Shown one piece after another: positions 1 to 64,000 of a stretch of 64,000 nucleotides of DNA. Source of the DNA: Candidatus Saganbacteria bacterium. GTDB lineage: Bacteria; Margulisbacteria; WOR-1; XYC2-FULL-46-14; XYC2-FULL-37-10. Made by a program: the position numbers and the translations under genes. Numbering within the stretch: position 1 is the first letter of the stretch; every line of letters begins with the position of its first letter. The notes under the pieces are model-generated. The model searched no databases, had not been told where the DNA came from, and saw only the letters and a program-made list of their open reading frames with translations. The stretch spans positions 1 through 64,000 of the forward strand of contig JACRPL010000007.1 in the NCBI GenBank assembly GCA_016223245.1. Reading direction: 5' to 3'.

Positions 1-2
1 AA

Positions 3-3000
3 TATCCCATCAACATAAACTTTGAAGTCATTTCCTTTTGCGGCTACCTTATAAACATGAAAGTCTGATGAGGTATCCATTTGATATTCTAACTTGGAAA
101 ACCCCTCCCAGATTTTATCATTCCGGATCATGAGATAAAATGCCTTAACTCCGTCAAAAGTACCTAGCGTTCTGTGTGCCGTAGATAATGACTCGTCTAT
201 TGCCCCGCCTTTAACTCTTCCTTCGGTAACCCATCCATTAGCATGAGAAAAACTTGTTGGTCTTTCGAAATAACCATCGTCATCTTTCCCCATTGTTGAA
301 ACATGCAGAACGCTGTTCAAGAACTCTTTCACTGCCCAACCAGCAGGTGCAGTCATTGTCCATCCCGCCGCTTCAGGCATTAGTCCAGACGATGCCTCAT
401 ATTTGTATGTCCAAGCGCTGCTATCTTCTGCAACAGAGAGCGTCCCATTTGTGGCCACAGTATCGGTCTTTACCCCCCCCGTAAAATCAGTATCTGTAAA
501 TGTCCCCGGTATGCACTTTTTCTCTGTCGAAAATCCAACAGGCTGTCCTGCCGACTCATTGGCGCACGAATCCTTCGCCCTTATCCTCGTATAATATGTT
601 TTTCCATAATCAAGTATTCCCGAGCCAATTGTGAATTTGTTCGCGCCCGTAAGATTGCACTGCGTAAATACAGCAGGCGCCGAGAAATTTGCCGCTGTAT
701 TCACATCAAGACACACATCCGCAACTTTCCCACCAGGATCTTTATCGATAGGCTGTGTCCACTCAATTGTCGGCGTAAGCGGCACCCAGGTTTGGCCGTC
801 TTTTATGGATGTTATAGCCACCGGCTCCGGCGGATTGTCGCATTCCGGTATGAGTTTTGTCGTAAACGAGTAGACAGGCGACGCTTTTGTTTGGTTGCAA
901 AGGTCTGATGCTACAACCTGCCACCAATATGAAACAGGCGCCTTTCCTTTCTCGCTGTAGCTTAATGTTTGGGCTGGCACGCCGTAAACGTTTGCGGAAA
1001 CATTCATCTGGTTTATGATGGGCTTTGCGCAGTCCTGCGTATTGCATACCAATACCTGGTATGCCGCCTTGTCCCCCGGATCTTTGCTCGCATCCGACGG
1101 GTTCCATTTTAATAAAACGTTTGCGGGATCAATGTTTTGCGCTTTATCGGCAGGGGACGCAAGCGTAAAATCAGTCGGAGGGTTATTGCAGTATGCAGAG
1201 GCTTTTGTCGTAAAGCAAGCGGGGGCACTTTTTGTTTTGTTAGGCACAGGCTTGCAAGCATCGGAATCTTCGATCTGCGCACAATACGCCGTATTGTAGC
1301 TTAAGCCATTCACAAATTGCTTGTCGGATGAAAGCCCGCACTTTGTAAACGGCACATTGCTTGGATTATTCTTTTCATAAACATTCAAACAGGTCGAGAC
1401 CGTGTCTCCGACGGTTGCAAAATCCTGGTCCCCGCCAATGCTCCATGTCATGGTCTGGTCGGTCGGAAGCCCCACTGCATTGTTATTCGGGCTTAATATG
1501 ATCGATTGGACAGGCGGATTGTCGCACGCGCTTATTGTGCTAAATTGCAAAGGATCGCTCTGCGCCATGTTAGGCTTTGGAAGGCACGAGTCGTATGCTT
1601 TAACAATAACCTCGCATTTCATCTCGGGTGCAAGGCTTGAAGGATCGATCGAATATTCCCCTGCTTTAACTCCGCATTGGTTATTGACTATTGCGGCGCC
1701 GTTGCATGAAACGCTCAAACACATGTTTACGGAATCGCCCTGATCGATGTCGCCATTGTTGGCAATTTGGAATTTGGCATTCTTTGGGTCAACACTTTTT
1801 AGCTGGGCCATCGTCATAGTCGGCTTGTTTGGCGGATTGTCGCAAACAGGGGCAAGCTTGGTCGTAAACGAATACACAGGCAAATTGCCAGCCTTATTAT
1901 TGCATGAGTCATAAGGCTCGACCGTCCAATAATAAGGAGTACTGTACTGCGCGTTCGCAAGGTCAACGCTCTTTTCTGTTTGAGTAATCCCGTTGATATC
2001 AACGATCGGATTTGATAGATCATTTTTTCCTGAAACAACCAGGCGGTATTTAATATTATCCTGCGGGTCAACATCCGTTGCGCCGTCCCATGAGAATTTA
2101 ACCGCGAACGGGACGCCCGTCTGGCCGTCGCTTGGCAGGATCAAGTTCCCGGCGTTAGGCGAATGGTCGCAAGGGCCGGCGGGCTTTAATGTCTTAAAAG
2201 ACACGACTCCACTGCAGGCTTCATTGCCTTTAGGCGCAGAACACATGTCTTTCGCGCAAACTTTTGCATAATATTGAGTGTTAAAAAGCAAAAGAGTCGA
2301 AGCCGGCACTTGGTATTCCGAAGCATCTCCTATGCAAGCATTGATCTCGGTTGATTTAAAAGTTTGGTCCTGCGAAACGTATACGCAGTAATTTAATTTA
2401 TCTCCATATTTTACAATATCAAGATCGGTTGACGCGTTCCATGATATTTTAGGCGTGCCGGAAACATTTGTTTGCCCGTTAGGGTATGTAATCGATGGGG
2501 CAGTGGGGCCATTGTCGCAATAGCCGCTTGTCGTAAAGCTTGTTATATTTGATTTTAGAAGATTCGGTTCAGGACAGGCGTCTTGCGCGGTTGCTTGGAA
2601 ATAGTATGTTTTATCTTTCCCAAGGGCATTCGGGTCGGATTGGTATTGAGCCGCGTCCAAACCGCATTTGCCTATTATTGGGTTTGCAAAAGTCTCGTTA
2701 TCGGCAACTGATACGCAGTATGTAACTTTGTCGCCATAAACACTGTCAGGATCGCCGTTGTTTTCCCATTTGAATTGAATAGGCTTTGTGGGATCGAGCT
2801 TCTGGGCTTTGTCCTGCGGCAATAGAACCGAAAATTTATTCGGTGGATTTTTACAGATATTCAAACCGGCGTCGTATTCATCTTTTCCGCTGTCAATTTC
2901 ATCTTTAGGATAAGTTGCGTCGACCTCCCCGTCGCCATCGGTATCTACTTCAATATATGTTTCTGTTTCAGGCGCAATGTCTATTTCAGGAATAATATCA

Positions 3001-3575
3001 GGCTTAATATCAAAGGTTTCTATTGCATCCGGGGTGTCTATCGCATCCTGGGTATCTTTTCCCCCTATTTCATCTTCCTTAAATACATCAATTACGGTTT
3101 CTATTATATCGGTAAACGCATCGCCCCTTCTTCTAGTCCCGTCATCTGTCCTGGGGAAGCTGTCGCCTGTCCTTGGGGAGCTGTCTTCTTTTGTTTCAGC
3201 CAACGAAAATGCGTCTGCTGTATCTTTTGGAGGATTAGCCCCGTTAAAAATTTCATTGGCAATATACCCGCATGCGGTAAGGCCGGAGGCCGTAGCCGCG
3301 GCGCCTTTTATGAACCCGTCAAAAAACGCGAAAACGCTTGATTGTTCCGCGCGGCCGAAGTTTGTCTTGACGGAAACGGGTCTTTTGACCTGTTTTCCTG
3401 TTGTCCTGTTTTCCTGTTGGTCTGTTGACCTGTTATCCTGTTGACCTGTTTCCTCGGCTTCGCATACCATAGCCCTTGCGTCGTACCATCCGCCCCTAGG
3501 CGCTTTGCTTTTCTCTTGGTACTGCGCTTTCCAATAATTTATGTCCAGATAGCTTGTCCAGCTTACTTCAACCAT
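3..3575 (-). CDS. Large secreted repeat protein, seven Fn3/Ig-like repeats, partial (3' end outside window)
   Basis: An open minus-strand frame runs without a stop from the ATG at 3575 to the window edge (about 1190 codons, C-terminus missing). Residues 1-40 are polar. A hydrophobic stretch ending in LTAC near residue 95 looks like a lipobox, but it lies far from the start, so export is only inferred. An Asp/Glu-rich linker with a DTDGDGEVD calcium-binding-like motif follows. Then come seven repeats of roughly 95-110 residues, each opening with a Cys-x-x-Pro signature (CKNPP, CDNGP, CDHSP, CDNPP three times, CNNPP) and containing W/F-rich beta-strand patterns typical of fibronectin-III/Ig-like modules. 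The last visible 170 residues resemble a concanavalin-A-like/LamG lectin fold (YFERPTSF, YLMIRND). Probably a cell-surface adhesin or glycan-binding protein. No clear Shine-Dalgarno sequence. Plus-strand reading frames across this region are shadows. Confidence 0.85.
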   Translation of the reverse strand, partial: MVEVSWTSYLDINYWKAQYQEKSKAPRGGWYDARAMVCEAEETGQQDNRSTDQQENRTTGKQVKRPVSVKTNFGRAEQSSVFAFFDGFIKGAAATASGLTACGYIANEIFNGANPPKDTADAFSLAETKEDSSPRTGDSFPRTDDGTRRRGDAFTDIIETVIDVFKEDEIGGKDTQDAIDTPDAIETFDIKPDIIPEIDIAPETETYIEVDTDGDGEVDATYPKDEIDSGKDEYDAGLNICKNPPNKFSVLLPQDKAQKLDPTKPIQFKWENNGDPDSVYGDKVTYCVSVADNETFANPIIGKCGLDAAQYQSDPNALGKDKTYYFQATAQDACPEPNLLKSNITSFTTSGYCDNGPTAPSITYPNGQTNVSGTPKISWNASTDLDIVKYGDKLNYCVYVSQDQTFKSTEINACIGDASEYQVPASTLLLFNTQYYAKVCAKDMCSAPKGNEACSGVVSFKTLKPAGPCDHSPNAGNLILPSDGQTGVPFAVKFSWDGATDVDPQDNIKYRLVVSGKNDLSNPIVDINGITQTEKSVDLANAQYSTPYYWTVEPYDSCNNKAGNLPVYSFTTKLAPVCDNPPNKPTMTMAQLKSVDPKNAKFQIANNGDIDQGDSVNMCLSVSCNGAAIVNNQCGVKAGEYSIDPSSLAPEMKCEVIVKAYDSCLPKPNMAQSDPLQFSTISACDNPPVQSIILSPNNNAVGLPTDQTMTWSIGGDQDFATVGDTVSTCLNVYEKNNPSNVPFTKCGLSSDKQFVNGLSYNTAYCAQIEDSDACKPVPNKTKSAPACFTTKASAYCNNPPTDFTLASPADKAQNIDPANVLLKWNPSDASKDPGDKAAYQVLVCNTQDCAKPIINQMNVSANVYGVPAQTLSYSEKGKAPVSYWWQVVASDLCNQTKASPVYSFTTKLIPECDNPPEPVAITSIKDGQTWVPLTPTIEWTQPIDKDPGGKVADVCLDVNTAANFSAPAVFTQCNLTGANKFTIGSGILDYGKTYYTRIRAKDSCANESAGQPVGFSTEKKCIPGTFTDTDFTGGVKTDTVATNGTLSVAEDSSAWTYKYEASSGLMPEAAGWTMTAPAGWAVKEFLNSVLHVSTMGKDDDGYFERPTSFSHANGWVTEGRVKGGAIDESLSTAHRTLGTFDGVKAFYLMIRNDKIWEGFSKLEYQMDTSSDFHVYKVAAKGNDFKVYVDGI
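3387..3450. repeat. Octanucleotide tandem repeat inside a coding region
   Basis: Eight consecutive 8-nt units of the form NNCCTGTT (one reads GGTCTGTT). On the minus strand they read NNAACAGG... and encode a Gln/Asn/Thr/Arg-rich low-complexity linker near residues 42-63 of the large repeat protein. Eight is not a multiple of three, so one unit read in successive frames yields three different peptides. Confidence 0.9.
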
Positions 3576-3658
3576 ATTTATTTATCGTAAGGTGATTTGG
3601 GAAATTTCAGTTTGGGGAGGGGGATTTTAGCAAGTTCTATGGACTGGGCTTCCGGCTA

Positions 3659-3688
3659 TTGTTTTTATTGTTATTCTTCGTGTATAAT
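3659..3688 (+). promoter_or_regulatory. Promoter of first MNT/HEPN module
   Basis: TTGTTT at 3659-3664 and TATAAT at 3683-3688 with an 18-nt spacer. The last base of the -10 box is only 6 nt from the ATG at 3695, so transcription would begin at or next to the start codon (leaderless). Confidence 0.7.
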
Positions 3689-3694
3689 AACGGC

Positions 3695-4012
3695 ATGAAT
3701 ATTAAAAATGATCCGCTTCTTAATAAATTTGTCGCAGAGTTAAAAGGGCGCTTTAAAAACAGGCTGAAAAAAACACTGCTTTTCGGTTCGCGGGCAAGAG
3801 GCAGTCATACGGCTGAATCCGATTATGATTGTATTTTGCTTTTGGATGATGTGCGGGCGGAGGATAAGGCATTTGTGGATGAGCTTGAATCAAAAATACT
3901 CCTTGAGGATTTCGTTTTAGTATCCGCTTTCTTAATGACAGAATATAAATTTGAATCCAAGAAATATGAACCTTTCATAATGAACGCCAAAAAAGAAGGC
4001 ATCTTATTATAA
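3695..4012 (+). CDS. MNT-type nucleotidyltransferase (HEPN partner, putative antitoxin)
   Basis: About 105 residues, one minimal nucleotidyltransferase domain with the GS-x10-DxD active-site signature (GSRARG...SDYD, around residues 31-45). In characterised MntA proteins this fold AMPylates or poly-AMPylates the partner HEPN toxin. An in-frame TTG at 3659 would add a hydrophobic dozen residues, but that stretch overlaps the promoter, so the ATG at 3695 is preferred. Ends immediately before the HEPN gene, so the pair is co-transcribed. Family assignment is firm; biological role is inferred. Confidence 0.85.
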   Translation: MNIKNDPLLNKFVAELKGRFKNRLKKTLLFGSRARGSHTAESDYDCILLLDDVRAEDKAFVDELESKILLEDFVLVSAFLMTEYKFESKKYEPFIMNAKKEGILL

Positions 4013-4408
4013 ATGGATGAAAAATTAAAGCCACAAATTAACGCGATGATGCAAAAATCCGAGGAAGCGTTAAAAGACGCCTCTGTTTTATTTGATCTTG
4101 GCAGTTATGGGGCGGCTGCTTCGCGGGCTTATTATGCCGTTTTTCATATGCTTCAAGCTGTTTTGTTGGTCAAAAATCTTTCATTTTCAAAACATTCAGG
4201 CGTTATCGGAGGGTTCTCTAGACATTTTATAAAAGAGGGCCTCTTTCCGCGTGAATATGCTGGGAAAATTAAAAATCTTTGGAAAAACAGGGAAATTGGG
4301 GATTATGAATATGAAACAAAAATTAGCAGCAAAGATGCCCGAGAGTCAATCGAGGAGGCAAACTTGATCGTAAATAGCCTTAAGAAATATATAGAAAGTA
4401 AATTTTAG
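4013..4408 (+). CDS. HEPN domain protein (UPF0332-like), partner of MNT gene
   Basis: 131 residues, all-helical HEPN domain with the family signature SRAYYAVFHM (about residues 42-51), SKHSGVI and the NREIGDYE block near residue 98. HEPN proteins of this type pair with MNT nucleotidyltransferases; many are RNases, others are non-enzymatic. Follows the MNT gene with no gap. The second module at 4669-5374 is a diverged copy in the same order and orientation. Confidence 0.85.
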   Translation: MDEKLKPQINAMMQKSEEALKDASVLFDLGSYGAAASRAYYAVFHMLQAVLLVKNLSFSKHSGVIGGFSRHFIKEGLFPREYAGKIKNLWKNREIGDYEYETKISSKDARESIEEANLIVNSLKKYIESKF

Positions 4409-4490
4409 CGGTTAAATTCAGGTCTGGAGCCTCAGCTGCGATCCCGTTTAGTTATTTGATTATTAATTAACCCCCCTTTTTCTTCGTCTC

Positions 4491-4637
4491 ATGATTACCT
4501 CTGGCATGGGAATTGCCTATGGGGAGGGGAATTTTTGGGACGCATGGGAAAGGGCTATCAAGGGATCAGGTTTCGGGCATGAAAACGTAGGACTATCTTG
4601 GGATTTATGGCAAAAGGCAATTGCTTTTCAAGGATAA
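4491..4637 (+). CDS. Possible small Trp-rich ORF (48 aa)
   Basis: The space between the two MNT/HEPN modules holds an ATG-TAA frame of 48 codons with an unusual composition: four Trp, repeated W-x2-A/W-x2-AI spacing (FWDAWERAI, SWDLWQKAI) and Gly-rich turns. No clear ribosome-binding site and no recognised family. The internal repetition suggests a relic of a longer protein or a real small peptide; it may also be chance. Confidence 0.25.
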   Translation: MITSGMGIAYGEGNFWDAWERAIKGSGFGHENVGLSWDLWQKAIAFQG

Positions 4638-4668
4638 TATTGGTAATATTCTTTAAAAAGAGGGGAAA

Positions 4669-4995
4669 ATGGGACAATATCAAAATAGGCTTTTTTTCCT
4701 GAAAGATCTAAAAACTGATCTGCAGGAACTATATCATCAAAGATTCAAGGGGATGTTTTTATTCGGCTCGTACGCGCATGGGAATGAAAAACCCGAATCC
4801 GACGTGGATATCGGCGTAATTATCGATGATTACAGCGATGTTTGCGGTGAAATCGATGCAATGGGGGGGATCGCGTCTTCGCTTTCTTTGGAAAATAACA
4901 TTGTTATTTCACTCCATCCTTTCCGAGAAAAAGACTGGATAAATAAAAAAACACCGCTAATTTTAAACCTGAAAAAAGAAGGGATCGCAATTTAA
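4669..4995 (+). CDS. MNT-type nucleotidyltransferase, second module
   Basis: 108 residues with FGSYAHG...SDVD, again GS-x10-DxD (about residues 32-46), the catalytic signature of minimal nucleotidyltransferases. A good ribosome-binding site (GAGGGG) lies 5 nt before the ATG, unlike the leaderless first module. One base separates it from the downstream HEPN gene. The protein is diverged from the first copy but keeps the same gene order, pointing to an old tandem duplication or serial insertion. Confidence 0.85.
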   Translation: MGQYQNRLFFLKDLKTDLQELYHQRFKGMFLFGSYAHGNEKPESDVDIGVIIDDYSDVCGEIDAMGGIASSLSLENNIVISLHPFREKDWINKKTPLILNLKKEGIAI

Positions 4996-4996
4996 C

Positions 4997-5374
4997 ATGT
5001 CCGAAGAAATAAAAGCATTGCTTGAAAAAGCTGGCGAAAGCATCAAAGCGGCAAAATTGCTTCTAAGCGAAGAACATTGTGGCTTCGCATCAGGCAGGGG
5101 ATATTATGCGATGTTTTACGTGGCCGAGGCTTTACTTTTATCGAAAGAACTGGCATTCTCAAAGCATGCCGGCGTTATTTCCGCGTTTGGAAAACACTTT
5201 ATTAAGACGAACATTTTAGATCATAAGTTCCACCGTTATTTGCTTGATGCTTATGAATACCGTGAGATCGGGGATTACGAACCCCTTGAAAAGATTTCAA
5301 GAGCTACGGCTGAAGCGGTTATTTCCCATGCTGAAGAGCTGCTGGCAGCGGCAAAGAGCTATCTTAAGTTATAA
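4997..5374 (+). CDS. HEPN domain protein (UPF0332-like), second module
   Basis: 125 residues. Signature RGYYAMFYVAEALLL (about residues 34-48), SKHAGVI and YREIGDYE align with the first HEPN protein. The His of the YYAxFH pattern is Tyr here, a known natural variant in this family and not proof of inactivation. Shares with the first HEPN gene a similar AT-rich 3' flank (TTATTTGAT then AATTA then CCCCCT). Confidence 0.85.
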   Translation: MSEEIKALLEKAGESIKAAKLLLSEEHCGFASGRGYYAMFYVAEALLLSKELAFSKHAGVISAFGKHFIKTNILDHKFHRYLLDAYEYREIGDYEPLEKISRATAEAVISHAEELLAAAKSYLKL

Positions 5375-5505
5375 TCCCACAGCTATCCCTTTTTATTATT
5401 TGATCATCAATTAGGGTCATACCCCCTCTATTTCTCTCCCTTATGAATTTGAGGCGGGGTAATATGAAATGGGATGTGGGTCAGGAAGCGAGATCGCAAT
5501 TATTT

Positions 5506-6255
5506 CCTGACTTCCGCACTTTCCCCTTAAACAGCTAATTTCCCTAGTGAAATGTTGCGATTTGGGTGTTGTAAAGTTAAAATTGAGGTATGTTTGTCAG
5601 GAAATTACGCAATCGCAGCGGATCAACCAGCGTTCAAATCATCTCAAAAGATAGCGGTAAGTATTGCGTCGTTGAAACCCTTGGCACATCTAAAGATTCT
5701 GATGAAATAAAAAAGCTGGTTATTGAGGCAAAAGATCGAATAGATCATCCGGCTGGCCAGTCTTCACTGTTTTCGATTTTATCAGAAACCGATATCGCTA
5801 TTAAAAACTTTGTAGAAAACATAACAAATCTGCAGATTCGCACCATCGGCCCAGAACTCATCTTTGGAGCCTTGTTTGACCGTATTGGATTCGGGATTAT
5901 CAAAGATAAATTGTTCCGCCACATTGTCCTTGCCCGTTTAGCATATCCAACCAGCAAACTTAAAACTGCCGATTACTTGTACCGATACCGTGGAATAATG
6001 GTAGAAGTAGAAGCGATTTATCGTTTTCTGGATAAGTTATGTGATAAAAACAAAGAAACAGTTGAGCGCGTGGCCTTTGAATACACCAAGCGGACGTTAA
6101 AAAATATTTCCGTTGTGTTTTACGATATGACTACTCTGTATTTTGTCAAATTATGCTGGGGTTGCTGGTTGGACAGAATGGCTATCCCATTGGCTACAAT
6201 ACACACTTTACAGTGTCATTTAAAAATATTTGGGTGTTGCAACGCGGAAGTCAGG
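5506..6255 (+). mobile_element. Decayed IS1634-like insertion sequence with 12-bp terminal inverted repeats
   Basis: CCTGACTTCCGC at 5506-5517 is repeated perfectly in inverted orientation (GCGGAAGTCAGG) at 6244-6255. They bracket a transposase relic. At 750 bp the element is far shorter than intact IS1634 members (known to be about 1.5-2 kb), so a large internal deletion has occurred. The 11-mer TTTGGGTGTTG also occurs as a direct repeat near both ends. No target-site duplication is evident. Confidence 0.75.
5590..6255 (+). pseudogene. IS1634-family transposase, internally deleted and frameshifted
   Basis: The first ~185 codons match the N-terminal half of IS1634/DUF4277-type transposases, ending in the YDMTTLYF block that carries the first catalytic Asp of the DDE triad (6121-6144). 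Normally an acidic segment follows; here it is missing and the reading frame shifts at 6147, after which frame +2 reads QIMLGLLVGQNGYPIGYNT, the next conserved block. The remaining two thirds of the protein are absent. The track frame that continues to 6294 is therefore a nonsense tail. Non-functional in itself. Confidence 0.85.
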
Positions 6256-6290
6256 GGTAAAACCCTCTCGGCCATCGATCGATCGATTAG

Positions 6291-6318
6291 TTGACAGCCT
6301 GCTTATAATCTATATAAT
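6291..6318 (+). promoter_or_regulatory. Sigma70-type promoter of exported-protein genes
   Basis: Consensus TTGACA at 6291-6296 and TATAAT at 6313-6318 with a 16-nt spacer, just downstream of the decayed insertion sequence. The -10 box ends 9 nt before the TTG start at 6328. Confidence 0.8.
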
Positions 6319-6327
6319 GTAAGCACC

Positions 6328-7212
6328 TTGAAAAAGATAGTATTTATCCTGTTCTTTTTTCTGCTGTGCGCTTTTTCGCCGGCGGCGGCGGCGTCATCAA
6401 GCGCTAGCGCTTCGAACAGTTCCGAAGGGTTTTCTTCCTTGTCGGGACTTTTGACGAGCTCATCGTATAGCGGGTTTTCATCAGCCGGAGAGGATGTGAA
6501 TGAAACGCTTACAAGCGCTTCCTACCATTCTTGGAGCGGCCTTGCCGCAATTATTTATGCGCCCTCAATTTCCAGTTCCGATGCCGCGGCTCCCCGCATC
6601 TCCAATATCAAGTTCAACGGCTTTACCATTAAAAACAATGATGATGTTAGCGCGAGCCCCGCGATCACGGCTGCGATCACCGATGAATCGGGCATAGACA
6701 CGACAAAGACATCGATCGAAGTTGATGGTGTATTGGCTTCGGTTGGCTCCCTAGCTTCGCCAAATTCATTCAGTTCGGCGACCGGAAAATTGGCTTACAG
6801 CCCGTCGTTTGCCGATGGCCAGCATACATTTAAGATCTACGCGTATGATCTTGCCGGAAATTCTTCGTCATCCGAAGCGCTAACTTTTATTGTATCCGGA
6901 GGCGACCTTAAGATCGAAGGGAGCGTGGTCAATTATCCAAACCCATTTTCTCCTCCCGCGCAGGCCACAACGATAACTTACATGCTGAACAAAGACGCAG
7001 ACGTTATGATTTACATTTTTAATATTATAGGCCAGCTTGTCAAAAAAATTGAAAAATCCTCCGGGTCCGAAGGGGCAAGAGCGGGATATAACCAGGTTTC
7101 TTGGGATGGGATATCGGATTTCAACGAAGTGCTTCCAAACGATGTGTATTTATGCAGGGTCGTTTCCGGCGGCAAGGTAATAGGAAAATGCAAAATAGCA
7201 ATCTTAAAATAA
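6328..7212 (+). CDS. Exported protein with C-terminal FlgD-Ig-like (T9SS-type) domain
   Basis: 294 residues from a TTG start placed by the consensus promoter just upstream and the immediate signal peptide (KK then hydrophobic core then AAAAS, residues 1-23). A Ser/Ala-rich stretch leads into an Ig-like module (about 85-190, with DESGIDTTKTSIEVDG and SFADGQHTFKIYAYD, as in Big/cadherin-like folds). The last 85 residues are a FlgD-type Ig domain: YPNPFSP, then VMIYIFNIIGQLVK, then VSWDG, then NDVYLCRV. Such domains end proteins sorted by type IX or related systems. It overlaps the PorV-like gene by 25 nt, fitting that idea. Function unknown. Confidence 0.8.
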   Translation: MKKIVFILFFFLLCAFSPAAAASSSASASNSSEGFSSLSGLLTSSSYSGFSSAGEDVNETLTSASYHSWSGLAAIIYAPSISSSDAAAPRISNIKFNGFTIKNNDDVSASPAITAAITDESGIDTTKTSIEVDGVLASVGSLASPNSFSSATGKLAYSPSFADGQHTFKIYAYDLAGNSSSSEALTFIVSGGDLKIEGSVVNYPNPFSPPAQATTITYMLNKDADVMIYIFNIIGQLVKKIEKSSGSEGARAGYNQVSWDGISDFNEVLPNDVYLCRVVSGGKVIGKCKIAILK

Positions 7213-8243
7213 TATCATTAATTTTATTTGTCATTTGCCATTTGACATTTGTCATTTCGCCGCAAGTATTTGCGGGGGCATTGGATATTTCAAGGATCGG
7301 TTTCGGCGGAAGAAGTTTGGGCTTGGGCCGCGCCCAGGTTGCGGGCCGCGATATCGGGGCGGCTTTTATAAATCCGGCGACTCTTGCCGACTTCAATAAT
7401 TTCAGGATGACCAGCATGTTCGTTAATTTAGCGGAAGAGGCAAATTACAGCATGATCGGAGCGGCTTTGCCCCTAAAAGAAGGGGCGTTTGGCTGTCTTG
7501 GGGTCGGATATATCGGGGCTACGGTATCAGGGATCATCACTACGACCTCTGAAGTCAGGAGCGCAGCCACTGGGACAACCGATTATAAAAATGGCTTATT
7601 TATCCTGTCATACGCCAGGGATATGGGCCCTGCGGTAAAATTCGGCGCGGCCGCAAAATTATTTAGCCGCAGTTTTGATGCTGTCCAAAATGCCGCGGCA
7701 ACAGGCGCCGATATGGATATCGGGTTTCTTTTCCTCCCCCAAAATAATTTAATTGCCGGATTAACGCTGCAGAATATCCTTTCGACCGGGCTTGCTTGGA
7801 AAAACGGCACAAATGAAGATATTCCATCGTCTATCAAAATGGGGATAAATTTTAAACCAAGAAATAATATGACCTTGCTTTTGGATGTCGATTCGGAACG
7901 CGGGATACACTCGGGGCTTGAATGGAATCCCCGGGGATATTTGCTTCTTCGCGGAGGGATAGAATCTGTGCCGACTGGAACAAACGCTTCGGCCGTTAAT
8001 TATTCATTAGGCGTCGGGCTTCAAGTGCGAGGATTCAGTTTTGACTATGCTTACTACATAGATTCTATCGTATCGACAAATTCTTCGCATTATTTTTCTA
8101 TCTCGTACGATATGCCCCAAAGAACAATAGAGAGCAGGCATATTATGCCGGCGGCAAAGCCTGCTATGCCAGAGACCAGGCCTAAGATCGCATCAAAAAC
8201 TTATCCCAAAAGGAAGCTCAATTATTCAAAAAGTGTGTTATAA
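7188..8243 (+). CDS. PorV/UPF0164-like outer-membrane beta-barrel protein
   Basis: 351 residues from the ATG at 7188, chosen because it starts a signal peptide (residues 1-27, ending QVFAG). The upstream ATG at 7101 lies inside the previous gene. The mature N-terminus (ISRIGFGGRSLGLGRAQVAG...INPATLA) is the hallmark of the PorV/PorQ/UPF0164 family of barrels, which in Bacteroidetes serve type IX secretion. Alternating hydrophobic strands run to about residue 300 and end in HYFSISYDMP; the last 45 residues are a Pro/Lys/Met-rich tail. Part of the signal peptide is encoded by a heptamer repeat (7225-7259). Confidence 0.8.
   Translation: MQNSNLKIISLILFVICHLTFVISPQVFAGALDISRIGFGGRSLGLGRAQVAGRDIGAAFINPATLADFNNFRMTSMFVNLAEEANYSMIGAALPLKEGAFGCLGVGYIGATVSGIITTTSEVRSAATGTTDYKNGLFILSYARDMGPAVKFGAAAKLFSRSFDAVQNAAATGADMDIGFLFLPQNNLIAGLTLQNILSTGLAWKNGTNEDIPSSIKMGINFKPRNNMTLLLDVDSERGIHSGLEWNPRGYLLLRGGIESVPTGTNASAVNYSLGVGLQVRGFSFDYAYYIDSIVSTNSSHYFSISYDMPQRTIESRHIMPAAKPAMPETRPKIASKTYPKRKLNYSKSVL
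7225..7259. repeat. Heptanucleotide repeat (CATTTGN family) forming a signal-peptide core
   Basis: Five adjacent 7-nt units: TATTTGT, CATTTGC, CATTTGA, CATTTGT, CATTTCG. They encode the hydrophobic core FVICHLTFVIS of the PorV-like signal peptide. The reverse complement (ACAAATG) is the same unit inserted in valS at 22981-23008. Confidence 0.85.
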
Positions 8244-8244
8244 T
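8239..8244 (+). promoter_or_regulatory. -10 box of the 8253-13393 operon
   Basis: TATAAT overlaps the end of the PorV-like gene's stop region and ends 8 nt before the ATG at 8253. No convincing -35 hexamer. Likely drives the tightly packed run 8253, 8906, pth, mfd. Confidence 0.45.
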
Positions 8245-8252
8245 TCCCATCA

Positions 8253-8909
8253 ATGAGATATTTCTTATGCCTCCTGTCTATTGTTCTTCTAGCAACACAA
8301 GCGTTATCTATGGGGAACAGCCCCGCGGCTCCGGCTAAAAGCAGTTTGAATATGCTTGAAAATTTCGAGGACGGGAATTATGCGAAAGATCCGGAATGGT
8401 GGAATTTTGGGAATATTGACCTATCGATTATCGATAGGCCGGCGCAAGGGAAGCATTCCCTGTCGGTAAAAGGCCGCGCATCGGATTGGTATGTTGGCGG
8501 CATAGGAGTATATCTGCTTGCTCCGGATGCCGATTTTTCAAATTATTCCGGCTTGGAGTTTGATGTATTCGGCAGCGGAGAGAAGAGCGGGACAATAAAG
8601 ATAGAGCTGTATGATGACGATAACGGCAATAACCAGATCGAGGCGGATCCGGGATCGTATGCCCCGCGTTATGACGATAAGTTCATATCCGAATTAAAAG
8701 TGGATTGGAGCGGCCATAAGCATATTGTTATTCCATTTTCCGAGTTTATCGACAACAATCCTGAAGCCGGCGATAACATTTGGAATCCCGCCAAGACAAA
8801 AACTTCGGGAGGACTCCTGCAGATGCAATTCATTTTCCTTGCCGCAAGCAAAACAGGCAATATCGGCCTGGTCCTTGATAATATCGGATTTTATAAAGGC
8901 ACAAAATGA
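8253..8909 (+). CDS. Exported CIA30/CBM11-like jelly-roll protein
   Basis: 218 residues. A signal peptide (RYFLCLLSIVLLATQALS) is followed by a Pro/Ala linker and one beta-sandwich domain (about 33-216). Pattern: LENFEDGNY start, YSGLEFDVFGSG, IKIELYDDDNGNN, W--HKHIVIPFSEF, IGLVLDNIGFY end. This is the layout of CIA30/galactose-binding-like domains such as CBM11. Likely periplasmic or surface carbohydrate binding; ligand unknown. Overlaps the next gene by 4 nt (ATGA), so translation is coupled. Confidence 0.65.
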   Translation: MRYFLCLLSIVLLATQALSMGNSPAAPAKSSLNMLENFEDGNYAKDPEWWNFGNIDLSIIDRPAQGKHSLSVKGRASDWYVGGIGVYLLAPDADFSNYSGLEFDVFGSGEKSGTIKIELYDDDNGNNQIEADPGSYAPRYDDKFISELKVDWSGHKHIVIPFSEFIDNNPEAGDNIWNPAKTKTSGGLLQMQFIFLAASKTGNIGLVLDNIGFYKGTK

Positions 8910-9817
8910 AGTTTTTTTTTAATAACCTGCGGCTAAATTCACCCTTCGCAGTAGCACTGCTACGGAGAACGGGCGCCGCGGTTCCCATAATTTTATTTAT
9001 TTTTGCAATACCCGTATTCGCTGACATTACCCCATGGGCCGATGTTTGGACCAATGGCGCTTATTATTCGACTAATGGAGAGAACAGCAATTTCCGTGCG
9101 GTGCAATTGCGCTCTGAAGGGCGGTTCGGTTTTAATTTTGGCGAGAGTTCGCCCACAAAACCATATATTGTTTATTATGGATCTTACGGCCAAGACCCGA
9201 ATTATTGGAATAATAATTTAGCAGTTGGCGGCGGCGTAAGATCTATGCCTTTTGTTTCTTTTGAAACTACAAGCTGGGCCCTCGAGTGGATAAGGGATAC
9301 CAAAATTTATGCCGAGATATTAACGCTAAACTTCTTAAAGGGCAAGGCAACAGCCGAAGCGAATGGCGTTAAAACCAATGATTACCGCATAGGCATCGAC
9401 ATCTGGCACGAATGGAACCTCCAAAATGCCAAGGCAAAAGCGCCATGGGCCGAAATGTGGACGAGAATAGATTATAGGAATACGAATTTCTACGACCCAA
9501 TGTCCGGATTAGATAAATTCCAGAACTTCCTTGGCTATTTCCAATTAAAAATAGGAAGACATTTGCCAGGAGGGGTCAGGCCGTATCTTGCATCCTATCT
9601 TACGATCTCCGGATTAAAAAAAGTCTGGCTTAATAATTTGTATTATGGGGCAGGGATCAGGATGGAGCCTTTCCGCGACCAGGAGAATTCGCCGGAACTA
9701 TTAAGGAAATTCAAGATGTATATTGAAGGGTTAAATATTTCATATCTTGCAGAGCTTGATCCGACAAGGCCTGTAACCGACATGAGGTTCGGCATCGAAT
9801 TCACGTACGGGCGATAA
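8906..9817 (+). CDS. Outer-membrane protein resembling the NfrA C-terminal domain
   Basis: 303 residues, starting in the ATGA overlap with the previous gene. Signal peptide core PIILFIFAIPVFA followed by repeated aromatic, even-odd strands (SWALEWIRDTKIYAEI, YRIGIDIWHEWNL, LKKVWLNNLYYGAGIRME) ending TDMRFGIEFTYGR. The pattern recalls the C-terminal domain of phage-N4 receptor NfrA and exopolysaccharide-associated barrels; this match is by eye. Residues 8-27 of the n-region are encoded by an inserted palindromic repeat (8924-8983), so the signal peptide has an abnormally long n-region. Confidence 0.6.
   Translation: MKFFFNNLRLNSPFAVALLRRTGAAVPIILFIFAIPVFADITPWADVWTNGAYYSTNGENSNFRAVQLRSEGRFGFNFGESSPTKPYIVYYGSYGQDPNYWNNNLAVGGGVRSMPFVSFETTSWALEWIRDTKIYAEILTLNFLKGKATAEANGVKTNDYRIGIDIWHEWNLQNAKAKAPWAEMWTRIDYRNTNFYDPMSGLDKFQNFLGYFQLKIGRHLPGGVRPYLASYLTISGLKKVWLNNLYYGAGIRMEPFRDQENSPELLRKFKMYIEGLNISYLAELDPTRPVTDMRFGIEFTYGR
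8924..8983 (+). repeat. Palindromic repeat family A, copy 1, with nested palindrome, in frame in a signal peptide
   Basis: Left arm AACC-T-GCGGC (8924-8933) pairs with right arm GCCGCGGTT (8975-8983), leaving a bulged T. The loop begins TAAAT and holds a second palindrome, GTAGCA-C-TGCTAC (8951-8963), flanked by CCC-TTC and GAA-C-GGG. It is read as codons of the 8906 gene. Confidence 0.7.
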
Positions 9818-9821
9818 TATT

Positions 9822-10388
9822 ATGTATTTAATTGCAGGCCTTGGGAATCCCGGGCCCAAATATATAAATACAAGGCATAATATCGGCTTTATCGCCTTGG
9901 AAGCTTTATCTAAAGATCTAGGGTATAAAGAATTAAAATTCAAGCACAAATGCGATTCCTTCATTTTGGAAGCAAATTATTCGGGAAAGAAACTGATCCT
10001 CGCTGAACCCCAGACTTTTATGAATAATTCAGGGATCGCCGTTTCAAAATTGTTGAACTTTTATAAGATCGAGAAAGCTCATTTAATTGTTATATATGAT
10101 GATCTCGATCTAGAGGTCGGGACTTTAAGGATAAAAGAAAGCGGGAGTTCCGGCGGGCATAAGGGAGTCGATTCGATAATCCAAAATATTGGCACTTCGG
10201 AATTTTCGAGGATAAGGATCGGCATAGGCCGCGATTCTCATTTTGCCGATATGGCTGATTATGTTTTAAGCCGAATACCAAATGAACAAAGTGAGATACT
10301 GTCTAATGCGGCCATTACAGCTTCCGATGCGGTGCAAGAAATTATTTCAAACGGCATCGCGTCCGCAATGAATAAGTATAATAGATGA
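9822..10388 (+). CDS. pth: Peptidyl-tRNA hydrolase
   Basis: 188 residues, full family length. It releases tRNA from peptidyl-tRNAs that drop off ribosomes. Signature GLGNPGPKY with TRHNIGF (catalytic His about residue 20), QTFMNNSG, IYDDLDLE (catalytic Asp about 93) and the GSSGGHKG loop are all present. Lies 4 nt after the outer-membrane protein gene and overlaps mfd by 4 nt. The pth-mfd pairing is common in bacteria. Confidence 0.97.
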   Translation: MYLIAGLGNPGPKYINTRHNIGFIALEALSKDLGYKELKFKHKCDSFILEANYSGKKLILAEPQTFMNNSGIAVSKLLNFYKIEKAHLIVIYDDLDLEVGTLRIKESGSSGGHKGVDSIIQNIGTSEFSRIRIGIGRDSHFADMADYVLSRIPNEQSEILSNAAITASDAVQEIISNGIASAMNKYNR

Positions 10389-13300
10389 TCGCCTCTTTAT
10401 TAAACAGCCTTCTTCAAGATCAGAATTTCATTCGTTCAGTTTCCAGTAAAAAATTTCAAGGTCTGGTATCCGGCGCTAAAGCTGCGGTCCTTTCGGCCCT
10501 ATCGATAAAACACAAAAAGATATTTATTGTCACGCAATCTACCGAAGAATCCAATTGGTTAAAACAAGAGATCGCATTGTTCAACGATAAGGTCGGGATC
10601 GATATACTTCCTGCGCCCGATGCAATGCCCGGCGAATCAAGCGTGTCGCCTGAAATCATAGGCCAAAGGCTTTCTATTCTAAATAAATTATCCAAGCCCG
10701 ATCAAAACATAACGATCGCGCCTCTTCGCGCTATCTTATATAAAACAACGGAAAAGATAGACAGGAAACTATCATTACGAAAAAATAGCCGATTAAATTC
10801 TGAAAAATTTATCGCAGAACTTATTTTGTTTGGATATAAAAGGCTTCCGGTCGTGGGAGAGCGTGGGGAGTTTTCGGTCAAGGGCGGGATCATCGATGTT
10901 TTTCCGACAAATGCCGAAAGCCCGATAAGGATCGAGCTATTTGGAGATGATATCGAATCGCTAAGAAGTTTTGACCCGGTATCACAGCGATCAAAAGCGC
11001 CAATTGATGAAGCTTTAATCCTTCAGAACGACGAAAAAAGGGAAAAATGCTTGTTTCAAATATTGCCTAAGGATATTTTGGTTGTTTTAGACGAAGAACC
11101 AATGCTAAAAGCAGCCACTGAACGATTCGAAAAAGATTCAGATCTGTTTTCCGAGGCAAAGCATGATATCTGTTCGTTTTCAGAAATTAGAAGCCAGATC
11201 GATAGTTATGAGAAAATAAATTTTACATCCTTTTTAGAGCCTGGTTTCGAACCTGTCTTTTCAGCGCCTGGAACATTCGCCGATAAGCTCGATGATATTT
11301 TGAAACTCAAAAAGAAAGTCATCGTAGTTACACAGCATGCGGCAAGGCTTCCAGAGACCCCATCAATTATTGGCCAATTGCGTGGCGGATTCGAATTCAA
11401 CGATCACATTGTATTGACAGACAGGGAGCTTTTTAATATCGAACCGAGGAAGCCTAAGATACATTCAAAAAAGAACGAAGGCGTCGGCGAAGATATCCGG
11501 TCGGAGTTTAAAAACGGCGATTATATTGTCCATGAAGATTATGGGGTTGGCATTTATCGCGGCCTCCAGAAGATCGAAGAAGGGGAATTTGCTTTAATTG
11601 AATTTGCCGAGGGAGACAAACTTTATGTCCCATCAAATCTTATGGGGCGGGTCGAAAAGTATGTTTCAGAAGACAACTATAAGCCAAAGCTTTCAAGGAT
11701 GGGAGGCAATTCATGGAAGGTTCTCAAGGCGAAAGTCAAAAGATCCGTCAAAGATCTTACTCGCGAACTATTATCTCTCTATGCAGAGAGGAGAAAAGCA
11801 CAAAAAAATCCATATCCTCGAGACGATATCTGGCAAAAGGAATTGGAGGATAGTTTTCCTTATGAGGAGACCGATGACCAATTAAGATCGATCGCCGATG
11901 TTAAGCGCGATCTCGAGTCGGAAGCGCCTATGGACCGCCTTCTTTGCGGGGATGTGGGTTACGGGAAAACAGAAGTGGCCCTTCGAGCCATAGTAAAAGT
12001 CGCATCCTCGGGCAAACAAGTTGCCGTATTGGTCCCGACTACAATATTAGCCGAACAACACTTTCATTTTTTCAAAGATAGGCTTGCATCATTCCCATTT
12101 CGCATAGCTTCCCTTTCACGGTTCAGGAGCAAGCAAGAGCAGAAAGAGATCGTCGAAAAACTTAAAGCCGGAGAAGTCGATATTGTAGTTGGGACGCATA
12201 GATTGCTGTCGAAAGATATTGTTTTTAAGGACTTGGGTCTGCTTGTGATCGATGAAGAACATAGATTCGGGGTTTCGGCTAAAGAGAAACTTAAAAAGAT
12301 CAAGAAAAATATCGATGTCTTAAGTATGACGGCAACGCCTATCCCGAGAACTTTATATTTTTCACTATCTGGCGCGCGCGACCTTAGCCTAATTCAGACG
12401 CCGCCTGCCGATAGGTCGCCTGTCAGGACGTATGTTGTAAATTTCAATCATTCTTTGGTCAGGGAAGCCATCTTGCGCGAATTGGACAGGGGCGGACAAA
12501 TATTCTTCGTCCATAATTATATTGAAACAATAGATAACCTCGCTTTAATATTGAAGCAATTGATCCCGGAGCTTCGAGTAGCGGTAGCGCATGGGCAAAT
12601 GCTCGAAGCGAAGCTCGAAAAGACCATGGAGGAGTTCCTAAACAGGGAACATGATGTATTGCTTTGTACATCGATCATTGAATCTGGGTTAGATATTCCA
12701 AATGTTAATACAATTATTATTGATAGGGCAGATCGGCTGGGGCTGGCACAGCTTTATCAATTAAGAGGAAGAGTTGGAAGATCGCCGGTCAGGGCTTATG
12801 CTTATTTTCTATATCATCAGGAAGAAGCCTCAACTCAAACCGCTCTTGCGAGACTTAAGGCTATACAAGAATTCACGTCACTTGGTTCCGGATATAAACT
12901 TGCGTTGAGAGACCTAGAAATTAGGGGATCAGGCAATCTTTTGGGGGCGCAGCAGCATGGCCATATGCTTGCGGTAGGCTTTGATCTCTACTGCGAGCTT
13001 TTGGAAGAAGCGGTCAAAGAAGTAAAGGGCATTAAAGAGCCGACTCCAAGACAGGTAATTATAGATATTAGGGAAGACGCCTATATCCCGCAAGATTATG
13101 TTGAGGATGAACAGCAAAGAGTTGCGCTATACAGGAGATTAAATCTTTTGAGCGGCAATAAAGAGGTGGATGATCTCAAAGATGAAATGCGCGATAGGTT
13201 CGGCAAGATCCCGATACAATTAACAAAATTATTCAAAATATTATATTTAAAGGTCAGGGCGCAGCAAGCAGGTATTCGGTCAATAAAAGGCGATGGGATA

Positions 13301-13393
13301 GCGCAGGTTCAATTCTCCGACGGGCGCGTAAAAAAATTCAGGCTTTCTTCCCAAGACAAAATAAAAGAGATCGGGGAGGCTCTTAATATCTGA
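10385..13393 (+). CDS. mfd: Transcription-repair coupling factor Mfd
   Basis: 1002 residues, somewhat shorter than E. coli Mfd (1148). Mfd removes RNA polymerase stalled at DNA lesions and recruits UvrA. Visible: UvrB-homology region at the N-terminus (SVKGGIIDVFPTNAESPIRIELFGD), the RNA-polymerase interaction (CarD-like) domain near 375-440 (GDYIVHEDYGVGIYRG), Walker A GDVGYGKTE, the DEEH box, SMTATPIPRT, and the TRG-type relay SIIESGLDIPNVNT plus QLYQLRGRVGRS. The C-terminal TRCF domain is present and possibly short. Ends overlap an opposing gene by 11 nt. Confidence 0.97.
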   Translation: MIASLLNSLLQDQNFIRSVSSKKFQGLVSGAKAAVLSALSIKHKKIFIVTQSTEESNWLKQEIALFNDKVGIDILPAPDAMPGESSVSPEIIGQRLSILNKLSKPDQNITIAPLRAILYKTTEKIDRKLSLRKNSRLNSEKFIAELILFGYKRLPVVGERGEFSVKGGIIDVFPTNAESPIRIELFGDDIESLRSFDPVSQRSKAPIDEALILQNDEKREKCLFQILPKDILVVLDEEPMLKAATERFEKDSDLFSEAKHDICSFSEIRSQIDSYEKINFTSFLEPGFEPVFSAPGTFADKLDDILKLKKKVIVVTQHAARLPETPSIIGQLRGGFEFNDHIVLTDRELFNIEPRKPKIHSKKNEGVGEDIRSEFKNGDYIVHEDYGVGIYRGLQKIEEGEFALIEFAEGDKLYVPSNLMGRVEKYVSEDNYKPKLSRMGGNSWKVLKAKVKRSVKDLTRELLSLYAERRKAQKNPYPRDDIWQKELEDSFPYEETDDQLRSIADVKRDLESEAPMDRLLCGDVGYGKTEVALRAIVKVASSGKQVAVLVPTTILAEQHFHFFKDRLASFPFRIASLSRFRSKQEQKEIVEKLKAGEVDIVVGTHRLLSKDIVFKDLGLLVIDEEHRFGVSAKEKLKKIKKNIDVLSMTATPIPRTLYFSLSGARDLSLIQTPPADRSPVRTYVVNFNHSLVREAILRELDRGGQIFFVHNYIETIDNLALILKQLIPELRVAVAHGQMLEAKLEKTMEEFLNREHDVLLCTSIIESGLDIPNVNTIIIDRADRLGLAQLYQLRGRVGRSPVRAYAYFLYHQEEASTQTALARLKAIQEFTSLGSGYKLALRDLEIRGSGNLLGAQQHGHMLAVGFDLYCELLEEAVKEVKGIKEPTPRQVIIDIREDAYIPQDYVEDEQQRVALYRRLNLLSGNKEVDDLKDEMRDRFGKIPIQLTKLFKILYLKVRAQQAGIRSIKGDGIAQVQFSDGRVKKFRLSSQDKIKEIGEALNI

Positions 13394-13700
13394 ATTTATT
13401 TTTCATGCCTTGAACGATCTTTTGGCTTCGAATTATTGCGATGGGCTTCTTTTCCAGGTCTTTTATTACAACCGCTTGGTCTGTTATCTCGACTTTCCCG
13501 TGCTTCACATCGTCTATTGTTGTTTTTGAAAGATACAGGGTTGCCAAAAGATCTGCAATTTCAGGGTTTAACTCATCGCCAAAGAAAGTTTTTGGTTCGA
13601 TCTCTATTTCCGTATGGGCTCCCTTGATCCGCCCGTGCCTGCGGTAATTTTTCCAAACTTTTTTTAATTCATCTTCCAACAATTCCAAATGGCTTTTCAT
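13383..13700 (-). CDS. Uncharacterised protein, last gene of a three-gene operon
   Basis: 105 residues, no recognised family. N-terminal half helical and charged (LELLEDELKKVWKNYRR), then a beta-rich C-terminal part (VEITDQAVVIKDLEKKPIAIIRS). No signal or membrane segment, so probably cytoplasmic. Starts inside the 4-nt ATGA overlap with the upstream gene and converges on mfd with an 11-nt overlap. Confidence 0.6.
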   Translation of the reverse strand: MKSHLELLEDELKKVWKNYRRHGRIKGAHTEIEIEPKTFFGDELNPEIADLLATLYLSKTTIDDVKHGKVEITDQAVVIKDLEKKPIAIIRSQKIVQGMKNKFRY

Positions 13701-14182
13701 TTTGCGTCCCCTTTCAAGAGCTCCCTTTCTTCAATAGCTGATTTAACCAAATTTGGGTCTATTCCGCAAGCGGATAAAAATTTTACAAAATCCAATATTT
13801 CGATCGATGCTAGGTCTTCTTTTGTTTCAGGCAATTTTGGGCTGCACCCGTTCGGATTGTGCCAAACATCGGGAGCCGTTAGCGAGTCTGTTTTGCTTCC
13901 CTTGTCGAAAATTATATCCATGCTTTTTGTGCGCTGTATTTTTAAGAACAAGCTGTACAATGACGATTCAAGGGCCGGGTCTTTCGCCATTCTTGCAAGT
14001 TTTTCCTTATCGATGTGGACTGTATTGTCTTCGCTTGGGGTCAGCCTTCCTTGCAATTTTATTTCCTTGAATAACCCATAAACCGCGGTTGCTATCTGCT
14101 GGGGCTTCAATCCCAAGCTTGCGAGGTACTGTGGCAGTTGTTCCGATGTAACAGATAATAACCTTTCGTCTGTCTTAGGCAT
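13697..14182 (-). CDS. Uncharacterised cytoplasmic protein, middle gene of three-gene operon
   Basis: 161 residues, mainly helical, no signal peptide or membrane segment and no family recognised. Contains a conserved-looking segment around DVWHNPNGCSPKLPETKEDL (about residues 105-124) and ends in a helix with KSAIEERELL. Overlaps both neighbours (8 nt upstream, 4 nt downstream), so the three products are probably made in fixed proportion and may act together. Confidence 0.6.
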   Translation of the reverse strand: MPKTDERLLSVTSEQLPQYLASLGLKPQQIATAVYGLFKEIKLQGRLTPSEDNTVHIDKEKLARMAKDPALESSLYSLFLKIQRTKSMDIIFDKGSKTDSLTAPDVWHNPNGCSPKLPETKEDLASIEILDFVKFLSACGIDPNLVKSAIEERELLKGDAK

Positions 14183-14387
14183 TTTCCGCCTCCGGGCTTA
14201 TTGTAAATCTTATGCCGCCAAGCCCTCGAGAAGGTTCGAGCATTTGCGTTACTATCGCCCCCAGCGCATTGTCGGGAATTTTGGGGGTCCCGGCAAAAGG
14301 CGTACTGTTGGCGCTCTCTCTCACTTGCCGAGTGATATCTGTCGGCTTAAAGCCGATATCGATTGGTTTTGTTTGGATGTTGCTCAT
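14175..14387 (-). CDS. Small uncharacterised protein, first gene of three-gene operon
   Basis: 70 residues, polar and probably partly disordered (MSNIQTKPIDIGFKP start, ISPEAENA end). Preceded by a weak purine stretch (GCGGG). Overlaps the 161-residue gene by 8 nt. Divergent from the lipoprotein gene at 14517. Function unknown. Confidence 0.5.
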   Translation of the reverse strand: MSNIQTKPIDIGFKPTDITRQVRESANSTPFAGTPKIPDNALGAIVTQMLEPSRGLGGIRFTISPEAENA

Positions 14388-14454
14388 GGCTTACCCGCTT
14401 ATTTATCGAAATCCACGGCCTAAAACTTGCATAAAATATTTATTAAATTGCCTG

Positions 14455-14482
14455 TTTACATTATAATAATAAAGGGTATAAT
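14455..14482 (+). promoter_or_regulatory. Promoter of lipoprotein gene
   Basis: TTTACA at 14455-14460 and TATAAT at 14477-14482, spacer 16 nt. A second TATAAT at 14462-14467 lies in the spacer. The predicted leader is about 28 nt and carries AGGAGG (14504-14509) 7 nt before the ATG, unlike the leaderless genes of this window. Confidence 0.75.
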
Positions 14483-14516
14483 CAATATTATTAAACAGCA
14501 GCCAGGAGGCGTAAAT

Positions 14517-17141
14517 ATGGTAAAAAAGTTATTGGTTCTGATGGTACTGTTCGGTTTTGCGGTCATTCAATGGGGATGCGGACAAGTTGCCCCCCCGGCA
14601 TCAACCGCGACGGCTGTTCCGACAACAGTAACATTTAGCGGGGCGGCATCCGCGTCATCGTCCGACCTTGCAAAACTTGGCGCGACGACTTTAGGGATCG
14701 AAACGCTAGCTGAAAAAAATGACAGGATATCAAAATTAAAAGCAAAAGGTTTTGACGAAGGCAGTATAAGAGCCCTTGATCTTAGGCTCCTTGCCGGAGC
14801 CGATGTTACAACTGCGTTATATAAGATCAATGCCGATGGTTCATATACAAAGGTCGCTGACGGTGCTATGACCGATGGGACATATACATGTACCAATTCT
14901 GCTTATAGCACATCCGAAACGTATGTCATCAGGACCACAAAAACCTCGACTACCGCGAGCAAGGAGCTTTCTGTTGATGCAATAGTTGATGAAAAAGCCA
15001 CTACTTCAAGCGTTACCGGAATGACCTCAACCCCGCAAACAACGCTGTTGGTAAAAATCATTGTTGAACAAGTTATAAAAGCTACCGGATCGGCAAAGAT
15101 CGAGCAGGAAATTATTCAATATATAAGCACACTCGTAAAAAATAAGATAAGCTACCTTGTTACAGCGGAGGGTTTGTCTCTTACAACGGTTAAATCAACG
15201 ACCGACACCGAAAATGAACTGCTAAAAAGCGCCGCGATAACGGCTTTTACAGATTCAGTTATTGAAGCCGCTATCAAAGCGGTCAAGTTCAATGCCGGAT
15301 TGTCCAAAGGCGCGAGCAGCCTTGCGGACGCGAAGAAGATCATGAAAGAAATATTCACTCTCATAACAGGCAGTCCTACAGGCATCCCTGAAACCATCCT
15401 TAATTCGTTCGCGCAATCTTTTTATGAAGGCAAAACAAAAACAGTGGATCAGATCGCGGCCGCATGCAATAAAGCTGTTTTTCAGACAGACGGCACGGCG
15501 GTTACAGGCCTTTACACCGGAGCTTCCGTTGCAACTATGATCCAAACCACGCTGGAAGCTGTCTATGCCGCGAAGCCGGCAGCCTCTGTCGCGGCAAGCG
15601 AAGGGCCAAAGTTTGAAGTTAAAAACCAAAGCCCGATCGTCCAAGCTGTTTTCCCGGCATCTTCATGGGCAGGCAAATCGATCAGCGGCAGTACCGCATT
15701 AAATGTCCCGCAAATTGTCGCAATGATAGAAGCCTTGGGTAATGTTGCATTTGCCGTGAACTACAAGTTCAATCATCCTGCAGCAGCCGTAGAGATGGGA
15801 TTTATGTCGGGTGTTGCCGATGAATTCTCGATAATGCATTCGGAGCTTCGCATAGAAAGCTGGGAAAATTGGCAGGGCTTCCATCCGACAAGTGAATCGG
15901 ACAGGCCAACAGTTTCTGCGATCCTCACATCTTTTATGGAAGTCGGGAATATTATTAATCCTAAAGCCGCTACGACAAATATTACGGCGAAACTTATTTA
16001 TCAAAAATCGACAGGGGGGACTCGCACGATAAATTACACTGCCCAATCAATGTTTGGGCCCAAAGCAGTTTCCGCTTTCGCCAGGCTAACGGCCAAGGAA
16101 GCCAAAATATTGGCAGCCCCTATAGGCCCGCCTCCAGGATTCAAGGTCTTCCAGATCTCTCCATGGGGAGGGACCCCTGGAGCCACTCCTGAAACGTATA
16201 CCGACTATTTATTGGGAGGATTAGCTACAATAGAAGTTTATAACGGTTCGACATTGATCATTAGCAAGACAAATATTTTGCCTGCTGTTGACCTGACCAA
16301 TGCTGTAATTGATTTCAAAAATCCTTATCCGAACATTTTCCAATCGAGCAATCCGCTTATTTCAATATTTGAAATAGGTTCAAAACCTGTTTGCTCATTC
16401 TCGTTCGGCGTCGGGATTCCGACGATCGCGTTCGATGGCTTGACCGCGGCTTACGCTATTGAGATCCGCGAAGTCGATGCAACAACAGGTATGCCAAAAT
16501 TTGAATCCCAAGCGGTTTTTTCCAGCTGGCATAAGCAGGAATTCCTTAAGGGGACGCAAGGAGAGACCACAAGCCTTAAGATCCCTGTTGCTCTTAGTAC
16601 GGCAGGGACATATACTATAATGGGAGCCGTTGTGGGCATTAATTCCGATGGTTGGCCGGTCATATCGGGTCCCTGGAGAAGCACTCTTTTCAAAGTCGGA
16701 TCTGCGGCAACTGTTGCATCAAAAGTTGTAACGATCGAAGGGACGGTTACGCCTCCAACTACTCCAACCGCAGGAACAACTGTTAAGGTCGGATTATTTA
16801 AGATGGAATGGGATATGAATTTTGTAAGCGGCACGATCACTCCGAAAACAGTTGTAACAACCAACGGCGCTTATAGCATGACCATTAGTTATTCTGACCT
16901 TGCGACTGCCGGCAACGGAGGGTACGATACGATTGCTTGGGAAGACAGCAATGGGAATGGCAAGATAGATGGTTCTTTAGGTGAAAGGCCATTCTTCCCG
17001 GCAAAACATCTTGGGTATTTCGGAGGCACGTTGAATGCCATGGATAATACATTTAAGCCTTTGGGGGCTGTGACATCAACGCAGAACAATACAGGCTACG
17101 ATATTAATATGGGATTTGCGTTCTGGGGACCGAAGCCATAA
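14517..17141 (+). CDS. Large lipoprotein-like exported protein, unknown function
   Basis: 874 residues from the ATG with a perfect AGGAGG site (the in-frame ATG at 14427 lies upstream of the promoter). Signal peptide VKKLLVLMVLFGFAVIQWGC, with Cys about residue 20; the lipobox -3 residue is Gln, which is atypical, so lipidation is likely but not certain. A Ser/Thr/Ala-rich linker, a helical region (about 60-370) rich in Lys/Ala, then beta-sandwich-like segments. Near the C-terminus IEGTVTPPTT...VKVGLFKMEW and DTIAWEDSNGNGKIDG resemble a carboxypeptidase-regulatory-like fold with a calcium-type DxNxNGxxD loop. Followed by a terminator. Confidence 0.75.
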   Translation: MVKKLLVLMVLFGFAVIQWGCGQVAPPASTATAVPTTVTFSGAASASSSDLAKLGATTLGIETLAEKNDRISKLKAKGFDEGSIRALDLRLLAGADVTTALYKINADGSYTKVADGAMTDGTYTCTNSAYSTSETYVIRTTKTSTTASKELSVDAIVDEKATTSSVTGMTSTPQTTLLVKIIVEQVIKATGSAKIEQEIIQYISTLVKNKISYLVTAEGLSLTTVKSTTDTENELLKSAAITAFTDSVIEAAIKAVKFNAGLSKGASSLADAKKIMKEIFTLITGSPTGIPETILNSFAQSFYEGKTKTVDQIAAACNKAVFQTDGTAVTGLYTGASVATMIQTTLEAVYAAKPAASVAASEGPKFEVKNQSPIVQAVFPASSWAGKSISGSTALNVPQIVAMIEALGNVAFAVNYKFNHPAAAVEMGFMSGVADEFSIMHSELRIESWENWQGFHPTSESDRPTVSAILTSFMEVGNIINPKAATTNITAKLIYQKSTGGTRTINYTAQSMFGPKAVSAFARLTAKEAKILAAPIGPPPGFKVFQISPWGGTPGATPETYTDYLLGGLATIEVYNGSTLIISKTNILPAVDLTNAVIDFKNPYPNIFQSSNPLISIFEIGSKPVCSFSFGVGIPTIAFDGLTAAYAIEIREVDATTGMPKFESQAVFSSWHKQEFLKGTQGETTSLKIPVALSTAGTYTIMGAVVGINSDGWPVISGPWRSTLFKVGSAATVASKVVTIEGTVTPPTTPTAGTTVKVGLFKMEWDMNFVSGTITPKTVVTTNGAYSMTISYSDLATAGNGGYDTIAWEDSNGNGKIDGSLGERPFFPAKHLGYFGGTLNAMDNTFKPLGAVTSTQNNTGYDINMGFAFWGPKP

Positions 17142-17165
17142 AATAAGCAAGAGTTATTCAAAAAG

Positions 17166-17200
17166 AGCCCTCCGAAGCTTTAGCGTAGGAGGGCTTTTTT
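17166..17200 (+). terminator. Rho-independent terminator
   Basis: Stem AGCCCTCC (17166-17173) pairs with GGAGGGCT (17188-17195) around a 14-nt loop, followed by six T residues. Ends the lipoprotein transcript. The stem-loop core CCTCCGAAGCT...AGCG-AGGAGG recurs at 41678-41706 on the other strand, so the terminator seems to be made from a repeat element. Confidence 0.9.
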
Positions 17201-17219
17201 ATGATATAATTGTAATGAA

Positions 17220-17591
17220 ATGAAGGATTTCGATAGGCTTGTTAAGGTCGTCCAAACCCTTCGCAAAAAGTGCCCCTGGGACAAAAAGCAAACACATAAA
17301 TCACTTAAGCCGTACATGGTCGAAGAGACCAATGAAGCGATAGAGGCGATTGATGAAGGGGACCCCCGAAAACTTTGCGAAGAGCTCGGCGACCAGCTTT
17401 TGCATATTGTTATGCATGCGGAGATGGCGCGGGAAGAAAAAGCTTTTTCCATGGAAGACATAATAAACGGGATCTGCGCAAAAATGATGCGCCGCCATCC
17501 GCATGTTTTTTCGAAAGACAAAAAGTATAAGAATATCAGCGTAAAGAAAGTGTTAAAACTTTGGGAGGAGATCAAAAAAAATGAAAGATAA
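17220..17591 (+). CDS. mazG: MazG-family nucleotide pyrophosphohydrolase (single domain)
   Basis: 123 residues, one MazG domain, half the length of two-domain E. coli MazG. Signature CPWDKKQTHKSLKPYMVEE with EExxE...ExxD metal ligands (EETNEAIEAI, CEELGDQLLH). Hydrolyses (d)NTPs to monophosphates, a house-cleaning or stringent-response function. A TATAAT box with extended TG (TGATATAAT, 17202-17210) lies 9 nt upstream, directly after the terminator. Overlaps ftsH by 11 nt. Confidence 0.9.
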   Translation: MKDFDRLVKVVQTLRKKCPWDKKQTHKSLKPYMVEETNEAIEAIDEGDPRKLCEELGDQLLHIVMHAEMAREEKAFSMEDIINGICAKMMRRHPHVFSKDKKYKNISVKKVLKLWEEIKKNER

Positions 17592-19377
17592 TTTGCGGGG
17601 ATTTATGTTCTGGGGATTGATCGCCCTTATCGGGATATTGATGTTCGCCCCGCTCTTCCCCAATCCAAACGCAAGCAAAGAGATAGCATTCTCGGAATTT
17701 TTAAACCTTGTGGACAAGGGAAAGATAAAGACAGTAACTGTTGCGGGAGACCTAATCGGTGCGACATTAAGCGACAAGGCCCAGGTAAAAACACATGCGC
17801 TGAATTATCCAAACCTCGTGCAATTGCTTCGCGACAAAAATATTGAGATCAAAGTCGAAGCTCCGGTCGAGAACAGCTGGGTGTTCGGGCTTTTGGCCCA
17901 AATTATCCTGCCTCTTTTGGTTTTTGGGTTCCTATGGTGGCTGCTTATGCGGCAGGCGCAATCGGCAAACAGCCAGGCGTTCTCGTTCGGCAAATCCCCA
18001 GCGCGGATAAATGAAGGCAAGTCGACCGTAACCTTTGTTGATGTCGCGGGCGTTGACGAAGCAAAAGAAGAACTTGTTGAGATCGTTGATTTCCTGAAAT
18101 TTCCCGAGAAATTCCAAAAACTCGGAGCAAAGATACCCAAAGGACTCCTTCTAATGGGCGCGCCCGGGACCGGCAAGACTCTTTTAGCCAGGGCGATCGC
18201 TGGAGAAGCAAGCGTTCCGTTCTTTTCTATATCCGGGTCCGATTTTGTCGAAATGTTCGTCGGTGTCGGCGCGTCTCGCGTAAGGGCTGTTTTCCAGCAG
18301 GCAAAGAAACAAACCCCATCTATAATATTTATGGATGAGATCGACGCAGTCGGACGCCACAGGGGGGCGGGAGTAGGCGGAGGCCATGACGAAAGAGAGC
18401 AAACGCTCAACCAGCTTTTGGTTGAAATGGACGGCTTTGATCCAAAAACGAATATAATTGTTATCGCGGCAACGAATAGGCCGGATATCTTAGATCCAGC
18501 GCTTTTGAGGCCGGGACGGTTCGACAGGCAAGTTGTTCTCGATAAACCGGACCTGAAAGGCCGTGAAGACATATTAAAGATCCACGCAAAAGGCAAACCG
18601 TTCGCATCGGATGTCGACCTGAAAGTTGTAGCGCGCAGGACCCCTGGCTTTACTGGCGCCGATCTTGAAAATGTACTAAACGAAGCTGCGATACTTGCCG
18701 CTCGCGCCGATAAAACCGAAATATTCATGAAAGAAGTTGAAGAGGCGGTCGACCGTGTTATGGCGGGGCCGGAAAAGAAAAGCAGGATAATTTCAGATAA
18801 AGAAAAATTGATCATTGCCAATCACGAAGTAGGCCATGCGCTATTATCGAAACTTCTTCCAAACGCTGATCCTGTACACAAAATATCGATCCTTCCTCGA
18901 GGTCTCGCTCTTGGATATACCCTGGCTTTGCCGCTCGAAGACAAGTATCTGATCTCCAAAAACCAAGTACTTGACCAAATAACAGTTATGCTTGGCGGCA
19001 GGGTTGCCGAAGAAATGGTCTTTAATGAATCGACTTCCGGCGCATCAAATGACCTCGAAAGAGCGACGGAACTTGCAAAAAAAATGATCTGCGAATTCGG
19101 CATGAGCAAATTGGGGCCAAGGACTTTTGGCGGAAAAGACAGGCAAATATTTTTGGGCCGCGACATAGCCGAAATGAAAGATTATGGCGATGCGACAGCC
19201 GATGAGATCGATCATGAAATCGAATCGATCATTGGCTCATGCTTTGATCGAGCCAAAGATGTTATGTCCCATAATAGGGCGCATTTGGACAATATCGCAA
19301 AAAAACTGCTTGAAAAGGAAACGCTCGAAGGCGAAGCGCTGGATGAAGCTTTGAAAGAATTAACTCTTCCCGCATAA
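17581..19377 (+). CDS. ftsH: ATP-dependent zinc metalloprotease FtsH
   Basis: 598 residues. Membrane-anchored AAA+ protease that degrades misfolded membrane proteins. Two membrane segments (about 8-27 and 101-122) flank a small periplasmic domain. Walker A GAPGTGKT near 195, Walker [33 protein letters not shown], and zinc-binding HEVGH near 414 with the downstream Asp ligand region SNDLERAT. The acidic/hydrophobic tail is short. Starts within the 3' end of mazG. Confidence 0.98.
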
Positions 19378-19389
19378 ACCGAGGAAAAC

Positions 19390-20250
19390 ATGATATTAGA
19401 ATGTGTTCCGAATATTTCCGAGGGGATAGAATTAGATGTTGTTTCTCAAATTTCCTCGGCGATCAAGAATATTAAAGTCAGGAATATCCACTCTGATCCC
19501 GATCATAATAGGTCTGTCTTGACCTTCTTTGGGACACCAGAAGAGGCCGTAGAAGCCGCGTTCCAAATGACTTTGCGCTCAATGCAGCTTTTAGACATCA
19601 ATTCACATCAAGGAGGCCACCCTTTTATTGGAGTCGTTGACGTTATTCCATTTATTCCCTTTAAGGACGCAACAATGGAAGACGCAAAAACTGCGGCGCA
19701 TAAGCTTGGGGAAAAACTTTGGAAAGAGCTAAAACTCCCAATTTATTATTATGGCGAAGCCGCTAAGATAAAAGAAAGAAAAGACCTCCCATATGTTCGG
19801 AAAGGCGGGTATGCGGTTTTAAGAGAAGAAATTTCAAGGCCAGAGCGAAAGCCTGATGTCGGAGAAGGGCTTCATGTGACGGCTGGAGCAACGGCAATAG
19901 GGGCTAGAGAGTTTTTGATAGCATATAATATTAATTTAAATACAAACGACTTAAGCATTGCGCAATCAATTGCAAAAAATATCAGGGAATCCCATGGGGG
20001 ACTCAAAGGCGTGCGCGCATTGGGTCTCCCATTGGATAGCCGGGGGATCACACAGGTTTCCATGAATATTGTCGATCACAAAGAAACTTCTCTTGAAGAA
20101 GTTTATGAAAGCGTTGACGGATGGGCTAGGGAGTATAAAGTGGAAATAATTGGATCAGAGCTTGTAGGCATGATGCCAAAGGGCGCTTATAGCCGCGGGA
20201 TCGAAAAAAAGTTAAAGATTACAAACTTTATATTGGAATTATTGATTTGA
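19390..20250 (+). CDS. ftcD: Glutamate formimidoyltransferase (FTCD N-terminal type)
   Basis: 286 residues, matching the formiminotransferase half of FTCD (N and C subdomains), without the cyclodeaminase domain. Transfers a formimino group between formiminoglutamate and tetrahydrofolate, feeding one-carbon metabolism. Motifs: ECVPNISEG at the N-terminus, SDPDHNRSVLTFFG, the catalytic NSHQGGHPFIGVVDVIPFIP block (about 75-95), and RKGGYAVLREEI. Lies 12 nt after ftsH. No histidine-degradation genes are seen nearby, so the direction of use is unknown. Confidence 0.93.
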   Translation: MILECVPNISEGIELDVVSQISSAIKNIKVRNIHSDPDHNRSVLTFFGTPEEAVEAAFQMTLRSMQLLDINSHQGGHPFIGVVDVIPFIPFKDATMEDAKTAAHKLGEKLWKELKLPIYYYGEAAKIKERKDLPYVRKGGYAVLREEISRPERKPDVGEGLHVTAGATAIGAREFLIAYNINLNTNDLSIAQSIAKNIRESHGGLKGVRALGLPLDSRGITQVSMNIVDHKETSLEEVYESVDGWAREYKVEIIGSELVGMMPKGAYSRGIEKKLKITNFILELLI

Positions 20251-20275
20251 CAAAAGCGAAGGCGCCTGTTATTAT
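20247..20275 (+). promoter_or_regulatory. Promoter of AbiE module
   Basis: Perfect TTGACA (20247-20252), 17-nt spacer, TATTAT (20270-20275). The -35 box overlaps the last codons of ftcD. Predicted transcription start is near 20282. Confidence 0.8.
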
Positions 20276-20284
20276 CGTTTCACA

Positions 20285-20311
20285 ATGTTATTAAATATAA
20301 TAATAAAATGA
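20285..20311 (+). CDS. Possible 8-codon leader peptide of AbiE module
   Basis: ATG at 20285 begins an 8-codon frame (MLLNIIIK) whose TGA overlaps the abiEi ATG as ATGA. It starts 3 nt after the predicted transcription start. Overlapping stop/start would couple abiEi translation to the leader. The region is AT-rich, so chance is a serious alternative. Confidence 0.3.
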   Translation: MLLNIIIK

Positions 20312-20907
20312 AATATAATGACTTTCGTAAAAATATAAAAGGGCCGCTTTTTACAAGCCAAGATATAAGGCTTGGCGGCGGCAGAGTCTTTTTGTACCAG
20401 CTCTCGCTTTGGCAGAAACAGGGCCACATCATCAAGCTTAAGAACGGCATATATGCTTTCAGCGAAAAGGTAAATGACCTGGCGCCGGAGGAAGTAGGAG
20501 GCGCGCTTTACGGCCCGAGCTATGTCAGCCTGGAAAAAGCCCTCTCAATATATGGTCTTATACCGGAAATGGTTTACTCTGTAACGATGGTAACCGCCAA
20601 GACCACGCGCAATTACAAAACAAAAATGGGGAATTTTATTTTTCGGCATGTTAAGCCTTCACTCTTTTTTGGCTATAGGCAGCTGCAAGGAAGGTCGCGC
20701 GCCTATCTGCTAGCTGATCCTGAAAAAGCCCTTCTTGACACTTTATACCTTAATTGCTTGAAGGATATTTCCGATCTTAAGTCGTTAAGATTAAATTGGC
20801 CGGCCGCCAGAAAGGCCATAAACAAAAAGATATTCAAACAGTATTTGTCAAAATATAGTTCTCAAGCAATGGCAAGGATCGGCGCCTTGGTCTTGGAGAG
20901 GATATAA
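20308..20907 (+). CDS. AbiEi-type transcriptional regulator/antitoxin
   Basis: 199 residues. N-terminal winged-helix (FTSQDIRLGGGR...LSLWQKQGHIIKLKNGIYAFS, about 14-52), the typical AbiEi antitoxin/regulator start, followed by the family's middle region (GPSYVSLEKALSIYGLIPE, TTRNYKTKMGNFIFRH) and LADPEKALLDTLYL. AbiEi represses its own promoter and counteracts AbiEii. The stop and next start overlap (TAATG at 20907), so the two are tightly coupled. No clear ribosome-binding site. Confidence 0.88.
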   Translation: MKYNDFRKNIKGPLFTSQDIRLGGGRVFLYQLSLWQKQGHIIKLKNGIYAFSEKVNDLAPEEVGGALYGPSYVSLEKALSIYGLIPEMVYSVTMVTAKTTRNYKTKMGNFIFRHVKPSLFFGYRQLQGRSRAYLLADPEKALLDTLYLNCLKDISDLKSLRLNWPAARKAINKKIFKQYLSKYSSQAMARIGALVLERI

Positions 20908-21683
20908 TGCTCGATTTTAAGCAGATCAAAGAATACTTTGACCAGCCGTTAGCCCGGCATAGCCAGAAAGGGATGCTGGTCGAATATCTGCAGTATGAAA
21001 TTCTCGATTCGCTCTATAAGCAAGCGGGATCCGAGAAATTGAGCTTTATCGGCGGTACTGCCATAAGGATCATCCATAACAGCCAGCGATTTTCCGAAGA
21101 TCTCGACTTCGACAATTTTGGCCTTAATTATCCGGCTTTTAAAGGTCTCATGGGGAAGGCCATGGCGGAAATGAGGGCCAAAGGCTTTGAGTTGGAAACA
21201 AAATATCTGCAAAAAGGCGATAATTACCATCTATATGTGAAATTTTCGCGGCTGCTTTTTTCTTTCGGTCTCTCTGGCCATGGAGAAGAAAAGATATTTG
21301 TTGCGATCGATGCGCAAAAAAAGAAAAAAACCTTTAAGCCCGATATCATCCTGCTCAATAAGTTCGGAGTTTTCCGCAACATAGCCGTAAATCCTCCTTC
21401 GATCTTATTGGCCCAAAAATTATTGGCCGTTTTATACCGCCGGAGGGCAAAAGGGCGGGATTTTTACGATGTTTCGTTCTTATCGGGGAAAGTTAAACCG
21501 GATTTTGCCTATATTGAAGCCCTGACAGGGCTTGATAAGAAGCATTTTACCGAAAAGGCCGTCAAACATTGTAAGAAATTGAATTTTAAAGATCTTGCTA
21601 AAGACGTAGAACCATTCCTTTTTGACCCAAGCCAAAAAGAGAGGGTGCTTCTTTTTTACGAGAGTTTGCCTGCAATTCTTTGA
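20907..21683 (+). CDS. AbiEii/DUF1814 nucleotidyltransferase toxin
   Basis: 258 residues. Nucleotidyltransferase fold with FIGGTAIRIIHNSQRFSEDLDFD (about 48-70), where GG-T and DLDFD are the substrate and metal signatures. Downstream motif LLAQKLLAVLYRRRAKGRDFYDV is the DUF1814/AbiEii family block. Members are toxins in type IV-like toxin-antitoxin/abortive-infection pairs, some transferring nucleotides to tRNA ends. With the three MNT/HEPN pairs it makes four nucleotidyltransferase-fold TA-type modules in 64 kb. Confidence 0.9.
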   Translation: MLDFKQIKEYFDQPLARHSQKGMLVEYLQYEILDSLYKQAGSEKLSFIGGTAIRIIHNSQRFSEDLDFDNFGLNYPAFKGLMGKAMAEMRAKGFELETKYLQKGDNYHLYVKFSRLLFSFGLSGHGEEKIFVAIDAQKKKKTFKPDIILLNKFGVFRNIAVNPPSILLAQKLLAVLYRRRAKGRDFYDVSFLSGKVKPDFAYIEALTGLDKKHFTEKAVKHCKKLNFKDLAKDVEPFLFDPSQKERVLLFYESLPAIL

Positions 21684-21708
21684 TTGATATTATGATAATA
21701 TTATTACC

Positions 21709-24441
21709 ATGACAGAACTTTCAAAAACATATGATCCCCAAAAAGTAGAGCAGAAATGGTATAAATTCTGGGAAGAAAATGGTTTATTTAAACCAAATAC
21801 TAAGGCTGAAGTGCCATTTACGATCGTAATCCCACCTCCAAACGTCACAGGCTCTCTACATATGGGGCATGCTTTAGATAATTCTATCCAAGATGTCCTT
21901 ATTCGCTATAAAAGGATGAAAGGTTTTAAAACACTGTGGATCCCGGGAACTGATCATGCCGGCATCGCAACTCAAAACGTTGTTGAACGAGAACTAAAGA
22001 AAGAAGGGAAGCGCAAAGAAGACTTAGGACGCGAAAAATTCCTAAAAAAAGTATGGGAGTGGAAAAAAGAATACGGGAGCCGCATAACTTCGCAATTGAG
22101 AAGGCTTGGCGCATCTTGCGACTGGTCCCACGAACGATTTACCATGGACGAAGGGCTATCTCGAGCGGTCAAAAAACAATTCGTCCAATTATATAGCGAA
22201 GGGTTGATATATAGAGGCAAGAGAATTATTAACTGGTGCCCTCGATGCAAAACCGCGCTTTCCGATATTGAAGTCGAATACGAGAATAAGAAAGGCTCCC
22301 TTTGGTTTATCAAATACGGACCAATAACCGTCGCAACAACCCGTCCCGAAACAATACTTGGTGATACGGCGATCGCTGTTAGCCCAAAAGATGATCGTTA
22401 TAAGCATTTATGGGGCCAAACAGTTGAGCTTCCGCTTGTTGGCCGAAAGATACCAATAATCAAAGATGACCTAGTTGAGCTCGAATTTGGCACGGGGGCT
22501 GTAAAAGTAACTCCTGCCCACGACCCAAATGACTACGAAATGGGGGAGCGCCATAATCTTCCGAAAATAAATATTTTAACCCCTGATGGAAAGATTACGC
22601 TCAAGGAATTCACGGAAGAGAGGGAGAAGCAGGGATTAGCAGGGTTGGAGGGTTTGGATCGGTTTAAGGCTCGTGAAAAAATAGTCGAGATGCTTAAAGA
22701 AAATGGATATCTGGAAAAGATCGAAGATTATCAAAATTCGGTTGGGCAATGCTACAGATGCAAAACTGTAATTGAACCATATCTTTCGGATCAATGGTTT
22801 GTAAAAGTAAAACCTTTAGCCGAAGCGGCTATTGCCGTTGTTGAAGAGAGCAAAATAAAATTCGTTCCCGATCGATGGACAAAAGTTTATCTTCAATGGA
22901 TGACAAACCTTCGCGATTGGTGCGTTTCACGCCAATTATGGTGGGGGCACCAGATACCGGCATGGTACTGCGGCGGAATGACAAATGACAAATTACAAAT
23001 GACAAATGGATGTAGTGAAATTATAGTTTCGGAAACAAAGCCGGATAAATGCCCGAAATGTGGCGGAACGAATTTAGTACAAGATCAAGATGTCTTTGAT
23101 ACATGGTTTTCATCGGCTCTTTGGCCTTTTTCAACGCTCGGGTGGCCCGACGAGACCGAAGATCTAAAAACACACTATCCGACCTCTGTTCTAGTGACCG
23201 GATATGACATTATTACTTTCTGGGTATCGAGAATGATCATGCAGGGGGTTCACTTTATGGGGAAAGCGCCATTTCATACTGTATTTATCCACGGATTGAT
23301 TCGAGATATAACAGGCAAGAAGATGAGCAAATCTTTGGGGAATGTCATTGATCCAATAGACATAATAGACCATGCTGGAGCCGATGCTTTGCGATTTGCT
23401 TTGATCTCTTTGGTTTCGGGCGGCGGGCAGGACATCAAGCTTGCCGAAGAAAAAATAACCGAAGCCAGGAATTTCTCGAATAAGATATGGAATGTGGCTC
23501 GCTTCGCGGCGCTTAACTCACCCCCTTTATCCCCCTCTCTTAATAAGAGAGGGGGAAACCCGACGCAGAAGGGAGGGGGTGAGTTAGCCGATCAATGGAT
23601 CCTTTCTAGATATAACAGAACGATCAAACAGGTTTCCGAATATATTGACAATCTCCAAGTAGGTGACGCGGCAAAGCTTCTATACGAATTTATATGGTCA
23701 GAGTTCTGCGACTGGTACATTGAAATTTCAAAAATCAGATTATACGGGACCGACGAGAATGCAAAAGCAACGGTTCAATCCGTTCTCTCATACATATTAG
23801 AGGGCACTTTGAAGCTATTGCATCCATTTATGCCGTTTGAAACGGAAGAGCTTTATCAACAAATAACTTCCAGTAATAAACATCCAACATCCAACATCCA
23901 ACATCCAACTTCAAATGAAATGCCGGATCCGAAAGATTCAATAATGGTCCAGAAATATCCGGAATCGAATGAGAAGCTTATTAACGGCGATATCGAGAAA
24001 CAGATGGATCTTGTTTTCGAATTCATTAGGACTATACGAAACCTAAGATCAACTTTTAATATTGTTCCCGGTGTTAAGATCAAAGTATTTATTGAGAAGG
24101 AACTAGGCGCAACAACCCAGTCATATATTAAAACACTCGCAAAGATCGCTGAATTTGAGATTTCAAACGCTTATCCAAAACATTCTATTATCTCAAAAGT
24201 TGAGGATATTGAATTTGCGATACCGATCGAAGGGCTGGTCGATTTTGCGAAAGAATCCGAAAGGCTCAAAAAAGAATACAATAAACTTGCCGTCGAGATC
24301 GAAAAAGTGAAAACCAGATTAAATGACGAAAACTTCAAGAAGAACACGACAGAAGGGTCAATTGCGAAAGAAAATCAAAAGTTAAAAGAATATGGCGAGA
24401 GAATTGGGCATCTTGAGTCATATGTAAGCACCCTGCAATAA
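21709..24441 (+). CDS. valS: Valyl-tRNA synthetase with three repeat-derived insertions
   Basis: 910 residues. Class I synthetase charging tRNA-Val. HIGH-type motif SLHMGHALD (about 50), editing-domain blocks (TTRPETILGDTAIAV, HDPNDYEMG), KMSKS as GKKMSKSLGN (about 540), anticodon-binding domain, and the C-terminal coiled coil (FAKESERLKKEYNKL...) that marks ValS. Three segments are encoded by DNA repeats: heptamers at 22981-23008 in the catalytic core region, a palindrome at 23516-23584 between catalytic and anticodon domains, and heptamers at 23881-23908 in the anticodon domain. All keep frame, so the gene is likely functional. Upstream -10-like boxes are ambiguous. Confidence 0.97.
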   Translation: MTELSKTYDPQKVEQKWYKFWEENGLFKPNTKAEVPFTIVIPPPNVTGSLHMGHALDNSIQDVLIRYKRMKGFKTLWIPGTDHAGIATQNVVERELKKEGKRKEDLGREKFLKKVWEWKKEYGSRITSQLRRLGASCDWSHERFTMDEGLSRAVKKQFVQLYSEGLIYRGKRIINWCPRCKTALSDIEVEYENKKGSLWFIKYGPITVATTRPETILGDTAIAVSPKDDRYKHLWGQTVELPLVGRKIPIIKDDLVELEFGTGAVKVTPAHDPNDYEMGERHNLPKINILTPDGKITLKEFTEEREKQGLAGLEGLDRFKAREKIVEMLKENGYLEKIEDYQNSVGQCYRCKTVIEPYLSDQWFVKVKPLAEAAIAVVEESKIKFVPDRWTKVYLQWMTNLRDWCVSRQLWWGHQIPAWYCGGMTNDKLQMTNGCSEIIVSETKPDKCPKCGGTNLVQDQDVFDTWFSSALWPFSTLGWPDETEDLKTHYPTSVLVTGYDIITFWVSRMIMQGVHFMGKAPFHTVFIHGLIRDITGKKMSKSLGNVIDPIDIIDHAGADALRFALISLVSGGGQDIKLAEEKITEARNFSNKIWNVARFAALNSPPLSPSLNKRGGNPTQKGGGELADQWILSRYNRTIKQVSEYIDNLQVGDAAKLLYEFIWSEFCDWYIEISKIRLYGTDENAKATVQSVLSYILEGTLKLLHPFMPFETEELYQQITSSNKHPTSNIQHPTSNEMPDPKDSIMVQKYPESNEKLINGDIEKQMDLVFEFIRTIRNLRSTFNIVPGVKIKVFIEKELGATTQSYIKTLAKIAEFEISNAYPKHSIISKVEDIEFAIPIEGLVDFAKESERLKKEYNKLAVEIEKVKTRLNDENFKKNTTEGSIAKENQKLKEYGERIGHLESYVSTLQ
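22981..23008 (+). repeat. Heptamer repeat (ACAAATG)x4 inside valS
   Basis: Units ACAAATG, ACAAATT, ACAAATG, ACAAATG. Encodes TNDKLQMTN between GGM and the zinc-knuckle-like CPKCGG loop of ValS. Same unit as the repeat in the PorV-like signal peptide, opposite orientation. Confidence 0.9.
23516..23584. repeat. CCCCCT/AGGGGG palindromic element inside valS
   Basis: Outer arms ACTCACCCCCT (23516-23526) and AGGGGGTGAGT (23574-23584) are perfect inverted repeats. Within them CCCCCTCTCTT (23531-23541) pairs with AAGAGAGGGGG (23545-23555) around a 3-nt loop. It codes for a Pro/Gly/Ser-rich insertion in ValS. The element at 63880-63946 has the same outer and inner stem design. Confidence 0.9.
23881..23908 (+). 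repeat. Heptamer repeat (CATCCAA)x4 inside valS
   Basis: Four identical CATCCAA units followed by the degenerate CTTCAAA. Encodes HPTSNIQHPTSNE in the anticodon-binding region of ValS. Confidence 0.9.
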
Positions 24442-25257
24442 TTAAGCTTCTTTTAGCTTCAATGCATCAGTGATCTTAAAAATTCTCTTAATGTCCAATG
24501 CTTTTCCCGATTTCTTATCTATTGTGATAACAACCGCATTAAATAGTCCTGGGCCATAGGTGGTTGGTTCAAATTTTTCGGGCATTTGGGTAATGAACCT
24601 CTTGATTATTTGTTCTTTGCTCATTCCAATGATCGAGTCTTGCGCCCCGACCATCCCAACATCGGATATAAATGCAGTGCCGCCTTGCAATATCCGCTCA
24701 TCTGCTGTCATCACATGCGTGTGGGTACCTACAACCGCTGATACGCGGGAATCCAAGAAATATCCCATCGCGCATTTTTCCGATGTTGCCTCTGCATGGA
24801 TATCAACCAAAATTATATCTGTTTGCTTCTTAACTTCTGGGAGGATCTTTTCGACCGCCTGGAAAGGGCAATCCATGCATTGCAGGAAAACCCTGCCTAA
24901 TAGGTTTATAATCCCGACTTTAATGCCGTCCCATTCAAGGACCAGGTGGTCAAGTCCCGGCGTCCCTTGCGGGAAATTGGCCGGCCTTACCATGCGGTCA
25001 AAGGTTGCGATCTTTGTTATAACTTCTTTTTTCTCAAAAATATGGTTGCCCATTGTAATAATGTCGATGCCGCTGTCGAGAAGTTCATTATATATTTTTT
25101 CGGTGATGCTGTAGCCATGTGCGGAATTTTCTCCGTTTGCAACGGTCAAGTCTATCGAGTATTCGGATTTTACGTCTGGGAGAACCTTTTTCAGTACTGC
25201 TCTGCCGTATGATCCGATAATATCGCCAATAAATAAGATATTTATTAATTGTGTCAT
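24442..25257 (-). CDS. ymdB: YmdB-family metallophosphoesterase
   Basis: 271 residues, full family length (TIGR00282). Metal ligands in FIGDIIGSYGR, NGENSAHG, TMGNHIFEKKE, DIHAEATSEK and GTHTHVMTAD match the YmdB calcineurin-like phosphodiesterase, which hydrolyses 2',3'-cyclic nucleotides in Bacillus and affects RNase Y-dependent decisions. It lies 16 nt after rny in the same orientation, the same adjacency as in Firmicutes. Confidence 0.95.
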   Translation of the reverse strand: MTQLINILFIGDIIGSYGRAVLKKVLPDVKSEYSIDLTVANGENSAHGYSITEKIYNELLDSGIDIITMGNHIFEKKEVITKIATFDRMVRPANFPQGTPGLDHLVLEWDGIKVGIINLLGRVFLQCMDCPFQAVEKILPEVKKQTDIILVDIHAEATSEKCAMGYFLDSRVSAVVGTHTHVMTADERILQGGTAFISDVGMVGAQDSIIGMSKEQIIKRFITQMPEKFEPTTYGPGLFNAVVITIDKKSGKALDIKRIFKITDALKLKEA

Positions 25258-25273
25258 TGTTAATTATTAATTG

Positions 25274-26821
25274 TTATTTGGCGACATCCGTTGACCTGGT
25301 TTCCCTAATGACTGTGACCTTTACTTCGCCCGGATATTCAAGCTCCGATTCGATCTTCCGCGCTATGTCATGGGCAAGTTTTGCCGACATCGCGTCATCG
25401 ATCTTTTCAGGCTGGACGATCACCCTCACTTCGCGGCCCGCTTGGATCGCGAAACATTTTTCAACGCCGTCAAATGATTTTGCAACGGTTTCAAGCTTTT
25501 CTAAGCGTTTGACATAAGCCTCGAGCGAATCACGTCTCGCTCCCGGCCTTGCGCTTGATATTGCATCAGAGACCATAACAAGCACTGCTTCAATTGTTTG
25601 CGCAGGTACATCGCCATGGTGGGCTTCTATCGCATGAAGCACTTCAGGGGATTCTCCCGCTTTTTGGGCGAAGAGAACTCCAAGCTTAATATGTGTGCCT
25701 TCTACTTCTTGGTCGATCGCTTTTCCGATATCGTGGAGCAGAGCGGCTCGTTTTGCAAGCTTAATATTTACCCCAAGCTCTGCGGCGAGCATCCCCGCCA
25801 AATGCGCCATTTCAATTGAATGCTGGAGGACATTCTGGCCGTAGCTTGTTCTGAATTTCAGCCGGCCCAGGAGCTGTACCAATACCGGCGGGATCCCATG
25901 GATATCTGTTTCTAGGGCAGCTTTTTCTCCTGCCTCCCACATCGCCGCTTTTGCTTCTTCTTTCGATTTGTTATACATTTCTTCAACGCGGGCAGGGTGG
26001 ATCCTCCCGTCAACGATCAGTTTCTGAAGCGTTCTCTTGGCTATTTCACGCCTTAATGGGTCGAAACTTGAGAGAATAACCGCTTCAGGGGTATCATCAA
26101 CAACAAGATCCACTCCGGTCGATGTTTCAAACGCGCGGATATTGCGTCCTTCGCGTCCGATTATCCTTCCTTTCATGTCGTCAGACGGCAATTCGACAAG
26201 CGTGGTCGTTGTTTCAACAACATGGTCAACCGAACATCTCTGGATCGCGGTTGCCAATATCTCCCTTGCGCGCTTTTCAGATTCTTTATTGATATTTTCT
26301 TCATTCTGCTTTATCTTTATCGCGGATTCGCGCTCAAGCTCTTTTTCTAAATTTTCAAGCAATAGCTTTTTCGCTTCTTCTTTTGGAAGGGAGGCTGCTT
26401 TTTCGAGCTCTTTAATGCTTTCGTCCCTGATCTTTATAAGCTCTTCCCTGACTTCTGCGACTTCTTCTATCTTTTCATTGAGTTTTTTGTCGCTTGCATC
26501 CAGGGCCTTTTCCTTTTTGTCCAAATGCTCTTCACGTTGAATAAGCCTTCTCTCAATGCTTGAAAGCTCCGATTTCCTGTCGTGCGTTTCCCTTTCAAAT
26601 TCCTGCCGGAACCTTACCGACTCTTCTTTTGCCTCGAGGAGGGCTTCTTTTCTTTTGGTTTCAGCTTCCCTTTTTGCATCTTCAAGTATGCGCTTTGCTG
26701 TTTCTTCCGCGACTTTAATTTTCCCTTCGCTGAATTGCGTCCGTACCAAAAGATATGCGACGGCTAATACAAAAACTATTACCGCGGCTATCCCAAAGTA
26801 TATTAAATATTGTAGTTCCAT
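25274..26821 (-). CDS. rny: Ribonuclease Y
   Basis: 515 residues. N-terminal membrane anchor (about 5-25), a long charged coiled coil (30-200), a KH domain containing [15 protein letters not shown] (about 210-225), and an HD domain with HDIGKAID (about 365), the metal-dependent endonuclease that initiates mRNA decay at the membrane. GGGAG lies before the ATG. First partner of ymdB; follows recA. Confidence 0.97.
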
Positions 26822-26854
26822 TTTTATTTCACTCCCTATCTGATCTGATTGTTA

Positions 26855-27928
26855 TTATGCCCTTGCTTGCCTTGTTGCCTTCTTTGCCTCTTCTTTTGAC
26901 GAAACAGCTACAGGCTTCTTTGCGGCATTAGTGCCTTTATTCTCTATTTCGATATTTTTTCTGATCTGTGCTTCCAGCTTTTTGGCCAATGCCGAATGTT
27001 CTTTAAGGAATATAAGGCTTGCGTCATATCCTTGCCCTAATCTTTCCCCCTCAAAACCGTACCATGAACCGCTTTTTTCGACTAAATTGAATTGGAGCCC
27101 CATATCTATGAGTTCCGCCTCGTGGGATATCCCTTCGCCATGGATCAACACAAAAGTCGATGCCCTAAATGGCGGCGCAACCTTATTTTTCACAACTTTT
27201 ACTTTGACGCGCGTCCCGATTATTCTTTCTCCTTCTTTTATTTTCTCTTGCGCCCTAACATCAAGCCTTACCGATGAATAAAACTTCAGCGCGCGGCCGC
27301 CCGGTGTTGTTTCCGGGTTCCCGAACATAACGCCGATCTTTTCCCTTAGCTGGTTGATGAAAATAAGTACAGTCTTTGACTTAGATACGACAGCGGTAAG
27401 TTTCCTTAACGCCTGCGACATCAAGCGAGCCTGTAGGCCCATCTGGGCATCGCCCATTTCGCCTTCGATCTCCGCTTTTGGCACAAGCGCCGCGACGGAA
27501 TCTATCACTATGATATCAACGGCATTTGATCTGACCAATGTTTCGCATATCTCCAATGCCTGTTCTCCAAAGTCCGGCTGTGAAATAAGCAAGTTGTCTA
27601 TATCTACCCCAAGTTTTTTGGCATATGCAGGATCCATTGCGTGTTCGGCATCGATAAATGCCGCTGTTCCGCCTCTCCTTTGAGCTTCCGCAACCGCTTG
27701 GAGCGATACCGTTGTTTTTCCGCCTGATTCCGGGCCGTATATTTCAATTATTCTTCCTCTTGGGAATCCCCCAACACCAAGCGACGCATCAAGCCCTATG
27801 CTTCCTGTTGGTATTACCTCGATATTCAACTTTGTCGCTTCACCCATCTTCATGATCGAGCCTTTACCGAAGTTCTTTTCTATCTGTGATATCGCCATTC
27901 CTAATGCTTTTGATTTTTCATCTGACAT
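26855..27928 (-). CDS. recA: Recombinase RecA
   Basis: 357 residues from the ATG at 27928, chosen for the GGGGGG ribosome-binding site and the family start [20 protein letters not shown]; the longer frame to 28075 runs back through the cinA gene. Walker [10 protein letters not shown], Walker [12 protein letters not shown], the L2/[19 protein letters not shown] block and the C-terminal acidic-to-Lys/Ala-rich tail are visible. Strand exchange and SOS coprotease. Gene order cinA-recA-rny is ancestral in many bacteria. Confidence 0.98.
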
Positions 27929-27972
27929 TTTTATTCCCCCCTTTTTATTTCTACTAGCAATTTCTATGCCAA

Positions 27973-28527
27973 CTAAATCTCGCCGCCCAAAGCGAACCAT
28001 AAAAGCCCAAGAGCCGCTTGGGAGGCTTTTTCTCTGATCTCCGCCCTGCTTCCCTGGAGGCGAAGCTCTTTCCATTCGATCTGATTGCCGATCGCAACCG
28101 CGGCATAAATAAGACCTACGGGTGCCGGAGGCAATGGGTCGGGTCCTGCGCAGCCTGTGATCGCAAGCCCTATATTGGTCTTAAATCTGCGCCTTATACC
28201 GTCGGCCATAAGTTCGGCAACTTGAGAGCTAACAGGCCCTTCTTTTGCGATAATAGCCGCAGGGATCCCAAGTTCCTGTATCTTTATCCTATTGCTGTAA
28301 GAAACTATCCCGCCAATAAAATAATCCGAACTTCCGGACAGGTTTGTAAGCCTAGCCGAAATAAGACCTCCGGTAATTGATTCAGCGACCGATATAGTCT
28401 TATGATTTTTTTTCAAAAGCTCCGAAATTTCCAGGTCGGTAGTTTTTCCGACCATATTCAGCAGTTTAGAAAAAAAATCCTCTAATTTAACCTCGAGAGG
28501 TTTTACCTCTTCTTCCAATATATTCAA
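27973..28527 (-). CDS. pncC: CinA C-terminal (PncC) nicotinamide-nucleotide amidohydrolase domain protein
   Basis: 184 residues, only the CinA-C domain ([54 protein letters not shown]). Deamidates NMN to NaMN in pyridine-nucleotide recycling. The ATG at 28527 overlaps pgsA by 41 nt; an in-frame ATG at 28455 would avoid this and leave the domain intact. The N-terminal molybdopterin-binding half of full CinA is absent. Confidence 0.92.
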
Positions 28528-28990
28528 CTCCCGAATATAAAGACATTAATACAGCGATCCATAATACTATTTCCGCGTATTGCAGTTTTAGGATCAACAT
28601 TAAGACAGCAATAATTTGAATGACCGTTTTGATCTTCCCCCCAATACTTGCCGAGATCACGCCGCCTGTTATGGCCTTGTGGCTGCGCCATCCGGAAATT
28701 AAGAGCTCTCTTGCCGTTATCAATACTACCGGCAGGGCAGGGGCTAATCCCTTTTCAGTAAGCACGATCAAGACGCTTATTACAAGTATCTTGTCGGCAA
28801 TAGGGTCCATTAATTTTCCAAAGTCCGTAACCATGTTAAGCTTTCGGGCAATATATCCGTCAAGCGCGTCAAGCAATGACGCGATCGAAAAAATAATAGC
28901 CGCCCAAAGCCCAAGGTTCTGGTACAAAAGTGAAATTATCAGAGGGATTAATACTATCCTTAATACGGTTAAGAGATTTGGAAGGTTCAA
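28487..28990 (-). CDS. pgsA: CDP-diacylglycerol-glycerol-3-phosphate 3-phosphatidyltransferase
   Basis: 167 residues, integral membrane CDP-alcohol phosphatidyltransferase. The motif D-x2-DG-x2-AR-x8-G-x3-D is present as DALDGYIARKLNMVTDFGKLMDPIAD (read within residues 41-66). About five membrane segments. Makes phosphatidylglycerol phosphate. Starts in the ATGA overlap with rimO. Confidence 0.95.
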   Translation of the reverse strand: MNLPNLLTVLRIVLIPLIISLLYQNLGLWAAIIFSIASLLDALDGYIARKLNMVTDFGKLMDPIADKILVISVLIVLTEKGLAPALPVVLITARELLISGWRSHKAITGGVISASIGGKIKTVIQIIAVLMLILKLQYAEIVLWIAVLMSLYSGVEYIGRRGKTSRG

Positions 28991-30219
28991 GTAGTTTTGC
29001 TGGCGACAAGATCATAAGGCGAAGCATTGGTAACCTTTGCCCTAATTATTTCTCCGACCTTGAAACCAGAACCATTAACTTTTACAGAACAATCGATTTC
29101 CGGAGAATCCATGTAGGTTCGGCCTATATAGCAACCGCCGACAACGCTTTCCAATAATACATCAAATGAATTTCCTATCAATTTTTTGTTCAACTCCAGA
29201 GAAATCTTTTTCTGTAAAGCCATTAATTTATGGAACCTTGAATCTTTTACCTTTTCGGGAACCTGCCCCCTCATATTGTAAGCAGGCGTCCCTTCCTCTT
29301 GACTGTACTTAAATACTCCCAACCTTTCAAATTTCACTTTTTTAACAAAATCTACTAATTCTTCAAAATCACTTTCAGTTTCACCCGGAAACCCTACGAT
29401 GAAACTCGTCCTCAACACCAAATTCGGTATTTCCCTCCTAAGTTTATCTATTAAAGCGACAATTTCGGCACGAGTTATGCGCCGATGCATATTTTTTAAA
29501 ATATTATCACAAATATGCTGCAATGGCAAGTCAAGATACTTTACGATCTTGGATTCATTTTTGATCACATCAATCAATTGCGCACTAACATGTGCAGGGT
29601 GAGCGTACATGACTCTTATCCATTTGATCCCTTCTATTATAACGATCTTTTTTAGCAATTCAGGAAGATCGGGATATGCGGCAGTATCTTGTGCGATCAA
29701 TATTATTTCTTTTACCCCTCGTTTTGCCAGGCCATCTACTTCTTGAATAATATCGAACGATTCCCTGTTTTTTCTTAGGCCTCTTATTGAAGGAATTGTG
29801 CAATATGAGCAATTATTATCGCAGCCTTCGGAGATCTTTACGTATGCGGTCCAAGGAGGAGTCGCTTTTATGCGGGGCAAATAGCTTTCAAAGAGCCCAG
29901 TTGTTTTTATTGTTCCATCAGCTTTTAATTCGCCGGAAACCTGCGAATAAACTTCGCGGTTTCCTTTCTTATCATATTCCAGCAAACATCCAGCAACAAC
30001 AACCTTGGCTCCTCTTCTTTTGTTTTTAATTGCTTCATTTATTGTTTCAATCGATTCTTTACGCGCGGATTTTAGGAATGCGCATGTATTTACAACGATC
30101 AAGTCCGCTTCTTTTTGAATAGTTGTGATCTCATATCCTAATTCAGCGAGTTTTCCCATGAGAACTTCAGAATCGGTCAGATTTTTTGGGCAGCCAAGAG
30201 ATATTATGAAAGCTTTCAT
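28987..30219 (-). CDS. rimO: Ribosomal protein S12 methylthiotransferase RimO, with repeat-encoded insertion
   Basis: 410 residues. Methylthiolates Asp of ribosomal protein S12. N-terminal MTTase domain starts ISLGCPKNLTDSEVLMG with further Cys in VVNTCAFL and VAGCL; radical-SAM cluster CDNNCSYC (CX3CX2C); C-terminal TRAM domain (FDVLLESVVGG...). A palindromic repeat (29935-29964) encodes GNREVYSQVS in the linker between the MTTase and radical-SAM domains. Overlaps yajQ and pgsA by 4 nt each. Confidence 0.95.
   Translation of the reverse strand: MKAFIISLGCPKNLTDSEVLMGKLAELGYEITTIQKEADLIVVNTCAFLKSARKESIETINEAIKNKRRGAKVVVAGCLLEYDKKGNREVYSQVSGELKADGTIKTTGLFESYLPRIKATPPWTAYVKISEGCDNNCSYCTIPSIRGLRKNRESFDIIQEVDGLAKRGVKEIILIAQDTAAYPDLPELLKKIVIIEGIKWIRVMYAHPAHVSAQLIDVIKNESKIVKYLDLPLQHICDNILKNMHRRITRAEIVALIDKLRREIPNLVLRTSFIVGFPGETESDFEELVDFVKKVKFERLGVFKYSQEEGTPAYNMRGQVPEKVKDSRFHKLMALQKKISLELNKKLIGNSFDVLLESVVGGCYIGRTYMDSPEIDCSVKVNGSGFKVGEIIRAKVTNASPYDLVASKTT
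29935..29964 (+). repeat. Palindromic repeat family A, copy 2, in frame in rimO
   Basis: 30 nt: arm GGAAACC-T-GCGAA, loop TAAAC, arm TTCGC-GGTTTCC. The only unpaired arm base is the bulged T. The exact same 30 nt occurs in reverse complement at 47826-47855. Confidence 0.92.
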
Positions 30220-30707
30220 CTCATATTGACGAATTGGAGTTCGATAGGAAGGTTTGCTTTTCTTAATCCTTGGATAACCGCCTGCAGGTCGTCAATTTTT
30301 TTGGCTGAAACCCTAATTTGATCGCCTTGGATCTGTGTTTGGACTTTTAAGCCCCACTCTTTGATCCTTTTGTTTATATCTTTTGCCTGGTCTTGTGAGA
30401 TGCCCTGTTTAATTGTAATTTCTTCTTTAGCGGTTCCGCCAAGCGCCTGGTCAACTTTTCCATATTCAAGGAATTTGAGTGATACTCCGCGTTTGACGAG
30501 TTTTCCTTGGAGGATATCTACCACGCTTTTAAGTTTATATTCGTCATCCGAAATTACGGTCAACTTTTCTTCGGCGCGCTTCATTTCGGTCTTTGTCCCC
30601 TTAAAATCGAACCGGTTTATAATTTCTTTCATAGCCATTTGCGTTGCGTTGTCCACCTCGGTCATATTAATCTTTGAAACTATATCGAATGAATTGTCTT
30701 GTGCCAT
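30216..30707 (-). CDS. yajQ: YajQ-family nucleotide-binding protein
   Basis: 163 residues from the ATG at 30707. The longer frame (30725) crosses the -10 box and is rejected. Family start MAQDNSFDIVSK, MKEIINRFDFKGTKTE and C-terminal LRKANLPIELQFVNMR are conserved. Members bind nucleotides, some cyclic-di-GMP. TATAAT at 30719-30714 lies 6 nt before the ATG, so the mRNA is probably leaderless. Overlaps rimO by 4 nt and may head the rimO-ymdB operon. Confidence 0.93.
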   Translation of the reverse strand: MAQDNSFDIVSKINMTEVDNATQMAMKEIINRFDFKGTKTEMKRAEEKLTVISDDEYKLKSVVDILQGKLVKRGVSLKFLEYGKVDQALGGTAKEEITIKQGISQDQAKDINKRIKEWGLKVQTQIQGDQIRVSAKKIDDLQAVIQGLRKANLPIELQFVNMR

Positions 30708-30713
30708 AAAATA

Positions 30714-30719
30714 ATTATA
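30714..30719 (-). promoter_or_regulatory. -10 box of yajQ, leaderless
   Basis: TATAAT on the minus strand (30719-30714), 6 nt from the ATG. No strong -35. Confidence 0.55.
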
Positions 30720-30747
30720 ACACAAATCGTTGTTCGGTTGCGCGCCG

Positions 30748-30763
30748 TGCCTGCCGGCAGGCA
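30748..30763. repeat. Perfect 16-bp palindrome TGCCTGCCGGCAGGCA, copy 1
   Basis: Lies between yajQ and dxr. With its flank on one side it shares 22 nt with the copy nested at 38299-38314. The sequence would read CLPAGR if translated, a peptide seen in the in-frame copy. Confidence 0.9.
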
Positions 30764-30802
30764 GGACTGGAATCGTTAGGCGTCTAATGGTAAAATATTT
30801 CT

Positions 30803-31942
30803 ATGAAAAAAAATATATCGATCTTGGGTTCAACTGGATCTATTGGAAAACAAACGCTCGAAGTCGTATACGCTTTCCCAAGCTCTTTCCGAGTTGCCGC
30901 ATTTGCCGCAAAAGATGAAGTGGAACTTATTGCCGCGCAAATTAAAACTTTCAAGCCTTCTTTAGTATCGGTCGCGACAGAAGAAGTAAAAACAAAAGTC
31001 GAAGCTTTGATCGCCGGTGAAAAAGTTAAGATAGCAGTAGGTGAGGCGGGACTGAATGAAGTTGCTTGTTTTGCCGAATCGAAACTTCTGGTTGTTGCGA
31101 TCCCTGGCTCATTGGCATTAATGGCTGTTATGAAAGCTGTTGAAGCCGGAAAAGATATCGCACTTGCCACAAAGGAAGTATTGGTATCATCCGGCGACCT
31201 CTTTATGGAAGCGGTAAAAGCCGCTAAAGTTAAAGTTTATCCGATCGATTCCGAACATTCGGCGATCGCACAATGTTTGACCGGAGAAAAAACCGACAAA
31301 ATTAAAAAAATAATTCTTACCGCGTCAGGCGGACCATTTTTAAAAACTCCTATAGAGAAACTTGAAAAAATGACAGCCAAAGAAGCGCTCGCGCACCCTA
31401 CATGGAAGATGGGGCCCAAAATTACAATTGATTCCGCGACTCTTATGAATAAAGGATTTGAAGTAATAGAAGCGCATTATCTTTTTAATTTGCCGTACGA
31501 ACAGATCGAAGTTGTCATCCATCCGCAAAGCATAATTCATTCGATGGTCGAGTTTGTTGACGGATCGATCAAGGCACAGCTTGGCGCGCCTGATATGAGG
31601 GTTCCGATACAGCTTGCATTGTTCGGCATGGAAAGGGCGCAAAACAGGTGGAATCGATTGGATTTCACAAAAGTTAGAGCTTTAACTTTCGAGAAACCCG
31701 ATCTAAATAAATTTCCGTGTTTAGGTTACGCTTTTGATGCAGGTAAAAAGGGCGGGACACTGCCAGCAGTCGTTAATGCCGCGAACGAAGAAGCGGTAAA
31801 GTTATTATTGAAGGGCAAAATATTGTTTGGCGATATTCCGGTAAAGATCAAGAAAGCGATGGAGACCCTGCAACTCATCGAAAAACCAACCCTTGCCCAA
31901 ATATTTGAAGCCGACAGCTTTGCCAGGTCGCAGGCTATTTAA
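30803..31942 (+). CDS. dxr: 1-deoxy-D-xylulose 5-phosphate reductoisomerase
   Basis: 379 residues. Second step of the MEP isoprenoid pathway, DXP to MEP with NADPH. GSTGSIGKQT at the N-terminus (NADPH loop), ALATKEVLVSSG, PIDSEHSAI(A)QC metal and substrate ligands, SGGPF, and NKGFEVIEAHYLF are all present. TAAAAT at 30791-30796 is 6 nt before the ATG, again leaderless-like. Converges on the gene at 31943 with no gap. Confidence 0.97.
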   Translation: MKKNISILGSTGSIGKQTLEVVYAFPSSFRVAAFAAKDEVELIAAQIKTFKPSLVSVATEEVKTKVEALIAGEKVKIAVGEAGLNEVACFAESKLLVVAIPGSLALMAVMKAVEAGKDIALATKEVLVSSGDLFMEAVKAAKVKVYPIDSEHSAIAQCLTGEKTDKIKKIILTASGGPFLKTPIEKLEKMTAKEALAHPTWKMGPKITIDSATLMNKGFEVIEAHYLFNLPYEQIEVVIHPQSIIHSMVEFVDGSIKAQLGAPDMRVPIQLALFGMERAQNRWNRLDFTKVRALTFEKPDLNKFPCLGYAFDAGKKGGTLPAVVNAANEEAVKLLLKGKILFGDIPVKIKKAMETLQLIEKPTLAQIFEADSFARSQAI

Positions 31943-32596
31943 CTAAAACGCCAATCTTGCCCCGCCTGCGGCTATGTACCCGTCCAATGGCAGTTCAGAA
32001 TTATCTGTTGCTTTGATGCTTGTCCTTTGGTATCCAACCTCGGCATACCCTCCAGTATTCGGGCCAAAAGCGAACTCGACGCCAGCTCCCCCGTATCCGC
32101 CAATACCTGCAAAGCTAGCAGGAGCCGCAGCTACAACTGCCGTTGATTTGCTTGCAATATAATAATCGCCTTCCGCGGCGACATAAGCATTAACAAATCC
32201 ATGGGTGCTCCCGTAGTCGCCCCAATAGGCCAAATACATCCTTCCTCCAAACCCGAATTTTATTGCAGTATAACTGTCATTGACGCTTCCGCTGCTTGTA
32301 GCTAACTTTTTTGAAATTATCCCAAAGCGCGGGCCGACATCGAGATTTTCATTTAATTTTGCGTCAAATTCAAGGCCAAGATCAAAAGTCGAATCTTTGT
32401 TTACATTGATATTATCTGTCGGTGAAATGATGCCGGCCCTTAAACCTAAGCGGTAAGATTTTCTATTTGCCATGCTATACAGGTCTTTTACGGAAATAGT
32501 CGCTGTCCCGACTTCCGCCGCTGTAACTTTTGATGTGAAGAAACCAAGAGACATAAGGAACATTGCTAAGGTCAGCGCAACAAATATTCTTTTCAT
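31943..32596 (-). CDS. Outer-membrane beta-barrel protein (OmpA/OmpX-like size)
   Basis: 217 residues. Signal peptide (KRIFVALTLAMFLMSLGFFTSKVTA), then about eight amphipathic strands (FDLGLEFDAKL, VGPRFGIISKK, IKFGFGGRMYLAYWG, GGYAEVGYQRTS) and a C-terminal Phe, the classic Bam-recognition end. Strong GGGAGG site before the ATG and a consensus promoter (see 32628-32657). Abundant porin-like surface protein probable; no specific function. Confidence 0.85.
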   Translation of the reverse strand: MKRIFVALTLAMFLMSLGFFTSKVTAAEVGTATISVKDLYSMANRKSYRLGLRAGIISPTDNINVNKDSTFDLGLEFDAKLNENLDVGPRFGIISKKLATSSGSVNDSYTAIKFGFGGRMYLAYWGDYGSTHGFVNAYVAAEGDYYIASKSTAVVAAAPASFAGIGGYGGAGVEFAFGPNTGGYAEVGYQRTSIKATDNSELPLDGYIAAGGARLAF

Positions 32597-32627
32597 TATT
32601 ATTTACCTCCCGGGCAATTTATAGGCA

Positions 32628-32678
32628 ATTATAGGCTTTAGATTTTATGGTTGTCAACGGGAATTATTATATTATAAT
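32628..32678. promoter_or_regulatory. Divergent promoters sharing one -35 element
   Basis: Minus: TTGACA (32657-32652), 18-nt spacer, TATAAT (32633-32628), serving the barrel protein at 32596. Plus: TTGTCA (32651-32656), 16-nt spacer, TATAAT (32673-32678), 6 nt before the ATG at 32685. The string TTGTCAA provides both -35 boxes, so the two promoters must compete for polymerase. Confidence 0.75.
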
Positions 32679-32684
32679 TGTCGT

Positions 32685-33380
32685 ATGAAGAAAGCGGCCG
32701 CTGTTATTGTTTTAATCCTCCTGCTTGCTCAAGCTAGCGCGTTATCCGAAATCAGGGTAGGGATCAAAAAGATCGCTTCCGAAGGAAAAGATTATATTAT
32801 TGATATTTCATATCCCGCAGTCGGGAATTATAAAAACAAGATCGCGCAGGAAAAGTTCAACAACGAAATTAGGGCGATATTTTCCAATGCAAGCTCTGAT
32901 TTTATTGGAAGCTTGAAAGGCGTTGAAAATAAATTCCAGATCGATGCAAAAAACGGCTATTATTCGACTTTTGAGGTGGTTGATATTAGAGGCGGTATAA
33001 TAAGCATTTTATTTGAAGAGAGCGCATATTACAGGGGAGCCGCCCATCCAACGCACAATGCCCGCTCAATAAATTATGATCTGCATTTCGGAAAAAATAT
33101 CGCGCTCAAAGATATTTTTAGGCCTGGGACCAAATGGCTGGAGTATATCTCGGACTATTGCCTAAACGACTTAAGAAAGCAGCTTGATGGATATTTTTAC
33201 GAAGATGGGGTTGGGCAAAGGGAGCAGAATTTCAAAATTTTTAATTTCACAAAAAATGGGGTACTTTTCACGTTTGACGATGAGCTTGCGGGGCATGCCG
33301 CGGGCGACCAAAGGGTCTTGATCCCATATGGAAAATTAAAGAATCTCATGGAGCCTAAATATTTATTGGGAAGAATTTAG
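32685..33380 (+). CDS. Exported DUF4163/DUF3298 domain protein
   Basis: 231 residues. Signal peptide (KKAAAVIVLILLLAQASA), a DUF4163-like part (ISYPAVGN...KFNNEIRAIFSNASSDF) and a C-terminal DUF3298-like part (YYRGAAHPTHNARSINYDLHFGKNIALKDIF...GHAAGDQRVLIPYGKLKNL). The same tandem occurs in RsiV and PdaC-type envelope proteins that bind lysozyme or peptidoglycan. Leaderless-type promoter. Its 3' end overlaps the opposing gene by 4 nt. Confidence 0.75.
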   Translation: MKKAAAVIVLILLLAQASALSEIRVGIKKIASEGKDYIIDISYPAVGNYKNKIAQEKFNNEIRAIFSNASSDFIGSLKGVENKFQIDAKNGYYSTFEVVDIRGGIISILFEESAYYRGAAHPTHNARSINYDLHFGKNIALKDIFRPGTKWLEYISDYCLNDLRKQLDGYFYEDGVGQREQNFKIFNFTKNGVLFTFDDELAGHAAGDQRVLIPYGKLKNLMEPKYLLGRI

Positions 33381-33913
33381 CCTTTATTCTTTTTATTGTA
33401 GCCTTCTTCGTATTTTTTCCGTTGTTTCGACAGTTTTTCCCAAATATTTTGCGGAACTAACGGGCCAATAAACTCATAGATCGCATCAGCATCTTTTGGG
33501 TCTTCAAGATGGCTTGGGATCTTAGATTCCTTTCCGAAGGCGAATGCTTTGAGGTAGGCATAATCTCCGCCAATGATGCGTTTTTTCTGCAGTTCCCAGG
33601 TTCTTGTAAAAGCCTTCTTTTCGCGCATCAATTTGTAGAGCGCCTCAACATCGGTTTTCTGCGCAATAAATTGTTCGACCCATTTAGGGGTCCCTGCGCC
33701 TTCATAGTCCGGGAAATATGTGATCGCGCCTTCGCCGCCGGCGTTTAACTCTATCGAATATTCAAAATGCGCGGGAGGAGGCATTGAACCTGCTTGCCAA
33801 GAATATATTATCTTAAAATCGGCCGGCATATTTGGATCCACATTGCTTGAGTTGTACATATAGAATATCCCCCCCATTGCCAATAATAACAATAATAGAA
33901 TAATAAATTTCAT
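33377..33913 (-). CDS. Membrane-anchored uncharacterised protein
   Basis: 178 residues. A single N-terminal hydrophobic segment (FIILLLLLLAMGGIFYMY) without a clear cleavage site suggests an anchored periplasmic protein. The remainder is a mixed fold (FEYSIELNAGGEGAITYFPDYE) with a basic tail. No family recognised. Expressed from the minus half of a palindromic divergent promoter, with TATAAT 7 nt from the ATG. Confidence 0.7.
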   Translation of the reverse strand: MKFIILLLLLLAMGGIFYMYNSSNVDPNMPADFKIIYSWQAGSMPPPAHFEYSIELNAGGEGAITYFPDYEGAGTPKWVEQFIAQKTDVEALYKLMREKKAFTRTWELQKKRIIGGDYAYLKAFAFGKESKIPSHLEDPKDADAIYEFIGPLVPQNIWEKLSKQRKKYEEGYNKKNKG

Positions 33914-33918
33914 GGCTC

Positions 33919-33946
33919 AAATTATATCACCGAAATGATATAATTT
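33919..33946. promoter_or_regulatory. Palindromic divergent promoter between 33377 gene and gpmI
   Basis: An 11-bp perfect inverted repeat (33919-33929 and 33936-33946) around a 6-nt centre. Each arm contains TGATATAAT, an extended -10 box, facing outward: plus TATAAT 33939-33944 (6 nt to ATG), minus TATAAT 33926-33921 (7 nt to ATG). Confidence 0.75.
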
Positions 33947-33950
33947 ATAT

Positions 33951-35576
33951 ATGAATAAAATTACACCGGTATATTTATGCATAATGGACGGCGTAGGAGT
34001 AGGGCCTAGCAACAGAAGCAACGCGGTCTTTGATGCAATTAAAGACGGCAAAGCCCCATATTTGGCCGAACTTTTTTCAAGGCCTTATTCGAGGCTCGAG
34101 TGTTCGGGGCGTGCTGTCGGCTTGCCTGAAAATACGATGGGAAATTCCGAAGTGAATCATTTGAATATGGGCGCCGGGCGCGTTGTTTACCAGTCGATAG
34201 AAAGGATAAATGCCGCGATCGAAGATAAAAATTTCTTTAAGAACGATGCTTTGATAAAAGCATGCGATAACAGCAAAAAGAACGATTCAACTTTGCATTT
34301 AATGGGAATATTACAGGGCCATGGGGGTACTGTCCATGGAAGCATCGCACATCTTCTTGCCCTGCTTGAGTTTTCAAAAAAACAGGGACTAAAAAAAGTT
34401 TCGATCCACTTATTCGGAGATGGACGCGACACAAATCCTAAAGCTTTAGGTGAAATATACCTCAAGATGCTCCAAGATAAAATTTCGGAGCTTGGCTTGA
34501 AAGATATCGCTAAAATTAAAACGATAATGGGAAGAGAAATTGCGATGGATCGCGATACCGCTTGGGATAAGACGCTTATTGCAATGAATGCCTTGATATC
34601 AGGGGAATGTTTTGCAACTGCAAATACTGCGGAAGAGGCGATTACTAATTCCTATTCAAAAGGGGAAACCGACGAATTCATAAAGCCCGTTAAGATCGGT
34701 GATTATGCGGGTATGAATTCTAACGATTCTGTTATCTTTTGGAATTACAGGCAGGATAGGGCGATGCAATTGACGATCGGATTTAGGGAGAAAGACAAAA
34801 AGTTTTTCAATTATAAAAAAGGTACAAACCCAATTTCTGAAAACTTATTTAATGAGATCGAGAAGCTTCAAAATAAAGTTAAAGATACCGTATTTGTCGC
34901 GATGACGGAATATTACGAGGGGATAAACGCGCTGACCGCATATCCTGAAAAAGAAATACCAAATACGGTTGGCGAGATTGTTTCAAGAGCTGGTTTGCTG
35001 CAATTGAGGATCGCGGGGACAGAAAAATTTGCTCATGTTACGGGGTGGTTTTCTGGAAGAAGAAGCTCTCCTTTCGAGGGGGAAGACAGGATATTGGTTC
35101 AGGACCCGACACTTAAGGCTCGGACAGAAGATGGGAAGCATTATGATTATGTCCCGGAAATGACAGCCTTTAAAGAGACTGAAGCAGTATTAAAGGCGAT
35201 GGATAAAAAAAATTATTCACTCATTGTCCATAATTTCCAGAATGGGGATATGGTCGGGCACACAGGGAATTTGGATGCGGCAGAAAAAGCAATTGCCGCA
35301 GTATCTAAATGTTTGTCGCAAATTGCCCCAAAATGGCTTTCCAAAGGCGGTATATTTATTCTAACCGCCGACCATGGAAATGTGGATGAGATGGAGATCA
35401 AGAAAGGCAGTGGAGAAGTTGTTAGCACCCAGCATTCGCTAAATCCTGTTCCATTTTGGGCATTGGGGCAAAATATTAATCCTCAAAATGGAAAGATCCC
35501 TGATATTGGTGTAACTGTTCTGGAACTAATTGGATTAGAAATTCCGAAAGAGATGACCGCGAAGCCGCTGGTTTAA
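33951..35576 (+). CDS. gpmI: 2,3-bisphosphoglycerate-independent phosphoglycerate mutase
   Basis: 541 residues. Interconverts 3- and 2-phosphoglycerate in glycolysis. MDGVGVG metal site, catalytic Ser in MGNSEVNHLNMGAGR (about 65), HLFGDGRDT, and C-terminal metal block HNFQNGDMVGHTGN...TADHGNVDEM are intact. TATAAT 6 nt before the ATG, so leaderless. Confidence 0.97.
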   Translation: MNKITPVYLCIMDGVGVGPSNRSNAVFDAIKDGKAPYLAELFSRPYSRLECSGRAVGLPENTMGNSEVNHLNMGAGRVVYQSIERINAAIEDKNFFKNDALIKACDNSKKNDSTLHLMGILQGHGGTVHGSIAHLLALLEFSKKQGLKKVSIHLFGDGRDTNPKALGEIYLKMLQDKISELGLKDIAKIKTIMGREIAMDRDTAWDKTLIAMNALISGECFATANTAEEAITNSYSKGETDEFIKPVKIGDYAGMNSNDSVIFWNYRQDRAMQLTIGFREKDKKFFNYKKGTNPISENLFNEIEKLQNKVKDTVFVAMTEYYEGINALTAYPEKEIPNTVGEIVSRAGLLQLRIAGTEKFAHVTGWFSGRRSSPFEGEDRILVQDPTLKARTEDGKHYDYVPEMTAFKETEAVLKAMDKKNYSLIVHNFQNGDMVGHTGNLDAAEKAIAAVSKCLSQIAPKWLSKGGIFILTADHGNVDEMEIKKGSGEVVSTQHSLNPVPFWALGQNINPQNGKIPDIGVTVLELIGLEIPKEMTAKPLV

Positions 35577-35609
35577 TCTGACTGCATTTGAAAATATTCG
35601 AACAGATTT

Positions 35610-36317
35610 TCATCCTTCTCTGTATTGATCCGATACTCTTCTGTAGAATCTTAAAACATCTTGATCATCACAAGTCCCATTATAATTTTGCAATCCCTTG
35701 GGATGTTCCCCGGAGTAACAAACTATAGGCCTATCTGGAATGACCGGCCCAATAGAAACATATGGCGGAATCAATCGACTTGTACCAAGATTTAAAACCA
35801 AATTAATATCTGTTTGTTTTGCTCTGATTAAGATATGATTAATTTTTGCAGTATCATTTTTTCTGATATACCAGTTTCCATCTTTAAAACATATTGTTCC
35901 TTCATCAAGAACTGCTCCATTCGGCAAGCGAACACCGTTTCCGGTTATTTTTACCCCCCCATCCGCAAACTTAATCTGTGCACCATTTAATCTTTTTGTA
36001 AACGCTCGTTCTTGATCTGCGGTAAATTTAACACCATTTTCTTTCATCAACATTAGTGCAGTTAACGCCTTGCCAAATATTTTTGGATCATTAGAAGAAA
36101 GCATATCTAAAAGTGGTTGTATAAACCTGGGGCTACAGGCGCCATTTTCAATAATATAGTCCAGTGTTTTTTCTGTTTCTGCAGGGTTGGCGCCTCTTAG
36201 TTTACCAATAATTGCCTCAGGGGAAAGAGCTTCGTCTTCCCCGCTTACTTTTGGGGCTGTAGATACACATTGGCCAACCACGGGGCGGCCATCTAAGATG
36301 ATCTTAGGTGGTGTCAT
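35610..36317 (-). CDS. Uncharacterised protein with helical-repeat-like segment
   Basis: 235 residues, no recognised family, no signal peptide. Residues about 30-100 look like short HEAT-type helices (SPEAIIGKLRGANPAETEKTLDYI, PLLDMLSSNDPKIFGKALTALMLM); residues 115-165 look like a beta-turn structure (GVKITGNGVRLPNGAVLDEG). A TATATA box lies just before the ATG. Function unknown. Confidence 0.6.
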   Translation of the reverse strand: MTPPKIILDGRPVVGQCVSTAPKVSGEDEALSPEAIIGKLRGANPAETEKTLDYIIENGACSPRFIQPLLDMLSSNDPKIFGKALTALMLMKENGVKFTADQERAFTKRLNGAQIKFADGGVKITGNGVRLPNGAVLDEGTICFKDGNWYIRKNDTAKINHILIRAKQTDINLVLNLGTSRLIPPYVSIGPVIPDRPIVCYSGEHPKGLQNYNGTCDDQDVLRFYRRVSDQYREG

Positions 36318-36357
36318 TCTATATATATTTATCGGACTATATAGGCAAATTCTTGCG

Positions 36358-36576
36358 CTAAAAAGAGGATATTTTTACTAGGTCGTCTAGGCTTACGGAG
36401 AGCCCCTTTGCTATCTTTATAAGAGTGTTTATTGAAGGGGTTTTTATAACGTCAGATTCAATCTTAGATAAAGTAGTAAATGGGATGTCAGCTCTTTTTG
36501 ATAAGGTGTCTTGAGTTAGCCCTCTTTTAGCACGCCACTTCTTAATTTGAATACTTATTAAAGATTTACTTTTCAC
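36358..36576 (-). CDS. Small XRE-family HTH transcriptional regulator
   Basis: 72 residues, little more than one helix-turn-helix (IKKWRAKRGLTQDTLSKRADIPFTTLSKIESDVIKTPS, domain within about 10-65) ending LSVSLDDLVKISSF. GTG start with AAAGG upstream. Likely represses a nearby gene or itself; target unknown. Confidence 0.88.
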   Translation of the reverse strand: MKSKSLISIQIKKWRAKRGLTQDTLSKRADIPFTTLSKIESDVIKTPSINTLIKIAKGLSVSLDDLVKISSF

Positions 36577-36658
36577 GCTTTACCTTTACTCCATATAATG
36601 GTAGCATCATGCTGAATATAATTCAATAAAATCGGTTCGAATATTTTCGTAAATAGTT

Positions 36659-36698
36659 AGCCAATCCCTAAAAACGGCGCCGCTTTTAGGGATTGGCT
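36659..36698. repeat. 40-bp near-perfect palindrome abutting the tRNA-Gln 3' end
   Basis: AGCCAATCCCTAAAA (36659-36673) and its inverted copy (36684-36698) flank ACGGCGCCGC, itself nearly palindromic. The arm overlaps the last five bases of tRNA-Gln including CCA. No T-tract on either side, so it is not a standard terminator. Confidence 0.85.
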
Positions 36699-36767
36699 GG
36701 CGGGTAGGGATTTGAACCCCAATAAATACCTCCAAAGGGTATTGTCCTACCATTAGACGACCCGCCA
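36694..36767 (-). tRNA. tRNA-Gln (anticodon TTG)
   Basis: 74 nt cloverleaf with CCA encoded: acceptor TGGCGGG/CCCGCCA, D arm GTCTAATGGTAGGAC, anticodon stem ATACC/GGTAT around loop CTTTGGA (anticodon TTG), T arm with TTCAAAT loop, discriminator G. The U1-A72 acceptor end is a tRNA-Gln identity feature. Its 5' end overlaps the last 15 nt of the upstream ORF. Confidence 0.95.
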
Positions 36768-37277
36768 ACGATAATTATTTATCCCTTCGATCCAGCCTCT
36801 TATTTCTCTGTTTAAATGAGTGTTTTTTATGACCCGAATATTCAATAATCCGAAATATTCCCTGCCAATCCTTTTTCGGTTTGTTTTAACTTTAAATTTC
36901 TTAAAATATACCAACGGGAAACGATCTATTTTTTCGCCCAAGCAATTCGACCAATATTTTTTGACTTCGCCCAAATTATTTGCGCTATTTTCATGGATAT
37001 ATATTTCATATTTTATATCATGAAGAGATACATTACAAACATCAATTAGCCATTTCCTGAAAAGTAGAAGCATAAATGGGTCGGAATTGCTGAATCTGAT
37101 CCCTGTTGACCGGCCATTGTCCATTTCTTTCGCCCCCTCTGCCCAATAAAGCATTATTCCCATAAGCCAAAGGTCTTTCTTGTTGATTGAAATGTTGGCG
37201 ACCTGCTTTTTTGCTTTTTCCATGATCTCTTTCGCGATGTTCATCCTTTTGTTTTTTTGGGCTTTTGCTCCGCGCAA
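36753..37277 (-). CDS. HTH protein with possible LAGLIDADG-like domain; true start probably upstream
   Basis: 174 residues from a TTG. The segment LWLMGIMLYWAEGAKE and the following alternating pattern resemble one LAGLIDADG-type half, but this is by eye. In frame upstream of 37277, codons to about 37439 encode a convincing helix-turn-helix (AITLRKKGHSYREILTKV, VAKSTLSLW), yet there is no ATG/GTG/TTG there. An ATA at 37439 overlaps the previous stop as ATAA and follows GAGAGG, so either a rare ATA start or a mutated start is likely. The stop codon lies inside tRNA-Gln. Confidence 0.65.
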   Translation of the reverse strand: MRGAKAQKNKRMNIAKEIMEKAKKQVANISINKKDLWLMGIMLYWAEGAKEMDNGRSTGIRFSNSDPFMLLLFRKWLIDVCNVSLHDIKYEIYIHENSANNLGEVKKYWSNCLGEKIDRFPLVYFKKFKVKTNRKRIGREYFGLLNIRVIKNTHLNREIRGWIEGINNYRWRVV

Positions 37278-37435
37278 CCCTGCTTCTATCCTTTTCTGGG
37301 TTATTCTCTGCTTTTGTTTCCTGCTTAATCCAACCGACCCTAGCCATAATGATAAGGTGGATTTTGCGACAGGGACTTTCGTTAATATCTCCCGATACGA
37401 ATGACCTTTTTTTCGCAGGGTAATAGCCGTTTTGT

Positions 37436-38350
37436 TTATGCCCTCTCGGGGGCTGTAAGTTCAAAGACTTTTTTAAATAGCTCTTCATCATGCGAAGAAA
37501 ATTGCACATCGCGCCTTGCCATCGCTTTTTTGGCCGATTGCATAGCATCTTCCAATTTATACGGGATATTGCCGCCGCCCCATGAAAAGGCGGGGACGAA
37601 TTTCTTGTAATATGCCTGACCGAACAAGTTGGCCGCAGGCCCTATTACGCATCCGGTATATATTAATGACCCGATCGATGATTTAGCATGGTCGCCTATC
37701 AAGCAACCCATGAAAGTTTGCCCGGAATCCACAAGCTTTCCGCCAATATAAACCTTTACTCCTGAATAATTGTTCTTTAGATTCGAATTTGTAGTCCCCG
37801 CGCCTAAGTTTACCCATGGGCAAATATACGAATGTCCGATAAATCCATAATGGCCTTTGTTCACATAATCCATAAATATAGAATGGACGATTTCGCCCGC
37901 GATCCTGCAATTCTTTCCTATATATAGAGGGCCTCTTAAAAATGCATGTGGATGGACTATTGTTTTTTCGCCTATGAAAATGGGGCTTTGCGTTGCATCA
38001 ATTACCGCGCATGCCGAAATTACGGAATCTTTGCCGATATGGATATCTTTTTTGTTGATCAATACTGCCGTCTCGTGGACTTTTCCCAATATCTCAGGCC
38101 TCATTATTTTAAAATCGTTTTTCATATCGTCCGAGAGATTTGAAAGCAAGTCCCATGGATATCTTAGCTCTTGATCAAGTGATTTTCTTTTAATATGTTC
38201 CGCAACGGTTGTCGCTCCGCAAATAAGGTCTTCGACTTCCCTGAAATAGGTTAGGGGAAAGAAGTTCTCTTTCTGAAGGGCAACCTGCGAGTGAACCCTG
38301 CCTGCCGGCAGGCACGGCTCGCGGTTCCCCTTTTTCTTATTCTTTGTCAT
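37436..38350 (-). CDS. GlmU-C-like left-handed beta-helix acyl/sugar-nucleotide transferase
   Basis: 304 residues. Resembles the alternate-GlmU family (TIGR03991), with left-handed beta-helix hexapeptides (IHIGKDSVISACAVIDAT, IFIGEKTIVHPHAFLRGP, LYIGKNCRIAGEI) and SYICPWVNLGAGTTNSNLK. The N-terminal nucleotidyltransferase half of GlmU is largely missing. ATG lies in the ATGA overlap with ackA. Residues 8-24 (GNREPCLPAGRVHSQVA) derive from a nested palindromic repeat. Likely acts in cell-wall or surface sugar activation. Confidence 0.8.
   Translation of the reverse strand: MTKNKKKGNREPCLPAGRVHSQVALQKENFFPLTYFREVEDLICGATTVAEHIKRKSLDQELRYPWDLLSNLSDDMKNDFKIMRPEILGKVHETAVLINKKDIHIGKDSVISACAVIDATQSPIFIGEKTIVHPHAFLRGPLYIGKNCRIAGEIVHSIFMDYVNKGHYGFIGHSYICPWVNLGAGTTNSNLKNNYSGVKVYIGGKLVDSGQTFMGCLIGDHAKSSIGSLIYTGCVIGPAANLFGQAYYKKFVPAFSWGGGNIPYKLEDAMQSAKKAMARRDVQFSSHDEELFKKVFELTAPERA
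38282..38326 (+). repeat. Palindromic repeat family A, copy 3, with nested TGCCTGCCGGCAGGCA, in frame
   Basis: Left arm AACC-T-GCGAG (38282-38291), loop start TGAAC, then the 16-bp palindrome at 38299-38314, right arm CTCGCGGTT (38318-38326). It is read on the minus strand as GNRE...SQVA, the same peptide frame as the rimO copy (GNRE...SQVS) with the inner palindrome adding PCLPAGRVH. Confidence 0.9.
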
Positions 38351-39618
38351 TTAGACCTCCGATAGGCGGGGGATTCAAAGGAATATGTGAAATTTGTATG
38401 TGTTTTATATCGCCCTTCAAGTATCGCCACAACATCTTCGATAAAAACACTCTCTTCGTCTGTTGGGATCACAAGGACTTTCACAAGAGAATTCTCGAGC
38501 GTAATGTCCGCTTCTTCCCTCTTGACTGCAAGCTCATTCTTGATCTTATCGAACTTGATCCCGATGTTTTCGAGCCCCGTGAGCACTTTTTGCCTAAGCT
38601 TGAAATCAAGTTCCCCGGCGCCGGCCGTAAATACTACGGCATCCACGCGCTCAAGCGCCGCAGAATACGAGCCAATATATTTTTTTAGCCTGTAGGCTTC
38701 AATTTCTTCTGCAAGCCTGCACCGCACATCTCCGCCTTCGGCCGCTTTTTCGATGTCGCGCCTATCCATGTATTTCCCGGTGATCCCGAGCAGTCCGCTT
38801 TTTTTATTTAAGATCGAGTCGAGCTCTTCAACATAGAACCCTTCTTTTTCGATCATAAACAATATGATCGCAGGGTCCAGGTCGCCGCACCGAGTGCCCA
38901 TGACCGCTCCCTCAAGAGGCGTCAGCCCCATGCTGGTGTCGACCGATACGCCGTTCTTTACAGCGGCGATAGATACTCCGTTGCCGATATGCAGAGTAAT
39001 TAGATTTGTTTCGCTTGGTTTTTTGTTAAGCATTACAGACGCTCTTCGTGAGACATATAAATGTGATGTACCGTGGAAGCCATAGCGTCGAACTCCATAC
39101 ATCCCGTACCATTCGTAGGGAACAGCATAGAGGAATGTCGCTTCCGGCATTGTTTGATGGAAAGCGGTGTCAAAGACCGCGATCTGCGGAATATTCGGGA
39201 ATAATACCTGCGCCGCTTCTATCCCGGATATATTTGGCGGATTATGAAGCGGGGCCAAGTCTTTTACGTCAATTATCGCCTGAAGGACTTCTTTTGTGAT
39301 CAAGACGGAACTTTTGAATTTTTCCCCTCCGTGCACGACCCTATGGCCGACAGCATTAATATCCGATAGGTCTTTTACTACCCCGTGTTCCAGGTTTGTT
39401 AATATGCTGGCAATAAGTTTTAGGGCTTCTTCGTGGTTTAGGCATTCTTGGTTCTGGATGTAGGGTTCTTTCCCCGGTATTTGGTGTTTTATAAAGGATC
39501 CTTGGATGCCGATCCTTTCTACCGCACCCGATCCAAGAATAGAATTTGCTTTCCAATCGAAAACTTTGTATTTAATTGACGAGCTGCCACAATTGAGGGC
39601 TAGTATTTTCATCTGCAT
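38347..39618 (-). CDS. ackA: Acetate kinase
   Basis: 423 residues. Makes ATP from acetyl phosphate, the usual end of fermentative energy gain. ALNCGSSSIKYKVFD (ATP-site Asn/Ser), HRVVHGG, FDTAFHQTMPE, RYGFHGTSH, and TRCGDLDPAI with the C-terminal AGAGE block are present. TATTAT on the minus strand (39631-39626) is 7 nt before the ATG at 39618; an ATG at 39612 is an alternative start. Confidence 0.97.
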   Translation of the reverse strand: MQMKILALNCGSSSIKYKVFDWKANSILGSGAVERIGIQGSFIKHQIPGKEPYIQNQECLNHEEALKLIASILTNLEHGVVKDLSDINAVGHRVVHGGEKFKSSVLITKEVLQAIIDVKDLAPLHNPPNISGIEAAQVLFPNIPQIAVFDTAFHQTMPEATFLYAVPYEWYGMYGVRRYGFHGTSHLYVSRRASVMLNKKPSETNLITLHIGNGVSIAAVKNGVSVDTSMGLTPLEGAVMGTRCGDLDPAIILFMIEKEGFYVEELDSILNKKSGLLGITGKYMDRRDIEKAAEGGDVRCRLAEEIEAYRLKKYIGSYSAALERVDAVVFTAGAGELDFKLRQKVLTGLENIGIKFDKIKNELAVKREEADITLENSLVKVLVIPTDEESVFIEDVVAILEGRYKTHTNFTYSFESPAYRRSK

Positions 39619-39624
39619 TTATGA

Positions 39625-39631
39625 TATAATA
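39625..39631. promoter_or_regulatory. Bidirectional -10 element between ackA and pyrB
   Basis: The 7-mer TATAATA reads TATAAT on plus (39625-39630, with extended TG) and TATTAT on minus (39631-39626), placing start sites of ackA and pyrB back to back. Confidence 0.6.
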
Positions 39632-39653
39632 AATAAAGGTTATTTTCAAGGCA

Positions 39654-40607
39654 ATGAACAAGGTTAAAAGCCTTAAAACAAAGGATCTTCTAGGACTGCG
39701 CTTTCTTGCCGCAGAAGATATCAATTTAATCCTCGACACAGCCTCATCAATGAAGGAAGTCATGCAGCGGCCTGTTCGCCGCGTCCCCGCACTTTTGGGA
39801 AAAAACATCGTCACCCTTTTCTATGAACCATCGACCCGCACCCGCACAAGCTTCGATGTAGCCGCAAAAAACTTGTCCGCGAATACGACAAACATTGCAT
39901 TAGCGCAAAGCAGTGTAACAAAGGGTGAAACATTAATTGATACCGCAAGAAATCTGGAAGTCATGGGTTATGACGGCGTGATCATTAGGCACTCAATGTC
40001 CGGAGCTCCGCATTTATTGGCAAAAAACATTAAGGGATGTGTAGTCAATGCGGGGGACGGATGCAACGAACATCCGACGCAAGGGCTTCTTGATATTTTC
40101 ACGATGCAGGAGAAAAAAGGAAATCTCGCAGGGAAAAAGATCGTTATCGTCGGCGATATTTTGCATTCAAGAGTTGCCCGAAGCAACATTTGGGCGCTAA
40201 CAAAGCTTGGAGCAAAAGTTACTCTAGTGGCTCCACCAACCCTACTTCCTGCAGGTATTGAGACGCTTGGATGTAATGTCAGTTACAAACTTGATGATTC
40301 GATAGGGGATGCGGATTTTATAAATGTATTAAGAATTCAGTTGGAAAGACAAGGCGAAACATTCTTCCCATCACTTGAGGAATACCACAAACTTTACGGT
40401 ATTACATCTGAAAGACTGAAAAAAGCGCCAAAAGATGTAGTTGTTATGCATCCGGGCCCTGTCAATCGCGGGGTAGAGCTCTCATCTGAAGTTATGGACG
40501 GGCCTTTCAATGTGATACTTGAGCAAGTTACAAACGGCGTCGCGGTCAGGATGGCTGTGCTTTTTCTTCTACTCTCCGGCAAAAAGCCGATGCTGTCTTC
40601 GAAATGA
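39654..40607 (+). CDS. pyrB: Aspartate carbamoyltransferase catalytic chain
   Basis: 317 residues. First committed step of pyrimidine synthesis. Carbamoyl-phosphate site FYEPSTRTRTSFDVAAK (about 59-75), SSVTKGETL, HPTQGLLDIFTM, and VMHPGPVNRGVE are intact. AAGG lies 4 nt before the ATG. No pyrI regulatory chain in the window. Confidence 0.97.
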   Translation: MNKVKSLKTKDLLGLRFLAAEDINLILDTASSMKEVMQRPVRRVPALLGKNIVTLFYEPSTRTRTSFDVAAKNLSANTTNIALAQSSVTKGETLIDTARNLEVMGYDGVIIRHSMSGAPHLLAKNIKGCVVNAGDGCNEHPTQGLLDIFTMQEKKGNLAGKKIVIVGDILHSRVARSNIWALTKLGAKVTLVAPPTLLPAGIETLGCNVSYKLDDSIGDADFINVLRIQLERQGETFFPSLEEYHKLYGITSERLKKAPKDVVVMHPGPVNRGVELSSEVMDGPFNVILEQVTNGVAVRMAVLFLLLSGKKPMLSSK

Positions 40608-40656
40608 TATTTATAAGGATTTTAGCTTGTTTTTAGCAGATATAAACTTTTGTCTA

Positions 40657-41088
40657 TTAATCTAGATGCTTATAAACCGCCATTTTAAAATTCCGCAGTG
40701 TTTGATCGATATTAGTAACTAGAGGTTTAAGTGCTTCCCATTTAAGTGCGAATCCGTAACCATGAATGAAAAAGTGCCTGAATGAAAGATATTCCGCCAA
40801 AGTGGCGCAAAGGTCAGGAGAGAGAATGTCTGCTTCAACGGAAGCTTTTAATAGATCTTTATGCCAAGACACTCCTTCTTTTGCTTTTATCTTTTTCAAT
40901 GCCAGCAGTCTTTTTAGGATGTTTTCTATCCCGTTATAAAAATTATGAATGAAAGTTGCGAAAGCTGCCAGTTCTCCAGTGGAATAATCAAACCTGCCAA
41001 GTTTATATATTACAGCAATTTCTGCCAATGTTGCATCGATGTTCTCAAACTCTGCTTCGCAATATTCTTTAATCTGATTCTTTGTCAT
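40657..41088 (-). CDS. hepT: HepT-family HEPN toxin
   Basis: 143 residues from the ATG at 41088 (the frame to 41151 lies inside the antitoxin gene). All-helical, with RHFFIHGY near residue 116, the RX4HXY motif of HepT RNase toxins. In characterised systems MntA poly-AMPylates the Tyr of this motif. Overlaps mntA by 20 nt. Confidence 0.88.
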   Translation of the reverse strand: MTKNQIKEYCEAEFENIDATLAEIAVIYKLGRFDYSTGELAAFATFIHNFYNGIENILKRLLALKKIKAKEGVSWHKDLLKASVEADILSPDLCATLAEYLSFRHFFIHGYGFALKWEALKPLVTNIDQTLRNFKMAVYKHLD

Positions 41089-41356
41089 AGACAACTTTGC
41101 CTTCCTTGAGAATGAGATCGACGAATTTCCCCTTTCTATCTGTAACGTCAATCAAATCAACATTTTTTGACATGGACATCAAGAGCTTGCCGTAAAAGCT
41201 AAAAAAATTTGAAGGCGCTATCCCTGCCACGGCGAAATCATAATCATTGACTTTTGCTGGGCTTTTATATAATGTTGATCCAAAAAGATAAAGTTTACCA
41301 ATCCCGAATTCTTTGGCGATATTAACTGCTTTATCAAGCTCTTTTTTGGGTATCAC
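41069..41356 (-). CDS. mntA: MntA-family nucleotidyltransferase antitoxin
   Basis: 95 residues from a GTG at 41356, chosen for the AAGGAG site 8 nt upstream; a longer ATG frame to 41419 lacks one. GS-x10-DxD signature: GSTLYKSPAKVNDYD. Cognate of the hepT gene downstream, unlike the UPF0332-type pairs at 3.7-5.4 kb. Confidence 0.88.
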   Translation of the reverse strand: MIPKKELDKAVNIAKEFGIGKLYLFGSTLYKSPAKVNDYDFAVAGIAPSNFFSFYGKLLMSMSKNVDLIDVTDRKGKFVDLILKEGKVVYDKESD

Positions 41357-41509
41357 GATCCATCTCCTTTGAAAATAATTAAAAAAAGTGAAATTTTCTA
41401 AAACATCCAACGATAACATATTGTACCAGATTAACGGGGTTTAGGTAAAGTTAAACAGGAGGAAAGGCTCGAAAACAAATTATTTGACCTTCTTGATTTA
41501 TTGGGATAA

Positions 41510-41690
41510 GCCTATTTTGTTCTCCGTCACCTGAACAACGACAACCGCAACAACAACGACCCTGGGTTTCGCTTTAGCATCAATGCGGTTCGTTTGGCCG
41601 AATACTTAGAGCTGCCGGAGTCTGTATCTTCAAGGAGATATAGAGTATGCAAAATTAAGTTCATGGCTTATTCCTGTTCCTCCTGCGCTT
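41510..41690 (+). pseudogene. Relic resembling a DGR variable/template-type C-terminal region
   Basis: Frame 41510 onward reads AYFVLRHLNNDNRNNNDPGF then RFSINAVRLAEYLELPES and reaches a TGA near 41692. A run of AAC codons (Asn) preceding GFRF is the hallmark of the C-type-lectin/formylglycine-type variable regions that diversity-generating retroelements mutate at adenines. No start codon, no reverse transcriptase and no second copy here, so it is an orphan fragment. Confidence 0.45.
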
Positions 41691-41706
41691 CTTGAGCTTC
41701 GGAGGA
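41678..41706. repeat. TCCTCC/GGAGGA hairpin repeat
   Basis: TCCTCC (41678-41683) and GGAGGA (41701-41706) flank TGCGCTTCTTGAGCTTC. On the minus strand the pattern CCTCCGAAGCT...AGCGCAGGAGG parallels the terminator at 17166-17200. Confidence 0.65.
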
Positions 41707-41778
41707 CGAATTAAAAATTACTCGGCTTTGGTGAGTAGCCCTGTTTGAAAAAGCGGGATTGAAAGCTAAAGCTGGGCA

Positions 41779-42429
41779 TTATTTCGAATAAAACTGTTTC
41801 ATGAAATAGCTATAAGACGGGCAGAGCTTACTTACAACACACTTCGGGCATAAAGGTTTTCTCGCTATGCAGACATTTCTTCCGTGAGTCACAATGAGAT
41901 ATGCGAATTTTCCCCACATTGCGTACGGTACGATCTTCATCAAGTCTTGTTCGATCTTAACAGGGTCAGAATTCTTTGAAAGTCCGAGCCTTTGCGAAAG
42001 TCTTATCACATGAGTATCAACAGTTATGCCTTCTATTTTATTGTAGGCGTTATATAGAACGACTGTTGCAGTTTTTCTCGCGACACCCGGCAATTTTATT
42101 ATATCTTCCATATTGTCCGGAACTTTGCCTTGAAAATCGGAAACTATCATCTTTGCGGCATTAATTATGTTCTTTGCTTTATTCCTGTAAAATCCGGTAG
42201 ATCGGATCTCGGATTCGAATATTTCCCGATCTGCCTTGGCGTAATCTTTGGCAGTTTTGTACTTCTTAAATAGAGTTTCGGTCGCAATATTTACTCTTTT
42301 GTCCGTGCATTGGGCGGAGAGAATTGTCGCGACAAGAAGATCGAGAGGAGTTTTATAGTTCAACGCTACTTTTGCGTTAGGATATTCTTTTTTTAAAAGC
42401 GCGGTAAGCCTCGATACTTTTTCGTCCAT
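41779..42429 (-). CDS. nth: Endonuclease III (base-excision repair DNA glycosylase)
   Basis: 216 residues. HhH motif LPGVARKTATVVL with Asp in VDTHVIRLSQRLG (catalytic Lys/Asp region) and a C-terminal 4Fe-4S knot CIARKPLCPKCVVSKLC (C-X6-C-X2-C-X5-C). Removes oxidised pyrimidines. Last gene of the redox mini-operon, 4 nt after the ferredoxin gene. Confidence 0.97.
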   Translation of the reverse strand: MDEKVSRLTALLKKEYPNAKVALNYKTPLDLLVATILSAQCTDKRVNIATETLFKKYKTAKDYAKADREIFESEIRSTGFYRNKAKNIINAAKMIVSDFQGKVPDNMEDIIKLPGVARKTATVVLYNAYNKIEGITVDTHVIRLSQRLGLSKNSDPVKIEQDLMKIVPYAMWGKFAYLIVTHGRNVCIARKPLCPKCVVSKLCPSYSYFMKQFYSK

Positions 42430-42433
42430 TTAT

Positions 42434-42616
42434 TTACATCGAAACTTCGATCGCATCAACGGGGCACATGTCCGCGGTTTCCTCGAGATTGTGGGTATCG
42501 CAGGATTGTTTTAGGACTTCGGCTTTGCCGTCGGAATCGAATACAAAAACTTCGGGGCACGCATCGACGCATATCCCGCACCCGATGCATAATGCTTCAT
42601 CTACAACTACTGTCAT
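42434..42616 (-). CDS. Single 4Fe-4S ferredoxin
   Basis: 60 residues. CIGCGICVDACPEVF binds three cluster ligands plus the CP of the 4Fe-4S fold, and CPVDAIEV supplies the fourth. Pfam Fer4_13/Fer4_15 type, low-potential electron carrier. Sits beside glutaredoxin and opposite the hydrogenase operon, so it could accept or donate hydrogenase electrons; this is inference. Confidence 0.93.
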   Translation of the reverse strand: MTVVVDEALCIGCGICVDACPEVFVFDSDGKAEVLKQSCDTHNLEETADMCPVDAIEVSM

Positions 42617-42629
42617 TTTATTTCTCCTT

Positions 42630-42872
42630 TTATTGGGGCAATCCGAGGATTTTTGCTATTTCGGGCTTATTGAAACCTATTATTATCTTACCATCAATTT
42701 CAACGACCGGCACGCCTAATTGTCCCGATTTATCTATCATTGCTTGGGCCTGTGATGGATCGGCCTGGACATCAATATCTTGAAAAGCAATATTATTTTC
42801 CGTTAAATATTTTTTTAAGATCTTGCAGTAAGGGCAGGATGGGGTCGAATAAATTATAACTGAATGGGCCAT
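42630..42872 (-). CDS. Glutaredoxin-like protein (CPYC)
   Basis: 80 residues, complete glutaredoxin fold: YSTPSCPYCKILKKYL active site, GVPVVEIDGKIIIGF cis-Pro and GF loop. Resembles the NrdH/YruB-type. Reduces disulfides or mixed thiols. Co-directional with the zinc-ribbon and ferredoxin genes. Confidence 0.93.
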   Translation of the reverse strand: MAHSVIIYSTPSCPYCKILKKYLTENNIAFQDIDVQADPSQAQAMIDKSGQLGVPVVEIDGKIIIGFNKPEIAKILGLPQ

Positions 42873-42881
42873 TGCTTTCTC

Positions 42882-43139
42882 CTATAATCTTACGTCAAAA
42901 AATCCGCGCTTTTCGCGTTCGATTATCCTTTTTTCACAATCACCGGGGCATTCAGCGATGTTCGGGTCGCCGCAAAGCGCGCACCTAAGCAATTTTTTTC
43001 CGCTTTCGATCTTGATCATAAGCTGTGCAAAGCAGTTTGGGCACGTAACCCTTTCCCCGTCCTCAATATTGCTTGGAAGCTCGAACTCATGGCTGCAAAC
43101 CGTGCATTTTGTCTTGAAATTGTGGTTATTGTGATTCAT
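42882..43139 (-). CDS. Small zinc-ribbon protein
   Basis: 85 residues with two ribbon-like knuckles: CTVC...CPNC and CALC...CPGDC (eight Cys). No family name recognised. A Cys-rich partner for the redox genes on either side; start overlaps the DUF1858 gene by 14 nt. Confidence 0.7.
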   Translation of the reverse strand: MNHNNHNFKTKCTVCSHEFELPSNIEDGERVTCPNCFAQLMIKIESGKKLLRCALCGDPNIAECPGDCEKRIIEREKRGFFDVRL

Positions 43140-43320
43140 TAATAGCCTTCAAGAGCTCTTCGGCGTTTATCCCGTGGACATCGGCTGCTTGTTCAAGAGT
43201 TTCGCCTTGCGCGATAACGCATCCGAGGCAGTGCATCCCATGCGACATAAGGACCGGCCCGGCCTTCGGGTTATGCTTTATGATCTCGGCAATGGTCATT
43301 TCTTTTGTTGCTGTAAACAT
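43126..43320 (-). CDS. DUF1858 (hybrid-cluster-associated disulfide) domain protein
   Basis: 64 residues from the ATG at 43320, 6 nt after TATAAT; the longer frame to 43347 crosses the promoter. EMTIAEIIKHNPKAGPVLMSHGMHCLGC is read across residues 6-33 and carries the single conserved Cys pair of DUF1858/TIGR03980. Such proteins pair with hybrid-cluster or redox proteins. First gene of the mini-operon. Confidence 0.85.
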   Translation of the reverse strand: MFTATKEMTIAEIIKHNPKAGPVLMSHGMHCLGCVIAQGETLEQAADVHGINAEELLKAINESQ

Positions 43321-43326
43321 GCTATA

Positions 43327-43355
43327 ATTATACTTGTAAACTTCCAAACTTTCAA
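43327..43355 (-). promoter_or_regulatory. Promoter of redox mini-operon, leaderless
   Basis: TTGAAA (43355-43350), 17-nt spacer, TATAAT (43332-43327), 6 nt to the ATG at 43320. Divergent from hydB (43380), which has AAAGGCGGG before its ATG. Confidence 0.75.
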
Positions 43356-43379
43356 TAGTTTAGCAAGAAAGGCGGGATT

Positions 43380-44417
43380 ATGCAGTATGCGATAATCAAT
43401 AAAGATAAAGTTGATGATTTTATTACCCGCCTCGCAGTCCAGGAAAAAGTTTATGCTCCAGTAGCCCGCGGATATGATAATTATTCGTTCGAAGAAGTGA
43501 CATCAGGGAAAAATGTAGTTTCCGGCCGATATATCCCAACGATCCTCCCACCAAAAAAATACTTCATGCCCCAGCGCGAAACTCTTTTGGAATATAACCT
43601 AACCGAAGGCCAAAATATGAATGCGGTAGTTGAATACGAAAAAATGGCTATTTTCGGCGTGCATACTTGCGACTTGGCCGGTATCCAAGCGATGAATATG
43701 GTGTTTTCCGAAAAACCAGCGGACATAAATTATTTGATCAGAAAGAACAAGATAACGATCATCGGGCTCGAATGCATCGAATATTGCGACCAAAATGCGA
43801 GCTGCACGCTGGTCCATAACCATCTGCCGAATGGCGGGTACGATATGTTTTTTACGGATATCGGCGATTCTTTCTTTGTGCATGTAGCGACCCAAGCAGG
43901 CGAAGAGATAATCGAGAAGACAAAGGTGTTTTACGATGCCGACGCCCCCCATATGAGGCTGCTCGAGCAAGTCCGCGAAAGAAAGAAAAAAATATTCCAC
44001 GACGAAGTCCCGATCGAATATCATGAGCTTCCCGAACTTTTCCAAAAAAGCTTTGATTCAAAAGTCTGGGATAATTTGGATAGCCGTTGCATCGCTTGCG
44101 GAAATTGTACCGCAGTATGCCCAACCTGCTATTGTTTTGATGTCAAAGAAGAGCCCGATCTTTCGCTTGTCCAAGGCAAACGATATAGGATATGGGATTC
44201 GTGCCAGAGCGAGCCATTCGCAAAAGTTTCCGGCGGCGAAAGTTTTAGGAAAATGCAGGGCGCAAGGCAGAGGCACAGGTATTTTCGTAAATTCAAATAC
44301 CAATTTGACAAGTATTCCAGGCCGCATTGCACAGGATGCGGCAGATGCACAAGAGCTTGTATGGCAAAGATCAATTTAAAAGAAACCCTTAATGCATTGA
44401 TCGCGGAGCACGCGTGA
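43380..44417 (+). CDS. hydB: [NiFe] hydrogenase/sulfhydrogenase beta subunit, 2x[4Fe-4S]
   Basis: 345 residues. Resembles HydB of group 3b sulfhydrogenases and related DUF-type electron-transfer subunits: GVHTCDLAGIQAMN, GLECIEYCDQNASC, then two cluster motifs CIACGNCTAVCPTCYC and CTGCGRCTRAC. Passes electrons between the NiFe small subunit and the flavoprotein. First of seven tightly packed hydrogenase genes; GTGA overlap with hydG. Confidence 0.9.
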   Translation: MQYAIINKDKVDDFITRLAVQEKVYAPVARGYDNYSFEEVTSGKNVVSGRYIPTILPPKKYFMPQRETLLEYNLTEGQNMNAVVEYEKMAIFGVHTCDLAGIQAMNMVFSEKPADINYLIRKNKITIIGLECIEYCDQNASCTLVHNHLPNGGYDMFFTDIGDSFFVHVATQAGEEIIEKTKVFYDADAPHMRLLEQVRERKKKIFHDEVPIEYHELPELFQKSFDSKVWDNLDSRCIACGNCTAVCPTCYCFDVKEEPDLSLVQGKRYRIWDSCQSEPFAKVSGGESFRKMQGARQRHRYFRKFKYQFDKYSRPHCTGCGRCTRACMAKINLKETLNALIAEHA

Positions 44418-45250
44418 AAAAAGTAATTTTAAAAGATTCCAAATACGAAATTAAAAAGGGCAGGGTCGTAAGCGTTAGGCAGATGACCGACATGGAAAAG
44501 CTTTTCGAGATCGCTCTTCCCGGGAACCGGAGTTTGGACCATGAGCCCGGGCAATTTGTTGAAATGTCGCTTTTTGGCGTGGGTGAAGCGCCTATCTCTG
44601 TTTCCTCATCTCCCACAAAGCGTGGATCATTCGAAATGTGCGTAAGAAAAGTCGGGAAATTTACGAATGCCCTCCACAATCTTAAAGCAGGCGATGAAAT
44701 AGGGGTCCGGGGCCCATTTGGAAAAGGTTTTCCGGTAAAACTATTGGAAGGAAACGATCTTTTATTCGTCGCGGGCGGGCTTGGGATCGTCCCGCTTCGG
44801 TCCTTGATAAATTTCGTCATCGATAATAGAAGAGATTTTGGAAAAGTGAACATTCTTCTTGGCTGTAAAACTCCCGACGACATGCTTTTTGGCGATGAAG
44901 TGGAAAACTGGCAAAAGCGCATAGATGTCAGCTTCAACTGCACCGTTGACAGGAGCGATCCCGATTGGAAAGGCAATGTTGGTTTGATAACATCGCTTAT
45001 TCCCGGAGTTACATTGGCGCCAAACAGGACTTTTGCTGTTGTTGTCGGCCCGCCTATAATGTATAAGTTCGTTATAGGCGAGCTTTTGACAAAAAAGATT
45101 CCATCGCGGCAGATACTGGTTTCTCTTGAGCGGCATATGAAATGCGGCCTTGGGAAATGCGGCCATTGCCAGATCCAAAATTACTATTGCTGCCAGGATG
45201 GGCCGGTTTTTTCGTACGATAAGATAAAAAATATAAAAGAGGCTATATGA
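44414..45250 (+). CDS. hydG: Hydrogenase NAD(P)/FAD-binding gamma subunit
   Basis: 278 residues. FAD domain with EPGQFVEMSLFGVGEAPISV, NAD(P) domain with LLFVAGGLGIVPLRSLI, and a C-terminal [2Fe-2S] site CGLGKCGHCQIQNYYCC as in dihydroorotate-dehydrogenase B type electron-transfer subunits. Connects NAD(P)H with the hydrogenase. This HydG is the sulfhydrogenase gamma subunit and is unrelated to the radical-SAM HydG of [FeFe] maturation. GTG start. Confidence 0.93.
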   Translation: MKKVILKDSKYEIKKGRVVSVRQMTDMEKLFEIALPGNRSLDHEPGQFVEMSLFGVGEAPISVSSSPTKRGSFEMCVRKVGKFTNALHNLKAGDEIGVRGPFGKGFPVKLLEGNDLLFVAGGLGIVPLRSLINFVIDNRRDFGKVNILLGCKTPDDMLFGDEVENWQKRIDVSFNCTVDRSDPDWKGNVGLITSLIPGVTLAPNRTFAVVVGPPIMYKFVIGELLTKKIPSRQILVSLERHMKCGLGKCGHCQIQNYYCCQDGPVFSYDKIKNIKEAI

Positions 45251-46002
45251 CAAGACCAAAAGTCGCATTTTTCGATTTTACTTGTTGCGAGGGCTGCCAG
45301 CTCCAAGTTGCCAATATGGGGGAAGCGCTTGTTGATGTCCTCAATTTAATTGAGGTCGTCGAATTTCGTGAAGCGATGTCCGAGAAGTACGATGGAGAGC
45401 TCGATCTTGCGATCATCGAAGGAAGCATAACAACTCCGCATGATGTAGAAAGAATAAAAAAAATAAGAGCCAGATCTAAAGCTGTATTGGCGTATGGCTC
45501 ATGCGCAACGATCGGCGGGGTCAACGGGATGAAAAACGCTTTCGATCTTAATGATATTCGAAAATATGTCTATGGCAAAGATTATGAGAAATTCGATACG
45601 CAAGAGACCAGAGCGGTCCACCAAGTTATCAAAGTCGATTATTTCGTAAACGGGTGTCCTGTTTATATCCCTGAATTTGTGACCGTTCTCAAAGCAGTTC
45701 TAGCCGGGCTTCCATACGCAGTTCCCGATCATGCAGCGTGTCTGGAATGCAAACTAAATGAAAACGTCTGCATGTATGATAAGGGAATTGGATGCTTGGG
45801 CCCTGTTACAAAAGCCGGATGCAATTCTTGGTGCATCAATAACGGTAATATATGTTATGGCTGTAGGGGAATGGTAACAAACCCGGCAGTCAACGGGGCT
45901 CGTGATGTTCTTACCAAATATAATATCCCGATGGATATGATCGTAAATAAGATGAATATGTATAACAAATGCAGGGAGATCGATCAAAATGCGAAACGTT
46001 AA
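45247..46002 (+). CDS. hydD: [NiFe] hydrogenase small (delta) subunit
   Basis: 251 residues. Small-subunit proximal-cluster motif CCEGCQLQ (about residues 14-21), EGSITTPHD, AYGSCATIGG, NGCPVYIPE, then a Cys-rich end (CLECKLNENVCMYDKG, CLGPVTKAGCNSWC, CYGCRG) for additional FeS clusters. Holds the electron chain facing the NiFe site. No Tat signal, so cytoplasmic. ATGA overlap with hydG. Confidence 0.95.
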   Translation: MTRPKVAFFDFTCCEGCQLQVANMGEALVDVLNLIEVVEFREAMSEKYDGELDLAIIEGSITTPHDVERIKKIRARSKAVLAYGSCATIGGVNGMKNAFDLNDIRKYVYGKDYEKFDTQETRAVHQVIKVDYFVNGCPVYIPEFVTVLKAVLAGLPYAVPDHAACLECKLNENVCMYDKGIGCLGPVTKAGCNSWCINNGNICYGCRGMVTNPAVNGARDVLTKYNIPMDMIVNKMNMYNKCREIDQNAKR

Positions 46003-47311
46003 AGTAAATGTCGAATATTTAACTCGAGTCGAGGGCCACGGGAATATTGTCGTAAATGTAAAAGACGGGAAGCTTGAAACATGCGAACTTCGGATAGTCG
46101 AGTCACCTCGTTTCTTTGAAGGTATGCTCCGAGGGCGATCAATATTTGAGGCCCAGCATATTACATCTCGAATTTGCGGGATATGCGCTTGCGGGCATTC
46201 GCTCGCTTCAATTCAAGCCGCTGAAGATGCGATCGGGTTTACGCCATCTCTTCAAACGATAAAACTTAGAAAATTCCTACTTCACATGGAAAATCTCGAT
46301 AGCCATGTCCTTCATATTTATCTGTTGGTTGCACCGGACCTGCTCGGTGTTAAGAGCTTTGTTCCATTGATAGGATCTCATGAGCAAGTTGTAAGAAGGG
46401 CCCTGCGCATGAAAAAGACATGCAATGATATCTGCGATATTTTAGTTGGACGCCATGTCCATCCAATATCATCGATAGTCGGCGGATTTACAAAGCTTCC
46501 AAAAGAGAAAGATATTGATGCGATGCTCGATCATTTATACAAAATGCGCGCTGATATGAATGAGACGGTCGCGCTCGCCGCAACACTAAAATTTCCGCAG
46601 TTCGAAAGGGACACGGAATATGTCGGGCTTGTAAGCGATGATGCGGAATATCCGATGCTTTCGGGCGATATCGGATCAACAGATGGCGTCAGACTGAAAA
46701 AAGTCGATTATAAAAAAGCGACAAATGAGTTTATTGTTCCCCATTCAAGCGCGAAACATTCAAAATTAGGCAGAGGATCGTTCATGGTTGGAGCGTTGGC
46801 ACGATTTAACCTTAATTCTGCAAAATTACATCCAAAAGCCAAAGAAATTGCAGCCGCGATCGGCCTAAAACCGAAATGCACAAATCCATATTTGAATACC
46901 GCCGCACAACTAGTCGAGAGCGTCCATTCCCTTGAAGATTCGATAAGTATTCTTGAGGATCTAAAGAGAACAGGCGTTAATTACCACGAAGAGATCATTG
47001 TCGGGCTAAATGAAAAAGGGACGATCCCTGTTAAGGCCGGTAATGGCGTCGGGGCAGTTGAAGTCCCGCGCGGGATCTTATACCACAACTATGAAGTCGA
47101 TGATAAGGGGATAATTGTTAATGCGAACTGCATAATACCGACTGGCCAAAATCTGAACAATATCGAGCAGGACATGAAAAAGCTTGTTCCTGAAATATTG
47201 GATAGGACCGACGAAGAAATAACATTGGCGCTTGAAATGCTTGTCCGCGCTTATGACCCATGCATCTCTTGTTCCGCGCATTTCCTGGATGTTAAGTTTG
47301 TTAACCGCTGA
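45989..47311 (+). CDS. hydA: [NiFe] hydrogenase large (alpha) subunit
   Basis: 440 residues. Nickel ligands as N-terminal RICGICACGH (about 51-60) and C-terminal DPCISCSAH, followed by a 9-residue tail FLDVKFVNR that a maturation endopeptidase would remove after His. RVEGHGNI start. Architecture with subunits B, G and D is that of cytosolic bidirectional NADP-linked group 3b enzymes. Overlaps hydD by 14 nt and the protease gene by about 23 nt. Confidence 0.96.
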   Translation: MRNVKVNVEYLTRVEGHGNIVVNVKDGKLETCELRIVESPRFFEGMLRGRSIFEAQHITSRICGICACGHSLASIQAAEDAIGFTPSLQTIKLRKFLLHMENLDSHVLHIYLLVAPDLLGVKSFVPLIGSHEQVVRRALRMKKTCNDICDILVGRHVHPISSIVGGFTKLPKEKDIDAMLDHLYKMRADMNETVALAATLKFPQFERDTEYVGLVSDDAEYPMLSGDIGSTDGVRLKKVDYKKATNEFIVPHSSAKHSKLGRGSFMVGALARFNLNSAKLHPKAKEIAAAIGLKPKCTNPYLNTAAQLVESVHSLEDSISILEDLKRTGVNYHEEIIVGLNEKGTIPVKAGNGVGAVEVPRGILYHNYEVDDKGIIVNANCIIPTGQNLNNIEQDMKKLVPEILDRTDEEITLALEMLVRAYDPCISCSAHFLDVKFVNR

Positions 47312-47783
47312 TGTAAAAAAATTATTTACTTCCGATGATCGCGGGATCACTTTAATAATAACTATAGGGAATAGTTTTCGGTCGGATGATGGAACTGGGC
47401 CTTATATATTTTCAAGATGCGAAATTCGAATTCCTAAATCCGAAACAAGTTCTAAATATACAATAATAAACGCAGAAGATAAGCCTGAAAATATTATAGA
47501 TGAAGCGATAGCGTATAAGCCCGCGAGAACTATTATAATAGATGCGGCAGATTTCGGCGGAAAACCCGGGGAGGCGAGGATAATAGACCAGGAAAATATA
47601 CCAAACACAACTTTAAGTACACACACTTTCCCAATTCCTATAATTGCCAAGATGTTGGAAAAAGATACCGGCTCAAAAGTTGTATTTTTAGGCATTCAAC
47701 CTAAGAAGATCGAGTTTGGCGAAGGATTGTCAGTTGATGTTAAAAAAACTGCAGAGGAAATAATTGCCTGCATTAATAAATAG
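47289..47783 (+). CDS. Hydrogenase maturation protease (HycI/HyaD family)
   Basis: About 164 residues from the ATG at 47289, which overlaps the end of hydA (TTG at 47298 is an alternative; the longer frame to 47232 is within hydA). ITIGNSFRSDDGTGPY supplies the nickel-sensing GN-x4-DDG motif, with IIDAADFGGKPGEARI and STHTFPIPIIAKML following. Cleaves the C-terminal tail of HydA after nickel insertion. Confidence 0.93.
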   Translation: MLSLLTADVKKLFTSDDRGITLIITIGNSFRSDDGTGPYIFSRCEIRIPKSETSSKYTIINAEDKPENIIDEAIAYKPARTIIIDAADFGGKPGEARIIDQENIPNTTLSTHTFPIPIIAKMLEKDTGSKVVFLGIQPKKIEFGEGLSVDVKKTAEEIIACINK

Positions 47784-47817
47784 TTGTTATCCTGCGACTA
47801 AACGTCGCGGCTAACAA
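47784..47817 (+). repeat. Palindromic repeat family A, copy 4
   Basis: Arms TTGTTA-T-CC-T-GCGAC and GTCGC-GG-C-TAACAA around loop TAAAC (47799-47803). Same bulged T and loop as copy 2, but the inner pair is C-G instead of A-T and the outer arm differs on both sides in a complementary way. Confidence 0.9.
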
Positions 47818-47825
47818 AAATCTGA

Positions 47826-47855
47826 GGAAACCGCGAAGTTTATTCGCAGGTTTCC
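47826..47855 (-). repeat. Palindromic repeat family A, copy 5
   Basis: The exact reverse complement of the 30-nt copy in rimO (29935-29964). It faces copy 4 eight bases away, between the protease and hypA genes, so the transcript could form two hairpins. Confidence 0.95.
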
Positions 47856-47878
47856 GACAAATATGAGGAGGCTGAATT

Positions 47879-48121
47879 ATGCATGAAATGCATTTGATAA
47901 ATGACCTATTTGCCGATGTGTTAAAACATGCCAATGAAAACAAAGCAAAAAAAGTTACAAAATTATATCTACAAATGGGAGATTTTACGGAAATAAATCC
48001 CGACATCTTAAAATTCCATTTTAACGAGTTAGCTAAAGGGACGGCAATTGAAGACGCAGTTATTGATATAAAGCAAAGCGATAAGAGAGAGATAAGGCTT
48101 TTGTCTTTCGACTGCGAATAA
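47879..48121 (+). CDS. hypA: HypA-like nickel-delivery protein lacking the zinc domain
   Basis: 80 residues. Starts MHEMHLINDLFADVL, matching HypA's nickel site (His2, Glu3) and helix; then KKVTKLYLQMGDFTEINPD and FHFNELAKGTAIEDA, both conserved in HypA. Normal HypA is about 113 residues with a C-terminal four-Cys zinc ribbon; here the protein ends after VIDIKQSDKREIRLLSFDCE with no CxxC pairs. Ribosome-binding site GAGGAGG. HypB is not in the window. Confidence 0.8.
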   Translation: MHEMHLINDLFADVLKHANENKAKKVTKLYLQMGDFTEINPDILKFHFNELAKGTAIEDAVIDIKQSDKREIRLLSFDCE

Positions 48122-48124
48122 TAT

Positions 48125-49429
48125 ATGTGTTACGCGATACCGGGGAAAGTTTCTCAAATAGGCAACAAAAAAGCGACAGTTGATTACTTCGGTGAACAGA
48201 AAACTGCGATAAACGAGATCGAGGATCTTAAAATCGGCGATTATATCTACGCACAGGGCGGCTATGTTATAGAAAAAATACCGGAAAGCAAAGCTCTCGA
48301 GATATTATCCGTTTGGCGCGAAACATTTTTCGACCTCCACGATCTTGACCTTAGGCTTTCGCGCCTAGAACTCGAGAAAAATGGGATCGACAGGAAACTC
48401 GGTCAAATTCTGGATAATGCCGCGGAAGGGCTCGCATTAAAAAATTCCGATCTGTTGTATCTTCTAAAGCTTGAAAAAGAAAACGAACTTAATCTATTAT
48501 TTAAAGCGTCAAATTTCCTAAGAGCAAAACATTTAAGCAATTCTTGCTGTGTGCACGGGATAATTGAATTCTCGAACCATTGTTCTCAAACCTGTAAATA
48601 TTGCGGGATTTCTATAGAAAACAAAAATATTGCACGCTATAGGATGAGAAAAGCTGAAATTTCAGATACGGCATTTGATGCGATCAATAAAATGGGTTTT
48701 AAAGCGCTAGTTCTCCAAAGCGGCGAGGATCCTGGATATTCGGTTGATGACCTTTGCGAGATTGTAAGAGATATAAAATCCCGTTCCGCAGCGCTAATTT
48801 TCGTTAGTTTTGGCGAAGTCGGGATCGATGGATTGAAAAAAATATATGATGCCGGAGCTCGCGGCCTTCTTATGCGTTTTGAAACTAGCAATTCAGAATT
48901 GTACACTAGAATACATCCGGGATGCGAGCTTAAAACAAGGCTTGGGCATATCAGAGAAGCTTACAAGATGGGATATTTGATACTAACTGGCGGATTGATA
49001 GGCTTACCTGGCCAAACAATTGAAGATCAGCTTAACGATATCCTATTAACTAAAGAATTAAACGCCGAGATGTATTCATTTGGGCCTTTTATTCCGCACC
49101 CCGATTCGTTTTTAAGGGATAGGCATTCTCCAAAACCAAACGATATTTTGAAAGTTTTGGCTGTCAGCAGAATTATCGATCCTAAGAATGCAAAGATATT
49201 GGTTACGACGGGATTTGAAACAGTTGACAAAAAAGCTCGCGAGATCGGGCTCATGGCGGGAGCAAATTCGGTCATGCTAAATGTTACTCCAAAGAAATAT
49301 AAAAAACTTTATAGTATCTATCCTAATCGCGCGCATGAAAATGAAGAACTTCAGGAACAAATTGGGACAACGCTTTCGCTTTTGAAGAGGTTGGGGCGAG
49401 CTCCCACTGATCTGGGCGTTTCTATCTGA
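48125..49429 (+). CDS. HypC::HydE fusion: NiFe-hydrogenase chaperone joined to HydE-type radical-SAM enzyme
   Basis: 434 residues, starting 3 nt after hypA. Residues 1-70 are HypC: MCYAIPGKVSQIG with the essential Cys2, then IGDYIYAQGGYVIEKI. Residues about 78-430 match HydE: cluster motif CSQTCKYC (Cys153, 157, 160; CX3CX2C), RGIIEFSN-like VHGIIEFSNH, YRM, VLQSGEDPGYS, GLIGLPGQTIEDQ, GPFIPHPDS, NVTPKKYKKLYSIYP, GRAPTDLG. HypC carries Fe(CN)2CO with HypD; HydE normally acts in [FeFe] H-cluster assembly. No [FeFe] hydrogenase here. I know of no described protein with this pairing. Confidence 0.9.
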   Translation: MCYAIPGKVSQIGNKKATVDYFGEQKTAINEIEDLKIGDYIYAQGGYVIEKIPESKALEILSVWRETFFDLHDLDLRLSRLELEKNGIDRKLGQILDNAAEGLALKNSDLLYLLKLEKENELNLLFKASNFLRAKHLSNSCCVHGIIEFSNHCSQTCKYCGISIENKNIARYRMRKAEISDTAFDAINKMGFKALVLQSGEDPGYSVDDLCEIVRDIKSRSAALIFVSFGEVGIDGLKKIYDAGARGLLMRFETSNSELYTRIHPGCELKTRLGHIREAYKMGYLILTGGLIGLPGQTIEDQLNDILLTKELNAEMYSFGPFIPHPDSFLRDRHSPKPNDILKVLAVSRIIDPKNAKILVTTGFETVDKKAREIGLMAGANSVMLNVTPKKYKKLYSIYPNRAHENEELQEQIGTTLSLLKRLGRAPTDLGVSI

Positions 49430-50537
49430 TAATGTAGCCTTCGAGCATTAAATCTTCTCCGACTCTCTCGCAAGTCAGATCTTTTAATTTTATGGCTCTG
49501 GATAACTTATCGATGCCGAGACCTTCTATCGGTGTTTTTGCTTTTTCCCCGCCAATAATCTTTGGCGAAACAAAAAAGTTTACTTTATCAACAATGCCGG
49601 ATGATAATGCGTGAGCATTCGTGAGGCCGCCGCCCTCGATCAATATGCTCGCTATTTTTCTTTTTCCAAGCTCTTTCGTCAAATGATCAAGGTCAAGCAA
49701 GCCCTTTTTTGTTTTGATCTTGAGGACTTCCGCTTTTGTCTTGAGTATTTTTTGTAACTTTGCTTTTGGCGCATTGTCCGAAACGACCAATATGGTGTTT
49801 TCCGGCTCGATCTTTAATACTTTTGAATTTAGAGGGATCCGAGCCCTGGGGTCCAAAATTATCTTGATCGGATTCTTGATCTTGCCCGCAATTTCTCGAA
49901 CAGTGAGTTCGGGATCATCTTTTATTACCGTATTTATCCCGACCAAAATCGCGTCGACAATATTTCTTAGATGATGCCCGCGAATGCGGGACTCGATGCC
50001 CGTTATCCAAAAACTATCTCCTGTCCTTGTGGCGATCTTCCCATCCATGCTCATCGCGGCTTTTAATATGACATATGGCCGGCCGGTCGTTATATGCTTT
50101 ATAAAAACTTCGTTTATTTTTTTTGCTTCGTCTTCGAGCAAGCCGACTTTAACTTCGACGCCAGCTTCCCGCAGATCGGCGAATCCTCGCCCGGCAACCG
50201 ACGGGTTAGGGTCTTGCATGGCGGCAATTACTGTTTTTATCCCGGATTTGATTATGCTTTGGGTGCACGGGGGATTATTTTTCTCCTCAAAGAAGCAGCA
50301 TGGTTCAAGATTAACATAAAGTGTTGCACCCTGCGCCTCATTCTTTTCCTGCGCCTTTTTTATGGCCCAGGCTTCGGCGTGCGGCGTTGTAACTTCCGCA
50401 TGGTAGCCGCTTGAAATGATCTTGCCGTCTTTTACAATGACCGAGCCGACCATCGGATCGGGCGATGTCCTCCCCTCCATCGATTTGGCAAGGCTTATCG
50501 CCTCGCTCATGAATTTTATATCGTCTTCAGTCCACAT
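49422..50537 (-). CDS. ribD: Bifunctional riboflavin deaminase/reductase RibD
   Basis: 371 residues. N-terminal cytidine-deaminase-like zinc site HAEAWA plus PCCFFEEKNNPPC; C-terminal reductase domain (RPYVILKAAMSMDGKIATRTG, GINTVIKDDPELTVR, SILIEGGGLTNAHALSSGIVD). Catalyses two consecutive steps to riboflavin, and FAD is used by HydG here. Overlaps rpe by 22 nt and converges on the HypC-HydE gene. Confidence 0.96.
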   Translation of the reverse strand: MWTEDDIKFMSEAISLAKSMEGRTSPDPMVGSVIVKDGKIISSGYHAEVTTPHAEAWAIKKAQEKNEAQGATLYVNLEPCCFFEEKNNPPCTQSIIKSGIKTVIAAMQDPNPSVAGRGFADLREAGVEVKVGLLEDEAKKINEVFIKHITTGRPYVILKAAMSMDGKIATRTGDSFWITGIESRIRGHHLRNIVDAILVGINTVIKDDPELTVREIAGKIKNPIKIILDPRARIPLNSKVLKIEPENTILVVSDNAPKAKLQKILKTKAEVLKIKTKKGLLDLDHLTKELGKRKIASILIEGGGLTNAHALSSGIVDKVNFFVSPKIIGGEKAKTPIEGLGIDKLSRAIKLKDLTCERVGEDLMLEGYIIR

Positions 50538-51163
50538 ATGGCCTTCTTATAATCATTCGAATAAAAAACCGCGGAACCAGCGACCAATATATCGACTCCG
50601 GCGTTTATGGCATTTTTTGAATTGTCCAAATTGACCCCGCCGTCTATTTCAATATCGACTTTCAACTTACGCCTAACGATCTCCGATTTTAGGCGTTTAA
50701 CCTTGTCCAAGGCTTCCGGTATGAACTTCTGGCCCTCGAAGCCTGGGTTGACAGACATTATAAGGACCATTGCGACCTTGTCCAATACATGGAATATGGA
50801 TTCGATCGGTGTTTTTGGGTTAACAACAACGCCCGGCAGAACATTATTTTGCCTGATCAATTCTATGTCTTTGTCCAGGTCCTTTGATGTTTCCGCATGG
50901 ATCGTGATAATATCCGCGCCAGCTTTTGCGAATACCGGAATGAACCTGTCGGGATTTTCGATCATTAGATGAACGTCCAAAGGAAGTTTTGTGATCTTTT
51001 TGCACGCTTTAACGACAAGCGGGCCGATCGTAATATTCGGGACAAAATGCCCGTCCATTACGTCTATGTGTATCAGGTCGGCGCCTGCAGACTCAACTTT
51101 TGCGACCTCCTCTTTCAGGAAGCCAAAATCCGCAGACAATATTGATGGCGCAACTTTTATCAT
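50516..51163 (-). CDS. rpe: Ribulose-phosphate 3-epimerase
   Basis: 215 residues, TIM barrel. APSILSADFGFL start, HIDVMDGHFVPNITIGP metal/His/Asp block, LDVHLMI, VMSVNPGFEGQKFI, EIDGGVNLDNS. Pentose-phosphate pathway. Sits between PASTA and ribD genes, as rpe often follows PrkC-type genes in Firmicutes. Confidence 0.97.
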   Translation of the reverse strand: MIKVAPSILSADFGFLKEEVAKVESAGADLIHIDVMDGHFVPNITIGPLVVKACKKITKLPLDVHLMIENPDRFIPVFAKAGADIITIHAETSKDLDKDIELIRQNNVLPGVVVNPKTPIESIFHVLDKVAMVLIMSVNPGFEGQKFIPEALDKVKRLKSEIVRRKLKVDIEIDGGVNLDNSKNAINAGVDILVAGSAVFYSNDYKKAICGLKTI

Positions 51164-51543
51164 TTTGTCTCTCCTCCATTGATTACTTCTATTTTTAGGC
51201 CGCTTGAATTTTGTGATTCCATTGTTAAGTTGGGGCTTATTACAACTGTAGGCGGGATCGGGTTCTCAACTCCGCTTTTCCCGATATCAATGCTCACAAA
51301 TCTCCCGATTTTTACTGTTTTCCCGGGTTCCGGCCGTTGTCCTGTCACGATATTCGATTGCGAGTTGCGCGAATCTATATTAGCTTTAAGGCCCATCCTC
51401 TCGAGCCTTAATACCGCTTCATTCTCGCTTAATCCAACGACATCCGGGATCGTAGTTTCCGGAAGCGGCGCAAAATATCCAAAAAAGATTAGCGCCGATA
51501 ATAGCGCCCCTGCCAAAATAATTATCAAAATAGTTGTTTTCAT
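51160..51543 (-). CDS. Membrane-anchored single-PASTA-domain protein
   Basis: 127 residues. N-terminal membrane segment (TILIIILAGALLSALIFFGYF), then one PASTA domain (TTIPDVVGLSENEAVLRLERMGLKA, ...TGQRPEPGKTVKIGRFVSIDI; about 29-93). PASTA domains sense muropeptides when fused to kinases; here the domain is on its own gene directly after the kinase-like gene, with a 1-nt gap. ATGA overlap with rpe. Confidence 0.9.
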   Translation of the reverse strand: MKTTILIIILAGALLSALIFFGYFAPLPETTIPDVVGLSENEAVLRLERMGLKANIDSRNSQSNIVTGQRPEPGKTVKIGRFVSIDIGKSGVENPIPPTVVISPNLTMESQNSSGLKIEVINGGETK

Positions 51544-51544
51544 T

Positions 51545-52501
51545 TTATCTCATCAATATAGAATTGATTATGCCGTAAATGATCCCTGCGGCCGCGGAAA
51601 GAATGATCACAATCAAGAGGAAGAAGCTCCTCTTCCGCTCTTCTTTGATGATTTGCACCTCTTTTTCTTTGGGATGGGGAGTGTTTTCAAGCTCGATTAG
51701 CGGGAAATCAAAAGCGCCATGATCTTCGATTATTGATTTATGCTTGATGCTCTCTCCAAGTTCATTGATATTTTTGAATCTCAATAAGGGGTCGACTTGA
51801 AGGCATTTTGCCATGATCTCTTGGAGGTGCCTTGGCGCGCTGTCAATCCGCTTATATCTGGAATAGAACCTGTCGACAGGATTTGCGTAAGGGCTTTTTC
51901 CCCCGAGGAGCTTGTAGAGTATTACACCGAGCGAGAATATATCGGATAATGTTGTTGCCCGGCCTCCCGCCAATTCTTCGGGGGACAGGTTGTCGTCATT
52001 GAGCAGGATGGCCGCGGCTTTTTGAGGGATCGCTTCTTTGACCTCCCCTTCGATAACAAAATCGGCAAGCTTAACGCCGTCCTTATTTATGAATATATTC
52101 GTCGCTTTTAGCGCTCCATGTACAATGCCTTTGCTGTGCGAAGCAAAAAGGCCTTCACAAATTTCAAGCAGGATTTTCTCAATATCTGAAATTTCGAGGC
52201 GGTTAGTTTTCGAATATTCCTCAAGGTTTTGAGCTTTAATGTACGGCCTCACGAAATAAAATCCCTGCCATCCGTAATCCCCGTCAAGGAGCGGCACGAT
52301 CCGGGCGCCTGAAAACTCCTGGAGCAATTTAACTTTCTGCTTCATAGTTTTAATAAGCGATGAATTAAGCGTCCCGCGCTTGTAGATCTTTATGATCACC
52401 GGCTGTTCTCCCGAAAGCGTTGTTCCATTATATGTAAGAGAGTACGGGTTTTCGCTTAATTTCTTGCCAGTTTTGAACCTGCTTTTGAGGAACTTGTCCA
52501 T
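51545..52501 (-). CDS. Ser/Thr kinase-like protein with degenerate catalytic loop and C-terminal membrane anchor
   Basis: 318 residues. Kinase fold: VIIKIYKRG (lysine of VAIK), SHSKGIVHGALKATNIFI, where the catalytic HRD Asp is Ala (HGA), and LADFVIEG, where DFG is DFV (metal Asp kept). SDIFSLGVILYKLLGGKSPY and DPLLRFKNINEL complete the C-lobe. A C-terminal membrane helix (FFLLIVIILSAAAGIIYGII) anchors it. Loss of the HRD Asp implies a pseudokinase. TATAAT with extended TG (52514-52509) is 7 nt before the ATG. Confidence 0.85.
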   Translation of the reverse strand: MDKFLKSRFKTGKKLSENPYSLTYNGTTLSGEQPVIIKIYKRGTLNSSLIKTMKQKVKLLQEFSGARIVPLLDGDYGWQGFYFVRPYIKAQNLEEYSKTNRLEISDIEKILLEICEGLFASHSKGIVHGALKATNIFINKDGVKLADFVIEGEVKEAIPQKAAAILLNDDNLSPEELAGGRATTLSDIFSLGVILYKLLGGKSPYANPVDRFYSRYKRIDSAPRHLQEIMAKCLQVDPLLRFKNINELGESIKHKSIIEDHGAFDFPLIELENTPHPKEKEVQIIKEERKRSFFLLIVIILSAAAGIIYGIINSILMR

Positions 52502-52582
52502 TGCCCAAATTATATCATAATAATAAAGTGAAATTATTTTATAAAGCGCACGAAAGACTATTGTAAGAAAGAAAGGGGAAAA

Positions 52583-54331
52583 ATGGACATATCGAGAATC
52601 CCAAGCGCCAGACGATTCCTATTGAGGGGGACTGCATTGGCGGGCAATGCCGCATATAGGGCGGCAAGTTTGGTTTGGGGACTTCAGATAAGAAAAGCTG
52701 TAAATCTCCACCCAAATTCGTTTGTTCCTTCGCCGGATAGCGTTGAGGCGCAATCCCTGCACCGCATCGGTCCAATGCTCCAGCATGTCATAAAAGAAAT
52801 GACAGGCGCGGAAATCCAGATCGCTGAAATCAGGCGAGTGCTTATTGAAGGCGCAAAAAAAGGCCTCTTGCATAATTTTGGTGAAAGAGTTTTTATTAAT
52901 GAACACAGGGCAGGGGATCTTCTTGCCGCGCTTAAAGTTGATGTCGGCCGCGAAGCGGAGTTCAAAGATCTAGCAAGAAAACATTATCTATTAAGGGATT
53001 ATTTTTTGGGCGAACAAGCGGGCGGTTATTTTGCAAGCAATTTAAGGGAGCTTCCCCGTGGATATTACAGCGACAGGAGTTATGCCGTCCCAACCCGCGA
53101 CGGAAAAACCCTAAAGTTTCAAAGAGTGATAAACCAGGACAGGGTAAAAACAAACGATGGCAGTCCATCCATACTTTTGCTGCCGGGAATCGCCTGCAAT
53201 CACAGGATTTTCAACTTAAGCGATTCGGATTCCCTTGCAATGGACCTGGCGGACCTGAAAAATTGGGTCTACCTTTTTGATCCGCGCGGGCTTGGTGAAA
53301 ACAAGGGAGCCTTCGATCCGCACTGTTTTATTGATACCATTGCGCGAAATGATTTGCCGGCAGTTTGCGAATTCATTTCTAAAAGGCCGAATCCCCAAAA
53401 ACCTGTGATCCTTATCGGCCACAGCATGGGCGGGCTCATTGCCGAATTTATGCTTGTAAGGCGCGCGTACAAATTGCAGGAAGTTCTTTCAAAGATCGTT
53501 CTTCCAGGAGAAAACTCTTTTAACATCAGAGGAAAGGCCAGGCCTGAAATTGAAAGATATCTCGATAATGTCGAATCGATCTGTGAAAGAGATGGGCTTG
53601 ACCACGATCTGCCGGCTTTGATCGCGGAAGCGAGGGAGCATCTTTCTGTATTAAGATCGGTCAAGGGACTTATTACTCTTGGATCGCCAAAAATATTCGA
53701 CAAGAATTCCCATCCTCTTTATCCCCTTCTTCTAATGCTGAATATTATTATGCCGCTTCTTGGCCAGGAAGAAGTCCCTGTCGACATTGTAAAGCAATTA
53801 GTAAGGGTCTTTCCGCAGATTTCGCTTGGGGCGCGTCTGCTTATCAATGCTGAAAATTTTGATGATCCAAACGGGTTCCTTGCTAAATTTATAAAAGACG
53901 GGTGCGACAGCTTTCCCCTTGGCGTTGGTCTGCAATTCTTGAAAGCGATCTATTCTGGGAAAAGCGTCAGAGGAATGGGAAAAAGCAAATATGACTATGC
54001 CATGAATATCGATTTGCTCCCGGTTGACATCCCGATCTATCAAATCGTTGGGGCAGATGATGTCTTATGCCCGCCCTTTGCGCTGTCGTTCATTGATCCT
54101 CAAATGAATGATAATAAAAACCTGAATTTATCAGCCTATCCCCAATATTCCCATGCTGAAAAACGAGTTTATCGGATCTCGAAACGAGGCGATATCCCAG
54201 CAATTGGGCCAAACCCAAATAGAGCGATGGGTTTTGTGGTGGATGGCGTAGGGCATATCGACCTGCTTTTTGGAAAAAGATATGAAGAACTGATCAAGCC
54301 GCTACTCATGAGGCTTGTGGCGACCATATAA
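52583..54331 (+). CDS. Alpha/beta hydrolase with long N-terminal region
   Basis: 582 residues. C-terminal two thirds is a lipase-type alpha/beta hydrolase: LLLPGIACNHRIF, FDPRGLGE, nucleophile elbow GHSMGG (about 277-282), Asp in PIYQIVGADDVLCPP, His in VDGVGHIDLLFG. The N-terminal 180 residues (EIRRVLIEGAKKGLL) are unrecognised; there is no signal peptide. Ribosome-binding site GAAAGGGG. Likely an esterase or lipase of intracellular lipids; substrate unknown. Confidence 0.85.
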   Translation: MDISRIPSARRFLLRGTALAGNAAYRAASLVWGLQIRKAVNLHPNSFVPSPDSVEAQSLHRIGPMLQHVIKEMTGAEIQIAEIRRVLIEGAKKGLLHNFGERVFINEHRAGDLLAALKVDVGREAEFKDLARKHYLLRDYFLGEQAGGYFASNLRELPRGYYSDRSYAVPTRDGKTLKFQRVINQDRVKTNDGSPSILLLPGIACNHRIFNLSDSDSLAMDLADLKNWVYLFDPRGLGENKGAFDPHCFIDTIARNDLPAVCEFISKRPNPQKPVILIGHSMGGLIAEFMLVRRAYKLQEVLSKIVLPGENSFNIRGKARPEIERYLDNVESICERDGLDHDLPALIAEAREHLSVLRSVKGLITLGSPKIFDKNSHPLYPLLLMLNIIMPLLGQEEVPVDIVKQLVRVFPQISLGARLLINAENFDDPNGFLAKFIKDGCDSFPLGVGLQFLKAIYSGKSVRGMGKSKYDYAMNIDLLPVDIPIYQIVGADDVLCPPFALSFIDPQMNDNKNLNLSAYPQYSHAEKRVYRISKRGDIPAIGPNPNRAMGFVVDGVGHIDLLFGKRYEELIKPLLMRLVATI

Positions 54332-54389
54332 TCGTGAGTTGAAAAGTGAAATTCGTGAGTTAATTAGACGATAAATATACAGGACAGAG

Positions 54390-54421
54390 TATCAGGTTAT
54401 CAGGGAATCGGGATATCTGGG
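54390..54421 (+). repeat. Octanucleotide repeat (ATCAGG family), four units
   Basis: TATCAGGT, TATCAGGG, AATCGGGA, TATCTGGG. It lies between the hydrolase and the small ORF at 54431. Similar in period and core (A-TCAGG) to the minus-strand reading AACAGG of the 3387-3450 repeat. Confidence 0.75.
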
Positions 54422-54430
54422 GAAATTAAA

Positions 54431-54616
54431 ATGGACACAACAGATAAACATTTTGATAAATACAGCATAGGCAACAAAACCTACACGAAGCCTGTCGACC
54501 TTGGGCCAAAAGCATGGGGAAGGATCCAGGAAAGCAATCCCGGTCGTTTCGTGGATATCTTGTCGGGTAAATTTTCGGAAAAATTACCAGAGAAAAAAGT
54601 TAACATTAACAAATAG
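54431..54616 (+). CDS. Small uncharacterised protein (61 aa)
   Basis: 61 residues, Lys/Asp/Ser-rich, hydrophilic, no membrane segment; KPVDLGPKAWGRIQE and GRFVDILSGKFSEKLPEKK. GGGGAAA 6 nt before the ATG. No family recognised. Co-directional with the next small ORF. Confidence 0.5.
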   Translation: MDTTDKHFDKYSIGNKTYTKPVDLGPKAWGRIQESNPGRFVDILSGKFSEKLPEKKVNINK

Positions 54617-54627
54617 GGGCGAGTTTT

Positions 54628-54837
54628 GTGGATAAGACACAAAAAGTAATTGAATATATCAATCATCATCTTATGGCTGATTATCTCCAGAAGCTTGTTA
54701 ATGTCAAAATGGGGAAAATAACTTTATTTTCCGTAATGCCATTCACTGGCGCGCCAAATGTATCCGATCCGCATTATTATATAAAGATATTAAACCCTGA
54801 ATTAGTGGCCGAACTCCTAAAGAAAGACCTGAATTAG
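54628..54837 (+). CDS. Small uncharacterised protein (69 aa)
   Basis: 69 residues from a GTG with GGGGCG upstream. Predicted helical N-terminus (DKTQKVIEYINHHLMADYLQKL) then beta/turn segments (FSVMPFTGAPNV) ending in ELVAELLKKDLN. No family recognised. Overlaps nadK by 4 nt at its end. Confidence 0.5.
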   Translation: MDKTQKVIEYINHHLMADYLQKLVNVKMGKITLFSVMPFTGAPNVSDPHYYIKILNPELVAELLKKDLN

Positions 54838-55625
54838 CCCCAACCGAGCTTTTTGCGAAGCAATCCCCATAGATCATATTCTTTAAAGCGGATGAACTTT
54901 GTTTTTTCATTTGCTATTTCAATTGTAACTTTGTCGTCAAGATTTAATACTGAAATTTCTTGCCCGTCGGTCGTCAAAAGAACCTCGTCGCCTTTTAATA
55001 TTTCAATAGTACATTTTTTCTCAAGAATAATCGACCTGTTGGCCGCCCTGTGCGGGCAGATCGGCGACAGCACATAAGCTTTTACAAAAGACGGAAGTAT
55101 CGGCCCCATTACGGCAAAGTTGTAAGCAGTTGATCCTGTCGGGGTTGCGGCTATAAGCCCGTCTGAAATATAATCCGCAAGATGCTCATTCCCAAGGCTC
55201 GCGCGTAATTTTATGGTCCTGGATATTTCCTTCCTGCAGATGACGGCATCGTTTAGGGCCAACAATTCCTTAACGACTTTATTTTTGCGGATAACCGAAG
55301 CTTTGAGCATCAGCCTTTCATCTATTATAAATTTTTTATTCTTAACCTTGGCAAGCGCTTCGCTTATTTCGTCCAGAGAGATCTCGGATAGCATTCCAAG
55401 CCCGCCCAAATGGACGGGCAAGATCGGGATATTATTTTTGCATGCAAACCGAGCGGCGCGAAGGATCGTCCCGTCGCCGCCAAGGGTTAAAATGAGATCA
55501 ACCTTGTCCATATTATTTTGCGAGGTCGTAACTTTAAATAAATGGAAAAAGTCTTTTGCAAGCTTTGCGGCCGTTCCCGCGATAAGGTCATCCTCTAATT
55601 TATATATTATCCCTAATTTCTTCAT
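54834..55625 (-). CDS. nadK: NAD kinase
   Basis: 263 residues. LTLGGDGTILRAAR carries the GGDGT motif; PVHLGGLGMLSEI, NEHLADYISDGLIAATPTGSTAYN and LTTDGQE follow. Makes NADP, the expected cosubstrate of the group 3b hydrogenase. One base separates it from the membrane protein gene upstream. Confidence 0.97.
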   Translation of the reverse strand: MKKLGIIYKLEDDLIAGTAAKLAKDFFHLFKVTTSQNNMDKVDLILTLGGDGTILRAARFACKNNIPILPVHLGGLGMLSEISLDEISEALAKVKNKKFIIDERLMLKASVIRKNKVVKELLALNDAVICRKEISRTIKLRASLGNEHLADYISDGLIAATPTGSTAYNFAVMGPILPSFVKAYVLSPICPHRAANRSIILEKKCTIEILKGDEVLLTTDGQEISVLNLDDKVTIEIANEKTKFIRFKEYDLWGLLRKKLGWG

Positions 55626-55627
55626 GT

Positions 55628-56143
55628 TTAAAACAGCTTCAGCTGGGCCATCAATGCGATGATAGCTCCAACAGCCAATATAATAGATAATACGACCAAT
55701 ATTGTAAAGAATGTTTCTTTTTCGGGTTTTGGGAATTCAAAATCAATTTCATGAAGTTCACGCCGGTTCAGGCCCAAAAGCAGAAGGGCGTGCAAAGGAT
55801 AGGCTTTTTTGAGTTCTATGAATTTTCTATAGGAAATCGGGTCCATTACGTCAACGTCGGCTTGTGAGACGACCTTTACGATATATTTTTTGTTGAGCTT
55901 TTCCGCTTCAAAATCCGCGGATATTTTTCCCAGATGGGTCTTCCCGTCGATAATTACAACCAAAGGGGCGGATTTTTGTCTGCTTAATATGGAAAATCCG
56001 TTCTTTTGGAGAAAACCCTCCGCATCGGACTCGTTAAAATCGGGTATGAACTTCGGGTTCCTGTCAAATATCAGTCTATATAGGGCCAAGAATATCAATA
56101 AGCCTAAAATGATGCCGAGAAGCAAAATAATCGAGTATATCAA
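55628..56143 (-). CDS. Uncharacterised protein with two membrane segments
   Basis: 171 residues. N-terminal (YSIILLLGIILGLLIFLALY) and C-terminal (FFTILVVLSIILAVGAIIALMAQL) membrane helices flank a soluble middle (DFNESDAEGFLQKNGF, IDGKTHLGKISADFEAEK). No family recognised. ATGA overlap with galT. Confidence 0.7.
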   Translation of the reverse strand: MIYSIILLLGIILGLLIFLALYRLIFDRNPKFIPDFNESDAEGFLQKNGFSILSRQKSAPLVVIIDGKTHLGKISADFEAEKLNKKYIVKVVSQADVDVMDPISYRKFIELKKAYPLHALLLLGLNRRELHEIDFEFPKPEKETFFTILVVLSIILAVGAIIALMAQLKLF

Positions 56144-57153
56144 TTTGGCGTATCTCTCAAGAACTTGGCGGCTTCTTCCGGAATTACGGTATTTATGTAT
56201 ATCCCCGAACCAAGCTCAAACCCTGCGACAGCGGAGACCCTGGGGAGTATCTGGATGTGCCAATGGTAGAATTCCACATCCTTTTCGTGGCAGGGAGACG
56301 AGTGGATGACATAATTGTAATCGGGATTTTTTAGCGAATGATAAATTTTCCCCAAAGTCTGTTTTGTAATGAAGGCCAGCTCTTTGGAGTGTTCGGGCGT
56401 TATCGACTCAAAAGAGGAGCTATGTTTTTTTTGCAATACCCAAGTTTCAAAGGGCGAACGCGAAGCGTAAGGCTCGAATGCGACAAAATTATCGGTTTCC
56501 ATTACTATCCGGTCTTTCATCGCGAGTTCTTTTTTTATCATGACGCAATAGACGCATTCCCCGTTATCGTCGAAATAGCGCATAGCTTCCTCGAGCTTAT
56601 GGCGGATATGCTGGGGAGTTATAGGGCTCGCAATTATTTGCGAATGCGGATGCCTGACCGATGTCCCGGCCGCGGCGCCATGGTTCTTAAAGACCATGAC
56701 CATTTCGAACCTGGGGTCTTGGCTTAATGTAATATATCTTTCCCTGTAAGCGAGGAATATTTCTTCGACTTGTTTTTGGTCCATCTGGGCGATAGATTCG
56801 TTATGTCTTGGGTTTTCGATCAGGACTTCATGCTCGCCAATGCCGTTCATAAAACGGAAATAATTGTCCAGTTTTTGCCTATGAAGGTTCCCTTGCGGGA
56901 CCAATGCCGGATACCTGTTCGGGATGATCCTGATCCACCATCCGGGAGAATTGGGTTTCGTACCGAACGTCCTGTATGACAGGATCTCGGGCGGCGTCTG
57001 GGTTTCGTTCCATTCGCAAAATGGGCAGTCATGAACTTGCTTTGCCACTTCAACGGGGGCAACTACCGGGGCAAAATCTTCGGGGCGTTTTGCTCGCTCG
57101 GTCGCGATTATGACCCATTCTTTTGTCGCGGGATTTTGCCTAAGCTCTGGCAT
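56140..57153 (-). CDS. galT: Galactose-1-phosphate uridylyltransferase
   Basis: 337 residues. Zinc site CPFCEWNE, RIIPNRYPAL, catalytic HPHSQIIASP (His-Pro-His), HWHIQILPR. Interconverts UDP-glucose/galactose-1-phosphate; in such genomes it may act in sugar recycling or ADP-glucose phosphorylation. TAGAAT (57165-57160) is 6 nt before the ATG: leaderless. Confidence 0.95.
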   Translation of the reverse strand: MPELRQNPATKEWVIIATERAKRPEDFAPVVAPVEVAKQVHDCPFCEWNETQTPPEILSYRTFGTKPNSPGWWIRIIPNRYPALVPQGNLHRQKLDNYFRFMNGIGEHEVLIENPRHNESIAQMDQKQVEEIFLAYRERYITLSQDPRFEMVMVFKNHGAAAGTSVRHPHSQIIASPITPQHIRHKLEEAMRYFDDNGECVYCVMIKKELAMKDRIVMETDNFVAFEPYASRSPFETWVLQKKHSSSFESITPEHSKELAFITKQTLGKIYHSLKNPDYNYVIHSSPCHEKDVEFYHWHIQILPRVSAVAGFELGSGIYINTVIPEEAAKFLRDTPN

Positions 57154-57199
57154 GCCCTGATTCTAGCATAACTTGAGGCCGTGTGGTAGAATATTTACA

Positions 57200-59308
57200 G
57201 TGAAAAAGCTCGTTTTTCTATTCTTCCTCATCATTATATTTTTCCAAGCAGGGTTTGCAGAAAGCAAGCCTGATCTGGCGATGGGTTTCCAATATCTGAA
57301 CGACAAGCAATACGCGAAAGCGGAAACTTCATTTTCAAACGCGCTCTCGTCCGAAGCTCTTTTGCAGGAATATGCTTTGTACGGGCTCGCGCAATCCCAA
57401 TATCTCCAGGCAAATTACGCGTCGGCCGCCTCGAATTTTTCAAGATTTTTGGACGACCATAACGACAGCATTCTGCTTGAGAACGGGGGATATTATCTTA
57501 TTTTAAGCTATTCAAATGCCAATATGACCGACGAAGCTTTATCCTCGGCCGACGAGTATTTGAAAAATTACCCCGACGGCAAATACGCCGCATATATCGC
57601 TTTCAAAAAAGGCGAGATACTGCAAACCGAAGACGATTTTCGCAATGCCTTCCGTGCGTGGAACGAGGTAGACCTTTTTTATCCATTAAGCTCGTACGCG
57701 AAATTGGCGCGAATAAACATGAAATCTATCGCTGAAGTCCATAGGTCATTAAAATATCATCCAAACCCGAAGATCCTCTTTGCAAAAGGTGAAGATGCTT
57801 TTAACAGAAACGATTTTGATACGGCTTCCGCCATATTCAACCGCTTGGCGCGGGAGTTCCCTAAGCATAAACTGACCGCGAAAGCTTTTTTAATGCTTGG
57901 CCGCGCTGAAATGGAAAAAGGGAGCGATGATTCCTCTATAAAAGATATCGAGAAAAGCTATGAAATGTCGGATACGACGCAGCAAGGCAAAAGCCTTTAT
58001 TACCTTGGCCGCGCGAACGCGAGGCGCGGAAGATACGAAAGAGCCGCAAATATAATGTATAAAGCCGCAACGAGATATCCTCGTTCGGAATATGCCGACA
58101 GCGCGCTTTATTATCTTGGATTTTATTTTGAAAAGCTTGATATGGGCGATTCCGCACTTTGGGCATATATGACCCTGATCAATAATTACCAAAAGAGCTA
58201 TTTTATAGACGACGCCATATTAAAAGCAGGCCGCCTGTATTATGTTAAAGGCGATTATAAGGCATCTCATGATATTTATGGCATTGCAAAAAGTTTAAGG
58301 GTCGGGTCCGAAACTCCGCAGTGCCTTTTTATGTGGGGGCTAACGGCCGAGAAATTGGGAAATATCCCGAATGCTTCCGGGATCTACTATTATTTGGCGG
58401 AAAGATTTGACCATACATATCAAGGCTATCGCGCTTTGGAAAAATTAACGAAGCTCGGATACGCGACTCCGAGGATGCAAGACGATGTTTCGCGGGCAAA
58501 AGGATCGAATGAAGCCAATATCGAGGAAGTTATGAAGGATTGGCAGGATAGTAATCCGCAGATGCTTGATTCGATGGAGGTTTCGAATAGGATAAATAAA
58601 TATGAACGGCTTGCCGATATGGGGCTTGAAGATTTTGCGTATCAGGAAGTCAGGCAGCTTCTTTCTAAAACAGACGACGGGCAAAAAGAATCCGCCCAAA
58701 TGACCTTGGGCAGGGTCATGCAGAGGTCCGGAGAATATGCTCGGCCTATAAGTTTGGTCGAAGGCGGGATACGAAGCGCCGTACTTTCCGGTTCCGCATC
58801 GAAGATACCCCAAGAAAAATGGATGCTTGCATATCCCAAGGGTTTCTGGGATAAGGTACAGGAGTCGTCGAAAAAACACGGCGTTGACCCGTATCTGGCA
58901 TTGGCCGTCATCAGGGAAGAAAGCAGGTTCAACCCCAAGGCGGTATCCCGCTCCAAAGCAAGGGGGCTCATGCAAATAATGTACGGGACAGGGAAAGGCC
59001 TGGCTAAAAGCCTTAAAATTAAACCATTCAAAAAATCGACAATGTTCAATCCCGAAACGAATATCGAAATGGGAACATTATATCTTGCCGATCTGATAAG
59101 GAGCTTCAACGGAAACCAATCGCTGGCGCTTGCAGGCTATAACGGCGGGCCAAATAGGGTGAGACGTTGGTTTAATAATTGGTATAATGGGGATTATGAT
59201 AAATTGGACATTGACGAGTTTGTCCAGAACATCCCGTTATCGGAAACCAGGAAATATGTGCAGAAAGTAATGGGAAGCTATTATGAATACAAGAGGATAT
59301 ATGACTGA
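57200..59308 (+). CDS. Lytic transglycosylase with TPR-rich superhelical domain (Slt/YfhO-type)
   Basis: 702 residues from the GTG at 57200 (TAGAAT at 57187-57192 ends 7 nt before). Signal peptide ([19 protein letters not shown]), then tetratricopeptide-like repeats through about 490 ([33 protein letters not shown]), and a C-terminal SLT domain: [26 protein letters not shown] with catalytic Glu, and [13 protein letters not shown]. Cleaves peptidoglycan to anhydromuropeptides in the periplasm. Confidence 0.9.
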
Positions 59309-60338
59309 AGAAGTAAAGATCGTCACACTCGATAAAAGAGAGGCGGACCCGGACCTGTCGTCCATCCGCCCAAAGAAACTTGATTCGTTCATCGGGCAGA
59401 CAGCGCTAAAAGAGAATTTAAAGATCGCAATGCATGCGGCGCATAATCGCGGGGAAGCGCTTGAACATATCCTGTTTTACGGGCCTCCTGGCCTTGGGAA
59501 AACAACTTTAGCAAATATTGTCGCGGAAGAAGTCGGCGCACAAATAAAAACTACTTCGGGCCCGGCAATTGAAAGGCCGGGAGACTTGGCCGCTATTCTT
59601 ACAAATCTTAAAGAATCGGACATTCTTTTTATCGATGAGATCCATCGATTGAATCATGTAGTTGAAGAAGTCCTCTATCCTGCGATGGAAGATTTTGGCC
59701 TCGATATCGTGATAGGAAAGGGCCCTAGCGCCCGCAGTATTCGATTGGATCTTCCCAAATTTACTTTGATTGGCGCAACAACAAGAATCGGGCTTTTAAC
59801 TTCTCCTCTTCGCGACAGGTTTGGGATGATCGGGCGATTGGAATTCTACACAACCCCCGATCTTGAGCAGATAGTAACGAGAGCCGCGTCGGTTTTAAAT
59901 ATAAAGATCAAACCTGAAGGCGCGAAAGAGATAGCAAGGAGGTCTCGCGGGACCCCCCGAATCGCGAATAGGATACTTCGAAGGGTAAGAGATTTCGCCC
60001 AGGTGAAAGCCAATGGTGTTATTGACCTGAAAGTTGCCCACGAAGCGCTCGATAATTTAGGTATCGATAATTTGGGGCTCGATCTCGTCGATAGAAAACT
60101 TTTGAAAGCCTTGATCGAGAAATACGGGGGAGGGCCTGTTGGCGTCGAGACGCTTGCGGCGTCAATTTCCGAAGAACCGGATACCCTGGAAGATGTTTAC
60201 GAGCCATATCTTATGCAGATAGGCTTTATCGATCGAACGCAGAGGGGCAGGATGGCGACGGCGTCCGCTTTTGAACATTTAGGGATCAAGCCGAAAAAAC
60301 AGAATATCGAGCCCGAAAAATTATTTAGAGAGGAATAA
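59301..60338 (+). CDS. ruvB: Holliday junction DNA helicase RuvB
   Basis: 345 residues from the ATG at 59301 with AAGAGG just upstream (ATG at 59283 gives six extra residues). [13 protein letters not shown] Walker [10 protein letters not shown] Walker [19 protein letters not shown], and winged-helix [15 protein letters not shown]. Drives branch migration. Overlaps the transglycosylase gene by 8 nt. Confidence 0.97.
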
Positions 60339-60340
60339 AT

Positions 60341-60967
60341 ATGAAAAAAAGAATAGCCGAAGTTCATAGAAAGACAAAAGAGACCGATATAAAGATAAAA
60401 ATAAATATTGATGGCACGGGGAAAAGTAAAATAAAATATCCGATCCCATTTTTATCGCATATGCTCACTTTGTTTTCTAAACATGGGCTAATTGACCTGG
60501 ATCTTCTGGCGAAGGGTGACTTGGAAATCGATATGCACCATTTGATCGAAGATACAGGCCTAACATTGGGCGAAGCATTCGCTAAAGCTTTAGGTAAAAA
60601 AGAAAAGATCGAGAGATACGGACATGCGGCCGTGCCGATGGACGAATCATTGGCTAAGGTCGAAGCGGCTGTTGATATTTCAGGGAGGCCGCATTTTACT
60701 TTCAAAGCAAAATTTGAAAAAGAATTAATATATGCCGAAATCGGGAAAGATCGTGTAAAACTTGCGCTTGATTCGGAAATGCTTAGGGAATTCTTCGAGT
60801 CGTTCGTTTACAAAGCGGGAGTATCTTTGCATATCGATCTTGTACGCGGGAAAAATACCCACCATAAAATAGAAGCGATCTTTAAGGCTTTTGGAGTCGC
60901 ACTTCAAAGGGCTTGCGAAATAAATCCCAGGAAAAAAGGAATTTCATCGACTAAAGGAACTTTGTGA
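60341..60967 (+). CDS. hisB: Imidazoleglycerol-phosphate dehydratase
   Basis: 208 residues. Family motifs FLSHMLTLFSKHGLIDL, DMHHLIEDTGLTLGEA, and FKAFGVALQRAC. Histidine biosynthesis step; monofunctional (no phosphatase domain). Two bases after ruvB. Overlaps the opposing flavoprotein gene by 17 nt. Confidence 0.97.
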   Translation: MKKRIAEVHRKTKETDIKIKINIDGTGKSKIKYPIPFLSHMLTLFSKHGLIDLDLLAKGDLEIDMHHLIEDTGLTLGEAFAKALGKKEKIERYGHAAVPMDESLAKVEAAVDISGRPHFTFKAKFEKELIYAEIGKDRVKLALDSEMLREFFESFVYKAGVSLHIDLVRGKNTHHKIEAIFKAFGVALQRACEINPRKKGISSTKGTL

Positions 60968-62042
60968 TCCTCTTTTTTGCTCTTTCCCAAATATCTTTGT
61001 ATGTCGCTTCTCCTGACATAAGTTTTCCGAACATCTCCGTGGCATTGGGATTTTTAACGCCTTTATCATAAGCGAACTTCGGGAAAGTATAAAAGAATTT
61101 TGCAAGCTTATATGAGATCTTGAGGTCGGGATACATTTTTTCTTTAATGCTTTTCTCGTAATGCGAAGTGGCCTCTTTTTTAATGGCTTCCGCAGCGAGC
61201 TTCCCGCTTTTTATCGCGTAACTTATCCCTTCACCCGCAAGCGGATCCATAAGATTTGCCGCGTCGCCGACCAAGATGATCCTTCGAGTTATGAGCTTTC
61301 TTTCTTTTTCAAAATACGGGAGCGGATGCGCATGCAGCTGCTCTTTGTAAAATTCATATCCCAAATATTCCAGCCATTTGAAAAGTTTTTCTTTTATTAT
61401 TTTGTCCCGGACGTTAAAAGTGCCTATACCCAAAGATAAATGGTCTTTTTTAGGGAAAGACCAGGCATAGCCTCTTTTAATTAGGCCAAAGCCGAATTCG
61501 ACTCTGTTATAAAGGTCGGGATCGATCGCTGGAAGCTCGATCTCAAGACCTATTCCCATTTTTTTCTTGGCGCCCAAGCCCGATAATTTCGAAATATTGC
61601 CCAACGCGCCATCAGCGCCGATCAAATATTTTCCTTCCCATGAATGCTTCGAATCGGAAACCACAACCGATCCATTCTTAACATCCAATTTATTGATATT
61701 TGTTCCATCTATGAGTTCGCAGCCGGCTTTGACCGCATTTTGCGCGAGTAAATAATCAAATTTGTCGCGCATGACCATCATTACGATCGCTTCTTTTGCA
61801 ACAGATTCCATTTTTGATTTTAAGTTGTAGGTGTACGCGATCTTATAAACTTCTCTTTCAATTACAGATGAAATATCAAAATCGAGGAATGGGAGGATTG
61901 ATTTTGGGATGCCGCCGCCGCAAGTTTTATATCTCGGTAATTTCTCTTTTTCAAGAAGAAGGACTTTGAGGCCTGATTTTGCGAGTTCATATGCGGCCGT
62001 GCATCCCGCAGGTCCCGCTCCAACTACGATTGCGTCAAACAT
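60951..62042 (-). CDS. Geranylgeranyl-reductase-family FAD-dependent oxidoreductase
   Basis: 363 residues. N-terminal dinucleotide-binding VVGAGPAGCTAAYELAK, KTCGGGIP, YLIGADGALGNISK, VGDAANLMDPLAGEGISYA. Matches the geranylgeranyl reductase/GGR superfamily, which hydrogenate isoprenoid lipid tails or act in quinone/chlorophyll pathways. Last of a three-gene minus-strand run; ATG one base after the 39-residue gene's stop. Confidence 0.88.
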   Translation of the reverse strand: MFDAIVVGAGPAGCTAAYELAKSGLKVLLLEKEKLPRYKTCGGGIPKSILPFLDFDISSVIEREVYKIAYTYNLKSKMESVAKEAIVMMVMRDKFDYLLAQNAVKAGCELIDGTNINKLDVKNGSVVVSDSKHSWEGKYLIGADGALGNISKLSGLGAKKKMGIGLEIELPAIDPDLYNRVEFGFGLIKRGYAWSFPKKDHLSLGIGTFNVRDKIIKEKLFKWLEYLGYEFYKEQLHAHPLPYFEKERKLITRRIILVGDAANLMDPLAGEGISYAIKSGKLAAEAIKKEATSHYEKSIKEKMYPDLKISYKLAKFFYTFPKFAYDKGVKNPNATEMFGKLMSGEATYKDIWERAKKRITKFL

Positions 62043-62043
62043 G

Positions 62044-62163
62044 CTAATGTTTGCGGGAATGTTTTACTTGGTCTTTATTTACAAAAAACTGGACCCAAAT
62101 TATTAAGCTTATCCCAAAGATGCTAACAAGCGCGAAAGGCAAATAATAAAGATAATCAGGCAT
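62044..62163 (-). CDS. 39-aa membrane micro-protein
   Basis: ATG at 62163 to TAG at 62044: one membrane helix (YLYYLPFALVSIFGISLIIWVQFF) then a basic tail NKDQVKHSRKH. It starts 8 nt inside the previous gene and ends 1 nt before the flavoprotein gene, so it is translationally sandwiched. Absent from frames longer than 60 codons. Probably a small membrane partner. Confidence 0.65.
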   Translation of the reverse strand: MPDYLYYLPFALVSIFGISLIIWVQFFVNKDQVKHSRKH

Positions 62164-62371
62164 TTTTTTTCACTTCCTTGATTGATCCATTATAGTATAG
62201 CAATAAAGCTCCGGTCAACATAACGAATGAGCTAAAAACTCCCCAAACAAAGAGAACGAGATCAAATTTGCTGCGGAAAAACATACCGATAACAATCATG
62301 GCAAATAATATTTGGAATATTTTAACGCAAATATTTGCCAAGAACTTTAAAAAATCACTTTTTATCATCAT
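62156..62371 (-). CDS. Small two-helix membrane protein
   Basis: 71 residues, AGGAGG before the double ATG (62371/62368). Two membrane segments (IFQILFAMIVIGMFF and VLFVWGVFSSFVMLTGALLLYY) and a basic tail KEVKKNA. No family recognised. Follows pilQ by 7 nt and overlaps the 39-residue gene. Confidence 0.7.
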   Translation of the reverse strand: MMIKSDFLKFLANICVKIFQILFAMIVIGMFFRSKFDLVLFVWGVFSSFVMLTGALLLYYNGSIKEVKKNA

Positions 62372-62378
62372 TTTCCTC

Positions 62379-63509
62379 CTAGATGATATGCGGCGTTATA
62401 AGAAACACGATCTCGGTTTTTGTTTTCTCAACCGTCCTGTTTTGAAAAAATAAATTCAATATTGGGAATTGGCCGATGATCGGGATCCTGGAAACATTTA
62501 CTCTTTCCGTTTCAGAATCCAAGCCGCCAACAACGATCGTTTCGCCGTTTTTTACCCTTAAAGTCGCTGAAGCATTTCGCGACGAAATTACCGGGAATTC
62601 CCCTGCGGCTGTTGCCCTCCATTCCGAAATTGACGACACTTCGGGTTCAAGTATCGCTACGATCTGGTTGTCTTTTCCTATTTGTGGCGTGATCTTAAGC
62701 CTCACTCCCGCATCGATATAATTTATTGTCCATTGAGTTGTTGTTGACGATGACGAAACCGGGACTGCGAACGGAATTCGGCTGCCGATATTTATTATTG
62801 CCTCATGATTATCAAGGGTAGCTATTCTTGGTGATGCTACAACATTTGCCTTGCCATCTGCTAATAGGCAATTCAGGGTGCTTTTAATGTCTTCATTCTT
62901 TCCGTTAAGAAATTTGAAAATGCCGCTATTGTGGTCGATCCCGAATCTAATGGAATCATTCTTTGATATCTCAACAACTTGCCCCTCGATCAATATTTGC
63001 GGGATAGGCTTATCTATTTTTTGAATAACATCGTAAGCTTCTGCGACATCGCTATCTTTTCCCCTTATGATGACCGTGTTAGCTCTTTCGCTTGCGACAG
63101 TCGTAAGTTCCGGTGCAATTTTAGAAATAAGAGCTGTAACTTTTTCTCCGGATAGATGTTTTAATTCGATCGATCTGCTGACTTTTTTATACCCCGTTTG
63201 CGATTGGTCTTGGGGTAGGGTTGAAACGAGGATAGTCTTTCCTTTTTTCTCGAATGTTAACCCGTTAGTTCTCAAGACATATTCGATCGCTTCTTCAGCT
63301 GTAACATTTTTGAGATGAAGAGATACTCTTTTCTGTGCGGTTGAATCTCCTCCGGCGACCAGATCAAATCCTGCTTGCGAAGCCAAGGCTTGAACGGCAT
63401 CTATGACCGACGCGTCGACAAAATCGATCTTCGGTATCAAATTATCGGCATAAGCAAACCCCGAGATAGGAAAAGTCAACAAAACGAACACAATTATTTT
63501 TCTAAACAC
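62379..63509 (-). CDS. pilQ: Type IV pilus secretin (PilQ-like)
   Basis: 376 residues, on the short side for PilQ. Signal peptide (KIIVFVLLTFPISGFAYA), N-domains (SVSLHLKNVTAEEAIEYVLRTNGL; ELKHLSGEKVTALISKI... with VIIRGKDSDV), and the C-terminal secretin core (VASPRIATLDNHEA, GSRIPF, ITPQIG, RNASATLRVKNGETIVVGGL, IPIIGQFPILNLFFQ). Forms the outer-membrane pore for type IV pili. Overlaps the pilP-like gene by 16 nt. Confidence 0.93.
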   Translation of the reverse strand: MFRKIIVFVLLTFPISGFAYADNLIPKIDFVDASVIDAVQALASQAGFDLVAGGDSTAQKRVSLHLKNVTAEEAIEYVLRTNGLTFEKKGKTILVSTLPQDQSQTGYKKVSRSIELKHLSGEKVTALISKIAPELTTVASERANTVIIRGKDSDVAEAYDVIQKIDKPIPQILIEGQVVEISKNDSIRFGIDHNSGIFKFLNGKNEDIKSTLNCLLADGKANVVASPRIATLDNHEAIINIGSRIPFAVPVSSSSTTTQWTINYIDAGVRLKITPQIGKDNQIVAILEPEVSSISEWRATAAGEFPVISSRNASATLRVKNGETIVVGGLDSETERVNVSRIPIIGQFPILNLFFQNRTVEKTKTEIVFLITPHII

Positions 63510-63853
63510 AATAACACTCCTTTATCGGATATTTTTTTGACGCGGTATTCCGCGAGTTTATCCCCGCAATTTACAATATTCCCTTTACCCGCGACCTCGA
63601 TCAGGGCGGCTAATTTTTCCGAAGATAATATCCCAGCCAGCCTGATGTAGCCAATGTTTGATGCGACAGGGGTAGAATTTAAAGATAAATTGATCGAATT
63701 GGAGTTCTTATTGAAGCTAAAGATTTCTTTATTTGTCTCAACCTCTTTTGTCGCTTCGATCGTTATTTTCGCCCCCTCTTTTCCTAAAGGCTCCGAAGGC
63801 GAACAAGAAGAGATCAACGGAACGAGCAAAATTAATAGGATCAATTGTTTCAT
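63494..63853 (-). CDS. PilP-like pilus lipoprotein
   Basis: 119 residues. Lipoprotein signal (QLILLILLVPLISSC, lipobox ISSC). The C-terminal part (GYIRLAGILSSEKLAALIEVAGKGNIVNCGDKLAEYRVKKI) matches the PilP/GspC HR-type beta sandwich. Upstream of and overlapping pilQ, the usual pilP place. Confidence 0.75.
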   Translation of the reverse strand: MKQLILLILLVPLISSCSPSEPLGKEGAKITIEATKEVETNKEIFSFNKNSNSINLSLNSTPVASNIGYIRLAGILSSEKLAALIEVAGKGNIVNCGDKLAEYRVKKISDKGVLLCLEK

Positions 63854-63879
63854 GGAATACTTGTAGCAATTTTGATGCC

Positions 63880-63946
63880 ACCCCCTCTGTCCCTCGACAG
63901 AGCTCGGGACATCTCCCCCTTATCAAGGGGGAGAATGAGAGGGGGT
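63880..63946. repeat. Three-stem CCCCCT/AGGGGG palindromic element
   Basis: Outer stem ACCCCCTCT (63880-63888)/AGAGGGGGT (63938-63946). Inside: CTCTGTC/GACAGAG (63885-63891/63896-63902) and CTCCCCCTT/AAGGGGGAG (63913-63921/63925-63933). Lies between the pilP-like gene and an upstream partial gene; same outer and second stem as the valS element. Confidence 0.85.
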
Positions 63947-63969
63947 TGAAAGGCGAGATGCGGAAATCG

Positions 63970-64000
63970 TCAGATCTTGATTATTTCTTCGTCAGTTGCG
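63970..64000 (-). CDS. C-terminal end of an upstream gene (partial)
   Basis: A minus frame enters at the right edge and reads ATDEEIIKI then TGA (63972-63970). By position pilO or pilN would be expected, but nine residues are not enough to tell. Confidence 0.3.
   Translation of the reverse strand, partial: ATDEEIIKI

Follow-up and report, generated by a model that had tools for sequence, protein, structure and literature searches.

The window analysed here, a 64,000-nt stretch of a Candidatus Saganbacteria genome, raises the question of what a recurrent palindrome of about 30 nt with an unpaired stem base represents: a hairpin maintained by selection, or the product of a system that copies it. 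A sequence-only reading of the window had named five copies, with a shared short loop (TRAAY) and with inner and outer arms that change together on their two sides, and had suggested copying in the manner of REP/RAYT or of Rickettsia palindromic elements (RPEs). All five copies are present, among the following features.

8924..8983, plus strand: palindrome with a 36-nt loop insert (pattern and covariance model (CM) match)
28987..30219, minus strand: rimO (30S ribosomal protein S12 methylthiotransferase) with an in-frame palindrome (RimO model 434.7 bits, cut-off 357)
29935..29964, plus strand: short-loop palindrome, in frame within rimO (CM match and ORF translation)
30748..30763, strand not given: solitary copy of a second palindrome family, TGCCTGCCGGCAGGCA, the same family that is nested in the loop at 38282
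38282..38326, plus strand: palindrome with a 21-nt loop insert, CCTGCCTGCCGGCAGGCACGG (pattern and CM match)
47784..47817, plus strand: short-loop palindrome, TTGTTA T CC-T-GCGAC TAAAC GTCGC-GG C TAACAA (from the sequence; CM score 48.6 bits)
47826..47855, minus strand: short-loop palindrome, minus-strand GGAAACC-T-GCGAA TAAAC TTCGC-GGTTTCC (CM score 48.0 bits)

CM matches in the window are exactly five, at 8916, 29930, 38274, 47781 (+) and 47821 (−), and correspond precisely to the five named copies; an Rfam scan of the window returned tRNA-Gln as its sole match. The short loop holds for 29935, 47784 and 47826 but not for 8924 and 38282, where inserts of 36 and 21 nt, themselves palindromic, bring the loops to 41 and 26 nt; the outer arms are good at the three short-loop copies and weak at the other two. 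Copy 47826 lies on the minus strand (its unpaired base reads A on the plus strand), so that 47784 and 47826 form a convergent pair, whose left member starts right after the stop codon of ORF 47232-47783 and whose right member lies just upstream of a hypA-like ORF (start 47879; named from reading the sequence). The rimO palindrome at 29935 encodes the peptide GNREVYSQVS on the minus strand and constitutes a ~24-nt insertion relative to the ortholog in G002, a genome of the same family. ORF 37436-38350 (minus), which reads as a GlmU-like acetyltransferase, has copy 38282 in frame close to its start (the real start codon may lie further in), and copy 8924 is in frame in the N-terminal region of ORF 8906-9817, where palindrome and loop insert together immediately precede a hydrophobic stretch that probably belongs to a signal peptide.

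Across the whole genome of the organism (G000; 1,648,252 bases in 24 contigs), the core pattern CCTGCGNNTRAAN{2,32}CGCGG matched 77 times and its reversed-pattern control not once. The CM search of the genome and its relatives that the sequence-only reading had proposed returned 111 matches at E ≤ 0.1 in these 1.65 Mb (about 110 copies; 109 in the class-wide count) and copies in 28 of the 30 other genomes of the class. The CM was built, with loops unconstrained, from 49 seed copies, all of which have AA in the loop and nearly all its first T; as perfect inner arms had been a condition for choosing these seeds, we repeated the covariation count with 157 copies, drawn from G000 and its relatives, whose variable positions were free to mispair. 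The inner-arm covariation held, with 98.7–100% of the variable pairs intact and two to three pair types at each (pair 2, CG 135 / AT 22, 100% paired; pair 4, AT 129 / GC 23 / GT 4, 99.4% paired; pair 5, CG 80 / AT 40 / GC 33, 98.7% paired). The second arm form reads GAG/CTC, and most copies have T as the unpaired stem base, a minority having A. The palindrome family is not a chance pattern, and it is neither confined to five copies nor devoid of arm covariation, the two outcomes that the initial reading had named against itself.

The palindromes are dispersed over the genome, occupying roughly 24–48 nt singly and ~66 nt as pairs. Neighbours less than 80 bp apart in G000 amount to 25 pairs (24 convergent, 0 divergent, 1 tandem), where about 0.9 close pairs within 120 bp would be expected by chance, and the spacers are short (gaps of −4 to 33 nt between CM matches). 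Loops of G000 copies often contain other palindromes, inserts that are rare in relatives, and one palindrome family is nested within another: the second family (TGCCTGCCGGCAGGCA core) occurs as the 21-nt insert and also stands alone at about 20 or more places. In all, this second family was noted at 30748-30763 in the window and at about 64 sites in G000, dispersed or nested in loops of the first. G000 further carries a 144-bp MITE with TIRs GAGACYRGTTAG and two convergent palindromes per copy, in about 11 full copies (for example L001, L009, L018, L049 and C1:13068-13211), several with target duplications of about 5 bp (AGATT, ATATT, ATTAT, AAAGG), together with several ~70-bp single-hairpin MITE forms. 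Between similar MITE copies, the loop of L017 is empty and that of L001 filled with no scar, a difference that slippage deletion could also give.

The conserved foot has GGAA as its commonest tetramer. At positions 5–9, outside this foot, the sequence in 165 own and related copies is specific to each site yet complementary at each site: 451 cells are paired, whereas 2000 permutations with partners taken from other copies gave a mean of 230 and a maximum of 279, and among copies with identical GGAA/TTCC feet 181 are paired versus 87 when permuted (maximum 122). The excess fades near position 10 and is present in genic copies too. A mobile unit with fixed arms should not show such outer complementarity; it might come from units inserting into the middle of short palindromic targets, or from a flank being copied so that the stem lengthens (template switching). 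Insertion of the core into pre-existing terminator hairpins was also considered, and is weakened because genic copies are equally complementary.

About 14 copies in G000 lie within long open frames, in either orientation. Family models confirm eight of the host genes (rimO, lpd, a copA-like ATPase, lipA, mutS, miaB, queA and polA); the other host ORFs, named from reading the sequence, are lpxB- and lnt-like, two helicases and two others. Peptides encoded by the palindromes include NREVYSQV, PANKLRG, PRSSFAG and NLRLNVAV. Other genera also have palindromes at about the same site in miaB, lipA and queA, and mutS does likewise in G007. Relative to orthologs (proteins ~60% identical), the insertions measure about 45 nt in queA, 24 in rimO and 36–42 in mutS, and lipA gains 12 nt while lpd is net shorter, such that some genic copies resemble replacements; with sizes running from about 45 nt to net replacement, no single clean insertion unit is established. 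Genic REPs, often within DNA-repair genes, are known (PMC3733652).

Palindromes occur in 29 of the 31 genomes of the class (WOR-1/Saganbacteria; G000 included), at 1 to 109 copies each, and seven genomes of other classes yielded a single weak CM match. Variation between close relatives was followed by locating the genes that flank copies in G014 in its congener G011 (~80% identity) by one chimeric protein search. Both flanks could be aligned for 20 loci of G014. At 18 of these, the syntenic position in G011 is without a palindrome (and without a CM match), one (L199/L194) has a palindrome common to both genomes, and at one (L233) G011 carries a different palindrome instead. No base-resolution empty site was found in the G011/G014 comparison, where intergenic DNA is not alignable at ~80% identity and exact boundaries are not visible. 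Such differences would arise if G014 had gained palindromes or if G011 had lost them; we favour gain because G000 has 109 copies versus one each in G001 and G002, two genomes of its own family.

The search for a Y1 transposase suggested by the sequence-only reading was productive. G000 has a single Y1_Tnp (PF01797) gene, at about C6:185361-185744, with one palindrome about 30–40 bp past its 3′ end, one about 10 bp ahead of its start and a further two less than 1 kb away; no tnpB-sized ORF lies in the 3.3 kb around it. The two palindromes nearest this gene share orientation, and in most other loci of its clade the flanking palindromes are convergent. Using a profile of palindrome-linked proteins, we found genes of this clade (clade A) in 13 of the 31 class genomes (17 loci, some genes partial); 43 other genomes from the phylum had none, and the one outside match there, at 65.8 bits, scores like the other Y1 group; named records of clade A are all Margulisiibacteriota/Saganbacteria/WOR-1. 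Clade A is split from the other short-Y1 group by a branch with support 96/90. Every clade-A locus (17/17) has a palindrome within ~120 bp, compared to none of the 18 other Y1 loci within 100 bp, the nearest of these lying at ~790 bp (Fisher P = 2e-10, related loci not being independent). Copy number follows the gene, with a median of 40 palindromes in genomes that have clade A versus 6 in those without it (Mann-Whitney P = 0.0003).

The gene itself does not appear to disperse. G000 has one clade-A gene and other genomes have 1–2 (plus fragments), a close-copy pair being seen only in G009, and the flanks of the gene align among G011, G014, G022 and G028, defining a syntenic locus in four genomes of one family (f7) and two genera. 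At this locus, the flanks of L124 (G014) and L121 (G011) are ~83% identical in DNA while the genes belong to different subclades, possibly because the gene was replaced while its locus stayed fixed. In several transposases, the downstream palindrome seems to supply the codons for the C-terminal tail (KPRR..VAGFQ), and in L119 (G027) a further repeat inside that palindrome adds TSTSLGAALSLPKG to the transposase C-terminus. The second short-Y1 group (HVWFQTKFKK...; L129-L131, L138-L141 and L143) is found in the same genomes without a link to the palindrome.

As judged from its profile matches and motifs, the enzyme is of the IS200/IS605 TnpA type and not of the TnpAREP/RAYT class. It matches PF01797 at 69 bits; two clade proteins scored 64.7 and 66.5 bits against the NCBIfam IS200 model NF033573, passing its cut-off of 55, and the same two scored 47–52 bits against the REP_Tyr_transpos model, below its cut-off of 80, with all 13 aligned clade members matching both the IS200 and the REP-transposase models. 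Compared to structures, the clade profile found ISDra2-type, IS608-type and related TnpA at E = 2e-19 to 5e-14 and E. coli TnpAREP (4er8) at E = 0.23 only. H-V-H is invariant and Y-I-x-x-Q conserved in the aligned proteins, as in TnpA of the IS200 type (HUH and YxxxQ); these motifs correspond to the class-1 Y-x-x-x-Q form of the published table, in which the subclasses with canonical REPs have Y..NP (PMC6006769). In IS608 TnpA, a pocket accommodates an unpaired T and a T of the loop is also read; ISDra2 is similar, and both enzymes make contact with the loop T and with a stem base that is unpaired or mismatched (PMC8266576). A loop T and an unpaired base in the stem are the two constant irregular features of the WOR-1 palindromes. 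The GTAG tag sets TnpAREP apart (PMC8266576), and here GT[AG]G occurs within 20 nt of the foot in 19/168 and 5/168 copies on the two strands and is never the commonest tetramer at any distance. With two defining REP/RAYT features failing, the GT[AG]G tag and a class-2 protein, the system falls outside the described TnpAREP class.

Taken together, the palindromes are most likely small mobile elements, not autonomous themselves, that the one resident IS200/IS605-type Y1 (HUH-tyrosine) transposase has spread. In this model, the palindrome would fold into a hairpin in single-stranded DNA and be bound there by the transposase, which would identify it by its unpaired stem base and its constant TRAA loop; the tyrosine of the transposase would cleave next to the hairpin, and the palindrome would be joined to single-stranded DNA exposed at another site, frequently giving convergent pairs. 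The transposase gene would remain in place between its own palindrome copies, as in a REPtron, and insertions would survive where they are tolerated, in intergenic DNA and, in frame, in variable stretches of proteins. We infer binding, cleavage, transposition, the strand recognised and the direction of each presence/absence difference from sequence, and several observations count against this model. Many copies occur without a detected clade-A gene in G008 (73) and G003 (43), which would call for loss of the gene, gaps in the assembly or a different enzyme; the genome comparisons gave no clean empty site, and some genic copies resemble replacements; on the strand that puts the unpaired base 3′ of the loop, where T17 stands relative to T10 in IS608, that base is A; no conserved guide tetranucleotide like GTAG was found; and part of the amplification in G000 has been as passenger of the TIR-bearing MITE.

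Three other explanations draw on some of the same observations. The near-perfect inner-arm covariation, the complementary outer arms, the siting of copies right after stop codons or between genes (47784, for example) and the one orthologous copy common to G011 and G014 could all reflect functional RNA or DNA hairpins under selection (terminators, mRNA stabilisers or protein-binding sites) whose linkage to the transposase is incidental. We consider this unlikely in view of the genic copies in either orientation, the 18 of 20 G014 copies that lack a syntenic counterpart in the congener, the single copies in G001 and G002 of the same family and the complete linkage to one transposase clade. That the palindromes are instead the end hairpins of complete IS200-type elements that decayed by internal gene loss, rather than being mobilised independently, is quite improbable: the protein is indeed IS200-type, and the convergent palindromes around the gene in most loci share their geometry with solitary pairs in which a short spacer replaces the gene, but no gene remnants lie between paired palindromes in G000 (which has one Y1 match only), the spacers are as short as given above, single copies are common, and the gene keeps a syntenic position in four genomes from a single family, as a dispersing IS would not.

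The MITE copies of G000, with two palindromes each, invite the further explanation that spread occurred mainly through another, TIR-type transposase, the Y1 gene just happening to lie in a palindrome-rich spot. Most palindromes, however, lie outside the MITE, they occur class-wide with unrelated flanks, and clade A is completely linked to them in 13 genomes; this account is highly improbable, and largely refuted. The copying by a REP/RAYT or RPE-like system suggested at the outset stands in part: the Y1 linkage (17/17 versus 0/18), dispersal, convergent pairs, variation between congeners and in-frame genic copies speak for it, and the missing GT[AG]G foot and the IS200-type enzyme against it.

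Like REP/BIME/REPIN elements with their RAYT (TnpAREP; Quentin subclasses 2.2, 2.4, 2.5, 2.7 and 2.8) and the REPtron, the WOR-1 system comprises ~100 short imperfect palindromes, with inverted pairs, an unpaired stem irregularity (group 2), copies on both sides of a single resident Y1 gene, copy numbers that track the gene and some in-frame genic copies, including DNA-repair genes (PMC3733652, PMC8266576, PMC6006769); unlike them, its palindromes lack the GT[AG]G tag and its protein is Y-x-x-x-Q and scores as IS200. With IS200/IS605 elements (IS608, ISDra2) it shares the TnpA type and a hairpin whose stem has an unpaired base and whose loop T is constant (PMC8266576), but it differs in the one gene copy of G000, in a locus syntenic across two genera of f7, in the absence of a tnpB-sized ORF nearby and in hairpins dispersed without the gene and mostly convergent; whole IS200-style elements (ends plus tnpA) as mobile near-identical copies are absent from G000, the close pair in G009 being the only one. 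RPEs are likewise in-frame palindromic repeats that add peptides to many unrelated genes, but at about 150 bp (PMC10969869) they are longer than the single and paired palindromes here, which also have a candidate transposase. CGTC-tagged REPs and TIRtrons (Di Nocera 2013) offer palindromes without a GTAG tag and Y1 genes flanked by other inverted repeats (PMC3733652); the WOR-1 flanking repeats are instead bulged hairpins, of one sequence conserved class-wide, and the same hairpins form the ~100 dispersed copies. In the 2018 classification, which makes no mention of WOR-1/Margulisbacteria, canonical tagged REPs go with class-2 TnpAREP, and class-1 subclasses are ordinary IS200 transposases or lack REPs (PMC6006769). 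We found no account of such palindromes in WOR-1 in a literature search with most subscription journals outside its reach.

Genome comparison thus makes it most likely that WOR-1 has a REPtron-like system on a different branch of the enzyme family. Tentatively, and with somewhat more doubt than belief, a class-1 TnpA may have independently become a resident REPtron-like enzyme, a second origin of the REP way of life without a GTAG guide, with each insertion gaining about 5 nt of site-specific inverted complementarity at the foot; if true, foot complementarity acquired per insertion would add a new property to HUH-mediated movement. An enzyme of class 1 that combines IS608-like hairpins with the REPtron habit would be an intermediate through which to study the path from IS element to resident REP system and the need for a GTAG guide. 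The palindrome is nearly identical throughout the class while most linked enzymes differ (about 44–58% identity), providing a clean pair for binding and cleavage assays, and the in-frame copies in mutS, polA, lipA, rimO and queA represent a further case of palindromes generating protein segments.
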